Program-made: the position numbers and the translations under genes | Origin: Rubrivivax sp. | GTDB taxonomy: Bacteria > Pseudomonadota > Gammaproteobacteria > Burkholderiales > Burkholderiaceae_C | DNA: 54,178 bases | NCBI GenBank assembly: GCA_021297985.1 | Contig: JAJTGU010000146.1 | Location: 1 to 54,178 of the forward strand | Direction: 5' to 3' | Part shown: positions 1 through 54,178 of the stretch, in pieces | How the letters are laid out: each line of letters opens with the position of its first letter | How positions within the stretch are numbered: the stretch's first letter is position 1 | The notes under the pieces: generated by a model | The model's input: only the letters and a program-made list of their open reading frames with translations | What the model was told of the DNA's origin: nothing | Database searches by the model: none

Positions 1-124
1 CGAGGCGCACGTCTACGGTGGGTCGCAGGGCACCGAGGTCGCAATGCTCTTGCGACGGGTCAAGGACCGGGTTCAGGCCGGGGGGGGCGGGCGCCTCCAG
101 TGCTTCGGCGCGCATCTTCGACAT
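1..124 (-). CDS. Partial CDS (5' end only): possible SIS-domain sugar isomerase / GlcN-6-P deaminase-like protein (NagB-II type), truncated by the window edge
   Basis: Reverse-complement translation MSKMRAEALEAPAPPGLNPVLDPSQEHCDLGALRPTVDVRL is open to the edge, starts 18 bp after the nagA stop, and has an N-terminus resembling SIS aminosugar deaminases (M-x-x-EA-x-x-AP). Not in the ORF track. Confidence 0.45.
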   Translation of the reverse strand, partial: MSKMRAEALEAPAPPGLNPVLDPSQEHCDLGALRPTVDVRL

Positions 125-141
125 CGTCGAGTCGAGGGGGG

Positions 142-1266
142 TCACAGCGCTTCTCCTTCGATCCAGACCTGGCGCAGGTCAAGCGCCGCGTCCAGCACCA
201 CGACATCGGCCCAGGCGCCTACTCGCAGGACACCGCGGTCGGCCAGGCCCAGGTGCTGTGCCGCCAGCGTCGAGGTGCGCCGCGACGCCTCGGCCAGCGA
301 CAGGCCCAGCGTCTGCACCAGGTTGCGCAGCGCCTGGTCCATGGTCAGGGTGCTGCCGGCGAGCGTGCCGTCGGCCAGGCGCACGCCGCCCAGGCACTTG
401 GTGACGGTGTGGCGGCCGAGCCGGTAGTCCCCGTCGGGCATGCCGGCCGCGGCCGTGCTGTCGGTGACGCAGTACAGACCGGGGATGCAGCGCAGCGCCG
501 CGCGGATGGCACCGGGGTGGACGTGAAGCAGGTCGGGGATGATCTCGGCCCGCTCGGCATGGGCCAGTGCGGCACCGGCCATGCCCGGCTCGCGGTGGTG
601 AAGGCCGGTCATGGCGTTGAACAGATGCGTGAAGCCGGTGGCGCCGGCTGCCAGCGCCGCGACGCCGTCTTCGTAGCGCCCGGCCGAATGACCGATCTGG
701 ACCACGAACCCGGCCACGCGCAGGGCGACGATCAGCTCCAGATGGCCGGGCATCTCGGGCGCGATGGTGATCAGCCTCAGCGGTGCAAGGGCGTGCAGCG
801 CCTGCACTTCGGCCAATGTGGCGGCGCTGGCGAAGTCGGGCTGCGCACCCAACCGGCCCGGATTGATGTACGGCCCTTCCAGGTGCACGCCCAGCACGCG
901 AGCCTGTGCGCTGCCGCGGCCGTCCGGCCGGCAATGCGGTGCGATGGCGGCCAGCGCGGATTCGATCTCGGCACGGGGCGCCGTCATCGTCGTCGCGAGC
1001 AGGGATGTCGTGCCGTGGCGGGCATGGGTGGCCGCGATGCGGGCCAGCGCGTCGCCGCCCTCCATGCTGTCGCGGCCGCCGCCGCCGTGCACATGCAGAT
1101 CGACGAAGCCGGGGATCAGGATGGCGGCTCCGCCCTGGCCAGGCGACACGCCGGGCGGCAGGGCCTGGCCTTCGGTGCGCGCGATGCGTCCGTCGGCGCC
1201 GATGCTCAAGGCACCGTCGCGCCAGGTGCCGTCGTCGCCGAGCCAGTGGCCGTGCAGGGGAGTCAT
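142..1266 (-). CDS. nagA: N-acetylglucosamine-6-phosphate deacetylase
   Basis: MTPLHGHWLGDDGTW...LIPGFVDLHVHGGGGRDSMEGG...GVHLEGPYINPGRLGAQ...GHSAGRYEDGVAALAAGATGFTHLFNAM: amidohydrolase/NagA motifs. ATG at 1266 chosen over the longer ORF start. Confidence 0.93.
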   Translation of the reverse strand: MTPLHGHWLGDDGTWRDGALSIGADGRIARTEGQALPPGVSPGQGGAAILIPGFVDLHVHGGGGRDSMEGGDALARIAATHARHGTTSLLATTMTAPRAEIESALAAIAPHCRPDGRGSAQARVLGVHLEGPYINPGRLGAQPDFASAATLAEVQALHALAPLRLITIAPEMPGHLELIVALRVAGFVVQIGHSAGRYEDGVAALAAGATGFTHLFNAMTGLHHREPGMAGAALAHAERAEIIPDLLHVHPGAIRAALRCIPGLYCVTDSTAAAGMPDGDYRLGRHTVTKCLGGVRLADGTLAGSTLTMDQALRNLVQTLGLSLAEASRRTSTLAAQHLGLADRGVLRVGAWADVVVLDAALDLRQVWIEGEAL

Positions 1267-1291
1267 GAGCAGGGGAGTTTCTCGTGTTCGT

Positions 1292-2404
1292 TCAAGCCGC
1301 AGGCACCGGACGCTCGGCCGACAGGCGCCGGCCCGCCGCCGAGGCCGCATCTTCGAACACCTGGGTTTCGTCGGCCCGCGGTGCGCAGCGCAGCAGGCTG
1401 CCGGCGCTGGCGGCGACGTGGCGAGGCACCAGCAGACTTGCCGCAGTGCCGGCGGTGGCGTCGGCCTGGCCGGACAGGTCGCCATGCAGCACCGTGCTGG
1501 CGCCCAGTCGTTCGACCACCCGCACGCGCAGCGCCAGCGGGCCGTCCGAGGCGAGCTCCAGGTGCTCGGGTCGCAGCCCCAGCGTGCAGGGCTGGCCGTT
1601 TGCGCTGTGGGTCATCGCGGGAACGTCGACGGCGGCATTGCCGAAGCGCACATGGGTCGCATCGACGACGGTCGCCGGCAGCAGGTTCATCGCCGGGCTG
1701 CCGATGAAACCGGCGACAAAGCGGTTGGCTGGATTGGTGTACAGCGCCAGCGGGCTGCCGACCTGCTCGACGACGCCGTCGCGCAGCACGACGATGCGCT
1801 CGGCCAGCGTCATCGCCTCGACCTGGTCGTGGGTGACGTAGACCATGGTCCGGCCGAGTTGCTGGTGCAGTGCCGCGATCTCGACCCGCAGGTGCAGGCG
1901 CAGTTCGGCGTCCAGGTTCGACAGCGGCTCGTCGAACAGGAAGACCTGCGGCTCCTGCACCAGCGCCCGCCCGATCGCGACCCGCTGGCATTGGCCGCCG
2001 GAGAGTTCGCCCGGCCGACGCTCGAGGTAGGGCTCGAGCTTGAGCAGCGCGACGGCGCTCTGCAGCTTGGCCGCGATGGTGGGCTTGGGCACGCCGCGCA
2101 TCGCCATGCCAAAGCTCAGGTTCTGCCGCACGGTCATGTGGGGGTAGAGGGCATAGCTCTGGAACACCATGGCGACACCGCGTTGGCTGGCCGGCAGCGC
2201 GGTGACGTCACGCCCCCCGATGCGGATGCGGCCTTCGCTGGCGCCTTCGAGCCCGGCGATCAGGCGCAGCAGCGTGCTCTTGCCGCAGCCCGACGGGCCG
2301 ACAAAGACGACGAACTCGCCGTCGGCCACGTCCAGGTCGATGCCACGCAGCGTGTGCGTGTTGCCAAAGCGCTTGTGCAGGGCCTGGAGTTCGATGGCGG
2401 ACAT
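1292..2404 (-). CDS. Carbohydrate ABC transporter ATP-binding protein (UgpC/MsmK/MalK family)
   Basis: MSAIELQALHKRFGNTHTLRGIDLDV; Walker A GPSGCGKST; signature LSGGQCQR; Walker B VFLFDEPLSNLDAELR; C-terminal TOBE-like region. Confidence 0.93.
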   Translation of the reverse strand: MSAIELQALHKRFGNTHTLRGIDLDVADGEFVVFVGPSGCGKSTLLRLIAGLEGASEGRIRIGGRDVTALPASQRGVAMVFQSYALYPHMTVRQNLSFGMAMRGVPKPTIAAKLQSAVALLKLEPYLERRPGELSGGQCQRVAIGRALVQEPQVFLFDEPLSNLDAELRLHLRVEIAALHQQLGRTMVYVTHDQVEAMTLAERIVVLRDGVVEQVGSPLALYTNPANRFVAGFIGSPAMNLLPATVVDATHVRFGNAAVDVPAMTHSANGQPCTLGLRPEHLELASDGPLALRVRVVERLGASTVLHGDLSGQADATAGTAASLLVPRHVAASAGSLLRCAPRADETQVFEDAASAAGRRLSAERPVPAA

Positions 2405-2423
2405 GGGTGTCAGGGGTTGCAGC

Positions 2424-4034
2424 TCAGTGCGTCGCCGGACGGCGGGCCAACAGCGCGGCGGGCCAGGCGCGCGGGATGCCGGCGGCGTCGATCCGGGTCT
2501 GCACGGCGCGGAGATGGTCGCGGTCCTGGACGATGGCGGCCGGCGCATGACCGCTGGCCAGGCTCTCTGCGGCCAGGAGGCCGGCGACCTCGCCGACCGC
2601 CCATTCGACCGGGTGGACCCGGGTGCAGGCGTTGGCGAGGTGGCTGACGCCGATGTTCTTGCAGCCAGGCAGCAGGTTGTCGACGTCGCGTGGCACCCAG
2701 CAGCCCAGCGGCAGCACGAAGGGCTCGACGGGCGCGTTGAGGCCGTGGCCACTGATGCAGGTGGGGTGGATGTCGAGGTTGTACCAGCCGGTGGCTGCAG
2801 CGTCGGCCCGGGCCCGGCCGGGCTCGGCCGGGCGCTGCAGGTCGTTCTGCGTCAGCGTCGTCATCGCAACGATGCGGCGCGACTCGCGCACATAGACCTG
2901 CTGCGCCAGGCCGTCGCGCGTGCCCAACAGGTCGCCGGCCGGCTGCCAGTTCGGAAAACCCGCGCCGCCGTCGGGGCGTGGTGCTTCGGTCTGCAACCAG
3001 TGCAGCAGGCACATCGACAGCTCGGCCGCGGCGCGCTCGACCTCGGCCTGCGGGCGCGGGCCGTCGAGCAGCGGGTGCAGCGCGAAGTCGTTCTGCGCCC
3101 AGTTGACGAGCGTGGCATCGGCCCGCGCGTGGGGCCCGCCTGCCGGCCACTGTGCCGCGCTGACGATGCGGCGGTAACGCCACCAGTCGAGCGTGGTGCC
3201 CGCGGCGACCAGCGGCAGATGGGCCGAGACGCCGCGCCCGCGCCCCGGCATGAACGCGCTGAACTGGGCATGGCCGTGGTGCGGCAGCCGATGCGCGCGC
3301 CACCTCGTGTAGCCCGGCGGCGGCTCGTCGAAGGTCGCGGTGCCACCGATCCCCTGGCGCAGTGCGAGCACGTGCGTGACGGGCTGCTGGTCCAGCGCAT
3401 CGGCCTCGTCGGGTGCGTCGGGCTCGCCGAACTGTGCGCGCGACTCCTTGCCGATGCGGCAGGGCAGATGGGCCAGGCGCAGCAGATCACCGGTGTCGGT
3501 GGCATCGATGACGGACTGCACGTCCAGCCAGGACACGCGGCCGTCGGCCTCGCGCAGCATCAGCGCGGCAATGCGCCGGCCCTCGCGCCGCACGGCAACG
3601 GCGCGGGCGAATCGCAGGATCCGCAGTCGGCCCTGCGCCACCAGCGGCGCGAGCAGGCGTTCGAACCACCGGGCCGCCAGCGACGGCTCGAAGCACAGCC
3701 GGCTGACCCAGCCGTCGCCCGGGTTGCTGAGCCCGGGCGTCATGGTGCTGAGGTCGACGAAGCCCGGCAGCGTGCGGTAGGCAGTGCGGATGTCGGCGCG
3801 GAACTGGCGGTAGCTGGCGCTGGCGCTGCCGGCGTGTTCGATCAGCGGGTGCTCGTCGGGAGGCACACCCTGGGCCGTCATCTGGCCGCCGATCCAGGCC
3901 TGTTCGGCGACCAGCCACACCGGCGCCGAAACCGCGTCCTCGGCACGCGGCAGCGCCTGAGCCGCCCGCCAGGCCGCGAGCACGCCGCCCAGGCTGGCAC
4001 CGAGCACGACAAGCGGGACCTTGGCCTGTGTCAT
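2424..4034 (-). CDS. FAD-dependent oxidoreductase (PF12831-like)
   Basis: MTQAKVPLVVLGASLGGVLAAWRAA, AEQAWIGGQMTAQGVPPDEH, SVIDATDTGDLLRLA, GWYNLDIHPTCISGHG, NLLPGCKNIGVSHLANACTRVHPVEWAVGEVAG: pattern of FAD_oxidored proteins. Confidence 0.85.
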   Translation of the reverse strand: MTQAKVPLVVLGASLGGVLAAWRAAQALPRAEDAVSAPVWLVAEQAWIGGQMTAQGVPPDEHPLIEHAGSASASYRQFRADIRTAYRTLPGFVDLSTMTPGLSNPGDGWVSRLCFEPSLAARWFERLLAPLVAQGRLRILRFARAVAVRREGRRIAALMLREADGRVSWLDVQSVIDATDTGDLLRLAHLPCRIGKESRAQFGEPDAPDEADALDQQPVTHVLALRQGIGGTATFDEPPPGYTRWRAHRLPHHGHAQFSAFMPGRGRGVSAHLPLVAAGTTLDWWRYRRIVSAAQWPAGGPHARADATLVNWAQNDFALHPLLDGPRPQAEVERAAAELSMCLLHWLQTEAPRPDGGAGFPNWQPAGDLLGTRDGLAQQVYVRESRRIVAMTTLTQNDLQRPAEPGRARADAAATGWYNLDIHPTCISGHGLNAPVEPFVLPLGCWVPRDVDNLLPGCKNIGVSHLANACTRVHPVEWAVGEVAGLLAAESLASGHAPAAIVQDRDHLRAVQTRIDAAGIPRAWPAALLARRPATH

Positions 4035-5536
4035 GGCCGCAGCGGGGCGAGGTGGAGGTCGATCTCGAAACTGCGCTGCCACGGCAGATCGAGCCCGGTG
4101 ACCTGGTGGCCGAGGCCACGCGCACGGGCCCAGGCGTTCAGTGCCGGCAGCACGACGTGGCGGGCCATCGCCAGCAGTTCGGTCTTGTCGGCCCGCGACT
4201 CGTCGAGGGCGCCGCGCAGCACCCCGCGCCATTGCGCCTGGTAAAGGCCGTCTTCGAGCAGTCGCAGCGCAAGCGCCTCGCGGGCCGCCTCGGAGTCCCA
4301 GGCATCACGCGCAAGCTGCGCCGTCGCCAGCGCGCTGCCCAGGCGGTTGCTGGCGGTGTTCCAGCCGGCATAGGCAGCCAGCCGCTTGGGCATCAGGGCC
4401 GGATGGGCCAGCAGCCAGGGGTCACCCCCGTTGGCATAGGCGGCGTCGACCAGGACCACCGGACGTCGTGCGTCCTGCCAGCGGCGCATCCGGTCGAACC
4501 ACGCGTCCGGCACCGGCACCCGCTGGGGCAGCGGGCGGCCCATGGCCCAGTCGCCCTGGGCCGACCCTTGGGTGTGCAGCGCCACGAGGACTTCGGCCTG
4601 ATCGTCGTCATCCACCCACTCGGCGCCGACGGCCTCGGCCTGCGCCGCCAGGGCCTGGCGCAGCGGGCGGTCTTCGTACAACGCCGTCAGGTCGTCCAGG
4701 TGGTCGGGGTCGCTCGGGGCCAGGGCCAGCTTCAGCGGGCCACGTTGTTCGAGCGTTTGCACGGCACGGGCGACCAGGGTGTGCAGCACCTCGTCGGCGC
4801 CGGCGTAGATCGGCACCTTGCGGGCCAGACCCCAGGCCGCGACCAGGTCTTGCCAGGCGCGGCGCTCGGCGATGTTGAAGCCGTACTCGGCGGTGTCGTC
4901 CTGCGGCAGGACCAGCCGCTCCAGCGTGCCGTCGCGCACCCGTTCCAGCGCAGCCCGGGTGACGGCCAGGTTGCGCGCCCGCGTGGCGCGGTAGTCGTCG
5001 CGGATCGAGGCCGGGACGCGCTGCTCGGCCGCGGCGGCGGCCGCGTGGCTGGCGGCGTCGCCGGTCTGCCCGGCACGGTCGTGGTGGAACGACCAGGACC
5101 AGAGCGCGCGCCCGTGCTGGGCCCAGTAGGGTTTCTCCTCGTCGGCGACGTCGTTGTTCGAGATCCGCATCGTCGACGCAAACGCCCAGATCGGCTTGCC
5201 TGGCCAACGCGCCTTGAGCCGGTCGACCAGCGCCAGCCGGGCCAGCAGCGTCGGCAAGGCGTCGGGCACGAAGCGCGAAGGCACCAGGCCGCCGTAGATC
5301 AGCATGTCCAGCGACAGCACGAAGCCGTCGGCCGCCTCGCCTTCGGCCAGCAGCCAGGCGGCCAGTGCCTCGGTGTCGGCTGGTGTGCGGAAGTGGCCCA
5401 GCGCCGCGGGTTCGGGCAGACGCAAGTCCCAGCCCGCGCAGCGCGCCAACGCCTGGACCTGCCGATGCACGACCGGGCGACCATCGACGGGCAGGCCGAG
5501 CAGGATGCGGTGCAGCGTCGGGCGGGGCAGGGTCAT
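4031..5536 (-). CDS. DUF4127 family protein
   Basis: MTLPRPTLHRILLGLPVDGRPV...LSLDMLIYGGLVPSRF...STMRISNNDVADEEKPYWAQHGRALW...LPQDDTAEYGFNIAERR...GADEVLHTLVARAV. Overlaps the next gene by 4 nt (ATGA). Confidence 0.82.
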   Translation of the reverse strand: MTLPRPTLHRILLGLPVDGRPVVHRQVQALARCAGWDLRLPEPAALGHFRTPADTEALAAWLLAEGEAADGFVLSLDMLIYGGLVPSRFVPDALPTLLARLALVDRLKARWPGKPIWAFASTMRISNNDVADEEKPYWAQHGRALWSWSFHHDRAGQTGDAASHAAAAAAEQRVPASIRDDYRATRARNLAVTRAALERVRDGTLERLVLPQDDTAEYGFNIAERRAWQDLVAAWGLARKVPIYAGADEVLHTLVARAVQTLEQRGPLKLALAPSDPDHLDDLTALYEDRPLRQALAAQAEAVGAEWVDDDDQAEVLVALHTQGSAQGDWAMGRPLPQRVPVPDAWFDRMRRWQDARRPVVLVDAAYANGGDPWLLAHPALMPKRLAAYAGWNTASNRLGSALATAQLARDAWDSEAAREALALRLLEDGLYQAQWRGVLRGALDESRADKTELLAMARHVVLPALNAWARARGLGHQVTGLDLPWQRSFEIDLHLAPLRP

Positions 5537-5546
5537 CGCTCAGGTC

Positions 5547-8153
5547 TCAACGCCGTTCGCGCAGCGTCAGCACGCGGTCCGGGAACAGCTTGCCCGGGTT
5601 GGCGGCATGGACCGGATCCGGCCGGCCATCGGCGAACACCGGCTCCCAGTGCGCGGCGGCCAGTGCGATGTCGTGGCCGGGGGGGATCGGGGTCCACAAG
5701 CGCAGTTCGAGCCGGCCGTCGGGCAGGCGGCGCAGGCTGCTGGTCAACGCGGCCGGCGTTCCGACATCCGGACCCGCGGCGGTGGCCCATCCGTGGCCGC
5801 GCAGCACCTGCGGTGGCCGGCGAAAGGCCTGGGCGGCGGGCATCGCAAACGACGCGGGCTGGAACTCCTCTCGCGCCAGCAGGCGGAATTCGAACTCGTC
5901 GCGTCCCAGGCACTGCGCCCCCGGTGTCGCGATGTCCGGCCCGGCACCCACGCCCCGCGTGCGCAGGTCGCGCCGAGACAGCCAGCCGACGCTGCGGACC
6001 AGCGTCACGGCCAGGGCCAATGAGTCCGGCGCGGCGCCGCGCACGACTTCATGCTCGTGCATCGCGCGGTGCACCAGGCGCCAGGGCCCGGCGGCGATCA
6101 TCGACAGGCTGGGCAGCACGGCCACCGGCATCTCGCGCCTCGACGGCGTGTCGGGGATCTGCGCCAGGCGCACCGGCCGCTCGACGACGGCAAAGGCACT
6201 GTCGCTCGCCGTCGTGGCGGTGTCGGCGCGCAGCCCAGGGAAGACCAGCCGCGTGCGCTGGTCGCGCGCCCGGTTGTGCCAGATCAGGTTCACATGCAGC
6301 GCCCCGTCGCCGTCGAACAGCCTCAGGCACAGCTCGCCTTCGCAGCGCACGCGCTCGGTGGCTGCACCCTGCCGGTCCGCCGCCAGCCCGGCCGGCAGAT
6401 CCATCGCGATGCGGCAGCGCAGTTCCTGCGCCAGAGCGTCACCTCGCACCTGCGGTGTGTTCCAGTTCGCCTCGCGCGTTTCCAGGGCCTCGCGCGGTGG
6501 CGAGAAGTTGTAGCTGTCGCCAGCGTCAAGCTCGCTCAGGATCTCGAAGACGCCGGCGTACTCGAGCCCGCTGATCCGGTTCTTCAGCGTCAACGGACCG
6601 CCTTGCCAGGGCATGCTGACGATCCAGTGGCCATTGGCGATGGAGGCCGGGCCAGGGGCTGTGGGTTGCGGCGCCGCGACTTCGACGGTGCGCTGAGCCA
6701 TGTCGACACGCAGCGGCACCCCGCCCAAGGCCGGCAACGCGCAGCGCACGGCGACGTCGAGACGATGACCCGTGATGCGCTCTGGAAAGTCGTCCAGCGG
6801 CGAGACCAGCTCGGCATCCGGCTCGGCGGCCAGCAGCACCGCCGGCAGCTCGCGGTGGCCGTCGGCAACCACCCGGACGGCCGTCGGCGCCACGTCGCCC
6901 CGCACGAACAGCGACAGTGTCCACCAGCCGTCCCGCCGCTGCGGCAGCGGGTTGAAGAGCGTGAAGCGCCGGTCGTCGGCAAACACGTCCAGCCCGGGCG
7001 GCGCGCTGTGGCGGTGGCGGGTGCGCAGGCCGGCGGCCACCAGCAGGTCGGCCCGCATGGCGTCCAGCCGCTGCGACAGCTGGACGAAGCGCTGCGCCAT
7101 CTCGTCGTGCACGGCATCGGTCGAGCAGCCGCAGATCGAGTCGTGTGCCTGCTGCTCGACCAGCGTGCGCCAGGCCGACTGCAAGGCGAGCCGGGCCGCT
7201 TCGGGCACTCGTTCGCCAAGCACCGCGGCCAGCGGCTCGATCTCGCCGAGCAGGCGGTCCTCGAGCGCCTGATGCTGGCGCTTCAGGTGGCGCCGGGTCG
7301 ACAGCACGTCCGGCAGCACAAAGGCCTGGGCGTTGGCGCGCAGTTCGCCGCTGATGACCTGACGCGGGCCGGGCCGCGCCAGGACGTGGCGGACGTGGGC
7401 CTCCAGCGTGTTGAAGGCCAGCGAGTACGGCGACGGCGCGGTGGTGTAGCGGGCCATGCGCTCGGCCAGTTCAGGGTCCGGTGCCAAGTGGTCACCACCG
7501 TGTGGCAGCAGCAGCGCACCGCCCACGCCGGGTGCGCGACGCGACGCGATCAACGCCAGCAGATCGTCGACCGCCTGCGGCCAGCCAGGTCCATGGAACG
7601 GGATCTGGTAGTAGCCCTGGCTCAGGAACACGGTGCCGACGACGCTGCGGTCCGGGCCGCGCCAGTCGAAGCGGTCGTGTTCGGCATCGGCGCCGCGCCA
7701 GACCACGGCCTGGGCGATGCCGAACTGGGCCAGGATCTGCGGCATCTGCGCGACATGGCCGAAGTTGTCCGGCAGGTAGCCCAGCTTCTGCGGCAAGCCG
7801 AAGGCGCTGGCATCGGCCAGGCCGAACTCGAGGTTGCGCAGCAGCGATTCGCCCTGGACCAGGAATTCGTCCATCGCCACGAACCAGGGCCCGAGCACCA
7901 GGCGGCCGGCCGCGGCATGGTGGCGGATGCGCTCGGCCATCGCCGCTGGCGCGACGGCCAGCAGGTCGCGCAGGGCCACGGTCTGGCCATCGAACAGGAA
8001 CGAGGGCAGGGCGCCGGTGTCGAGCTGCGCCAGCACCTGCTGCATGGCCACGACCAGGCGCGCCAGCGTGGTTTCGCGGTCCAGGTACCACTCGCGGTCC
8101 CAGTGCGTGTGCACCACCACATCGACGGTCTGGCGGCGGTCGTGGTCGTTCAT
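5547..8153 (-). CDS. Glycoside hydrolase family 38 alpha-mannosidase (MngB-like, cytoplasmic)
   Basis: VDVVVHTHWDREWYLDRETT, LGPWFVAMDEFLVQGESLLRNLEFG, LGYLPDNFGHVAQMPQILAQFGI, HDSICGCSTDAVHDEM: GH38 motifs. The 1118-aa track ORF extends the frame artificially upstream; real start ATG 8153 (or GTG 8159). Confidence 0.92.
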   Translation of the reverse strand: MNDHDRRQTVDVVVHTHWDREWYLDRETTLARLVVAMQQVLAQLDTGALPSFLFDGQTVALRDLLAVAPAAMAERIRHHAAAGRLVLGPWFVAMDEFLVQGESLLRNLEFGLADASAFGLPQKLGYLPDNFGHVAQMPQILAQFGIAQAVVWRGADAEHDRFDWRGPDRSVVGTVFLSQGYYQIPFHGPGWPQAVDDLLALIASRRAPGVGGALLLPHGGDHLAPDPELAERMARYTTAPSPYSLAFNTLEAHVRHVLARPGPRQVISGELRANAQAFVLPDVLSTRRHLKRQHQALEDRLLGEIEPLAAVLGERVPEAARLALQSAWRTLVEQQAHDSICGCSTDAVHDEMAQRFVQLSQRLDAMRADLLVAAGLRTRHRHSAPPGLDVFADDRRFTLFNPLPQRRDGWWTLSLFVRGDVAPTAVRVVADGHRELPAVLLAAEPDAELVSPLDDFPERITGHRLDVAVRCALPALGGVPLRVDMAQRTVEVAAPQPTAPGPASIANGHWIVSMPWQGGPLTLKNRISGLEYAGVFEILSELDAGDSYNFSPPREALETREANWNTPQVRGDALAQELRCRIAMDLPAGLAADRQGAATERVRCEGELCLRLFDGDGALHVNLIWHNRARDQRTRLVFPGLRADTATTASDSAFAVVERPVRLAQIPDTPSRREMPVAVLPSLSMIAAGPWRLVHRAMHEHEVVRGAAPDSLALAVTLVRSVGWLSRRDLRTRGVGAGPDIATPGAQCLGRDEFEFRLLAREEFQPASFAMPAAQAFRRPPQVLRGHGWATAAGPDVGTPAALTSSLRRLPDGRLELRLWTPIPPGHDIALAAAHWEPVFADGRPDPVHAANPGKLFPDRVLTLRERR

Positions 8154-8155
8154 GT

Positions 8156-9001
8156 TCACCCTTTCACCGCCCCTTTCATCGCGCCCTCGATGAAGAAGCG
8201 CTGGCTGAAGACGAAGACCGCGAGGATGGGCAGCAGCGAGAACACGGCACCCGCGGCAACCAGCCGCCAGTCCATCGAGAACGTGCTTGCCAGGCGGTTG
8301 ACGCCCAATGGCAATGTGAACCGTGCCGGATCGTCGGTGAGCACCAGCGGCCAGAGAAAGTCGCCCCAGACCGCGACGAAGCTGAACACCGCGAGCGTCG
8401 CCAGCGACGGCTTGACCAGCGGCAGCAGGACATGCCACCAGATCTTCAGCCGGGGTACGCCTTCGATCAGGGCCACTTCCTCCAGTGCCTTGGGCACGCC
8501 AAGAAAGGCCTGGCGCATGAAGAAGATGCCAAACGCGGTGCAGGCATGCGGCAGGACCAGGCCGAGCGTGGAGTTGGTCAGACCGAGCGCGACGGCGAGT
8601 TCGTAGACCGGGATCATCAACAGCTGGAACGGCACCATCATCGTCGCCAGCAGCACGCCGAAGATGGCACCGCGGCCGCGGAACTCCATGCGCGCCAGCG
8701 GGTAGGCCGCCAGCGACGCGAGCGTCACGTTGAGCACGACCGCGATGGCCGCGACCATGGCGCTGTTGCCCAGGTACTGCCAGAACGGCTGGCTGGCAAA
8801 GACCTGGGCATAGTTGGCCAGCGTGGGCTCGGCCGGCAACCACTGCGGTGGCTGGGCATAGATGTTCTCGCCGGGCGACTTCAGCGACGTCGACAACAGC
8901 CACAGGAACGGCCCGACCGTCAGGGTCACCACCGCCACCAGTGCGGCGTAGCGCAACAGCACCGCGGGCCAGTCGTGGCGGAGGACGCGGCGAAGGTTCA
9001 T
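8156..9001 (-). CDS. Carbohydrate ABC transporter permease (MalG-like)
   Basis: MNLRRVLRHDWPAVLLRYAAL... multiple TM segments; EAA-type loop EEVALIEGVPRLKIWWHVLLPLVKPSLATLAVFSFV. Confidence 0.93.
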   Translation of the reverse strand: MNLRRVLRHDWPAVLLRYAALVAVVTLTVGPFLWLLSTSLKSPGENIYAQPPQWLPAEPTLANYAQVFASQPFWQYLGNSAMVAAIAVVLNVTLASLAAYPLARMEFRGRGAIFGVLLATMMVPFQLLMIPVYELAVALGLTNSTLGLVLPHACTAFGIFFMRQAFLGVPKALEEVALIEGVPRLKIWWHVLLPLVKPSLATLAVFSFVAVWGDFLWPLVLTDDPARFTLPLGVNRLASTFSMDWRLVAAGAVFSLLPILAVFVFSQRFFIEGAMKGAVKG

Positions 9002-9032
9002 GCTGGACTTGTCGACACGGCTGCGTGAGGTG

Positions 9033-9920
9033 TCAACGCAGCGGGCTCTTCAAGAGCCGCAGGTTGACCAGCGACAGCACCAGCGTGATCGCGAACAGCA
9101 CCACGCCGGCGGCGGCCGCCAGCCCCATCTCGAACTCGACGAACGCGGCTTCGTAGAGATAGAAGACCAGCGTCTTGGTGGCGTCCAGCGGGCCGCCCTG
9201 CGTCATCACGTAGACCTCCTCGAAGACCTTCATCGCGCCGATCGACGACATGACCGCCACCACCGCCATCTGCGGCTTGAGCAGCGGCACGGTGATGTGC
9301 AGCCATTGCCGCCAGCGCGGCACGCCTTCGACATCGGCGACCTCGTACAGATGGCGCGGGATGGCCTGCAGGCCGGCGAGGTAGATGACCATGTAGTAGC
9401 CCAGCCCGCTCCAGACCGTGACCGCCATCACCGCAAACAGGGCGTTGCCCGGATCGGTCAGGAAGGCCACGGGCGAGTCGGTCAGCCCGCTCGCCAGAAG
9501 CAGGTGGTTGAGCAGGCCTTTTTCCTCGTAGACCCACTTCCAGACCAGGCTCGAGACCACCAGCGACGTGATCACCGGCAGGTAGATCGCAGCGCGGAAG
9601 AAGGCCATGCCCGGCAGTGCCTTGTCGACCAGCATCGCCAGGCCCAGTGGCAGCGTCACCAGCAGCGGCACCACCACCGCCAGGTACAGCAGCGTGTTCT
9701 TCAATGCACCCCAGAAGAAGGGGTCTGCCCACAAGGCGAGGTAGTTGTCCAGACCCGCGGCCTGGGCGGGCTGGATCATGTTGAAGTGGGTGAAGCTCAG
9801 CGCCAGCGCCTTCAATGCCGGGTACACCACCACGAGCGCGATCAGTGCACATCCCGGGACCAGGAACAGCACCGGCACCCAGGGCGGTTGCTGGCGCCAG
9901 CGCACAGCGACCGTCTTCAT
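9033..9920 (-). CDS. Carbohydrate ABC transporter permease (MalF-like)
   Basis: MKTVAVRWRQQPPWVPVLFLVPGCALIALVVVYPALKALALSF...; EAA loop YEVADVEGVPRWRQWLHITVPLLKP. Confidence 0.93.
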   Translation of the reverse strand: MKTVAVRWRQQPPWVPVLFLVPGCALIALVVVYPALKALALSFTHFNMIQPAQAAGLDNYLALWADPFFWGALKNTLLYLAVVVPLLVTLPLGLAMLVDKALPGMAFFRAAIYLPVITSLVVSSLVWKWVYEEKGLLNHLLLASGLTDSPVAFLTDPGNALFAVMAVTVWSGLGYYMVIYLAGLQAIPRHLYEVADVEGVPRWRQWLHITVPLLKPQMAVVAVMSSIGAMKVFEEVYVMTQGGPLDATKTLVFYLYEAAFVEFEMGLAAAAGVVLFAITLVLSLVNLRLLKSPLR

Positions 9921-11194
9921 GCCCGGCCCCGGCGGTCGCATCCCAGCAAGGCTTGCCAGGTGGCGGCCACCTCGGCGACCGCCCGGGCGGGCGTCTGCCG
10001 GCCGAGCATCGCCGACTGCAGCCCGCGCAGGTGCGCGATCCGCAGCTTGCTGTAGCGGCGCATCGGAGGCACCGCGACATGCCCGCTGCGCACCTGGGCG
10101 ACCGAGAGGGCCCGCGCGCGGGCGATCAGGGCGTCGCTGCCGGGGGCGGTGAACACGGCATCGTCCAGGCTTGCAGCGCTGGACGGCAGCAGCGGCACGC
10201 GCTTGACGAGCGCCAGCTGGTTGTCCGCGTTGGTGATGTGCGCGGCCAGGCGAAAGGCGCCTTCGGGATCCGGGCTCGCAGCGGGGACCGCCAGGTTCAT
10301 CGCCGCGATGTTGGCCCGCGGGTCGCCGTGGACGCTGGTCCACTGCGGTTGGACCTCGATCTGTGCGTACAGCGCCGGATTCGCCTTGGCGATGTGGGTC
10401 AGGAACTGCATCCCGGTGTTCAGCATCGCGACCTGCCCGGCCGCGAACTGCGCCACGGCCGCGCGGTGGCCCTCGGTCAATGCCGACGGTGGGATCAGGC
10501 GCTCGGCCAGCAGCTGCCGGTACCAGTCGAACACGGCCTCGCCGCGGGCGCCGGCGAACGCCGCAGCACAGCCGTCGTCGCGGAGCAGAGGTCCTGCCAT
10601 CGCCACCATGGCTTCCAGCGGCGCGGACCCGTCCAGCGGGGCAAACCAGGCGTAGCTTCCGGTGCTGTCGCGCAGCGCGCGTGCGGCGGGGATCACGTCT
10701 GCGTAGTCCTGCGGCACGCGCGCCAGACCGGCCCGGGACAGGACGCCGCGGTGGGCCAGCGTCAGCGTCGTGCTCAGGTACCAGGGCAGACCAAACGGCA
10801 CACCGGCAAAGCGGTTGGCGGCCCAGGCCGGCTCGAGGTAGCTGCGCTGTTCGACGGTCGAGATGAACGGCCTTGGATCGCGCAGCGCACCCAGTTCGGC
10901 CAGCCGGGCCGCGAACTGCGGGTTCAGGTTGACGACGTCGGGTGCCGTACCGGCGGCCACCGACGCGAGCACCTTGCGCTCCATCTCGGCCCAGGGCACG
11001 TCGACCCAGCGCACGCGCCAGCGAGGGTGGCGGGCTTCGAAGTCGCGCAGCAGGCCGAGCACGAATTCGTCGTGGAACGGCGACAGCTGCATCGTCCACA
11101 GGACCAGTTCGCGGCGCGGCAAAGCAGGCGCCGACAGCGCCAGCGCCGCCAGCGGGGCGGCTGACGCACGGAGCAGGGTGCGCCGGCGAAGCAT
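9917..11194 (-). CDS. Extracellular sugar-binding protein of ABC transporter (family 1 solute-binding protein)
   Basis: MLRRRTLLRASAAPLAALALSAPALPRRELVLWTMQLSPFHDEFVLGLLRDFEARHPRWRVRWVDVPWAEMERKVLASVAAGTAPDVVNL: export signal plus SBP pattern; ATGA overlap with the permease. Confidence 0.92.
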   Translation of the reverse strand: MLRRRTLLRASAAPLAALALSAPALPRRELVLWTMQLSPFHDEFVLGLLRDFEARHPRWRVRWVDVPWAEMERKVLASVAAGTAPDVVNLNPQFAARLAELGALRDPRPFISTVEQRSYLEPAWAANRFAGVPFGLPWYLSTTLTLAHRGVLSRAGLARVPQDYADVIPAARALRDSTGSYAWFAPLDGSAPLEAMVAMAGPLLRDDGCAAAFAGARGEAVFDWYRQLLAERLIPPSALTEGHRAAVAQFAAGQVAMLNTGMQFLTHIAKANPALYAQIEVQPQWTSVHGDPRANIAAMNLAVPAASPDPEGAFRLAAHITNADNQLALVKRVPLLPSSAASLDDAVFTAPGSDALIARARALSVAQVRSGHVAVPPMRRYSKLRIAHLRGLQSAMLGRQTPARAVAEVAATWQALLGCDRRGRA

Positions 11195-11234
11195 GAGGCA
11201 CTCTACCATGCAGGGCTGGCGAATCAATCCAATT

Positions 11235-11244
11235 GGTATACATT
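11235..11244 (+). promoter_or_regulatory. Candidate GntR/HutC operator (GGTATACATT)
   Basis: In the divergent SBP/gntR intergenic region; the 10-mer GGTATACRTT recurs upstream of the TonB receptor (12870-12879). Confidence 0.5.
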
Positions 11245-11290
11245 CGAGCGCTACCGTGATCTGTCGTCCCGTCACCTCCGTCCCTTGGTT

Positions 11291-12043
11291 GTGAACCCGT
11301 CCCCCGCCCCCATGGACCGCGCCGGCAAGCGCGATCTGCTTCAACGCAACCTGCTGGCCCTGGTGCAGCAGGCTGGCGAGGGCGTTCGCCTGCCACCGGA
11401 GCGCGAACTCGCCACGCAGATGGGCGTCGCCCGGCAGACCTTGCGTCGCGCGCTGGAAGGGCTGGAGAGCGAGGGCCTGCTCGCACGGCGCCAGGGCGCC
11501 GGCACCTTCGTCAACCCGCAGGGGTGGGTCAAGCCGCTGGTGTTGAGGTCGTTTTCGGAGGACATGCGCAGCCGCGGTCTGGTGCCGAGCAGTACCCTGC
11601 TGGGCACCGCAACGCAGCGTGCCGATGCGAAGGTGGCGCTGAAGCTGAAGCTGGCGCCGGGTACGCCCGTGTTCGAGATCCGCCGGCTGCGCCTGGCCAG
11701 CGGCGAGCCGATGGCGATCGAGTGGGCCTGCCTGCCGCAGCACCGCTTGCCTGGTTTCGACCCCAAGGTGCTGGCCACGCAGTCGCTGTACGACGTGCTG
11801 GAGCGCGAGTACGGCATCCAGATCCGCAACGCGGCGCAGGACATCGGCGCCACGGTCGTCACCGAGGAAGAGGCGCAATTGCTGGACGTCGCGCCGTTTT
11901 CGCCCGCACTGCTGGTCGAACGTCAGGTCCTGGCGCTGGACGGCGAGCCCATCGAGTACGGCAAGACGCTGTACCGCGCCGACCGCTACCGCTTCGCCGT
12001 CAACGTCGGCCGTGCCGCGCCGGACGAAGCCGGAAACCGCTGA
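11291..12043 (+). CDS. GntR family (HutC/FarR-type) transcriptional regulator
   Basis: RDLLQRNLLALVQQAGEGVRLPPERELATQMGVARQTLRRALEGLESEGLLARRQGAGTFV (wHTH) plus UTRA effector domain. Start is GTG 11291 or ATG 11312. Confidence 0.92.
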   Translation: MNPSPAPMDRAGKRDLLQRNLLALVQQAGEGVRLPPERELATQMGVARQTLRRALEGLESEGLLARRQGAGTFVNPQGWVKPLVLRSFSEDMRSRGLVPSSTLLGTATQRADAKVALKLKLAPGTPVFEIRRLRLASGEPMAIEWACLPQHRLPGFDPKVLATQSLYDVLEREYGIQIRNAAQDIGATVVTEEEAQLLDVAPFSPALLVERQVLALDGEPIEYGKTLYRADRYRFAVNVGRAAPDEAGNR

Positions 12044-12776
12044 CCCCCTGGGCCTGCGCATGGTGGCGAGCGCGATCCCCTGGCCCGAGTTGCAGCGACG
12101 CCTTCGCGGGGGGCTCGTGGTCTCGGTGCAGCCGGTCGACGGCGGTCCGCTGGACGACGACGGTGTCGTGGTCCGCATGGCCCAGGCGGCAGTCGCCGGT
12201 GGGGCATCGGCCTTGCGTGTCGAAGGCGCGCAGCGTCTGGCCCGGGTCCGGCGCGCCGTGACGGTGCCGCTGATCGGCATCGTCAAGCGCGACCTCGGCG
12301 GCTCGCCGGTCCGCATCACGCCGTTCGCGGCTGATGTGGCGGCGCTGGCCGAGGCCGGCGCCGACATCGTGGCGATGGACGTGACCGCCAGGCCGCGGCC
12401 CGAGCCGGTCGCGGCGCTGCTGGCTGCGGCCATCGCGAGCGGTTGCACGGCGATGGCCGATGCCAGCAATGAAGCCGACGCACGGGCCGCGGCGGGGATG
12501 GGCTTCGCGATCGTGGGCAGCACGTTGTCGGGCTACACCTCGGCCGCTGACCCGGCGGTGCCGGGTGCGCCGGATCTTGACCTCGTGCGGCGGCTGGCCG
12601 ACCTGGGCCTGTGCGTGATGGCCGAAGGGCGTTACGACACGCCGGAGCGCGCCGCGGCGGCCATTGCCGCAGGCGCCTGGGCGGTGACGGTGGGGTCGGC
12701 GCTCACGCGGCTTGAAGTGGCCACCGGCTGGTTTGCCGATGCGGTTGCGGGTGCACGCCAGCCGTTGTCGGCTTGA
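12012..12776 (+). CDS. nanE: Putative N-acetylmannosamine-6-phosphate 2-epimerase
   Basis: GLVVSVQPVDGGPLDD...ALRVEGAQRLARVRRAVTVPLIGIVKRDLGGSPVRITPF...GADIVAMDVTARPRP...GFAIVGSTLSGYT...VMAEGRYDTPERAAAAIAAGAWAVTVGSALTR: NanE motifs. Confidence 0.92.
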   Translation: MPRRTKPETADPLGLRMVASAIPWPELQRRLRGGLVVSVQPVDGGPLDDDGVVVRMAQAAVAGGASALRVEGAQRLARVRRAVTVPLIGIVKRDLGGSPVRITPFAADVAALAEAGADIVAMDVTARPRPEPVAALLAAAIASGCTAMADASNEADARAAAGMGFAIVGSTLSGYTSAADPAVPGAPDLDLVRRLADLGLCVMAEGRYDTPERAAAAIAAGAWAVTVGSALTRLEVATGWFADAVAGARQPLSA

Positions 12777-12869
12777 GCCCCCCAGCCGTCCGGCTGCGGG
12801 AAAACGATAGGTGTCTGTCAGATTGGCACGGCGGACAGCGGTCATTCGCTGCCATAAACTGTGCCAAAA

Positions 12870-12879
12870 GGTATACGTT
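12870..12879 (+). promoter_or_regulatory. Candidate GntR/HutC operator (GGTATACGTT) upstream of the TonB receptor
   Basis: Near-palindrome AAAAGGTATACGTTTT about 30 bp upstream of the receptor ATG; shares GGTATACRTT with 11235-11244. Confidence 0.5.
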
Positions 12880-12909
12880 TTGACCCATGCTTTCAGGAGA
12901 CAGCAGACC

Positions 12910-15855
12910 ATGAGCTCTCGCGTCCACACGCCATCCGTCTTGTCGCCCGTAGCCGGAGCCTGCGCCGTGCTGCTGTTCGGGCTGGTGTCATCCGCCCAGG
13001 CGCAGACCACGGCCCAGCAGGCCGGCCGAGCCGCCGCCGATGCCGCCCCGGTCCAGACCATCGAGATCTCGGGCATCCGCGCCTCGATCCAGGCCAGCAT
13101 CACCGCCAAGCGAAACGCTGCGACCAACGTCGAGGTCCTCACCGCCGAGGACGTGGGCAAGATGCCGGACAAGAACATCGCCGACTCGCTGTCGCGCCTC
13201 CCCGGCGTGAACGTGCAGTTCGGCGGCGCATTGGCGATGGACGAGGCCGAGCGCGTGGCCATCCGCGGCACGAGCCCGAACCTGAACCTCGTCACGCTCA
13301 ATGGCCATGCACTGGCCTCCGGCGACTGGCACGTCGGCGACCAAGGCTCGTCGGGCCGCAGCGTCGGCTTCGGCCTGATGCCCAGCCAGCTGATCGGCCG
13401 CGCGGTGGTCTACAAGACCGGTCAGGCCGACATCACCGAAGGCGGCATTGCCGGCACGGTCGACATCCAGACGCGCAAGCCGCTGGACTTCCGCAAGAGG
13501 CTCACGGGCGAGATCGCCATCGGCGCCGTCTATGCCGACTTGCCCAAGACGACCGACCCCCAGTTGTCGGGGCTGGTGGGGTTCAAGAACGACGCCGGAA
13601 CCTTTGGCGTGCTGGTTCAGGCCTTCAGCGAGAAGCGCCACCTGCGCCGCGACGGCCAGGAGACCTTCGGCTTCAACGTCATCAGCGCGGCGACCGCGCT
13701 CACCGCCTCGGGCGGCGGCACCGCGGCCAACCCGGTGAACCGTGAGCTGCGCGACCAGCTCGTCAACAAGCGCCTGCCGGGCAGCCTGAACTCGGCGCTG
13801 TTCGAAGGCGTGCGCGAGCGCACCGGCGGCTACATCGGCGTGCAGTTCAAGCCCACGCGCGACCTCGACCTGAACTTCAGCGCGTTCCGCGTCACGCTTG
13901 ACGCCGACAACTACAACAGCTCGGGCTTCGCATTGCCCAACGCGCTGATCACCAACGGCTGGATCGTCAGCAACGCCCAGTTCCAGGGCGACGTGATGAC
14001 CGCGGCCACGTTCTCGCGGCCCGCGAATGCGAGCCCGAACCAGCGTGTGATCGGCTTCCAGTTCGACAACAACGTGCGCCAGGGTGCGCAGTCGCTGTCG
14101 TCGTTCTACGACTTCGACTTCAAGTGGAACCTCGGCGACAAGCTCGTGTTCGATGGCCGCATCGGCTACACCGAGGGCAACGGCGTCACCAACTCGCAGC
14201 CCAGCCTGACGTTCGGGATCGTGAACCCGAACATGTCCTACAACATCAACACCACGCGGCCCACCGACTACCGGCTCACCGACTCCGTCACCGGCCAGCC
14301 GATCGCGATGGGTCAGCTGTCGAGCTACAACCAGATGAGCAACACCGGCGCCAAGCTGGTGTCCAAGGACGACGAAAGCTACGTCCACCTGAACGGTACC
14401 TGGAAGATCGACGGCGAGCTGTTCTCCAAGCTGAAGTTCGGCGTGCGCACCGCCAAGCACAACCGCACGCTGGACAACACCAGCCCACGCTGGAACGCCC
14501 AGGACGGAGCAAACGGCCTGCCAGTGAGTCCGTCGCCTTTCCTGTCGGTCACGGGTGGCCTGCTCGTCAACTTCCAGAATCTGCCGGTCTACCCGGGCAC
14601 GACGCCACCGACGATCCAGCCCATCGTGCCCAACGGACAGGTGCCGGTGCCGGCGACCCGCTACCCGTCCAACTGGGGCAGCGGCATCGACGCCACGTTC
14701 CCGCGCGACCTGTTCCGCTTCGACGCGTCCCAGATCCAGGCCTTCGCCAACCAGTACGTCAACTGGGACCCGGTCCGCAACAAGACCTGGGGCAGCTCGT
14801 ACATCGTCGACGAGACCAACAACGCCGGCTACATGATGCTGGAGTTCGACAAGGACGCGTTCAGCGGCAACGTCGGCCTGCGCGTCGCACAGACCAAGGT
14901 CACGTCGACCTCGTACCAGAACCTCAATGCGGCCGGTCCGAATGGTGCGCCGGTGGTGTGCCCGAACCTGCTGCAGCCTTGCGCCGCAGCGCCGAACGCC
15001 ATCACCACTTCGGTGATCGGGGTCTTCCTGCCGCAGGTCGTCGAGACCACGCACACCGCGCTGCTGCCGAGCCTGAACCTGCGCTACGAGCTGGCCCGAG
15101 GCGTGATCGCCCGCGGCAGCATCAGCCGAACCCTCGGCCGGCCGAACTACAACGAGCTGGCCGCGGCGATCTCGGTGAACAACACGCTGCTGACCGGCAG
15201 CGGCGGGAACCCGCTGCTCAAGCCGATCCTGTCGACCAATGTCGACGCCTCGGTGGCCTGGTACTTCGCGCCGCGTGCGTACTTCCAGGTCAGCGCCTTC
15301 GCCCAGGACATCGAGAACTACGTCAAGGCCGGCACTTCGCAGGTGCCGCTGTTCAACACCTCGACGAATACGACCTCGATCTACACGATCACGTCGCGCA
15401 TCGGCGTCGACGCCACGCTCAGCGGCATGGAGGCGGCGCTCGAGCTGCCACTGGGCAGCGGCTTCGGCATCAACACCAACCTGACGCTGGTCGAGGGAAG
15501 GGACCAGGATGGCGCGGACCTGCTGGGTACGTCGCGCGTGACCTACAACGTGCAGGGCTGGTTCGAGAGCGAGCGCTTCGGTGCGCGCCTGGCCTGGACG
15601 CGACGCAGCGACTATGCGATCGGCTTCGTCGGCAACGGCACCAACACGCCGGGCAACGGCGTGCACAAGTACAAGGGCAACGGCAGCCTGTCGGCGTCGC
15701 TCCAGTACCGCATCACCAAGAACATCAGCGTCACGCTGGACGGCAACAACCTGCTCAATCCGGTGCGCAGCACCTACTTCATCACCGACAACGCACCAGG
15801 CTACTGGCACGAGAGCGGGCGCCAGTTCTTCCTGAACCTGCGTGCCAAGTTCTGA
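12910..15855 (+). CDS. TonB-dependent receptor (TIGR01782/Caulobacter-type)
   Basis: Signal peptide MSSRVHTPSVLSPVAGACAVLLFGLVSSAQA; plug domain IRASIQASITAKRNAATNVEVLTAEDVGKMPDKNIADSLSRLPGVNVQ; C-terminal ...GRQFFLNLRAKF ending in Phe. Confidence 0.95.
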   Translation: MSSRVHTPSVLSPVAGACAVLLFGLVSSAQAQTTAQQAGRAAADAAPVQTIEISGIRASIQASITAKRNAATNVEVLTAEDVGKMPDKNIADSLSRLPGVNVQFGGALAMDEAERVAIRGTSPNLNLVTLNGHALASGDWHVGDQGSSGRSVGFGLMPSQLIGRAVVYKTGQADITEGGIAGTVDIQTRKPLDFRKRLTGEIAIGAVYADLPKTTDPQLSGLVGFKNDAGTFGVLVQAFSEKRHLRRDGQETFGFNVISAATALTASGGGTAANPVNRELRDQLVNKRLPGSLNSALFEGVRERTGGYIGVQFKPTRDLDLNFSAFRVTLDADNYNSSGFALPNALITNGWIVSNAQFQGDVMTAATFSRPANASPNQRVIGFQFDNNVRQGAQSLSSFYDFDFKWNLGDKLVFDGRIGYTEGNGVTNSQPSLTFGIVNPNMSYNINTTRPTDYRLTDSVTGQPIAMGQLSSYNQMSNTGAKLVSKDDESYVHLNGTWKIDGELFSKLKFGVRTAKHNRTLDNTSPRWNAQDGANGLPVSPSPFLSVTGGLLVNFQNLPVYPGTTPPTIQPIVPNGQVPVPATRYPSNWGSGIDATFPRDLFRFDASQIQAFANQYVNWDPVRNKTWGSSYIVDETNNAGYMMLEFDKDAFSGNVGLRVAQTKVTSTSYQNLNAAGPNGAPVVCPNLLQPCAAAPNAITTSVIGVFLPQVVETTHTALLPSLNLRYELARGVIARGSISRTLGRPNYNELAAAISVNNTLLTGSGGNPLLKPILSTNVDASVAWYFAPRAYFQVSAFAQDIENYVKAGTSQVPLFNTSTNTTSIYTITSRIGVDATLSGMEAALELPLGSGFGINTNLTLVEGRDQDGADLLGTSRVTYNVQGWFESERFGARLAWTRRSDYAIGFVGNGTNTPGNGVHKYKGNGSLSASLQYRITKNISVTLDGNNLLNPVRSTYFITDNAPGYWHESGRQFFLNLRAKF

Positions 15856-17098
15856 CCCCGGGCCCCGACGCGACCTCCGTGGCCGCCGCGACCTGCTGCA
15901 GGCAGGGGCGGCGGCCTTTGCCTTGGGTGCGTGGCCATCAGACCCCTTGCGGGCTCAGCCCGCGACCGCCGCGACCGCGTTGGCCGAAGTCCGCGCCACC
16001 TGGCTGACGACCACCGCCAACCGTGCGCTGGCGACTCCGGCCGATACCGAGGCGACGATGGCCGCGCTGGCCGACATCGGGCTCAACACGGTGTACGTCG
16101 AGTGCTGGAAGAACGGCTACACGCAGTACCCCAGCGACGTGCTGGCGCGCACGATCGGCCATCGCCAGCGGCCTGGCAGCGCCTTGCAAGACCCTTCGGA
16201 CAAGGCCGGAGCGCCCGCCCGCGACCTGCTTGGAGAGACCCTGGCTGCGGCGCGCCGGCACGGCCTGCACCACGTGGCCTGGTTCGAATACGGATTCATG
16301 GCTGCGCATGGCGCGACGCACAACCACCTGCGGCGCCTGAAGCCGCACTGGCTGTCGCGCGACATCCGCGGCGGCGAGGTCGCGCCCAACGGCTTCGTCT
16401 GGATGAACCCGCTGCACCCCGAGGCGCGGGCATTCCTGCTCGATCTGACGCTCGAGGCGATCGGCCGCTACGGCTTCGATGGCGTGCAGTTCGACGACCG
16501 CATCGTCTGGCCCTATGTGACCATGGGCTACGACGATCACACGCGAAGCGTCTACGCCGCCGAACACGGTGGCCGCCAGCCGCCGGAGAACGCTCGCGAT
16601 CCGGCCTGGATGCGCTGGCGTGCCGACAAGCTCAACGCGCTGGCGGCGGAGTTCTGCGCCGCGCTGCGCGCTGCCCGACCGGGGTTGATGGTGTCGCTCA
16701 GTCCGGCGGTCTACCCCTGGAGCTGGGAGCACTACCTGCTGGAATGGCCGCAGTGGGCACGCTGGCCCGAGACGCGGCGCTGGCACGAATTCGTGCCCCA
16801 GGCCTACCGCACGAGTTACGCGGCATTCGAATCGACCTGGCTCGAGCAGACCGAGGCCCTGCGCGCCACTGGGGCCTACCGGCCGCAGGAGCTGGTGGCC
16901 GGCATCCGGCTCGAAGGCGAAGGCCCCGAGTCGGACTGGGATCAGCTGCGTCGCTCGATCGAACTCGTGCGCCGCCTCGGCCAGGGTGGGCATTCGCTGT
17001 GGTTCAGCAAGGGCGTGCTCGGCACCCATGCTGCGGCGCTGAAGGCCTTCTATGGCGGCCGGGTCGCGTCGCCGCGCTTCCCGGCGACGCCGCGCTGA
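15842..17098 (+). CDS. Family 10 glycosylhydrolase (GHL10-like), exported
   Basis: RRDLRGRRDLLQAGAAAFALGAWP (Tat-like signal); EVRATWLTTTANRALATPADTEATMAALADIGLNTVYVECWKNGYTQYPSDVL; GFDGVQFDDRIVWPY. GTG start overlapping the receptor stop by 14 nt. Confidence 0.85.
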   Translation: MPSSDPGPRRDLRGRRDLLQAGAAAFALGAWPSDPLRAQPATAATALAEVRATWLTTTANRALATPADTEATMAALADIGLNTVYVECWKNGYTQYPSDVLARTIGHRQRPGSALQDPSDKAGAPARDLLGETLAAARRHGLHHVAWFEYGFMAAHGATHNHLRRLKPHWLSRDIRGGEVAPNGFVWMNPLHPEARAFLLDLTLEAIGRYGFDGVQFDDRIVWPYVTMGYDDHTRSVYAAEHGGRQPPENARDPAWMRWRADKLNALAAEFCAALRAARPGLMVSLSPAVYPWSWEHYLLEWPQWARWPETRRWHEFVPQAYRTSYAAFESTWLEQTEALRATGAYRPQELVAGIRLEGEGPESDWDQLRRSIELVRRLGQGGHSLWFSKGVLGTHAAALKAFYGGRVASPRFPATPR

Positions 17099-17117
17099 CA
17101 GGCGCCGGATCCCTTTC

Positions 17118-18050
17118 ATGCGCGCCAAGCACGGGGGCGTCGGCCTGGGCCTGGATGCCGGTGGCACGCAGACCCGCTGGGCGCTTGCCGACGCCGCCGG
17201 CCGCACGCTGGCCCGAGGCAGCGTGACGGGCTTCAGCGGCCAGCAGGCGCTGACGGCAGCCGGACGGCGTCAACTCGATGCGGTGTTCCGGGATCTCCGC
17301 GAGGCCCTGGTCGCGACCCATGCCTCGTCGCCCCTGGCGTTGTGCGCGGGCGTCAGCGGCTACGACCGCAGTGCCGGCGACACCATGCCCCGCCTGCTCG
17401 CGGCGGGTCTCGGCCTGCCACCGCAGGCGGTGCAGTGCTTCAACGATGTCGAACTCGCCTGTCGGCTCGAGTTCGCCACGGGTACCGGGGGCATGGTCTA
17501 CGCGGGCACCGGATCGATTGCCTGGGCCGTCGATGCCGACGGTGCAGCCCATCACGTCGGGGGCCGTGGCGGGCTGATCGGCGACGAAGGCAGTGGCTAC
17601 TGGATCGCCAAGCGCGCACTGGCCGAGCTGTGGCGGCGCGAGGACGACGCGCCTGGCAGCGCCGTCCTGTCCGTGCTCGGCGCTCAGGTGTTTGCGGCCG
17701 TCGGTGGGCCGCAGTGGGATCAGACCCGCCGGGCATTGGCCGCCAAGGACCGCGGCGAGCTGGGTCAGCTCGCGTTGGCCGTGGCCCATGCGGCCGAGGC
17801 CGGCGACGCCTTTGCGCTGTCTTTGCTGAACCAGGCGGGTGACGAGCTGGCGCGTCTGGCCCTGCTGCTGATACGCCGCCATGGCGCGAGACGCATCGCG
17901 CTGGCCGGCCGCGTGTTTGATCTGCATGGCGCCGTGCTGTCGCGTCTGGCCGCTGCGCTGCCGGCCGAAGCGAGTGTCTTCCGCAGCGCGCTGGACGTGG
18001 CGCCCGCAGCAGCCCGGGCCGCTGCCGCTTCAGTGCGTCTGCCGGTCTGA
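17118..18050 (+). CDS. BadF/BadG/BcrA/BcrD-type ATPase, probable N-acetyl-hexosamine kinase
   Basis: MRAKHGGVGLGLDAGGTQTRWALADAAGRTLARG...LCAGVSGYDRSAGD...GGMVYAGTGSIAWAVDADGAAHHVGGRGGLIGDEGSGYWIAKRAL. Confidence 0.88.
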   Translation: MRAKHGGVGLGLDAGGTQTRWALADAAGRTLARGSVTGFSGQQALTAAGRRQLDAVFRDLREALVATHASSPLALCAGVSGYDRSAGDTMPRLLAAGLGLPPQAVQCFNDVELACRLEFATGTGGMVYAGTGSIAWAVDADGAAHHVGGRGGLIGDEGSGYWIAKRALAELWRREDDAPGSAVLSVLGAQVFAAVGGPQWDQTRRALAAKDRGELGQLALAVAHAAEAGDAFALSLLNQAGDELARLALLLIRRHGARRIALAGRVFDLHGAVLSRLAAALPAEASVFRSALDVAPAAARAAAASVRLPV

Positions 18051-18272
18051 GTCCGGCGGGGCGTCCGAGCTGGGTTCGGGCGCTTCCGACGCCACACGGT
18101 AGCTCTCGCTGGCCCAGGCCCCGAGGTCCAGCGTGCGGCAGCGCTGGCTGCAGAACGGCCGCCAGCGGTTGTCCGGGTGGAACAGCGACGGCCCCTTGCA
18201 GGCCGGGCAGGTCACGGTGCGGGCGCTGCGGGGGGAGTCGCTCGTCACAAAGGCCACGCAGGTCTTTGCCAA
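18030..18272 (-). CDS. yacG: DNA gyrase inhibitor YacG
   Basis: VTCPACKGPSLFHPDNRWRPFCSQRCRTLDLGAWASESYRV: zinc-binding CPxC...CSxRC YacG motif. Start could be internal. Confidence 0.92.
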   Translation of the reverse strand: MAKTCVAFVTSDSPRSARTVTCPACKGPSLFHPDNRWRPFCSQRCRTLDLGAWASESYRVASEAPEPSSDAPPDSDRQTH

Positions 18273-18281
18273 CGCTGCCGG

Positions 18282-19037
18282 TCAGGCGCACAAGGCGAGT
18301 TCGAAGGCGGCGTCCACGTTCGCGTTCTTCAGCCGTCCGTCGGCCTCCGGCCGCATGAAGCGGATCGACACGAGCAGCCGGTGGCCACTGATTTCGGGCA
18401 CCAGGCCGGTGTCGTCGTTCAGCCGCACGCGCAGCAGCTGGAAGCTCTTGCCCTGGGTCAGGTTCTGCTGGTAGTGCCCACCGGGCGCGGCCATGCGCTG
18501 CCAATGGCCGCTGTCGCGCAGCAGGCCCATCAGGGCCGCCAGCGCCTGGGCCAGTGGGGTCAGGGTGGAGAGCCAGCCGTGCAGGTCGGCACGACGGCGT
18601 TCGGCCGGGTGCAACTGCCAGGCGTGGTAGGCCGGCAGGTCGAAAGCGCAGGTGCCGCCGGGGATGTTGATCCGGCTGCGGATGCTCATCAGCCAATCGT
18701 TGCTGGCCAGCGCCTGACCGGCCTTGCCCGGCATGGCGTTGAGGGCCGCAAAGGCGGTGTCGATGCGTGCCGTCACCGCGTCGAGCGCGGACTCGTCAAT
18801 GCCCGGATGGCCGCGATAGGCCTGGAGGTGGGCCCGGTGCCGCTCAAGCTCCTTCAGCACGTCGCTCTTCAGGTCGGCGCGCGACGCCACGTCCATCACC
18901 TCGAAGATCGTCGCGATCGCGAAGTGGTGGTCCATCGCATCGTCGCGCGCGGCGAGCAGTGCCAGGCGGCCGAACAGGTGTTCGAGCCTCAGCATCGTGC
19001 GAATGCCTTCGTTGAACGGGTACTCGTACAGGGCCAA
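18282..19037 (-). CDS. zapD: Cell division protein ZapD
   Basis: MALYEYPFNEGIRTMLRLEHLFGRL...; conserved context between coaE and yacG. Confidence 0.95.
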   Translation of the reverse strand: MALYEYPFNEGIRTMLRLEHLFGRLALLAARDDAMDHHFAIATIFEVMDVASRADLKSDVLKELERHRAHLQAYRGHPGIDESALDAVTARIDTAFAALNAMPGKAGQALASNDWLMSIRSRINIPGGTCAFDLPAYHAWQLHPAERRRADLHGWLSTLTPLAQALAALMGLLRDSGHWQRMAAPGGHYQQNLTQGKSFQLLRVRLNDDTGLVPEISGHRLLVSIRFMRPEADGRLKNANVDAAFELALCA

Positions 19038-19120
19038 GGCGGGCAGACGATGCTTCGGTGGGAGGAATGGGACTCAAGGACCCGAAGTCATTGTTTCACA
19101 GGCACCGGCGGGTCCCGGGC

Positions 19121-19762
19121 TCAACCGTCGGCTCGACCCACGGCGCAAAGGGCCTGCCACAGGGCGGTCGCCTCGCTTCCAAGGGCATCCAGGTCCAGCC
19201 CCTCGTTGTGCAAAGTCGCATCGGCAATCGCCCGCCGCTCGCGGCGACTGGCCTGTTGTGCGACCACGCGTTCGGCGGCGGCGCGGTCCCAACCCGGACG
19301 TCGCATCACGCGTTCGATCTGGGTTGCCTCGGCACAGTCCACAACGATGACGCGCTGGACCCGCTCGCGCCAGCCGCCGGCCGCCGACGCCGGCCGGCGC
19401 AGCGACTCGGCCAGCAAGGGAACGTCAAAAACAACGGTGACATCCGGCCCGGCGGCGTCCGCCTGCTGCCGTGCCTGCTGACCGATCAAGGGGTGCATCA
19501 CCGATTCAAGTGTCGCCTTGGCGCTGGGGTCGGAAAACACCCGGGCGCGCATCGCGGCGCGGTCCAGTGCGCCGTGGGCGTCGGCCACTTCGGGGCCGAA
19601 GCGGTCGATCAGCGCCGGCATCGCCAAGCCGCCGGCCGCCGTGAGGCCGTGCGCGATGGCATCGGTGTCGACGAGTACGGCGCCAAGTTCGACCCAGACC
19701 GCGGCGACGGTGCTCTTGCCCGAGCCGATGCCACCGGTCAGGCCGATGCGATGGATCGCCAT
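19121..19762 (-). CDS. coaE: Dephospho-CoA kinase
   Basis: MAIHRIGLTGGIGSGKSTVAAVWVELGAVLVDTDAIAHGLTA: P-loop and CoaE motifs. Confidence 0.95.
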   Translation of the reverse strand: MAIHRIGLTGGIGSGKSTVAAVWVELGAVLVDTDAIAHGLTAAGGLAMPALIDRFGPEVADAHGALDRAAMRARVFSDPSAKATLESVMHPLIGQQARQQADAAGPDVTVVFDVPLLAESLRRPASAAGGWRERVQRVIVVDCAEATQIERVMRRPGWDRAAAERVVAQQASRRERRAIADATLHNEGLDLDALGSEATALWQALCAVGRADG

Positions 19763-19785
19763 CGAGGGGCGGTGTCGACTTGAGC

Positions 19786-20760
19786 TCAGGGCTGGAGCAG
19801 GATCTCGCCCAGCGTGGAGCCGAAACCCGCCAGTGCCGGCCCGGCGAGCATCGCGACCAGTCCCCCGAGCGCCAGGTAGGGGCCAAAGGCCATGCGGTGC
19901 TGGCTGCCCTGGCCCTTGAACATCATCGCCGCGATGCCGATGACCGCGCCGAGCCCTGCGGCCAGCAGCAGCAAGCCCGGCAGTGCCTGCCAGCCGAGCA
20001 GGGCGCCCAGGCCGCAAAGCATCTTCATGTCGCCTTCGGCCATGGCGTTCTTTTTGCGGAACAGCACCGCCCACAGAAAGCCCAACGCCCAGAGCACCCC
20101 GTAGCCCAGCAATGCGCCAGCCAGCGCATCGACCGGAGTCGTGCCGCTCCAGCCCGTCAGGGCCGCGACGCCGCCCAGGCCGATGAGCGCGATCGTCAGC
20201 TTCTCGGGCAGCAGCGTGGTATCGAGATCGATGCCACCCATCGCGATCAACAGCGCGGCGGCGACGCAAAACACCACGGTCAGTGCGCCGGGGCCGTGCA
20301 CCACCGCCAGCGCCGCGAACATCGCTCCGGTGAGCAGTTCAACCAGCGGGTAGCGCACGGAGATCGGGGTCTTGCACGCCGAGCACTTGCCACGCAGCAC
20401 CAGCCACGACACCACGGGGATGTTCTCGTACCAGCGGATTCGGTGGCCGCAGGCCGGGCAGCGCGAGGCCGGGCGCAGCAGCGACAACGTGCCGAGCTGC
20501 TCGACGGTGTGCTCGATCGCCTGCGCCGCGGGGCCGAAGACCTTGGGCGGTGCGGACTTTGCACTGCCCGTCAAGGCCAGCCAGCTGCGGGGATCGCGCA
20601 GCGCGTAGTCGCCGACATCGAAGGCCCACCAGTCGCGCATTTCCATCGCCGGCAGGCGGTGGATCACGACGTTGAGAAAGCTGCCGATCAGCAGCCCCAG
20701 CAGCCCCAGCAGCCAGGGCGACAGCCAGAGATCGGCGCCTTGCGCCAACATGCCGGGCAC
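19786..20760 (-). CDS. pilD: Type IV prepilin peptidase / N-methyltransferase
   Basis: LLIGSFLNVVIHRLP, CPACGHRIRWYENIPVVSWLVLRGKCSACKTPISVRYPLVELL, GGIDLDTTLLP, EGDMKMLCGLGALLGWQ. Confidence 0.95.
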   Translation of the reverse strand: MPGMLAQGADLWLSPWLLGLLGLLIGSFLNVVIHRLPAMEMRDWWAFDVGDYALRDPRSWLALTGSAKSAPPKVFGPAAQAIEHTVEQLGTLSLLRPASRCPACGHRIRWYENIPVVSWLVLRGKCSACKTPISVRYPLVELLTGAMFAALAVVHGPGALTVVFCVAAALLIAMGGIDLDTTLLPEKLTIALIGLGGVAALTGWSGTTPVDALAGALLGYGVLWALGFLWAVLFRKKNAMAEGDMKMLCGLGALLGWQALPGLLLLAAGLGAVIGIAAMMFKGQGSQHRMAFGPYLALGGLVAMLAGPALAGFGSTLGEILLQP

Positions 20761-20764
20761 CGCC

Positions 20765-21988
20765 TCAGACCACCGAACCGAGCTTGAAGATCGGCAGGTA
20801 CATCGACACCACGATGCCGCCGATCAACGTACCCAGGATGACGATGATGAACGGCTCCATCAGGCTCGACAGGCCCTTGACCATCTCGTCGACCTCGTCC
20901 TCGTAGAACTCCGCCGCCTTGCCCAGCATGTGGTCCAGCGAGCCGGACTCCTCGCCGATCGCGGCCATCTGCAGCACCATGTTCGGGAACACGCCGGTGG
21001 CGGTCATCGAGGTCGTCAATGCGGCGCCGGTGGAGACGTCGCGCTGGATCTGCTCGGTTGCCTGCTGGTAGACCGCATTGCCCGACGCGCCGCCCACCGA
21101 GTCGAGCGCCTCGACCAGTGGCACGCCAGCGGCGAACATCGTCGACAACGTCCGAGTCCAGCGGGCGATCGTGCTCTTCAGGATCAGGTCTCCGAAGACC
21201 GGGATGCGCAGCAGCAGCCGGTCCATCATCATCTGCATCTTCTCGTTGCGCTTCCAGGCCTGGAAGAAGAAGTACAGGCCCAGGACCGGCCCGCCGAGCA
21301 CGAGGTACCAGTAGCTGGTGAAGAACTCGCTGATCGCGATCACCAGCAGCGTCGGCGCCGGCAGGTCGGCACCGAACGACGCGAAGACGGTCTTGAAGGC
21401 CGGGATCACGAACAGCATGATCACCGTCAGCACGATGAACGCCACCACGATCACCGCGATCGGGTACATCAACGCGGACTTGATCTTCTGCTTGATCGCG
21501 ATCGTCTTTTCCTGATAGATCGCCAGCCGGTCGAGCAACTGCTCCAGGATGCCTCCCGCCTCGCCGGCCTCGACGAGGTTGCAGTACAGCGGATCGAAGT
21601 GGTTGGGGTGCTTGCGGAACGCCGCCGACAGGCTGGTCCCGGTTTCGACATCGGTGCGGATGTCGGTCAGCAGCTTGGTCAGACGCGGGTTGGTTGCGCC
21701 GCGGGCCACGATGTCGAAAGCCTGCAGCAGAGGTACCCCCGCCTTCATCATCGTCGCCAGCTGGCGGGTGAAGATCGCGATGTCCTTCTGCTTGATCGGC
21801 TTGCCGGCGCTGCCGCGGCGCTTGCGCACCTTGGTCACCATCACGCCCTGACGCCGCAAGGTCGCGTTGACCGCGGCCTCGCCACCCGCGCGCATCTCGC
21901 CGCGCACGACCTTGCCGTTCTTGTCGCGACCTTCCCACTCGAAGATCAGGTCCTTGGGGCCCTTGGTCGCCAATGCTGCTGTTGCCAT
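20765..21988 (-). CDS. pilC: Type IV pilus inner-membrane platform protein
   Basis: FEWEGRDKNGKVVRGEMRAGGEAAVNATLRRQGVMVTKV...IAIFTRQLATMMKAGVPLLQAFDI...EESGSLDHMLGKAAEFYEDEVDEMVKGLSSLMEPFIIVILG. Confidence 0.96.
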   Translation of the reverse strand: MATAALATKGPKDLIFEWEGRDKNGKVVRGEMRAGGEAAVNATLRRQGVMVTKVRKRRGSAGKPIKQKDIAIFTRQLATMMKAGVPLLQAFDIVARGATNPRLTKLLTDIRTDVETGTSLSAAFRKHPNHFDPLYCNLVEAGEAGGILEQLLDRLAIYQEKTIAIKQKIKSALMYPIAVIVVAFIVLTVIMLFVIPAFKTVFASFGADLPAPTLLVIAISEFFTSYWYLVLGGPVLGLYFFFQAWKRNEKMQMMMDRLLLRIPVFGDLILKSTIARWTRTLSTMFAAGVPLVEALDSVGGASGNAVYQQATEQIQRDVSTGAALTTSMTATGVFPNMVLQMAAIGEESGSLDHMLGKAAEFYEDEVDEMVKGLSSLMEPFIIVILGTLIGGIVVSMYLPIFKLGSVV

Positions 21989-22056
21989 GCCGCGTTATCG
22001 GACCGAGGCCCGCCAATTGAAGAGTCGGGGGTGCAGGAAGTGCGTCACAGGCCGTA

Positions 22057-23784
22057 TCACTCGTTGGTGACAGTGATCACTTCTTCAAGCGAGGTCGCGC
22101 CAAGTCGGACCTTGACCAGTCCCGACTGGCGCAGATCGCGAACGCCTTCGGCCTCGGCCTGCTTGGCGATGTCGAGTGCCGTGCCCTCGGTGAGGATGAT
22201 GCGCTGGATGGCCTCGGTGATCGGCATCACCTGGTAGATGCCGACCCGGCCACGGTAACCGTTGTTGCACGCCGAGCAGCCGACTGCGCGGTAGGGCTTC
22301 CAGTTGCCGTCCAGTTCCTCGGGCTTGAAACCTGCCTTGAGCAGCGATTCGCGGGGGTAGTCGGCCGGCTTCTTGCAGTTTTCGCAAAGCTTGCGGGCCA
22401 GGCGCTGGGCTGTGATCAACAGCACGCTGGAGGCAATGTTGAACGGCGCGACGCCCATGTTCAGCAGCCGCGTCAGTGTCGTCGGCGCGTCGTTGGTGTG
22501 CAGCGTGCTCATCACCATGTGACCGGTCTGCGCGGCCTTGATCGCGATGTCGGCGGTTTCGAGGTCGCGGATCTCGCCGACCATGATGATGTCGGGATCC
22601 TGCCGCAGAAAGCTCTTCAGCGCGGCGGCGAAGGTCAGCCCGGCCTTGTCGTTGACGTTGACCTGGTTGATGCCGGGCAGGTTGATTTCGGCCGGGTCCT
22701 CGACGGTGGCGATGTTGACGCCGGGCTGATTCAAGATGTTCAGGCAGGTGTACAGCGACACCGTCTTGCCGCTGCCGGTGGGCCCCGTGACGAGGATCAT
22801 GCCGTAGGGGCGTTGGATCGCCAGCAGCAGGCGATCCTTTTCGATCTTTTCGTAGCCCAGGGCCTCGATGCCCAGCTTGGCGCTGGACGGATCCAGGATC
22901 CGGATCACGACCTTCTCGCCAAACAGCGTCGGCAGCGTCGAGACGCGGAAGTCAATGGCCCGGGTGCCGAACTTCAGCTTCATCCGGCCGTCCTGGGGCA
23001 CCCGCTTCTCGGCGATGTCCATGCGGCTGATGACCTTGATGCGGCTCGCCAGCTTGTCCTTGATCGCCACGGGGGGCTGGGTGATCTCGCGCAGTTCGCC
23101 GTCGACCCGGAAGCGCACCCGGTATGTGTATTCGTAAGGCTCGAAGTGAAGGTCGGACGCACGCAGGTTGATGGCGTCGACCAGCATCTTCTGCAGGAAG
23201 CGGACGACCGGGGCGTCCTCGACCTCGGCCACGACGTCGGCGGCCTCGGCGGTTGCAGTCTCCTCGTCGGTGACGTCGAAGTCGAAGTCCGCACTGGCCA
23301 GGGACTCGAGCACCTCGTTGGCGCTGGCACCTGCGGCCTCAAGTTGCTTGGCGAGCTTGTCGTGCTCGACGATCACCCACTCGGGCGACAACTGGGTCGC
23401 GAACTTGATCCGCTCGGCGGCTTCCTGGTTGGTGGGGTCGGAGGCCCCGATGAACAGGCGGTTGCCGCGCTTGCCCAGCACCAGCAGGTGGTACTGGGCG
23501 GCGATCTTCGCGTCGATCAGGTTCTTTGGCAGGCGCGTGTGATCGACCGCGTCGAGATCGATCAGTGGCAACGCCAAGGCTTGCGCCAGGGTGTGGGCGA
23601 GATCGTCGCTCTTCAGCGCGCCGGCGCCGATCACCGTGGAGACGAAGTTGCCTTTGTCGTTGCCTTTGGCCTGCTTGGCGAAGTCTTCGGCCGCCTTCTG
23701 GCTGAGCTTGCCGGCGCTCACGAGCACCTTGGCCACACCGGTCAAAGATGAGGGTGGCGGCTCAACCACAGTGTCGGTGGCCAT
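22057..23784 (-). CDS. pilB: Type IV pilus assembly ATPase
   Basis: GPTGSGKTVSLYTCLNIL, Asp/His boxes, MVGEIRDLETADIAIKAAQTGHMVMSTLHTNDAPTTLTRL, zinc-binding CENCKKP...CSAC. Confidence 0.96.
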   Translation of the reverse strand: MATDTVVEPPPSSLTGVAKVLVSAGKLSQKAAEDFAKQAKGNDKGNFVSTVIGAGALKSDDLAHTLAQALALPLIDLDAVDHTRLPKNLIDAKIAAQYHLLVLGKRGNRLFIGASDPTNQEAAERIKFATQLSPEWVIVEHDKLAKQLEAAGASANEVLESLASADFDFDVTDEETATAEAADVVAEVEDAPVVRFLQKMLVDAINLRASDLHFEPYEYTYRVRFRVDGELREITQPPVAIKDKLASRIKVISRMDIAEKRVPQDGRMKLKFGTRAIDFRVSTLPTLFGEKVVIRILDPSSAKLGIEALGYEKIEKDRLLLAIQRPYGMILVTGPTGSGKTVSLYTCLNILNQPGVNIATVEDPAEINLPGINQVNVNDKAGLTFAAALKSFLRQDPDIIMVGEIRDLETADIAIKAAQTGHMVMSTLHTNDAPTTLTRLLNMGVAPFNIASSVLLITAQRLARKLCENCKKPADYPRESLLKAGFKPEELDGNWKPYRAVGCSACNNGYRGRVGIYQVMPITEAIQRIILTEGTALDIAKQAEAEGVRDLRQSGLVKVRLGATSLEEVITVTNE

Positions 23785-23913
23785 GGGCGTGTGGGTAAGC
23801 GCCTATGGGGCGCCGAAGGTGAAAACCCCGGGATGATCGCCGATCCTGCCGTCGCTTGTAAACGCGGGGAGACGCAGGGGACCGCCGAGAAGGAGTCACC
23901 GCACAAAGGATCC

Positions 23914-23990
23914 TGGTCGGGGTGAGAGGATTCGAACCTCCGGCCTCTACGTCCCGAACGTAGCGCTCTACCAGGCTAAGCTACACCCCG
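23914..23990 (-). tRNA. tRNA-Pro (anticodon CGG), CCA encoded
   Basis: Reverse complement CGGGGTGTAGCTTAGCCTGGTAGAGCGCTACGTTCGGGACGTAGAGGCCGGAGGTTCGAATCCTCTCACCCCGACCA folds as a cloverleaf; anticodon loop TTCGGGA. Confidence 0.97.
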
Positions 23991-24079
23991 AAGGAGCCGC
24001 GCTGAAGGATTCGAGGCTTTCGAATCCAGGGCTCAAGGCAGCCCGGACAGCAACGGCAAGCGGTTGAAACAAGCGTTCG

Positions 24080-25063
24080 TCAGGACGAACGATGGACCGA
24101 CCGAACGCATAAGTCTAGCAGAGCTTCCCTTGCCCGCGATGCTGGCAGTGCAGCCAGCGCGCTGTGGGCCTGCTCGGCCTGCCGCTGTGCAGCAGCCCGT
24201 GTCGCGGCCAGTGCGCCCGTTCGCCGCACGAGCGATATCACTTCAGGCAACCGCGCGACCTCGCCTTGTTCGATCGCCTGGCGCAGCATCTCGCGGTCGT
24301 CAGGGCCGGACTCGGACATGGCGAGCAACAACGGAAGGGTCGCCTTGCCCTCGCGGAGGTCGTCGCCGATGTTCTTTCCCAGCTGTTCGGCATTGCCTTC
24401 ATAGTCCAGCAAGTCATCGACAAGCTGGAAGGCGGTCCCCAGGCTGCGGCCGTACTCAGCAGAGGCCTCTTCAAGGGCGTTGTCCGCCTGGCCCAGCACC
24501 GCTCCGAGCCTGGCGCTGGCCTCGAACAACTTGGCGGTCTTGAAGCGGATCACGCGCAGATAGTCCTCGACCGTGAGGTCGGGGTTGTGCATGTTCATCA
24601 GCTGAAGCACCTCGCCTTCGGCAATGACGTTGGTCGCGTCGGCCAGCACGTCCAGGACGCGCATGCGGTTGACCGACACCATCATCTGAAAGGCGCGCGA
24701 ATAGAGGAAGTCGCCGACCAGCACGCTGGCGGCGTTGCCGAACAACGCGTTGGCGGTGGCCCGTCCCCGGCGCAGCGAGGACTCGTCGACGACATCGTCG
24801 TGCAGCAGGGTCGCCGTATGGATGAACTCCACCGTCGCGGCGAGTTCATGGCGCTCGGGCCCCTCGAAGCCGAAGGCCTCAGCGAACAACAGCACCAAAC
24901 GTGGCCGGATCCGCTTGCCACCCGCGCCGACGATGTAATGCGCGATCTGGTCGATCAGCGGGACGCTTGAGGACAATCGCCTCCGGATGACGGCATCGAC
25001 CTCACGCATCTCGGCCTCGATCGGGTCGGGCGCGAGGTTGGGGGTGGTGGAGGCGGCGAGCAC
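24080..25063 (-). CDS. ispB: Polyprenyl (octaprenyl) diphosphate synthase
   Basis: FIHTATLLHDDVVDESSLRRGRATANALFGNAASVLVGDFLYSRAF...GTAFQLVDDLLDYEGNAEQLGKNIGDDLREGKATLPLLLAM: FARM/SARM motifs. Start uncertain (ORF extends to 25183). Confidence 0.94.
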   Translation of the reverse strand: MLAASTTPNLAPDPIEAEMREVDAVIRRRLSSSVPLIDQIAHYIVGAGGKRIRPRLVLLFAEAFGFEGPERHELAATVEFIHTATLLHDDVVDESSLRRGRATANALFGNAASVLVGDFLYSRAFQMMVSVNRMRVLDVLADATNVIAEGEVLQLMNMHNPDLTVEDYLRVIRFKTAKLFEASARLGAVLGQADNALEEASAEYGRSLGTAFQLVDDLLDYEGNAEQLGKNIGDDLREGKATLPLLLAMSESGPDDREMLRQAIEQGEVARLPEVISLVRRTGALAATRAAAQRQAEQAHSALAALPASRAREALLDLCVRSVHRSS

Positions 25064-25297
25064 GTGAGGCGGTTTGGACGTCGGCGTGATTGTAGAGAGG
25101 GGGTCGTGCGCCCGGAACTCGGCCGTCCGGCAAACGGCTTCGGCAGTCGCGACTGTTGCTCGCGTGTGCATATGCACGCCCACTTAAGCGAGGCATGGCA
25201 TAATCGAAGGCTTTTCGTTTTGCGGAGCGTTGCCGGTCACTGCCGGACATGAGACGCCGGGCGGAAAGGTTTCTTTCCCTAGACAAGGATCCCCAAC

Positions 25298-25612
25298 ATG
25301 TACGCGGTCATAAAAACCGGCGGCAAGCAATACAAGGTTGCCGTTGGCGAAAAGATCAAGGTAGAACAGATTGCTGCGGACGTGGGCCAGGACATCGTGA
25401 TCGACCAAGTGCTCGCCGTCGGAAGCGGCGCTGAGCTCAAGGTCGGCACACCCTGGGTCGCGGGTGCAAGCGTTGCCGCCACGGTCGTGGCGCATGGCAA
25501 GCACGACAAGGTGCGCATCTTCAAGATGCGCCGCCGCAAGCACTATCAGAAGCACGGCGGACACCGCCAGCAGTACACGGAGCTGGTCATCGGCGCCGTG
25601 AACGCAGGCTGA
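25298..25612 (+). CDS. rplU: 50S ribosomal protein L21
   Basis: [25 protein letters not shown]...[23 protein letters not shown]. Confidence 0.98.
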
Positions 25613-25634
25613 CGCAACCCGGAGCAACCACACC

Positions 25635-25904
25635 ATGGCACAGAAAAAAGGCGGCGGCTCAACCCGCAATGGCCGCGACTCCAAGCCCAAGATGCTGGGC
25701 GTCAAGGTTTTCGGCGGCCAGGCCATCAACGCCGGCTCGATCATCGTCCGGCAGCGCGGCACCAAGTTCCATGCCGGGCGCAACGTCGGCATTGGCAAGG
25801 ACCACACGCTGTTCGCACTCGTCGACGGCGCGGTGAGCTTCGAGATCAAGGGTGCGCTGAACCGTCAGACGGTCAGCGTGACCCCTGCCGCAGCACCGGT
25901 CTGA
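25635..25904 (+). CDS. rpmA: 50S ribosomal protein L27
   Basis: [48 protein letters not shown]. Confidence 0.98.
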
Positions 25905-25928
25905 TCGACCCCCGCGCTCTGCGCGAGC

Positions 25929-25960
25929 GAAGCCCCGGCCCGCCGGGGCTTCGTTGTTTC
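25929..25960 (+). terminator. Rho-independent-like terminator after rpmA
   Basis: GAAGCCCCGG CCCG CCGGGGCTTC followed by GTTGTTT. Confidence 0.75.
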
Positions 25961-25996
25961 CGGGCCGGCGCACGCCGCGGCCACTACCATCCCTGA

Positions 25997-28184
<2,188 letters not shown>

Positions 28185-28194
28185 GGACGCCCCT

Positions 28195-28809
28195 TCAGCC
28201 GCCAGGCGGCCAGGGCGTGTCGGGTGCCGGGTCTGCGCCGACGCATGGGTCGATTGGCGGCTCCAACGGCCGCGGCGCGTCGCCTTCCAGGCGCTGCGCA
28301 CGCATGCCTGCACGCAGGTAGCGATTGGCCGGGTTGACGCGCGGGAGGAAGCGGGCGAGTTCGGTCAGTGCCATTTCGTAGACGCCGCGCTTGAACTCGA
28401 TCACGAGGTCCAGAGGAACCCAGTAGTCGTTCCAGCGCCAGGCGTCGAACTCCGGGTGATCGGTGGCGCGCAGGTTCATGTCGCTGTCGCGGCCGACCAA
28501 ACGCAGCAGGAACCAGATCTGCTTCTGGCCCCGGTAGTGGCCACGTGCATCTTTACGGATGAAGTGCTCGGGCACCTCGTAGCGCAACCAGTCGCGGGTG
28601 CGGGCGATGATCTGCACGTGCTCAGGGTGGAGCCCGACTTCCTCGTGAAGCTCGCGCAGCATGGCCTGCTCGGGCGTTTCGCCGTGCTTGATGCCGCCCT
28701 GCGGAAACTGCCAGGAATGGGTCTTGAGCCGCTTGCCCCAGAAGACCTGGTTTCGCGCGTTCAACAGGACGATGCCGACGTTGGGCCTGAAGCCCTCTCG
28801 GTCGAGCAT
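28195..28809 (-). CDS. rppH: RNA pyrophosphohydrolase
   Basis: [60 protein letters not shown]: Nudix box. Confidence 0.96.
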
Positions 28810-28976
28810 AATCGATCCTCGATTTGTGACTGTTTTCATTATTGCACCGGCCCGGTGCAGCCTGCGAACCCTCGCTAACCCTCGTCGTACCGCCCTGGTG
28901 CGGCGCCCGTTGGGGGATCCTCGCGGTGGGTGTCCAAGCCTTGGCCAGCCGGGGCCCTGACGCTTGACGAACACCC

Positions 28977-30728
28977 ATGAAAGCCAGCCAGACCTTCATT
29001 TCCACGCTCAAGGAAGCGCCAGCCGACGCCGAGGTGATGAGCCACCGGCTCATGATGCGCGCAGGTTTCATCAAGCGTCTGGCCGCAGGCATCTACAACT
29101 ACATGCCGCTGGGCCTGCGGGTGATCCGCAAGGTCGAAGGGATCATCCGCGACGAAATGGTGCGCGCCGGCTCGGTGGAGTTGCTGATGCCGGTCGTTCA
29201 ACCGGCCGAGTTGTGGCAGGAGACCGGACGTTTCCAGGCCTATGGGCCCGAACTGTTGCGGGTCAAGGATCGCCATGATCGCGACTACATCGTGCAACCC
29301 ACGAGTGAAGAGGTCATCACCGACATCGCACGCCAGGAACTGCGCAGCTACAAGCAACTGCCACGCAGCTTCTTCCACATCCAGACCAAGTTCCGTGACG
29401 AGCGCCGGCCGCGCTTCGGGGTGATGCGTGGCCGCGAATTCACGATGAAGGATGCCTATTCCTTCGACCGTGACCAGGCCTCGGCGCTGAGGAGCTACCA
29501 GACGATGTACGAGGCCTACAAGCGCATCTTTGATCGCTTCGGCCTTCAGTACCGCGCGGTGGCGGCAGACACTGGAGCGATCGGAGGCGACGCCTCGCAC
29601 GAGTTCCAGGTCATCGCCGACACCGGCGAAGACGCCATCGTCTTCTGCCCGACCAGCGAATACGCCGCGAACATCGAGCTCGCCGAGGCGCTCCCACTGC
29701 TGGCCTCGCGCGCGGCTGCGACGCAGGCGCTGGCCAAGACGCCCACGCCGGGCAAGAGCACCTGCGAGGACGTGGCCTCGTTGCTCGGCCTGCCGCTGGA
29801 ACGGACGGTCAAGTCCTTGGTGCTGGCCACCGACGACAAGAACGACGCCGGCGACAGCATTGGCACCACGGTCTGGCTGCTGCTGGTGCGCGGCGACCAC
29901 AGCCTGAACGAGGTCAAGACCGGCAAGCTGGCCGGGCTGAAGGCCGGCTGGCGGTTCGCGACCGTCGCCGAGATCGAGTCGCACTTCGGGACCCGACCGG
30001 GTTACCTGGGGCCGATCGGCACCTGCAAGCCCGTGAAGGTGGTTGCCGAACGCACGGTTGCGGCGATGAGCGACTTCGTCTGCGGTGCCAACGAGGCCGA
30101 CTTCCACTACACCGGCGTCAACTGGGGACGCGACCTGCCCGAGCCCGATCTCGTGGCCGACATCCGCAATGTCGTCGCCGGCGATCCGTCGCCCGACGGC
30201 AAAGGCGTGCTCGCGATTCAGCGGGGCATTGAGGTCGGGCACGTGTTCTACCTCGGCACCAAGAAGTACAGCGAGCCGATGAAGGCCAACTACCTCGACG
30301 AGACCGGCAAGCCGCAACCCTTCGAGATGGGCTGCTATGGCATCGGCGTGACGCGCATCCTGGGCGCTGCCGTCGAACAGAACTTCGACGAGCGCGGCAT
30401 GATCTGGCCGACGGCGATCGCGCCGTTCGAGGTCGTGCTGTGCCCGATCGGCATGGACCGCAGTGCCGAGGTCCGGGCGGCTGCCGAGCAGCTTCACGAC
30501 ACGCTGGCAGCCGCTGGCGTTGACGTCGTGCTCGATGACCGTGGCGAGCGCCCCGGCGCCATGTTCGCCGACTGGGAACTGATCGGCGTGCCGCTGCGCG
30601 TGGTCATTTCCGACCGCGGCCTGAAGGCCGGCATGTTCGAAGTCCAGGGCCGGCGCGAGGCGACGGCCAGCGCGGTGGCGGTCGCCGACGTCCCGGCCGA
30701 GGTCAAGCGGCGGTTGAACCCGCAATGA
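28977..30728 (+). CDS. proS: Proline--tRNA ligase
   Basis: [49 protein letters not shown]...[24 protein letters not shown]; YbaK-like insertion domain. Confidence 0.98.
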
Positions 30729-31855
30729 GGCCGAGCGCCGCGCGCGAACCTTTGCCCGACGCGCTGCGTGCGCTGGCGATGCTGGCGGTGCTGGTGGTCA
30801 ATGCCGCGGGTTACCTGGTCGCGCCCTGGGGCCCGCTGCTGGGTGAGCGGACACCGCCGGACAGCGGGGTTGCCACTGCCGTGCAAGGGCTGACCGCTGC
30901 GATGCTGCAAGGCAAGGGCTACCCGATGCTGGCCTTCTTGTTCGGGATGGGCCTGGTGCTCGCATCCCGCGGGCGTGAGCCGATGCTGGCGAGCGCTCGC
31001 GCCACCACGCGTCAGAAGAGGCTGCTCGTGCTGGGCGTGTTGCATGGCGTGTTCGTCTACTTCGGTGACATCCTGACGATGTACGCCTTGATCGGCTGGC
31101 ACTTGTTGTCTCGCGTGCGCGAGCCCTGGCGCAGCTTTCGTCGCCGTCTATGGCGGGCGCTGTGGTGGGCGCTGGGCGTCACTGCGCTGACCGTGCTGCT
31201 GATGCTGTTCATCGCGATGCAGCCCGACCTGGCTGGCGAGCCGACCATGCCGGCCGATGAGCCTGCGGTGGTGCAGGCGCTGCGCTGGGTGGACTTCTGG
31301 ATCGTCAACGCCAGCGCTTATGGGGTGATTCAGCTTGGCTCCTTGTTGCTCGCCTGGCCGGTGCTGCGCCTGTGCATGTTGTGCGGCATTGCGGCGGCGC
31401 GGCTGCGACTGCTGACGCATCGTCGCTGGCGCGCGGCGCTTGAACGGTGGATCGTCCGCACAGCGCTGCCGCTGCTGCTGCTGAACCTGGGTTACGGCTG
31501 GGCTTACATCAGCGCGTCGACCGGCAGTGAGCGGGCGTTCTGGGTCGAGTCGCTGGGCAATCTGATCGGCCCGCCATTTGCCGCCGTCTACGTCATGGTC
31601 CTGGCGTTGGCTGCCCGTGGCGGCACCGCGGCATGGTGCCGGAGCCTCGCCCCCCTGGGTCAGCGCACGCTGACGCTCTACGTGGGTCACGGCCTCTTGT
31701 GCGTGCTGCTCTTTGGAGGCGTCGGCCTGGGTCTTGAACTCAGCACGCTGGACATGGCGATCTTCTCGGTGGTGCTCTGGAGCCTGGCCCTGGCCTTGGC
31801 GCATGCCAGTCGGGCGCGCCGGTGGCCGTTGGAAGCGTGGTTGGCACGGCGTTGA
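30725..31855 (+). CDS. DUF418 domain-containing membrane protein
   Basis: [22 protein letters not shown]...[14 protein letters not shown]...[22 protein letters not shown]...[20 protein letters not shown] overlap with proS. Confidence 0.8.
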
Positions 31856-32484
31856 GACGGCGCACGGCCCTGGCGGTCCTGCCGTCACTGGCCTGCGGGC
31901 TCGGATCGGGCCTCGCCTCGTCCCGCGCGCACGCTGGGCGGCAACTCGAGGAGCCGTTGGCCGACTCGGTGCGCAGTGCGCTGTCGTCGGCGATCGCAAA
32001 CCGGGCACCGCCCACCCCCGTGTTCGCGAGCACGGACGAGCGCCTGGCGCAACTGCGTTGGCTCGGAGCGATGAGCGACCGGCTGAAGCGACGCAAGTCC
32101 GATGCCCGGACACGGGTCGAGTTCCTGAACACGGTCTGGTACGAGAGTCGTCGTTCGGGCTTGGAAGACGCCCTGGTGCTGGGCTTGATCCAGGTCGAGA
32201 GTGGCTTCCGCAAGTACGCGATCAGCGTCGCTGGCGCGCGTGGCTACATGCAGGTGATGCCGTTCTGGACCCGTGTCATCGGCGACGGTGATCCGGGGCG
32301 CCTGTTCCATATGCAGACCAACCTGCGCTATGGCTGCACCATCCTGCGCCACTACCTGGATCGGGAGCGGGGAGACCTCTTCCTGGCGCTCGGCCGCTAC
32401 AACGGCAGCCGCGGTCAGAGGCCGTATCCAGACGCCGTGATGGCGTCACGCCGGCAGTGGGAATTCCAGGACACCGGCCGCTGA
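31822..32484 (+). CDS. Lytic transglycosylase domain protein
   Basis: ALVLGLIQVESGFRKYAISVAGARGYMQVMPFWTRVIG...LRYGCTILRHYLDRERGDLFLALGRYNGSRG: SLT domain. Confidence 0.88.
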   Translation: MAVGSVVGTALRRRTALAVLPSLACGLGSGLASSRAHAGRQLEEPLADSVRSALSSAIANRAPPTPVFASTDERLAQLRWLGAMSDRLKRRKSDARTRVEFLNTVWYESRRSGLEDALVLGLIQVESGFRKYAISVAGARGYMQVMPFWTRVIGDGDPGRLFHMQTNLRYGCTILRHYLDRERGDLFLALGRYNGSRGQRPYPDAVMASRRQWEFQDTGR

Positions 32485-32500
32485 GCCGCGTGCCGATGGC

Positions 32501-33067
32501 TTACAGGCCCTGCCACTCCTGGGGGCGGGCGTTGGCGATGCCGACCAGCGAAAGCACACGTTCAACCGTCTCGGCGACCATCGCCTCGATGCTCGTGGGT
32601 CGGTGATAGAACGCTGGCAGCGGTGGGAACACGATGCCGCCCATCTCGGTGACGGCCACCATGTTGCGCAGGTGGGCCAGGTTCAACGGTGTCTCGCGCA
32701 CCAGGAGCACCAGGCGTCGTCGTTCCTTGAGCGTCACGTCGGCCGCGCGGGTCAGCAGGTTGTCGCCCATGCCGTGGGCCACTGCGGCCAGGGTCTTCAT
32801 CGAGCACGGGGCGACGACCATCGCGGCAGTGTCGAAGCTGCCGCTGGCAATGCAGGCGCCGACATCGCCCGGCGCATGGGCCTGGTCGGCGAGTGCCTCG
32901 AGGCCGCGTCGATCGAGCCCGCATTCGTGGTGAACGTTCAGCACCCCGGCCGGCGTCACGACGAGATGGGTTTCGACCGAGAGTTCGCGTGCCCGGCGCA
33001 GCAACTGGACCGCGTATGCCGCTCCGGTGGCGCCGGTGATGCCGACGACGAGTCGGGGGCGGGTCAT
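32501..33067 (-). CDS. ubiX: Flavin prenyltransferase UbiX
   Basis: MTRPRLVVGITGATGAAYAVQLLRRARELSVETHLVVTPAG...MVVAPCSMKTLAAVAHGMGDNLLTRAADVTLKERRRLVLLVRETPLNLAHLRNM. Confidence 0.96.
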   Translation of the reverse strand: MTRPRLVVGITGATGAAYAVQLLRRARELSVETHLVVTPAGVLNVHHECGLDRRGLEALADQAHAPGDVGACIASGSFDTAAMVVAPCSMKTLAAVAHGMGDNLLTRAADVTLKERRRLVLLVRETPLNLAHLRNMVAVTEMGGIVFPPLPAFYHRPTSIEAMVAETVERVLSLVGIANARPQEWQGL

Positions 33068-33092
33068 GGCGGAACGCGCCGCGGGCGGGGCA

Positions 33093-33410
33093 TCAGGACT
33101 TTGCGGCAAGCACCTGCTGCAACTCGCCCGACTGGTACATCTCCATCATGATGTCCGAGCCCCCGACGAACTCGCCGTCGACGTACAGCTGCGGGATCGT
33201 CGGCCACTGGGCGTAGTCCTTGATGCCCTGGCGGACCTCTTCGTCCTCAAGCACGTTGAAGGTCTTCATCTCGGTGACGCCGCTGGCCTTCAGGATCTGG
33301 ATGGCACGGCCCGAGAAGCCGCACATCGGGAACTGGGCGGTGCCCTTCATGAAGAGCATGACGCGGTTGGACTTGACGAGGTCGTCGATGCGCTGTTGAA
33401 CGTCGCTCAT
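33093..33410 (-). CDS. grxD: Monothiol glutaredoxin (Grx4/GrxD family)
   Basis: VMLFMKGTAQFPMCGFSGRAIQILKASGV...YAQWPTIPQLYVDGEFVGGSDIMMEMYQSGEL; CGFS active site. Confidence 0.97.
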   Translation of the reverse strand: MSDVQQRIDDLVKSNRVMLFMKGTAQFPMCGFSGRAIQILKASGVTEMKTFNVLEDEEVRQGIKDYAQWPTIPQLYVDGEFVGGSDIMMEMYQSGELQQVLAAKS

Positions 33411-33486
33411 GGCGTTGGCTTTTCTGAGGCGGAAGAAACAGAAGCGACGATTGTCCGCCAGCAGCGGATGCCCCCGCGGGCGACCT

Positions 33487-34116
33487 TCAGAAGGCGTAGC
33501 GCAGCCCGACCTGCAGCACGGGGGACCAGCGCATCTCGCGCAGCGTCTGATCGAAGCTGGCGTTGCCCGAGGCCGCCCGCGCCCACTGGCCGAGCGCAGA
33601 GAAGTTCTCGGACACCAGGCCCAGATCGGCCATCAGGCTGAGTCCCGGCAGCCAGGCCGATCCGGTGAAGCCCAGGCCCAGATACGGCTGGGTGCCGCGT
33701 TCGGCACTGTTGCGGCTGGACACGCCGGACTGCTGCAGGCTCCAGCCCAGTGGTGCGGCGGATGGCGAGCCGACCCACTGCGCCAGTGGACTCGCACCCA
33801 CCGGCGAGCCGACCAGCACGCCACTGGTGGCGCGAAACTGCCCGAAGCGCGGCGAGGCGAAGACGTAGTCGCCCAGCAGGGCGCCAGCCTGCAGGTTGCG
33901 CATGCCGAGCAGCGCCTCGCCAAGCGGCATCAAGGCCACGGGGCCCAGGCTCAGCGGCGAAGGGGATACGGCTTGCAGTGTGACGCGAGCCTGCCACTGA
34001 GGCCAGACCTCGCTGGCCGCTGGCAGCAGCAGGCCATCGCCGGCTCGAGCGGGTGTCGGGGTCAGGGCCGATGTCGCGACAAACATCGCCAGGAACAGTG
34101 CTTCGCGCGGCAGCAT
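33487..34116 (-). CDS. Hypothetical exported protein, possible outer-membrane beta-barrel
   Basis: MLPREALFLAMFVATSALTPTPARAGDG signal peptide; alternating pattern; ends VGLRYAF (C-terminal Phe). Confidence 0.6.
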   Translation of the reverse strand: MLPREALFLAMFVATSALTPTPARAGDGLLLPAASEVWPQWQARVTLQAVSPSPLSLGPVALMPLGEALLGMRNLQAGALLGDYVFASPRFGQFRATSGVLVGSPVGASPLAQWVGSPSAAPLGWSLQQSGVSSRNSAERGTQPYLGLGFTGSAWLPGLSLMADLGLVSENFSALGQWARAASGNASFDQTLREMRWSPVLQVGLRYAF

Positions 34117-34197
34117 CTGCAACTCCTCGTCCTGCTTTTGGCCGTTGATGATGCGCGCATTTGCTGCCGATTGCATCCACCGAACGTGGCCGATTTG

Positions 34198-35043
34198 TCA
34201 CGTTCTGGCCCGGCTCGACCACTGCCCGCCGGTGCAACGCGGCAGGCCGGCGAGGTCGGCCCGGGTTTCAACGCGGGCGAACCCGGCGCTTTCGAGCAAG
34301 GCCCGAGTCGCCGGCCCCTGGTCGTGGCCGTGTTCGAACAGCAACCAGGCTCCGGCTGCAAGCTGCGGCGCAGCGCCGACGGCGATCTGGCGGATCGCCT
34401 CGAGCCCATCGCCGCCCGGGCTCAGCGCCAGCTGTGGCTCATGGTGCAGTGCGGCCAGGTGCGGGTCGCCCGCGGCGATGTAGGGCGGATTGGCGAGCAC
34501 GAGATCGAATGGCTGGCCCGCCCAGGGCTGCCACCAGGGGCCCTGGGCAAACGCCACCCGCCGACCCAGCCGATCCGCGTTGGCGCGTGCCACTGCCAGC
34601 GCCTCGGCGCTCAGGTCGCTGGCGTGCAAGACGGCATCTGGCCGCCGTTGGCCGACGGCCAGAACGATGGCGCCGCTGCCGGTGCCGAGGTCGAGCACCT
34701 TCGGGGCGGGCTGCGGCTGCAGTGCTTCGATCGCCCAATCGACCAGCAACTCGGTCTCCGGACGCGGAATCAGCACCGCAGGCGTGACATTCAGGTCCAG
34801 TCCGCAGAAGCGGGTCTCGCCGAGCACGTAGGCGAGCGGCTCGCCGGCCGCTCGACGCTGCAGCGCCGCGAGGCAGGCCCGCGCGAGCGCCGGATCGAGC
34901 GGTGCGTCGTCGTGCGCCAGAAGCCAGGACCGGGGCTGCCTCAACAGCGCCGTGAGCAGCCACTGGGCGTCGAGCCGGGCGACTCCGAGCCGACGAGCCA
35001 GCGCCAGCGCGGCACCGACGCTGGGTGGCGGGTCCGCCACCAT
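34198..35043 (-). CDS. prmC: Peptide chain release factor N5-glutamine methyltransferase
   Basis: EPLAYVLGETRFCGLDLNVTPAVLIPRPETELLVDWAIE...VLDLGTGSGAIVLAV...FDLVLANPPYIAAGDPHL. Confidence 0.96.
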   Translation of the reverse strand: MVADPPPSVGAALALARRLGVARLDAQWLLTALLRQPRSWLLAHDDAPLDPALARACLAALQRRAAGEPLAYVLGETRFCGLDLNVTPAVLIPRPETELLVDWAIEALQPQPAPKVLDLGTGSGAIVLAVGQRRPDAVLHASDLSAEALAVARANADRLGRRVAFAQGPWWQPWAGQPFDLVLANPPYIAAGDPHLAALHHEPQLALSPGGDGLEAIRQIAVGAAPQLAAGAWLLFEHGHDQGPATRALLESAGFARVETRADLAGLPRCTGGQWSSRART

Positions 35044-35050
35044 CGCAGGA

Positions 35051-36163
<1,113 letters not shown>

Positions 36164-36271
36164 CGGGGGCGGCAAGGGCAGGGTTCGAACACGCGGAACG
36201 AGCGGCAGGGTTTCGGGCGGGAGTGCAAGACCCGGGCGACGCGTCGGTCGCCGGCGAAACGATCCGCGACG

Positions 36272-37600
36272 CTAACGTCCGTGTTCAGTGCCGCCGTCGC
36301 CGTTGCCGCCGGATCGGCCGGTCTTGCCGCGCAGGAACAACCGCGACACGGTGTTGCTCAGCTGGCGGCGTTCTTCGCCTTCGGCCCCGTGCAGCTCGGC
36401 AAGGGTGCCGTGGAGCATCTTGTGGGTCAGCCCGCGCGCCAGCGCCTCGAGCACCTGATCAACCGGTTCGCCACGGGCGAGCAGCTTGCGAGCCCGGGTG
36501 AGCTCGAGGCTGCTCCAGTCGTCGGCCTGGCGGTTCAGGGCCTGGATCAGCGGCACGGCGGCGCGTTGGTCCAGCCAGTGGGAGAAGCTCTGGACGCCGG
36601 CGTCGATGATGGCTTCGGCCTGCGCAACGGCCGCCAGGCGCTTTTCACCCGCGGTCTGCACCAGCGCGGACAGGTCGTCGACCGTGTAGAGATAGACGTC
36701 GTCGAGCTGGGCGACCTCGGGCTCGATGTCGCGAGGCACAGCGAGGTCGACCATGAACATCGGCCGCCGCCGGCGCGCCTTCAGGGCCCGCTCGACGGCT
36801 CCCAGGCCGATGATCGGCAGCGTGCTCGCGGTGCACGAGATCACGGCGTCGTACTCGTGCAGGCGATCGGGCAGCTCGGCCAGGCGCAAGGCCTGGGCAC
36901 CGAAGCGCGCGGCGAGGTGTTCGCCGCGTTCGAGCGTGCGGTTGGCCACCGCCATGGCCTTGGGGTTGCGCGCGGCGAAATGCGTCGCCACCAGCTCGAT
37001 CATCTCGCCTGCACCGACGAACAGCACCTTCATGTCCTCAAGACGCTCGAAGAGCTGCGACGCCAGTCGTACCGAGGCCGCGGCCATGCTGATCGAATGC
37101 GCGCCGATCTCGGTTGCGCTGCGAACCTCCTTGGCGACCGAAAACGAGCGCTGGAACAGCTGGTGCAGCGTCGTGCCCAGGGTGCCCGCCTCGTCGGCCA
37201 GGCGAACCGCCTGCTTCATCTGGCCCAGGATCTGCGGCTCGCCAAGCACCATCGAGTCCAGGCCCGAGGCGACGCGGAAGGCATGTCGTGCCGCCGCGCG
37301 GTCTTCCATGACGTAGCTGTGGGCCTGCAACTGCGCCGCCGCGATGCCGCGACGCTCGGCCAGCCAGTCGATCGCGGGGCGGACCAGTTCGGCCACCTGA
37401 AGCCCGCCCGCGGCGACGTAGATTTCGGTGCGGTTGCAGGTCGAGACGATCGCGGCTTCGGGCGTCGCACGGGCCAGATGTCCGGCCAGTCCCTTGAGCT
37501 CGGGGCCCAGTTGGTCAGGGGCAAACGCCAGCCGCCCGCGCAGGTCGAGCGGGGCCGTGGTGTGGTTTAGCCCGAGGGCAAGGACGCTCACGTGGGTCAA
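36272..37600 (-). CDS. hemA: Glutamyl-tRNA reductase
   Basis: [23 protein letters not shown]...[14 protein letters not shown]...[18 protein letters not shown]...[15 protein letters not shown]. Non-ATG start (TTG 37600 or GTG 37591). Confidence 0.97.
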
Positions 37601-37690
37601 AAATATGCAACAAAGCCGCAGCCGGAGGATGCCACGACACCAGTGGGGATGATCCGGGTGACGGCCCTACACGTCAACGAGGGTTGTCGG

Positions 37691-37972
37691 ATGACCGTGC
37701 TCGGAGCCTTGAACCACTTGCTGAACCTGTTTCTGCCGGCACTGGCACTGGCGGCAATTGCCGCGGCCCTTGCCAAGCTCGTCTGGCGGCGCGAGCTTGT
37801 GGCCGTGCCGTGGGTGACATTGCTGGTCTGGGCCGCAGCGGCCAATGCCGTGGTCACGCTGGCCGGGCTGGTGCTGTTCGAGCGCGATGGCAAGATGGCC
37901 ACCTACGGCACGATGCTGGTCGCCAACGCGCTCATGCTGTGGTGGCGGGGCTTCCGCTTCGCTCGGCGCTGA
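37691..37972 (+). CDS. Small hydrophobic membrane protein, unknown
   Basis: [63 protein letters not shown]..., 2-3 TM segments; 3' end overlaps convergent miaB by about 41 nt. Confidence 0.65.
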
Positions 37973-39362
37973 CTGGGGCGGTGGTCGCTTCACCGATCGC
38001 GCGAGCCTCGTCCAGCACCGGGTTGCCGCGCAGCGAGTGCGGCAGCGCCGAGACAATGCGCACGTCCAGCATCTGCCCGACCAGGCGCGCACCGTTGGGC
38101 CCGCCGTCGAAGTTGACGATGCGATTGCAGACCGTCCGGCCCATCAGCTCGGCGGCGTCCTTTCGGGAGCGGCCCTCGACCAGGATGCGCTGAACCGTGC
38201 CGACCCGGCTGGCCGAGATGCGACGGACATTGGCCTCGACCGTCGCCTGCAGGTGCTGCAGGCGCTTGAGTTTCAGTTCCTGCGGCGTTTCGTCGGCCAG
38301 CGCCGCGGCGGGTGTGCCCGGGCGCTTGCTGAAGACGAAGCTGAAGCTGGAGTCGAAGCCGATTTCCTCGATCAGCGCCATCAGTCGGGCAAAGTCGTCC
38401 TCGGTCTCGCCGGGGAAGCCGACGATGAAGTCCGAGCTCAGGCTGAGGTCGGGCCGCACGGCGCGAAGCCGGCGCACGATCTGCTTGTACTCCAGCACGG
38501 TGTAGCCGCGCTTCATCGCCGACAGGATGCGGTCGCTGCCGTGCTGCACCGGCAGATGCAGGTGGCTGACAAGCTTGGGTAGCCGCCCATACGCCTCGAT
38601 CAGTCGCGGCCCGAACTCCTTGGGGTGGCTGGTCGTGTACCGGATGCGCTCGATGCCCGGGATCGCCGAAACCTCATCGAGCAGCAGGGCGAAGTCGGCC
38701 GTCTCGTCGGTGTCGCGGTCCAGCGTTCCGCGGAAGGCATTGACGTTCTGCCCGAGCAAGGTCACTTCCTTGACGCCCTGTGCGGCCAGGCCTTCGATCT
38801 CGCGCAACACCGCATCCATCGGCCGGCTGACCTCTTCGCCGCGCGTGTAGGGCACGACGCAATACGAGCAGTACTTGCTGCAGCCCTCCATGATCGAGAC
38901 GAAGGCCGATGCCCCCTCGACCCGGGCTGGTGGCAGATGGTCGAACTTCTCGATCTCGGGGAAGGCGATGTCGATCTGCGGCCGGCGTTGCGCAACGCGG
39001 TCGGCCAGCAACTGCGGCAGGCGATGAAGCGTCTGCGGGCCGAAGACCACGTCGACATACGGCGCCCGCTCGACGATGGCTGCGCCTTCCTGGCTGGCGA
39101 CACAGCCGCCAACGCCGATGAGCACCCCCTTGCTCTTCAAGTGCTTGACGCGGCCGAGGTCAGAAAAGACCTTCTCCTGCGCCTTCTCGCGCACCGAACA
39201 GGTGTTGAACAGGATCAGGTCCGCCTGCTCGGGGTCGGGGGTCGCCTCGTAGCCCTCTGCGGCGCGCAACACGTCGACCATCTTGTCCGAGTCGTACTCG
39301 TTCATCTGGCAGCCGAAGGTCCGGATGTAGACCTTCTTCGGCGCGGGTGCGGAATCGCTCAT
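37932..39362 (-). CDS. miaB: tRNA-2-methylthio-N6-dimethylallyladenosine synthase
   Basis: [24 protein letters not shown]...[23 protein letters not shown]...[11 protein letters not shown]; radical SAM CxxxCxxC plus TRAM. Confidence 0.97.
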
Positions 39363-39754
39363 GGACGGCTCCAGGTCTGGGTGGCGGGGTCGTAGCGCAG
39401 CGCGGCGGCTTCCTGGGCGTTGCGCGGCCAGGGCTGACGCGCGGCCTCGGCGGCGCTGAGGATCCACGCGTCCTGCAGCAACCCGGAAGCGTCCAACGTG
39501 TAGTGCACCAGCAGCCGTTGGCCGGCCAAGGTGCCAGAGAGCACCAGCAGGTTGTCGGCATTGCGGATGCGCGAGCCCGGGGCCAGCTTCACCGAACTGC
39601 CGTTCAGCACCGCAGTCGGGGGCTGCATGACGACCAGCTCGCCTCGAAAGGCATGGGCCGGGAATGGCCGCTGCAAGGTCTGGCCCGAGGCCGCAAGGGC
39701 CGAAAACGCAAGTCCCAGCGCGAGCAGCGCGGGACCGGGGACACAGCGGTTCAT
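39359..39754 (-). CDS. Hypothetical exported protein
   Basis: [68 protein letters not shown]; signal peptide, ATGA coupling to miaB. Confidence 0.65.
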
Positions 39755-39831
39755 GGTGTGGATCCAGGGGCTGTGGACGAACAAGCCGGCATCGCCGTGA
39801 TGACGAGCCGGAACCAAATGCAAAAAGCCCC

Positions 39832-39860
39832 GCGTCCGGTGCTGGAACGACGGGGCTTCG
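39832..39860 (-). terminator. Terminator downstream of tRNA-Met
   Basis: Reverse complement CGAAGCCCCG...CGGGGCTTTTTG: GC stem plus T-run just 3' of the tRNA. Confidence 0.65.
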
Positions 39861-39871
39861 TGCGCGGAATC

Positions 39872-39948
39872 TGGTGGCGCTTCAGGGATTTGAACCCCGG
39901 ACCTGCGGATTATGATTCCGTCGCTCTAACCAACTGAGCTAAAGCGCC
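39872..39948 (-). tRNA. tRNA-Met (anticodon CAU), CCA encoded
   Basis: Reverse complement GGCGCTTTAGCTCAGTTGGTTAGAGCGACGGAATCATAATCCGCAGGTCCGGGGTTCAAATCCCTGAAGCGCCACCA; cloverleaf, loop ATCATAA. Confidence 0.95.
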
Positions 39949-39998
39949 AAAGCCCGCCATTATATGCAGCGCGGCCGAGTCCGTTCGCAGCCGCCGCC

Positions 39999-41021
39999 AT
40001 GTTCTCGTTTTTCCGGAAGAAGCCCGCCGAGGCGCCCGCTACGGCAATGCCCGCCGCACCGCCGGCGTCGCCTTCGATTCCTTCGTCGGAGCCCGCAGCC
40101 GAAGTCCCGCGCGCGTCGTGGCTCGACCGCCTGAAGTCCGGCCTGCGCAAGACCGGCAGCAGCATCGCGCAGGTCTTTGTCGGCACCCGGATCGACGACG
40201 CCCTGTATGAGGATCTTGAGGCCGCGCTGCTGCAGGCCGACACGGGAGTGGCGGCCACCGAACATCTGTTGGCCGACCTGAAGCGCCGCGTCAAGCTCGC
40301 CAAGACCACCGACCCGCATGCGGTCAAGGGCCTGTTGGCCGACGCGCTGACCGAGTTGCTGCGCCCCCTGGAGCGTCCGCTGGTCGTCGGCGAGCATCAA
40401 CCGACGGTCTTGATGGTGGTCGGTGTCAACGGTGCCGGCAAGACCACGACCATCGGCAAGCTCACCCACCACCTGGCGGCGGCCGACAAGAAGGTGCTGC
40501 TCGCCGCGGCCGACACCTTCCGCGCCGCGGCGCGCGAACAGCTCACCGTCTGGGGCGACCGCAATCGGGTCGAGGTCGTCAGCCAGCAGGGCGGCGACCC
40601 GGCGGCGGTGAGCTTCGATGCGGTGACCGCTGGCCGCGCCCGTGGTGCGGCGGTCGTCATTGCCGATACCGCCGGTCGGTTGCCGACACAGCTTCACCTG
40701 ATGGAAGAACTGAAGAAGATCCAGCGCGTCATCGGCAAGGCCCAGCAGGGGGCCCCGCACGAGGTACTGCTCGTCGTGGACGGCAACACCGGCCAGAACG
40801 CACTGGCTCAGGTCAAGGCCTTCGATGCCGCGCTGAGGCTGACTGGCCTGGTCGTCACCAAGCTGGATGGCACGGCCAAGGGGGGTGTGCTGGCGGCGAT
40901 TGCGCGCTGGGGTGCCGAGCAGGGACGCGTGGTGCCCGTGTGCTTCATCGGCGTCGGCGAGAAGCTCGAGGACCTGCAGACCTTCGACGCGCGAGAGTTC
41001 GCCCAGGCGTTGCTGAGCTGA
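39999..41021 (+). CDS. ftsY: Signal recognition particle receptor FtsY
   Basis: MFSFFRKKPAEAPATAMPAAP...VVGVNGAGKTTTIGKLTHHL...VIADTAGRLPTQLHLMEELKKI...VTKLDGTAKGG. Confidence 0.97.
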   Translation: MFSFFRKKPAEAPATAMPAAPPASPSIPSSEPAAEVPRASWLDRLKSGLRKTGSSIAQVFVGTRIDDALYEDLEAALLQADTGVAATEHLLADLKRRVKLAKTTDPHAVKGLLADALTELLRPLERPLVVGEHQPTVLMVVGVNGAGKTTTIGKLTHHLAAADKKVLLAAADTFRAAAREQLTVWGDRNRVEVVSQQGGDPAAVSFDAVTAGRARGAAVVIADTAGRLPTQLHLMEELKKIQRVIGKAQQGAPHEVLLVVDGNTGQNALAQVKAFDAALRLTGLVVTKLDGTAKGGVLAAIARWGAEQGRVVPVCFIGVGEKLEDLQTFDAREFAQALLS

Positions 41022-41044
41022 CCGTCCGCTGTCGAAGGGCGATC

Positions 41045-41731
41045 TCAGCGGCGGACGGCGTCGAGCGCGTCGTCGAAGAAGGCCGAGGGCACCGGCTCCA
41101 TGGCATCGCCGCCCCCATGGCGGGCATCTCCCTCCGACAGCAGTTCCTCGACGTCAGCCACCGGGATCAGCGGCATCGGCCCTGACGAGGTCGGCTTGAT
41201 GCCGGTGGCCACCGGCCCGAGCAGGGGCATCAGCGTCGTGCGGACTTCAGCGGCGCTCGGGAGATGGCCCTCGCGCCAGACGACGACGTGCACACCTGCC
41301 GCCCGGAGCACGCGGCCCAGCCGCTCGTGGCGGCGGCGGCTGCGGTCGGACTCTTCCGAGGCCCGGATGTCGATCACGGCCATCGGCCGCGATCCGGCGT
41401 CGCACAGCAGCAGATCGGCACTGAGCGCACCCACCCGAGACAGCCACTCGCCGTACGAGCGCCGCGTCGGGACCCGAACGAAGCGCGACAGCGGCACCTG
41501 GGCCAGCACCAGCGAGCCCGGCATCGCACGCTTGAGCAGGTCGAGCGCCTGGCGCTCGTTGATGGTCAGCACCCGCGCGGCTTCAGGAGGCCAGCCGGCG
41601 ACGGTGTCCGGAGCGTCCTCGACACCGCGCGACCGGCGGTCGTGACTCTGGCGCGAACGCCAGCGAAAGAACAGCCAGCTCAACAAGAGCAGGGCCGTCG
41701 CAGGCAGGACAAAAGGAGGGAACAGTTCCAT
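41045..41731 (-). CDS. DUF2726 domain-containing protein
   Basis: MELFPPFVLPATALLLLSWLFFRWR...LTINERQALDLLKRAMPGSLVLAQVPLSRFVRVPTRRSYGEWLSRVGALSADLLLCDAGSRPMAVIDI; N-terminal TM. Confidence 0.75.
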   Translation of the reverse strand: MELFPPFVLPATALLLLSWLFFRWRSRQSHDRRSRGVEDAPDTVAGWPPEAARVLTINERQALDLLKRAMPGSLVLAQVPLSRFVRVPTRRSYGEWLSRVGALSADLLLCDAGSRPMAVIDIRASEESDRSRRRHERLGRVLRAAGVHVVVWREGHLPSAAEVRTTLMPLLGPVATGIKPTSSGPMPLIPVADVEELLSEGDARHGGGDAMEPVPSAFFDDALDAVRR

Positions 41732-41899
41732 GGGGTTCTTCGGTAGCGGCGGGGACACGCCGACACTGAGTGAACCTTCGGCTCGAACGTGCACGTCCTC
41801 AATGGTGGGAGCGACAACAAGCGTGTCCGGCCGTAACCGGAGGGCGCCCCTTGCGGTTACAGCTGCAACCGAATGCGGCTTCTGGTGGGCAGGCGTGCC

Positions 41900-43324
41900 T
41901 CAGCGCGGCATTCCCGGGAAGCCGCCGCCGCCCATGCCCGGCAGCCCGCCGCCGCCCATGCGCTTCATCATCTTCATCAGGCCGCCGCCCTTCATCTTCT
42001 TCATCATTCCCTGCATCTGGTCGAACTGGTTGAGCAGGCGGTTGACGTCCTGGATCTGAACCCCGGCGCCGGCGGCGATTCGTCGCTTGCGGCTGGCCTT
42101 GGTCTTGCCGTCCATCAGCAGCGCCGGGTGGGAACGTTCCCTGGCCGTCATGGCGTTGAGGATCCCCTCCATGCGGCGCACGTCGCGCTCGGCACGGCCC
42201 ATGTCGGCGCCTTGCGCCTTGGCGGTGAGCTGGCTCGGCAGCTTGTCCATCAGGCTCGAAAGGCCGCCCATCTTCTTCATCTGCCCGATCTGGGACAGGA
42301 AGTCGTTGAGGTCGAAGCCGCCGCCGGACTTGACCTTGTCGGCCAGCTTCTGCGCCTGCTCGACATCGACACCCCGCTGCACCTCCTCAACCAGGGCGAC
42401 GATGTCGCCCATGCCGAGCACGCGCCCGGCGTGTCGCTCGGCGTCGAAGACCTCCAGGCCGTCGAGCTTCTCGGAAACGCCAGCGAACTTGATCGGCGCC
42501 CCGGTGACCGCGCGAACCGAGAGCGCTGCGCCACCACGCGAATCGCCGTCGAGCTTGGTCAGCACGATGCCCGTCAGGGGCAGCGCGTCCTTGAAAGCCC
42601 GGGCCGTGTTGACCGCGTCCTGACCCTGCATGGCATCGACGACGAACAGTGTCTCCACCGGCTTCAGCACGGCATGGAGGTCACGGATCTCGGCCATCAG
42701 GGCCTCGTCGATGGCCAGGCGTCCGGCCGTGTCGACGATCAGCACATCGAAGTAGTGGCGCTTCGCGTGGTCCAGCGCCGCCAGTGCGATGTCACGCGGC
42801 TTCTGCTCGGGCGACGAAGGAAACCACTCGGCGCCGGCTTGTGCCGTGACGGTCTTCAGTTGCTCGATCGCCGCGGGCCGGTAGACGTCGCCGGATACCG
42901 TCAGCACCTTCTTCTTGCGCCGCTCGATCAGGTGGCGGGCGAGCTTGGCGACCGTGGTGGTCTTGCCCGCGCCTTGCAGGCCTGCCATCAGGAGCACGGC
43001 GGGCGGCTGCGTCGCGAGGTCGATGTCGGCCGGTGGACGCAGGTTTCCCTTGTCGTCCACCTCGCCCATCGTCGCGGCGAGTTCCTTGTGAACCACGCCC
43101 ACCAGTGCCTGGCCCGGGTTCAGCGATCCGACGACCTCCTGTCCGAGCGCCTTGGCCTTGACCCGGGCGATGAAGTCGCGGACCACAGGCAACGCCACAT
43201 CGGCCTCGAGCAAGGCCATGCGCACTTCGCGCAGCATGTCCTGGACGTTGCTTTCGGTGATGCGGGCCTGGCCCCGCATCGTCTTGACAAGGCGCGACAG
43301 GCGGTCGGTGAGGGAACTGGCCAT
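41900..43324 (-). CDS. ffh: Signal recognition particle protein Ffh
   Basis: MASSLTDRLSRLVKTMRGQARITESNVQDMLREVRMALLEADVALPVV...MAGLQGAGKTTTVAKLARHL...VDTAGRLAIDEALM; Met/Gly-rich M domain. Confidence 0.97.
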   Translation of the reverse strand: MASSLTDRLSRLVKTMRGQARITESNVQDMLREVRMALLEADVALPVVRDFIARVKAKALGQEVVGSLNPGQALVGVVHKELAATMGEVDDKGNLRPPADIDLATQPPAVLLMAGLQGAGKTTTVAKLARHLIERRKKKVLTVSGDVYRPAAIEQLKTVTAQAGAEWFPSSPEQKPRDIALAALDHAKRHYFDVLIVDTAGRLAIDEALMAEIRDLHAVLKPVETLFVVDAMQGQDAVNTARAFKDALPLTGIVLTKLDGDSRGGAALSVRAVTGAPIKFAGVSEKLDGLEVFDAERHAGRVLGMGDIVALVEEVQRGVDVEQAQKLADKVKSGGGFDLNDFLSQIGQMKKMGGLSSLMDKLPSQLTAKAQGADMGRAERDVRRMEGILNAMTARERSHPALLMDGKTKASRKRRIAAGAGVQIQDVNRLLNQFDQMQGMMKKMKGGGLMKMMKRMGGGGLPGMGGGGFPGMPR

Positions 43325-43391
43325 TTCGGATTGCGTTGGGCGCAGGTCGGCGAATGCAAATGACCGCCGGGCGCTGGGTAAACTCGTTCGC

Positions 43392-44228
43392 ATGAGTTTA
43401 GCCAGCGCCCTGCCCGTGCCCACCAGCGGCGGCCTGGCCGTTCTGGTGGCCGGTGCGGTGCTGCTTTACGTCGTTGCGGCGGTCCCGGTTGGACCGGTCA
43501 AGCGGATGTCGGCGGCCGCGCTGGTCGGCGGCTGGTCGCTCCACCTTCTGCTGGTGCTGGTGGCGATGGCGCATTTCGGACAGGCCGGCGGACGCTGGGG
43601 ATTCGGCCCGGTGCTGTCGATGACGGTCTGGCTGGTGATCGCGGTCCACACCATCGAGTCGCGTCTTTTTCCGCTTCCGCAAGTGCGGGTCTTCCTGGGA
43701 GGTGCGGGCGCACTGGCGGTGCTGCTGGCGGCCTGGTTCCCGGGAGAGGCGCGGCCGGCGCAGTCGGCCCTCGGACCGCTGCACTTCGCGCTCGGGGTCG
43801 GTTCCTACGGGCTCTTTGGCGCTGCCGTGCTGCACGCCGTGTTGCTGGATCGAGCGGAGCGACGCCTGCGCGGACCCCGCCGCCACGGCGCCGCAGTGAC
43901 GGCGCCCGGCGATGCACCGGCGATGCCGTTGCTGCAACTGGAGCGCTTGACCTTCCGTTTTGTCGAAGCAGGCTTCTTGGTGCTGACCGCCACCCTGGCG
44001 CTGGGGGTGATCAGCACCAGCGCAGGAGCCGCAGGTTGGCAATGGGACCACAAGACGGTCTTTTCCCTGCTTGCGTGGGCGGTCTTTGCGGCACTGCTGG
44101 TCGGCCGCCGAATGCGCGGTTGGCGGGGTCGACAGGCCACGCGCTGGCTCTACGCTGGGGCCCTGTTGCTGCTGTTCGCCTATGCCGGGTCGCGCTTCGT
44201 CTGGGAAGTCTTTCTCACGCGATCCTGA
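43392..44228 (+). CDS. ypjD: Inner membrane protein of CcsA/YpjD cytochrome c assembly family
   Basis: 8 or so TM segments; LHFALGVGSYGLFGAAVLHAVLLDRAERRL; WQWDHKTVFSLLAWAVFAALL; next to ffh. Confidence 0.88.
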   Translation: MSLASALPVPTSGGLAVLVAGAVLLYVVAAVPVGPVKRMSAAALVGGWSLHLLLVLVAMAHFGQAGGRWGFGPVLSMTVWLVIAVHTIESRLFPLPQVRVFLGGAGALAVLLAAWFPGEARPAQSALGPLHFALGVGSYGLFGAAVLHAVLLDRAERRLRGPRRHGAAVTAPGDAPAMPLLQLERLTFRFVEAGFLVLTATLALGVISTSAGAAGWQWDHKTVFSLLAWAVFAALLVGRRMRGWRGRQATRWLYAGALLLLFAYAGSRFVWEVFLTRS

Positions 44229-44230
44229 AC

Positions 44231-44488
44231 ATGAAGTACCTCGTCCTGCTGCTGGTGCTCGCCGTCGCGATCGGCGTGATGATGCTTGGGCGGCGTCGCG
44301 CCAAGCCGCCGTCCGCCCGGGTGCCTTCGCCCGCACCAACGCCCGCTGCCTCTTCACCGAAGGACGTGCAGTCCATGCTGGCCTGCGCGCATTGCGGCGT
44401 GAACCTGCCTCGTTCAGAGGTGGTGTTCGACGCCGGAGGTCGGCCCTATTGCGGCCACGAGCACCGACTGCTCGGGCCGGCGCGTTGA
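44231..44488 (+). CDS. PP0621-like small membrane-anchored CxxC protein
   Basis: MKYLVLLLVLAVAIGVMMLGRRR...MLACAHCGVNLPRSEVVFDAGGRPYCGHEHRLLGPAR. Confidence 0.8.
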   Translation: MKYLVLLLVLAVAIGVMMLGRRRAKPPSARVPSPAPTPAASSPKDVQSMLACAHCGVNLPRSEVVFDAGGRPYCGHEHRLLGPAR

Positions 44489-46353
44489 GCCACTCCGCCG
44501 CTGGCGACCCCGACGGGGCAGCGCCTGCGGACCGACGCCGAGGGGACCGCCGTCGTGGCGGGCGTCGCCAGGCCGATGCCTTCGACACACCGGTGTTCGA
44601 CGAAACCGGGTTCCCTGCGACGCGGCAAGAGGCCGAAGCACGCCCGGGTACGGCGCTGGGTCGTGTTCAACGCATCTATGTTGCGGCCCGGGCAGTGCTG
44701 GGGCTCGCGCTGGTCGCCGCCTTCGGCCTGAACAATGTCCTGGGCGGCCGTGCCTTGGTGTCGGGAGACCTGATCGCCTGGATCGGCGTCGCCTACGCCG
44801 TGCAGGCGGTGCTGCTTTGGCTGCTGCCGAGCTTCTCAGCCTGGCTGCTGGGAGGCGAAGGTCACGATGGCGGTGCGGGCGCCTCCATGCGCATGCGCTG
44901 GCTGGCGACCGTCGGGGTCGACTTGCTGGCTTTCGGTTCGATTCATGCGCTGGGCGGGGGCGGCGGAGTCAACTTCGCCGCGCTGCTGGTGTTGCCTGTG
45001 CTGATGTCCGGCGTGACCGGCAGCCGGCTGATCGCACTTGCCACCGCAGCCGCAGCGGCGCTGCTGTTGCTGGGGGTGGCCTGGCAAACAGGGACGGCGT
45101 CGGCCGACAGCGCCTCGGCGATGGTCCAGACGGGACTCGGCGGACTGGGGCTCTTTCTGATCGCGTTGCTGGCGGGTGAACTGGCGCAGCGTCTCGAGCG
45201 CGAAGAAGCCGCAGCACTGGGCAGCCGTGAACTGGCGCGCCAGCAGACGCGGCTGAACCGCCTCGTGATCGAGGAGATGGTCGATGGCGTTCTTGTCGTC
45301 GACGGCCGCTTGCGCGTGCGTGCGGCCAACCCTGCCGCGCGCGCCCTGCTCGTCGACCAAGGGTTGGGCCCGGTGGCGCCGTTCCTGCTCGACCAGCGCC
45401 CGGACTGGACGGCGTTGGCACAGGCCGTCGAGCGTGCCCACGCCGAGCGCAGTTGGCCGGTTGCAGGCGAGGACTTGCGCCTGCGCTTCGCCGAGGGCCA
45501 CACCCGCACATTGCGGGTTCGGGTGCGCTTTCTGCGCCGACAGGTTTCGGCCGCGGCCGGTGCGCCGACCGAAGAGGAGTTGCCTTCCATGGTGCTGTTG
45601 CTCGAGGATCTGCGCACGGCGCAGGAGCGGCTACGGCAGGAGAAGCTTGCCGCGATGGGCCGGGTGTCGGCGGGCATCGCGCATGAGATCCGCAACCCGC
45701 TGGCTGCGATCGCTCAGGCCAACGCCTTGCTGCTTGAGGACACCGAAGACCCGGCCCAGCGTCGGCTGGCCGGCATCGTCGCGGCCAATGTTGATCGACT
45801 CAAGCGCCTGGTCGACGACGTGATGGAGGTGGCGCCTGGCGCACCACCGCTGCCGCAGGCGATCGATGCCTCGGCGGTGGTCGCCGCGAGCGCGGCCGAA
45901 TGGGCACAGGCCGCCGGCCTTGCGCTGGGTGCGGGCAGCCGCCTGCGCGTCGAACTCGTCGACGGCCTGGGTGCGTGGTTTGATCCCGAGCACCTTCGCC
46001 GAGTGCTGGTGAACCTGCTCGACAACGCGGCTCGGCACGCCGGCCCCGAGCCGGGGTCCATCCTGCTGCGCCTGCTCTCCCGCGACGATGGCAGCGTGGT
46101 CATGGGCGTGCTGTCCGATGGCTCCCCCATAGCCCCCGACATCGAGCGCCACCTGTTCGAGCCCTTTTTCAGCACGCGCAGCCGCGGGACCGGCCTGGGC
46201 TTGTACATTTGTCGCGAGCTGTGCGAGCGCTACGGAGCCGGCATCGACTACCGGCCCCGACCGTCTGCCGAAAGGCTGCGCAATGAGTTCGTGGTGACGA
46301 TGCGGCGTGCTCCCCTCGGTGGCAACGCGCCACTGTTTCCGTCGGAGTCCTGA
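44485..46353 (+). CDS. pilS: Two-component sensor histidine kinase PilS (start uncertain, TTG proposed)
   Basis: TM-rich N-terminus, PAS-like region, KLAAMGRVSAGIAHEIRNPLAAIAQANALLLED (H box), VLVNLLDNAARHA (N box), directly upstream of pilR. Confidence 0.9.
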   Translation: MSHSAAGDPDGAAPADRRRGDRRRGGRRQADAFDTPVFDETGFPATRQEAEARPGTALGRVQRIYVAARAVLGLALVAAFGLNNVLGGRALVSGDLIAWIGVAYAVQAVLLWLLPSFSAWLLGGEGHDGGAGASMRMRWLATVGVDLLAFGSIHALGGGGGVNFAALLVLPVLMSGVTGSRLIALATAAAAALLLLGVAWQTGTASADSASAMVQTGLGGLGLFLIALLAGELAQRLEREEAAALGSRELARQQTRLNRLVIEEMVDGVLVVDGRLRVRAANPAARALLVDQGLGPVAPFLLDQRPDWTALAQAVERAHAERSWPVAGEDLRLRFAEGHTRTLRVRVRFLRRQVSAAAGAPTEEELPSMVLLLEDLRTAQERLRQEKLAAMGRVSAGIAHEIRNPLAAIAQANALLLEDTEDPAQRRLAGIVAANVDRLKRLVDDVMEVAPGAPPLPQAIDASAVVAASAAEWAQAAGLALGAGSRLRVELVDGLGAWFDPEHLRRVLVNLLDNAARHAGPEPGSILLRLLSRDDGSVVMGVLSDGSPIAPDIERHLFEPFFSTRSRGTGLGLYICRELCERYGAGIDYRPRPSAERLRNEFVVTMRRAPLGGNAPLFPSES

Positions 46354-47867
46354 TGAGCCTAGAGCCGCGCCTGCTGGTCGTCGACGACGAGCCCGATCTG
46401 CGCACGCTGTACGAATTGACGCTGCTGCGCGAGGGCTATGCCGTCGACAGCGCTGGCGATGTCGCACAGGCCTGGGCCTTGCTGGAGGCAGGTGCATACC
46501 AGGCCGTGATCACCGACATGCGCCTGCCCGACGGCACCGGCCTGGACCTGCTGCGTCGGATGGACCTTGCTGGACGCAACGAAAAGGGCATCGTCATCAC
46601 CGCCTATGGATCGGCCGAGAACGCGGTCGAGGCGCTCAAGGCAGGCGCATACGACTACCTCACAAAGCCGGTCGATCTGCGCCAGTTCAGGGCCGTCGTG
46701 GCTGCTGCGGTCGGCCGCATGTCGCGCCTGCAGCCGGCCGAGCATCCGGCGGCCGACACGCGAACGGCCGCACGGACACAGCGCGGAGTCGTTGACCTGG
46801 AGCCGGCAGCGCTGGATCGCCTGATCGGCGACTCGCGGGCGATGCAACAGGTTCGCTCGCTGGTGACCAAGGTTGCGCGCAGCATGGCGCCGGTGCTGGT
46901 GCGCGGCGAATCCGGAACCGGCAAGGAACTCGTTGCCCGTGCCATCCACGGCGTGTCACCGCGGTCGGCGATGCCGTTTGTCGCGGTCAACTGCGGGGCG
47001 ATCCCCGAATCGCTGCTTGAAGCGGAGTTCTTCGGCTACCGCAAGGGCGCGTTCACGGGCGCCCACGAAGACCGCGCCGGCTTCTTTCAGGCCGCGCAGG
47101 GCGGAACGCTCTTTCTCGACGAGATCGGCGATCTTCCGCTCGCGATGCAGAGCAAGCTGCTGCGTGCGATCCAGGAGCGAGCCGTTCGGCCGCTGGGCAC
47201 CACGGCCGAACTGACGGTCGATGTGCGCATCGTCAGCGCGACACACAAGGACCTTGCCGCCGCGGTGCTGGCGCAGACCTTTCGCCAGGACTTGTACTAC
47301 CGGCTCAACGTGATCCAGATCGAAGTGCCGCCGCTGCGCGACAGACTCTCGGATCTGGGGGCCATCTGCTCGGCGGTACTCGCCCGCATAGCCCGCGACG
47401 CGGGCGTGCAGCCGACGCCGCGGCTCGGGGCATCGGCTGCGCAGCACTTGATGCGCTACAGCTTTCCGGGCAATGTCCGCGAACTGGAGAACCTGTTGCA
47501 TCGTGCCCTGGCGCTGGCCGGCGGCAGCACCATCGAGGCCGACGACCTGGGTCTGCCCGCCTCCATGATCGAGGACCCGGGGAGTTCCGCTTCGATGCCC
47601 CTGGTCGGTGTCGACGAGGGCCCGCGTGGCCTGGCACCCGAGCTCGGGGACGCCGTCAGCGCTGGCGCAACTGTCTTGCCGAAGAACCTGGCCGAACACC
47701 TGGATCGTGTCGAGCGCGAGATCCTCGAGGCGGCACTGGAACGACATCGCTACAACCGGACGGCCGCAGGGGCCAGCCTGGGACTGTCCCTGCGGCAGAT
47801 GCGCTATCGCATGGCCAGGCTGGGCATTCTGGTCGACGCACCCGGCGAGTCTGACGCTGGCGACTGA
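46353..47867 (+). CDS. pilR: Sigma-54-dependent response regulator PilR
   Basis: LLVVDDEPDLRTLYELTLLREGYAV receiver; VRGESGTGKELVARAIH; GAFTGAHEDRAGFF; FIS-type HTH NRTAAGASLGLSLRQMRYRMARLGI. Confidence 0.95.
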   Translation: MSLEPRLLVVDDEPDLRTLYELTLLREGYAVDSAGDVAQAWALLEAGAYQAVITDMRLPDGTGLDLLRRMDLAGRNEKGIVITAYGSAENAVEALKAGAYDYLTKPVDLRQFRAVVAAAVGRMSRLQPAEHPAADTRTAARTQRGVVDLEPAALDRLIGDSRAMQQVRSLVTKVARSMAPVLVRGESGTGKELVARAIHGVSPRSAMPFVAVNCGAIPESLLEAEFFGYRKGAFTGAHEDRAGFFQAAQGGTLFLDEIGDLPLAMQSKLLRAIQERAVRPLGTTAELTVDVRIVSATHKDLAAAVLAQTFRQDLYYRLNVIQIEVPPLRDRLSDLGAICSAVLARIARDAGVQPTPRLGASAAQHLMRYSFPGNVRELENLLHRALALAGGSTIEADDLGLPASMIEDPGSSASMPLVGVDEGPRGLAPELGDAVSAGATVLPKNLAEHLDRVEREILEAALERHRYNRTAAGASLGLSLRQMRYRMARLGILVDAPGESDAGD

Positions 47868-47916
47868 ATGAAGGTGCTTCGCGCGCTTTCCGGTGCGATC
47901 CCGCAACTGCGTGAAA

Positions 47917-47932
47917 ACGCTAGCCCTAGTGC
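47917..47932 (+). promoter_or_regulatory. Candidate NrdR box 1 (ACGCTAGCCCTAGTGC)
   Basis: Palindromic match to the NrdR consensus ACACTATATATAGTGT-like; paired with box 2 at exactly 32 bp. Confidence 0.7.
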
Positions 47933-47948
47933 CTTGATGGGCCGTAGC

Positions 47949-47964
47949 ACCCCAGATATAGTGC
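47949..47964 (+). promoter_or_regulatory. Candidate NrdR box 2 (ACCCCAGATATAGTGC)
   Basis: 12 of 16 positions agree with ACACTATATATAGTGT; 32 bp from box 1. Confidence 0.75.
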
Positions 47965-48186
47965 CCGTGTGACAATCGCTGCCTTGCCCCGGGAGTCCTC
48001 CTCGCACCGTGCTTCGGTGCCTCCGCGGGCGGTGCGGTCGTCCTCGCGAACCTCAAGCACGACCGCTTTCCTCCGGACCGCCTGAGCGCCGCTCGCGCGC
48101 CGCGTCCGACCCTTTCACGACAACCGATCGCCGTTCTCGCCCAGGCAACCCGCTCTCTTGGCGGGTGCTCGGCAGCAACAGCCCCC

Positions 48187-51099
48187 ATGGGAGACCCTTC
48201 GATGCTGACCACCATGCCTTCCGCAGCCCAGAACACCGGGGCTTCCACGCTTGCTCCGACCGGCTCGCCGGTGTCGGCAGGCCGCGGCGTTCCACGCGCG
48301 GCGGCTGGCGCGGCCAACGCCTACGCCTCGTACCAGATCATCCGCCGCAACGGGGCCGTTGTCGGCTTCGAGCCGGACAAGATCGCGATCGCGCTGATGA
48401 AGGCGTTTCTTGCCGTCCACGGCACCCAGGGTGCGGCATCGGCCAGCGTTCGCGAGACGGTCGAGCAGCTCACCGAGTCGTGTGTACGCGCCTTGTTGCG
48501 GTCGCGTCCGGGTGGCGGCACCTTCCACATCGAAGACATCCAGGACAACGTCGAGTTGGCGCTGATGCGTGGCAGCCACCACGAGGTGGCCAGGGCCTAC
48601 GTGCTGTATCGCGAGCGCCGCGCGCAGGAGCGGGCCCGCAGTGCCGCCGAACAGGCCCCGAAGGCGCCGGAGTTGCACGTCATGGATCGTGGCCAGCGCG
48701 TGCCGCTGGACATGGCGGCGTTGGCGTCGCTGGTGGAGTCGGCCTGCGCGGGCCTGGGCGCCGATGTCGCGGCCGAGCCCATCCTGGCCGAAACCCGCCG
48801 CAACCTCTACGACGGCGTTCCGATCGACGAGGTCTTCAAGGCTGCGATCCTTTCGGCCCGTACGCTGATCGAGAAGGACCCGGACTACACCCGTGCCACC
48901 GCGCGCCTGCTGCTGCACACGATCCGGCGCGAGATCCTGGGCGAGGACGTGACCCAGGAGGCGATGACGCAGCGCTACGGCGAGTACTTCCCGCAGTTCA
49001 TCAAGCGGGGTGTCGAGGCCGAGTTGCTCGATGCCCGGATGCTGCAGTACGACCTCGTCCGCCTGGGTGCGGCGCTGAAGGCCGAGCGCGATCTGCAGTT
49101 CGACTACCTCGGCCTCCAGACCTTGTACGACCGCTACTTCCTGCACATCGACGAAACCCGCATCGAGCTGCCGCAGGCGTTCTTCATGCGTGTCGCGATG
49201 GGCCTGGCGTTGAACGAGATCGACCGCGAGGCCCGCGCCATCGAGTTCTACGGCGTGTTGTCGAGCTTCGACTTCATGAGCTCGACGCCGACGCTGTTCA
49301 ACAGCGGGACACAGCGCAGCCAGCTGTCGAGCTGCTACCTCACGACGGTGGCCGACGACCTCGACGGCATCTATGAAGCGCTGAAGGAGAACGCGTTGCT
49401 GTCCAAGTTCGCCGGCGGCCTGGGCAACGACTGGACCCGGGTACGCGCCCTTGGCAGCTATATCAAGGGCACCAACGGCAAGAGCCAGGGTGTGGTGCCC
49501 TTCCTGAAGGTCGTCAACGACACTGCGGTGGCGGTCAATCAGGGCGGCAAGCGCAAGGGTGCTGTCTGCTCCTACCTCGAGACCTGGCATCTCGACATCG
49601 AGGAGTTCCTCGAGCTGCGCAAGAACACCGGCGACGACCGTCGACGCACCCACGACATGAACACCGCGAACTGGATCCCCGATCTGTTCATGAGGCGTGT
49701 CATCGAAGGCGGCGACTGGACCTTGTTCTCGCCCTCGACCTGCCCGGACCTGCACGACAAGTTCGGAGCCGCCTTCGAGCAGGCCTACGTGGCCTACGAG
49801 GCCAAGGCCGACCGTGGCGAGCTGAAGCTGCACAAGCGACTGCCCGCCAAGGACCTGTGGCGCAAGATGCTCTCGATGCTGTTCGAGACCGGCCATCCCT
49901 GGATCACGTTCAAGGACGCCTGCAATGTCCGCAGTCCGCAGCAGCACGTGGGGGTGGTGCACTCGTCGAACCTGTGCACCGAGATCACGCTGAACACCAG
50001 CGACACCGAGATCGCGGTCTGCAACCTGGGCAGCGTCAATCTCGCCCAGCATCTGAAGGACGGCGCAGTCGATCACGACAAGCTCAAGCGCACGGTCGCC
50101 ACCGCGATGCGCATGCTCGACAACGTGATCGACATCAACTACTACGCCGTGAAGAAGGCGCGCGACAGCAACCTGCGTCACCGACCGGTGGGTCTGGGCA
50201 TCATGGGCTTCCAAGACTGCCTGTACCGGCTGCGGGTGCCTTATGCCAGCGAAGAGGCCGTGGCCTTTGCCGACCGCTCGATGGAGGCCGTGTGCTACCA
50301 CGCGTATTGGGCCAGCACCGAGTTGGCTGAAGAGCGTGGCCGCTACAGCAGCTACCGAGGCAGCCTCTGGGACCGCGGTGTCCTGCCGCTGGATACGCTG
50401 GACACGCTGGCCCGCGAGCGCGGCGGCTACGTCGAGGTGGACCGCAGCAGCACGTTGGACTGGAATGCACTGCGCGGGCGTATCGCCGAGCATGGCATGC
50501 GCAACAGCAACTGCGTCGCGATCGCGCCGACGGCCACGATCAGCAACATCATCGGCGTCGATGCCTCGATCGAGCCGAGCTTCGGCAACCTGTCCGTGAA
50601 GAGCAATCTCTCGGGTGAGTTCACCGTGATCAACGAGTACCTGGTTCGTGACCTGAAGAAGATCGGCCTCTGGGACGACGTCATGGTGATGGATCTCAAG
50701 CACTTCGAGGGTTCGTTGCTGCCGATCGACCGCGTGCCCGCCGAGCTCAAGAGGCTGTACGCCACCGCTTTCGAGATCGACCCGAGCTGGTTGGTCGAGG
50801 CCGGCGCGAGGCGCCAGAAGTGGATCGACCAGGCGCAGAGTCTGAACATCTACATGGCCGGCGCTTCGGGCAAGCGGCTTGACGAGACCTACAAGCTCGC
50901 CTGGCTGCGTGGACTGAAGACCACCTACTACCTGCGCACGACGAGCGCGACCTACGCCGAGAAGAGCACGGTCTCGTCGAGCACGCTGAACTCGGTGGCC
51001 AACGCGGGCTCGGGCCCGGCTGCACTTGCAGCAGCCGAGCCGGCGAGCGACATCAAGTTCTGCTCGATCGACAACCCGGACTGCGAAGCCTGTCAGTGA
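48187..51099 (+). CDS. nrdA: Ribonucleoside-diphosphate reductase alpha subunit, class I, with two N-terminal ATP-cone regions
   Basis: ATP-cone YQIIRRNGAVVGFEPDKIAIALMKAFL, second cone-like VPLDMAALASLVESACAGL...; SSCYLTTVADDLDGIYE; NLCTEITLNTSDTEIAVCNLGSVNL; C-terminal CEACQ. Confidence 0.97.
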   Translation: MGDPSMLTTMPSAAQNTGASTLAPTGSPVSAGRGVPRAAAGAANAYASYQIIRRNGAVVGFEPDKIAIALMKAFLAVHGTQGAASASVRETVEQLTESCVRALLRSRPGGGTFHIEDIQDNVELALMRGSHHEVARAYVLYRERRAQERARSAAEQAPKAPELHVMDRGQRVPLDMAALASLVESACAGLGADVAAEPILAETRRNLYDGVPIDEVFKAAILSARTLIEKDPDYTRATARLLLHTIRREILGEDVTQEAMTQRYGEYFPQFIKRGVEAELLDARMLQYDLVRLGAALKAERDLQFDYLGLQTLYDRYFLHIDETRIELPQAFFMRVAMGLALNEIDREARAIEFYGVLSSFDFMSSTPTLFNSGTQRSQLSSCYLTTVADDLDGIYEALKENALLSKFAGGLGNDWTRVRALGSYIKGTNGKSQGVVPFLKVVNDTAVAVNQGGKRKGAVCSYLETWHLDIEEFLELRKNTGDDRRRTHDMNTANWIPDLFMRRVIEGGDWTLFSPSTCPDLHDKFGAAFEQAYVAYEAKADRGELKLHKRLPAKDLWRKMLSMLFETGHPWITFKDACNVRSPQQHVGVVHSSNLCTEITLNTSDTEIAVCNLGSVNLAQHLKDGAVDHDKLKRTVATAMRMLDNVIDINYYAVKKARDSNLRHRPVGLGIMGFQDCLYRLRVPYASEEAVAFADRSMEAVCYHAYWASTELAEERGRYSSYRGSLWDRGVLPLDTLDTLARERGGYVEVDRSSTLDWNALRGRIAEHGMRNSNCVAIAPTATISNIIGVDASIEPSFGNLSVKSNLSGEFTVINEYLVRDLKKIGLWDDVMVMDLKHFEGSLLPIDRVPAELKRLYATAFEIDPSWLVEAGARRQKWIDQAQSLNIYMAGASGKRLDETYKLAWLRGLKTTYYLRTTSATYAEKSTVSSSTLNSVANAGSGPAALAAAEPASDIKFCSIDNPDCEACQ

Positions 51100-51264
51100 C
51101 CGATCGCAACCCATCGCGACCCGAATCGAGGATGCCTAACCTTCGAGTTAGTTCTACATCGATGCGCTTTCGATGCGGTACCGCAACACCATGTCGCGCA
51201 TTTCGCGCAACAAGGCTTGAGATTTCGATCGCAAGCCTCCGATAATTCGCCACCTCAGAAAGAG

Positions 51265-52509
51265 ATGTCCATGCTGGTCTGGGACGACGAAGTCAGAACC
51301 GCCTCGAAGCACGAATCGCCGCAGCCCTTGCGGCAGGTCCCTCCGACTGCGCAGCCCGCATTGCAGGTTGCCGTCCTGGCCACGATGCCGACTTCACCGA
51401 TGCCGACTGCACCGGTGCCGACTTCGACACCGTCGGTGCAAGCCAAGCCCGCTGTACCTGCAACCGTTGGTGCACCGATCCCGACCGCCGCGCCTCGACG
51501 TGTCAACGCGGCCGACAAGCGGATCATCAACGGCCAGACCGACGTCAACCAGCTGGTGCCATTCAAGTACAAGTGGGCCTGGGAAAAGTACCTGTCCACC
51601 TGCGCCAACCATTGGATGCCGCAGGAAGTGAACATGTCGCGCGACATCGCGACCTGGAAGGACCCGAACGGCCTGACCGAAGACGAGCGTCGCATCATCA
51701 AGCGCAACCTCGGCTTCTTCGTCACCGCCGATTCGCTCGCGGCCAACAACATCGTGCTCGGCACCTACAGGCACATCACGGCGCCCGAGTGCCGGCAGTT
51801 CCTGCTGCGTCAGGCCTTTGAAGAAGCGATCCACACCCACGCCTATCAGTACATCGTCGAGAGCCTGGGCCTGGACGAAAGCGAGATCTTCAACGCGTAC
51901 CACGAGGTTGCGTCGATCCGCGAGAAGGACGAGTTCCTGATCCCGTTCATCGACGCGATCATGGATCCGCACTTCGTGACGGGCACGCCCGAGGCCGACC
52001 AGACGCTTCTGAAGAGCCTGATCGTCTTCGCCTGCCTGATGGAAGGCCTGTTCTTCTACGTCGGCTTCACGCAGATCCTCTCGCTGGGCCGACAGAACAA
52101 GATGACCGGTGCAGCAGAGCAGTATCAGTACATCCTGCGTGACGAGTCGATGCACTGCAACTTCGGCATCGACCTGATCAACCAGATCAAGCTCGAGAAC
52201 CCGCACCTGTGGACGGCCGCGTTCAAGGCCGAGATCAAGACCCTGTTCGAGCGCGCGGTCCAGCTGGAGTACCGCTACGCCGAGGACACCATGCCCCGCG
52301 GCGTGCTGGGCCTGAACGCGAACATGTTCAAGGGCTATCTGCGCTACATCGCGAATCGGCGCGCGACGCAGATCGGTCTCAAGCCTCTGTTCCCGAACGA
52401 AGAGAACCCGTTTCCGTGGATGAGCGAGATGATCGATCTCAAGAAGGAGCGCAACTTCTTTGAGACCCGCGTCATTGACTACCAGACCGGGGGTGCGCTT
52501 GAGTGGTGA
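51265..52509 (+). CDS. nrdB: Ribonucleoside-diphosphate reductase beta subunit
   Basis: [42 protein letters not shown]...[17 protein letters not shown]...[13 protein letters not shown]: iron ligands; Pro/Thr-rich N-terminal linker. Confidence 0.97.
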
Positions 52510-52687
52510 GGCCATGTGCCCGCACCAAGCGAAGACTCACCGGCGTTTTGTGAGAGATCAAGAATTGCAGACCCAGGCAGGCGCCAAGACCGAAACGACC
52601 ACGAGTCGTGCCAGGTCTGCATCCGTGTTCATCGCACCGTGGCAACCGTGCCGGCATGAGGCCGACGCAGACCGTCGGGCGATGAAT

Positions 52688-52714
52688 CCTCGTATTGCAC
52701 GCGGCAGTACGAGG
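52688..52714 (+). repeat. Inverted repeat CCTCGTA-N13-TACGAGG upstream of the histone-like gene
   Basis: Perfect 7-bp arms, about 30 bp before the ATG, followed by TGTTTT. Confidence 0.6.
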
Positions 52715-52743
52715 TGTTTTGCAACTTGATCAAGGAGATCGTG

Positions 52744-53142
52744 ATGGCAACTGCGAAGAAGGCCGCTCCGGCCAAGAAGGCCCCGGCGAAGAAGGCGGCC
52801 CCTGCGAAGAAGGCAGCCCCGGCCAAGAAGGCGGCCCCTGCGAAGAAGGCAGCCCCGGCCAAGAAGGCGGCCCCTGCGAAGAAGGCCGCACCGGCCAAGA
52901 AGGCCGCCGCCAAGAAGGCCGCCCCCGCCAAGAAGGCCCCCGCGGCCAAGAAGGCAGCCCCGGCCAAGAAGGCCGCTCCGGCGAAGAAGGCTGCGGCTAA
53001 GAAGCCGGCTGTGAAGAAGCCTGCAGCAAAGAAGGCGGCAAAGAAGGCACCCGCTGCACCTGCCGCCGCTGCCCCTGCGCCAGCGAAGACGGCATTGAAC
53101 CCGGCGGCTGCATGGCCGTTCCCGACGGGCAACAAGCCCTAA
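52744..53142 (+). CDS. Histone H1-like Lys/Ala/Pro-repeat protein
   Basis: MATAKKAAPAKKAPAKKAAPAKKAAPAKK... repeats; strong SD AAGGAG 8 nt upstream. Confidence 0.9.
   Translation: MATAKKAAPAKKAPAKKAAPAKKAAPAKKAAPAKKAAPAKKAAPAKKAAPAKKAAAKKAAPAKKAPAAKKAAPAKKAAPAKKAAAKKPAVKKPAAKKAAKKAPAAPAAAAPAPAKTALNPAAAWPFPTGNKP
52789..52886 (+). repeat. 36-bp perfect tandem repeat (about 2.7 copies) inside the histone-like gene
   Basis: AAGAAGGCGGCCCCTGCGAAGAAGGCAGCCCCGGCC at 52789-52824 and 52825-52860, partial copy 52861-52886. Confidence 0.9.
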
Positions 53143-53183
53143 GGTGAGTGGATCCGTTGACCTGATGAGGTCGACGCGCTGAC

Positions 53184-53215
53184 GAGGCCCAGCACAGTGC
53201 TGGGCCTCTTTTCTT
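53184..53215 (+). terminator. Rho-independent terminator after the histone-like gene
   Basis: GAGGCCCAGCA CAG TGCTGGGCCTC TTTTCTT: perfect 11-bp stem plus T-tract. Confidence 0.9.
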
Positions 53216-53279
53216 GTGCCAGCCACTCTGCAACCATGTTGAGTCTCACACTCTCGTGATATGCAATTGAGGTGCGAAC

Positions 53280-54178
53280 ATGAGCCGCATGCTTGAGGAA
53301 ATCGACACCAACATCAAGAACGCGCCTTCAGAAGAGATTCGTGCTGAGTGGCAAGCCAAGAGGGCCTGCTATCTGGTTAGGGTGAGTCGCTATGCCGAAG
53401 CTCGCCAGTTGATCTCTTGGTTGAGGCCTAGATACCGGACTGGCCATGTTCCGACCGTATTGATCTGGATCATGCTGGCAGAGGGACTGCTGCTCATGTA
53501 CGAGGCCATGAGCATTGAGGCCGCAGATCGAATCCAGCGCGCCCAACTTCTTGCTAAAGCCATTGGGCACAAAGAACTTCTTTCAAACACGTCAGTTTGG
53601 CGTGCGCTGGTTGAGTTCAATTCGTCCGACTTTCAGCGAATGGCGCAGTCTTTACGCTTGGCCGCCGAGAACATGGGTGAGAGCCGTCTTGTTCAGTCCC
53701 GAGTTGCGCTCATCATTTCGCAGTGCTACTTGTTGTGCGGAGACTGGGAGGCCGCCAATAGATGGGGCTCCATGACGCAGCTGAACGCAACGAAGCTTGG
53801 CGATCAGGGCACTATCGAGGCGATGCTCTACAACAGAGCGGCGATGCACATTGGGCGACTAAGGGCCGAGGCTTGTGTGAGGGCAATCGATGAGAGTGAG
53901 GTCAAGGCTGTCGAGTACGAACTAGCGTCGGCGCGAAACTACTTTCGGCTGACCCAGCACCTTGAGACAGCTCGCCTTTTGGACCTTTGCGCTGCACGGC
54001 TGTTGTTGTTGCAAAAACGATTCTCGGAGGCTGACGAAGCGATGTCAGTGCTTCGCGGTGGGGGCGCTTTTCCTAAGTGGAACTTCAGCCCTGACCTTAT
54101 GGACTTGGAGCGTCTTTACTGTGTGTCCAGAGTTCATGGCGCTGTAAATGAGAGCCAACTTGCCGATGCTGTTGATGC
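53280..54178 (+). CDS. Partial CDS (3' end beyond window): helical-repeat/TPR-like protein, unknown function
   Basis: ATG at 53280 after GAGG; 299 codons with no stop: MSRMLEEIDTNIKNAPSEEIRAEWQAKRACYLVRVSRYAEARQLISWLRPRYRTGHVPTVLIWIMLAEGLLLMYEAMSIEAADRIQRAQLLAKAIGHKELL... Absent from the ORF track because no stop lies within the window. Confidence 0.8.
   Translation, partial: MSRMLEEIDTNIKNAPSEEIRAEWQAKRACYLVRVSRYAEARQLISWLRPRYRTGHVPTVLIWIMLAEGLLLMYEAMSIEAADRIQRAQLLAKAIGHKELLSNTSVWRALVEFNSSDFQRMAQSLRLAAENMGESRLVQSRVALIISQCYLLCGDWEAANRWGSMTQLNATKLGDQGTIEAMLYNRAAMHIGRLRAEACVRAIDESEVKAVEYELASARNYFRLTQHLETARLLDLCAARLLLLQKRFSEADEAMSVLRGGGAFPKWNFSPDLMDLERLYCVSRVHGAVNESQLADAVD

Follow-up and report, generated by a model that had tools for sequence, protein, structure and literature searches.

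DUF4127 (PF13552) is a Pfam family without an assigned function, a member of which is encoded in Rubrivivax sp. within a sugar-uptake cluster together with NanE, the 2-epimerase acting on N-acetylmannosamine 6-phosphate (ManNAc-6-P). Based on this setting and on comparisons of related loci, DUF4127 is judged likely to have a role in the NanE-linked branch of N-acetylmannosamine (ManNAc) catabolism. It is tentatively proposed to be a cytosolic enzyme that would cleave an imported oligosaccharide, or the 6-phosphate thereof, freeing ManNAc or ManNAc-6-P. DUF4127-containing sugar-uptake clusters span three phyla, and most of these clusters include NanE.

The DUF4127 gene and its neighbours in Rubrivivax sp.

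The window, i.e. the whole stretch of 54,178 nt analysed here (contig JAJTGU010000146.1), contains two divergently oriented gene sets (Table 1). The minus-strand set is arranged, in order of transcription, as the sugar-binding protein (SBP), two permeases, GH38, DUF4127, FAD_oxidored, the ABC ATPase and NagA, while the plus-strand set consists of the GntR/UTRA regulator, NanE, a TonB-dependent receptor, GHL10 and a BadF-type kinase. Assignment of the 501 aa product to DUF4127, as given in a preliminary description of this DNA, was borne out far beyond chance by a Pfam match of 375.8 bits (cut-off 27), which covers the protein over its full length (residues 15–494; profile positions 4–488 of 489). 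The window protein, the only DUF4127 copy in the Rubrivivax genome, matches all motifs of the family, with no known difference. An open-access literature search found no paper naming DUF4127 or PF13552; the same search does retrieve papers for DUF871, indicating that domain terms of this type are indexed.

Table 1. Genes of the DUF4127 cluster in the window
Feature	Coordinates	Strand	Evidence
NagA, GlcNAc-6-P deacetylase	142..1266	-	TIGR00221 240 bits, cut-off 225.65
UgpC/MalK-type ABC ATPase	1292..2404	-	NF008653 above cut-off
FAD-dependent oxidoreductase FAD_oxidored (PF12831)	2424..4034	-	Pfam E 2.5e-72; ATGA overlap with DUF4127
DUF4127 (PF13552), 501 aa, candidate cytosolic sugar-releasing enzyme	4031..5536	-	Pfam E 3.8e-112; AF2 pLDDT 87.1, pTM 0.89
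GH38 alpha-mannosidase-like enzyme	5547..8153	-	PF01074 E 1.5e-25
Sugar ABC permease, MalG/UgpE type	8156..9001	-	PF00528
Sugar ABC permease, MalF/UgpA type	9033..9920	-	PF00528
Extracellular sugar-binding protein (SBP)	9917..11194	-	PF01547 E 5.8e-26
GntR/UTRA regulator, divergent	11312..12043	+	PF07702 E 3.6e-43
NanE, ManNAc-6-P 2-epimerase	12060..12776	+	PF04131 E 1e-66; NF002231 254 bits, cut-off 189
TonB-dependent receptor	12811..15855	+	PF00593, PF07715
GHL10 glycosyl hydrolase-like protein	15842..17098	+	PF02638 E 3e-53
BadF/BcrA-type kinase, GlcNAc/MurNAc kinase- and hexokinase-like	17052..18050	+	PF01869 E 2.9e-16

The reported 4 nt overlap between the DUF4127 and FAD_oxidored genes proved exact (ATGA at 4031–4034), and inspection of the N-terminus (MTLPRPTLHRILLGLPVDGRP) agreed with the absence of an evident signal peptide. 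Of the two flanking genes that had been named, GH38 does adjoin DUF4127, its gene stopping 10 nt upstream, whereas nagA is separated from it by the FAD_oxidored and ABC ATPase genes. The most telling neighbour is NanE, which the preliminary description had left out along with the TonB receptor, GHL10 and the GlcNAc-kinase-like gene; the start of NanE was taken as the first ATG within the ORF at 12012–12776. The amino-sugar context described earlier therefore stands in a more specific form, as NanE points to ManNAc-6-P. NanE, a transporter and a regulator, the combination that marks a ManNAc catabolic operon, were found in one cluster both in the window and in the conserved clusters described below.

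Among the remaining products, the GH38 enzyme matches GH38 structures 2wyh and 3lvt (E about 1e-47), and its best NCBIfam match, the mannosylglycerate hydrolase NF007331, scores 342 bits, far under the cut-off of 1138. GHL10 has a weak PDB relative in Cwp19 (E 1.7e-6), while PDB matches of the BadF-type kinase include a hexokinase (2e2n), a MurNAc/GlcNAc kinase (8zo3) and NAGK (2ch5).

Conservation of the cluster and co-occurrence with NanE

Nine loci of a public genome collection, encoding proteins with 44–57% identity to the window protein, were compared together with others from whole genomes. A common block comprising NanE, GntR, SBP, a kinase, two permeases, GH38, DUF4127, FAD_oxidored and the ATPase was kept in all eight complete Burkholderiales and Microbulbifer loci read (L001–L005 and L007–L009) and in L027; two further loci (L006 and G665) were consistent with the block but are cut by contig ends. 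The kinase of the block is of the ROK type, with the ManNAc kinase 5nck as its best PDB match, and is of the BadF type in the window and L027. Accessory genes at these loci encode an aldose epimerase, a TonB receptor, GHL10, a fructokinase-like PfkB and a PF07221 enzyme, the best match of which is a D-mannose isomerase. Roseateles violae carries a second, diverged DUF4127 gene (L014/L028, G035:C8:652659-654098) approximately 17 kb from the first and near PF07221 and PfkB genes; its product shows QDD to QDN and AEYG to SDYG changes and is possibly an altered or inactive copy.

Beyond these bacteria, the evidence from Priestia, Enterococcus and Carnobacterium derives solely from plasmids. Most of the block was found again on a Priestia megaterium plasmid, in the order family 10 glycosylhydrolase (GHL10-like by tblastn), ABC importer, FAD_oxidored, GH38, ROK, acetylxylan esterase, DUF4127, fructokinase-like ROK, ManA, PTS, NanE and RpiR, the PTS and ManA being additions to the block. 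The Priestia DUF4127, GH38 and NanE proteins are each only ~30% identical to their window counterparts. On the Enterococcus (L019) and Carnobacterium (L016) plasmids, only RpiR, NanE, a Cof-type HAD protein, DUF4127 and PTS_EIIC are encoded, by mutually adjacent genes. In Deinococcus (L015), FAD_oxidored and DUF4127 lie inside an ABC cluster that also holds nagZ and a GH20-like gene. In Subdoligranulum (L020), DUF4127 is likewise encoded within an ABC cluster; the stretch at L020:8527-18122 holds the ABC importer, DUF4127, an Antibiotic_NAT aminoglycoside N-acetyltransferase-like gene, PfkB, DUF4434 and an ADP-ribosylglycohydrolase; this unusual combination suggests a different substrate. The Alkaliphilus DUF4127 gene (L018:11821-13476) has no sugar genes nearby, and its product, which has a hydrophobic, signal-like N-terminus, possibly represents an exported branch of the family.

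The association with sugar genes elsewhere, on which the earlier proposal of a sugar-active protein had been made to depend, is thus present in other genera and phyla, with the distant L018 and L020 loci lacking NanE. Because NanE was not found on the plasmid records of Deinococcus L015, Subdoligranulum L020 and Alkaliphilus L018, the last of which also lacks a sugar context, the range of functions in the family may be wider.

The overlap between the two genes is itself recurrent: an ATGA or GTGA overlap at the DUF4127 stop was found again in most orthologous loci, and the Deinococcus genes likewise overlap by 4 nt in reversed gene order, so that FAD_oxidored overlaps DUF4127 in two phyla. Such coupling in most proteobacterial loci, its reversal in Deinococcus and the presence of both genes on the Priestia plasmid would fit a two-step redox scheme, in which FAD_oxidored makes a keto-glycoside that DUF4127 then cleaves or rearranges. 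This scheme is considered unlikely, given that no FAD_oxidored was seen near the DUF4127, NanE and PTS genes in the Enterococcus and Carnobacterium stretches read, and that the window FAD_oxidored has no meaningful PDB relative, and none telling its substrate.

Co-occurrence was assessed among 251 genomes of the bacterial family to which the window belongs. DUF4127 is present in four of these, full-length NanE (counted at E < 1e-60) in five and GH38 in six, with both NanE and GH38 present in 4/4 DUF4127 genomes. If genomes are taken as independent, the hypergeometric chance of this is about 3e-8 for NanE and 9e-8 for GH38; however, the counts are few and, coming from a single cluster passed on by inheritance or transfer, do not represent independent events, so that these figures show only that the genes travel together. 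A relative that is ~70% complete (G164; L029 and L030) carries two full NanE genes beside NagA, and DUF4127 was not found in it.

NanE is usually read as a sign of sialic acid use. The clusters share with sialic acid catabolism (NanA-NanK-NanE-NagA) the branch from ManNAc to GlcN-6-P, but differ from it in carrying DUF4127, GH38 and FAD_oxidored. Furthermore, none of 11 DUF4127-carrying genomes encodes a NanA above the TIGR00683 cut-off (best 142 bits of 382), in a search that could miss other NanA subfamilies. In those genomes, NanE is therefore probably not fed from sialic acid, and a sialic acid catabolic cluster was rejected as an explanation; the pathway of DUF4127 is probably ManNAc catabolism without a sialic acid feed, upstream of NanE.

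Invariant residues, predicted fold and viral relatives of DUF4127

Alignment of 12 DUF4127 members, the other 11 being 22–56% identical to the window protein, revealed 26 invariant positions. These include eight acids (D18, D153, D214, D248, E249, E288, D289 and D429), which in sequence terms represent an acid-rich site, and five arginines (R20, R88, R124, R186 and R290), which may serve in holding phosphate. No His, Lys or Cys is invariant among the 12 members, the best His column reaching 6/12. Each of four stretches previously singled out as possibly catalytic was found to contain invariant residues (G82 and R88; R124; D214 and G219; G246-A247-D248-E249 and L254). Further invariant motifs, absent from the preliminary description, are P-x-D-x-R (D18, R20), EDR (288–290), WNT..N (392–397) and W486/F490.

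With respect to function, the option of a deacetylase acting on an amino sugar or oligosaccharide, which had been raised earlier, is disfavoured. While NanE and NagA imply N-acetyl sugars, the absence of an invariant His or Cys and of a metal-site motif, the lack of a match to any Pfam deacetylase family and the presence of NagA within the window operon render it highly improbable; the metal-dependent (NagA/NodB) type was rejected, as no His is invariant among the 12 members.

The AlphaFold model of DUF4127 is confident (Table 1). Invariant polar residues follow predicted strand ends at a frequency that 12 of 500 circular shifts equalled or exceeded, a pattern seen in α/β enzymes. The fold comparison suggested earlier was uninformative, as it returned no PDB match for this confident model. 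Foldseek searches of the PDB gave no match at E < 0.001 for the full model, the best being a weak one to a beta-glucosidase (E 2e-3, TM about 0.2), nor for residues 1–266 alone (TM ≤ 0.38 among the matches listed). A TIM barrel, an idea derived from the beta-glucosidase and xylose isomerase matches, was not supported, as the N-terminal half instead gave weak matches to a mixture of Rossmann, flavodoxin-like and α/β-hydrolase folds. PDB sequence searches with the single protein and with the 12-member profile yielded nothing meaningful. Across 12 diverse members, and at E up to 10, no convincing match to known glycosidase families in Pfam was obtained, matches besides DUF4127 being at chance level only (DUF5693 at 0.023 in one member).

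Since the Rossmann-like α/β matches include periplasmic sugar-binding proteins and response regulators, albeit at weak E-values, a non-enzymatic role as a sugar-binding, regulatory or scaffold protein was also weighed. It is regarded as very unlikely: the 26 invariant residues, mostly polar and near strand ends, are more typical of an active site, and the clusters already encode the regulators GntR or RpiR.

In the viral structure library BFVD, A0A346TNQ6 was found as the one clear relative (TM 0.78, 22% identity) and is most likely a phage DUF4127; its likeness supports the DUF4127 model and tells no function. The PHROG family phrog_20208, to which no function is assigned, matches 12/12 DUF4127 members. 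Two matches in a phage collection (among them L021:2908-3471) are short, partial and located on unannotated faecal scaffolds, and scans of viral contigs found no DUF4127 relative.

A possible role in ManNAc release

Overall, the gene context supports the earlier notion of a sugar-active protein in an amino-sugar operon, through conservation of the cluster and co-occurrence with NanE and GH38, while catalysis is inferred from it. Conversion of ManNAc to GlcN-6-P is already accounted for by the kinase, NanE and NagA, and DUF4127 therefore probably acts before ManNAc, releasing it. In Listeria, the lmo2795-nanE operon (RpiR, ROK, PTS, HAD, oxidoreductase and nanE) supports growth on ManNAc, with NanE being nearly essential (PMC10667646). 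It resembles the Enterococcus and Carnobacterium DUF4127 operons in its RpiR, HAD, PTS and NanE genes, and differs from them in carrying a ROK gene and an oxidoreductase and in that no DUF4127 has been described for it (PMC10667646), indicating that DUF4127 is probably not needed for use of free ManNAc.

Both arguments bear on a further reading, according to which DUF4127 acts on a sugar or its phosphate not by glycosidic cleavage but as an isomerase, as an epimerase or in another step feeding NanE. This would be in keeping with the adjacency of DUF4127 and NanE in minimal PTS operons that have no other glycosidase, with the invariant acids and arginines, which would suit a sugar-phosphate isomerase too, and with the weak fold matches, a few of which are xylose isomerases. 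Lys and His are common in sugar isomerases and epimerases, yet neither is invariant in DUF4127; the fold matches are not significant, the route from ManNAc is complete without an additional step, and Listeria grows on ManNAc with the operon described above. On balance, such a conversion appears rather unlikely.

For the proposed release of ManNAc, a precedent is provided by MupG of Staphylococcus aureus, a DUF871 protein that is a cytosolic 6-phospho-N-acetylmuramidase acting on a 6-phosphorylated disaccharide (PMC6262408). As in DUF4127 loci, a domain of unknown function is there encoded beside a PTS, an amino-sugar 6-phosphate enzyme and a sugar regulator (PMC6262408), and MupG may by analogy be a model for how DUF4127 might work. 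The two proteins are not related in sequence (no DUF871 match in any of the 12 members at E up to 10); the partner enzyme of MupG is MurQ, whereas DUF4127 loci have NanE, and the PTS beside MupG contrasts with ABC import at many DUF4127 loci.

In the proposed pathway, the TonB receptor and GHL10 would act first on the glycan, outside the cell, followed by import through the ABC importer or, in some Bacillota, a PTS. GH38 would take off alpha-mannose, after which DUF4127 would cut the ManNAc glycoside. Phosphate would be supplied by the ROK or BadF kinase, or by the PTS, and the substrate of DUF4127 may be phosphorylated; NanE would then yield GlcNAc-6-P and NagA GlcN-6-P. Release of mannose is also suggested by the mannose isomerase and fructokinase-like PfkB, or the ManA and fructokinase ScrK, encoded at several loci. 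Together with GH38, these mannose-handling genes suggest that the imported glycan gives mannose too, and our best guess is that this putative glycan contains mannose as well as ManNAc.

Glycosidase chemistry in DUF4127 is a possibility drawn from the pathway, and is not backed by structure, as the fold has no PDB relative. It is more doubtful, though conceivable, that DUF4127 founds a new glycoside-cleaving family with a fold absent from the PDB, specific for glycosides of ManNAc or its 6-phosphate and marking a widespread, sialic-acid-free route for ManNAc/mannose glycans.

NanE is encoded here without a bona fide NanA, beside an uncharacterised family with sugar-uptake clusters in three phyla. 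If DUF4127 does free ManNAc, it would represent a new family of carbohydrate-active enzymes and would hint at an overlooked bacterial nutrient, a glycan containing ManNAc and mannose.
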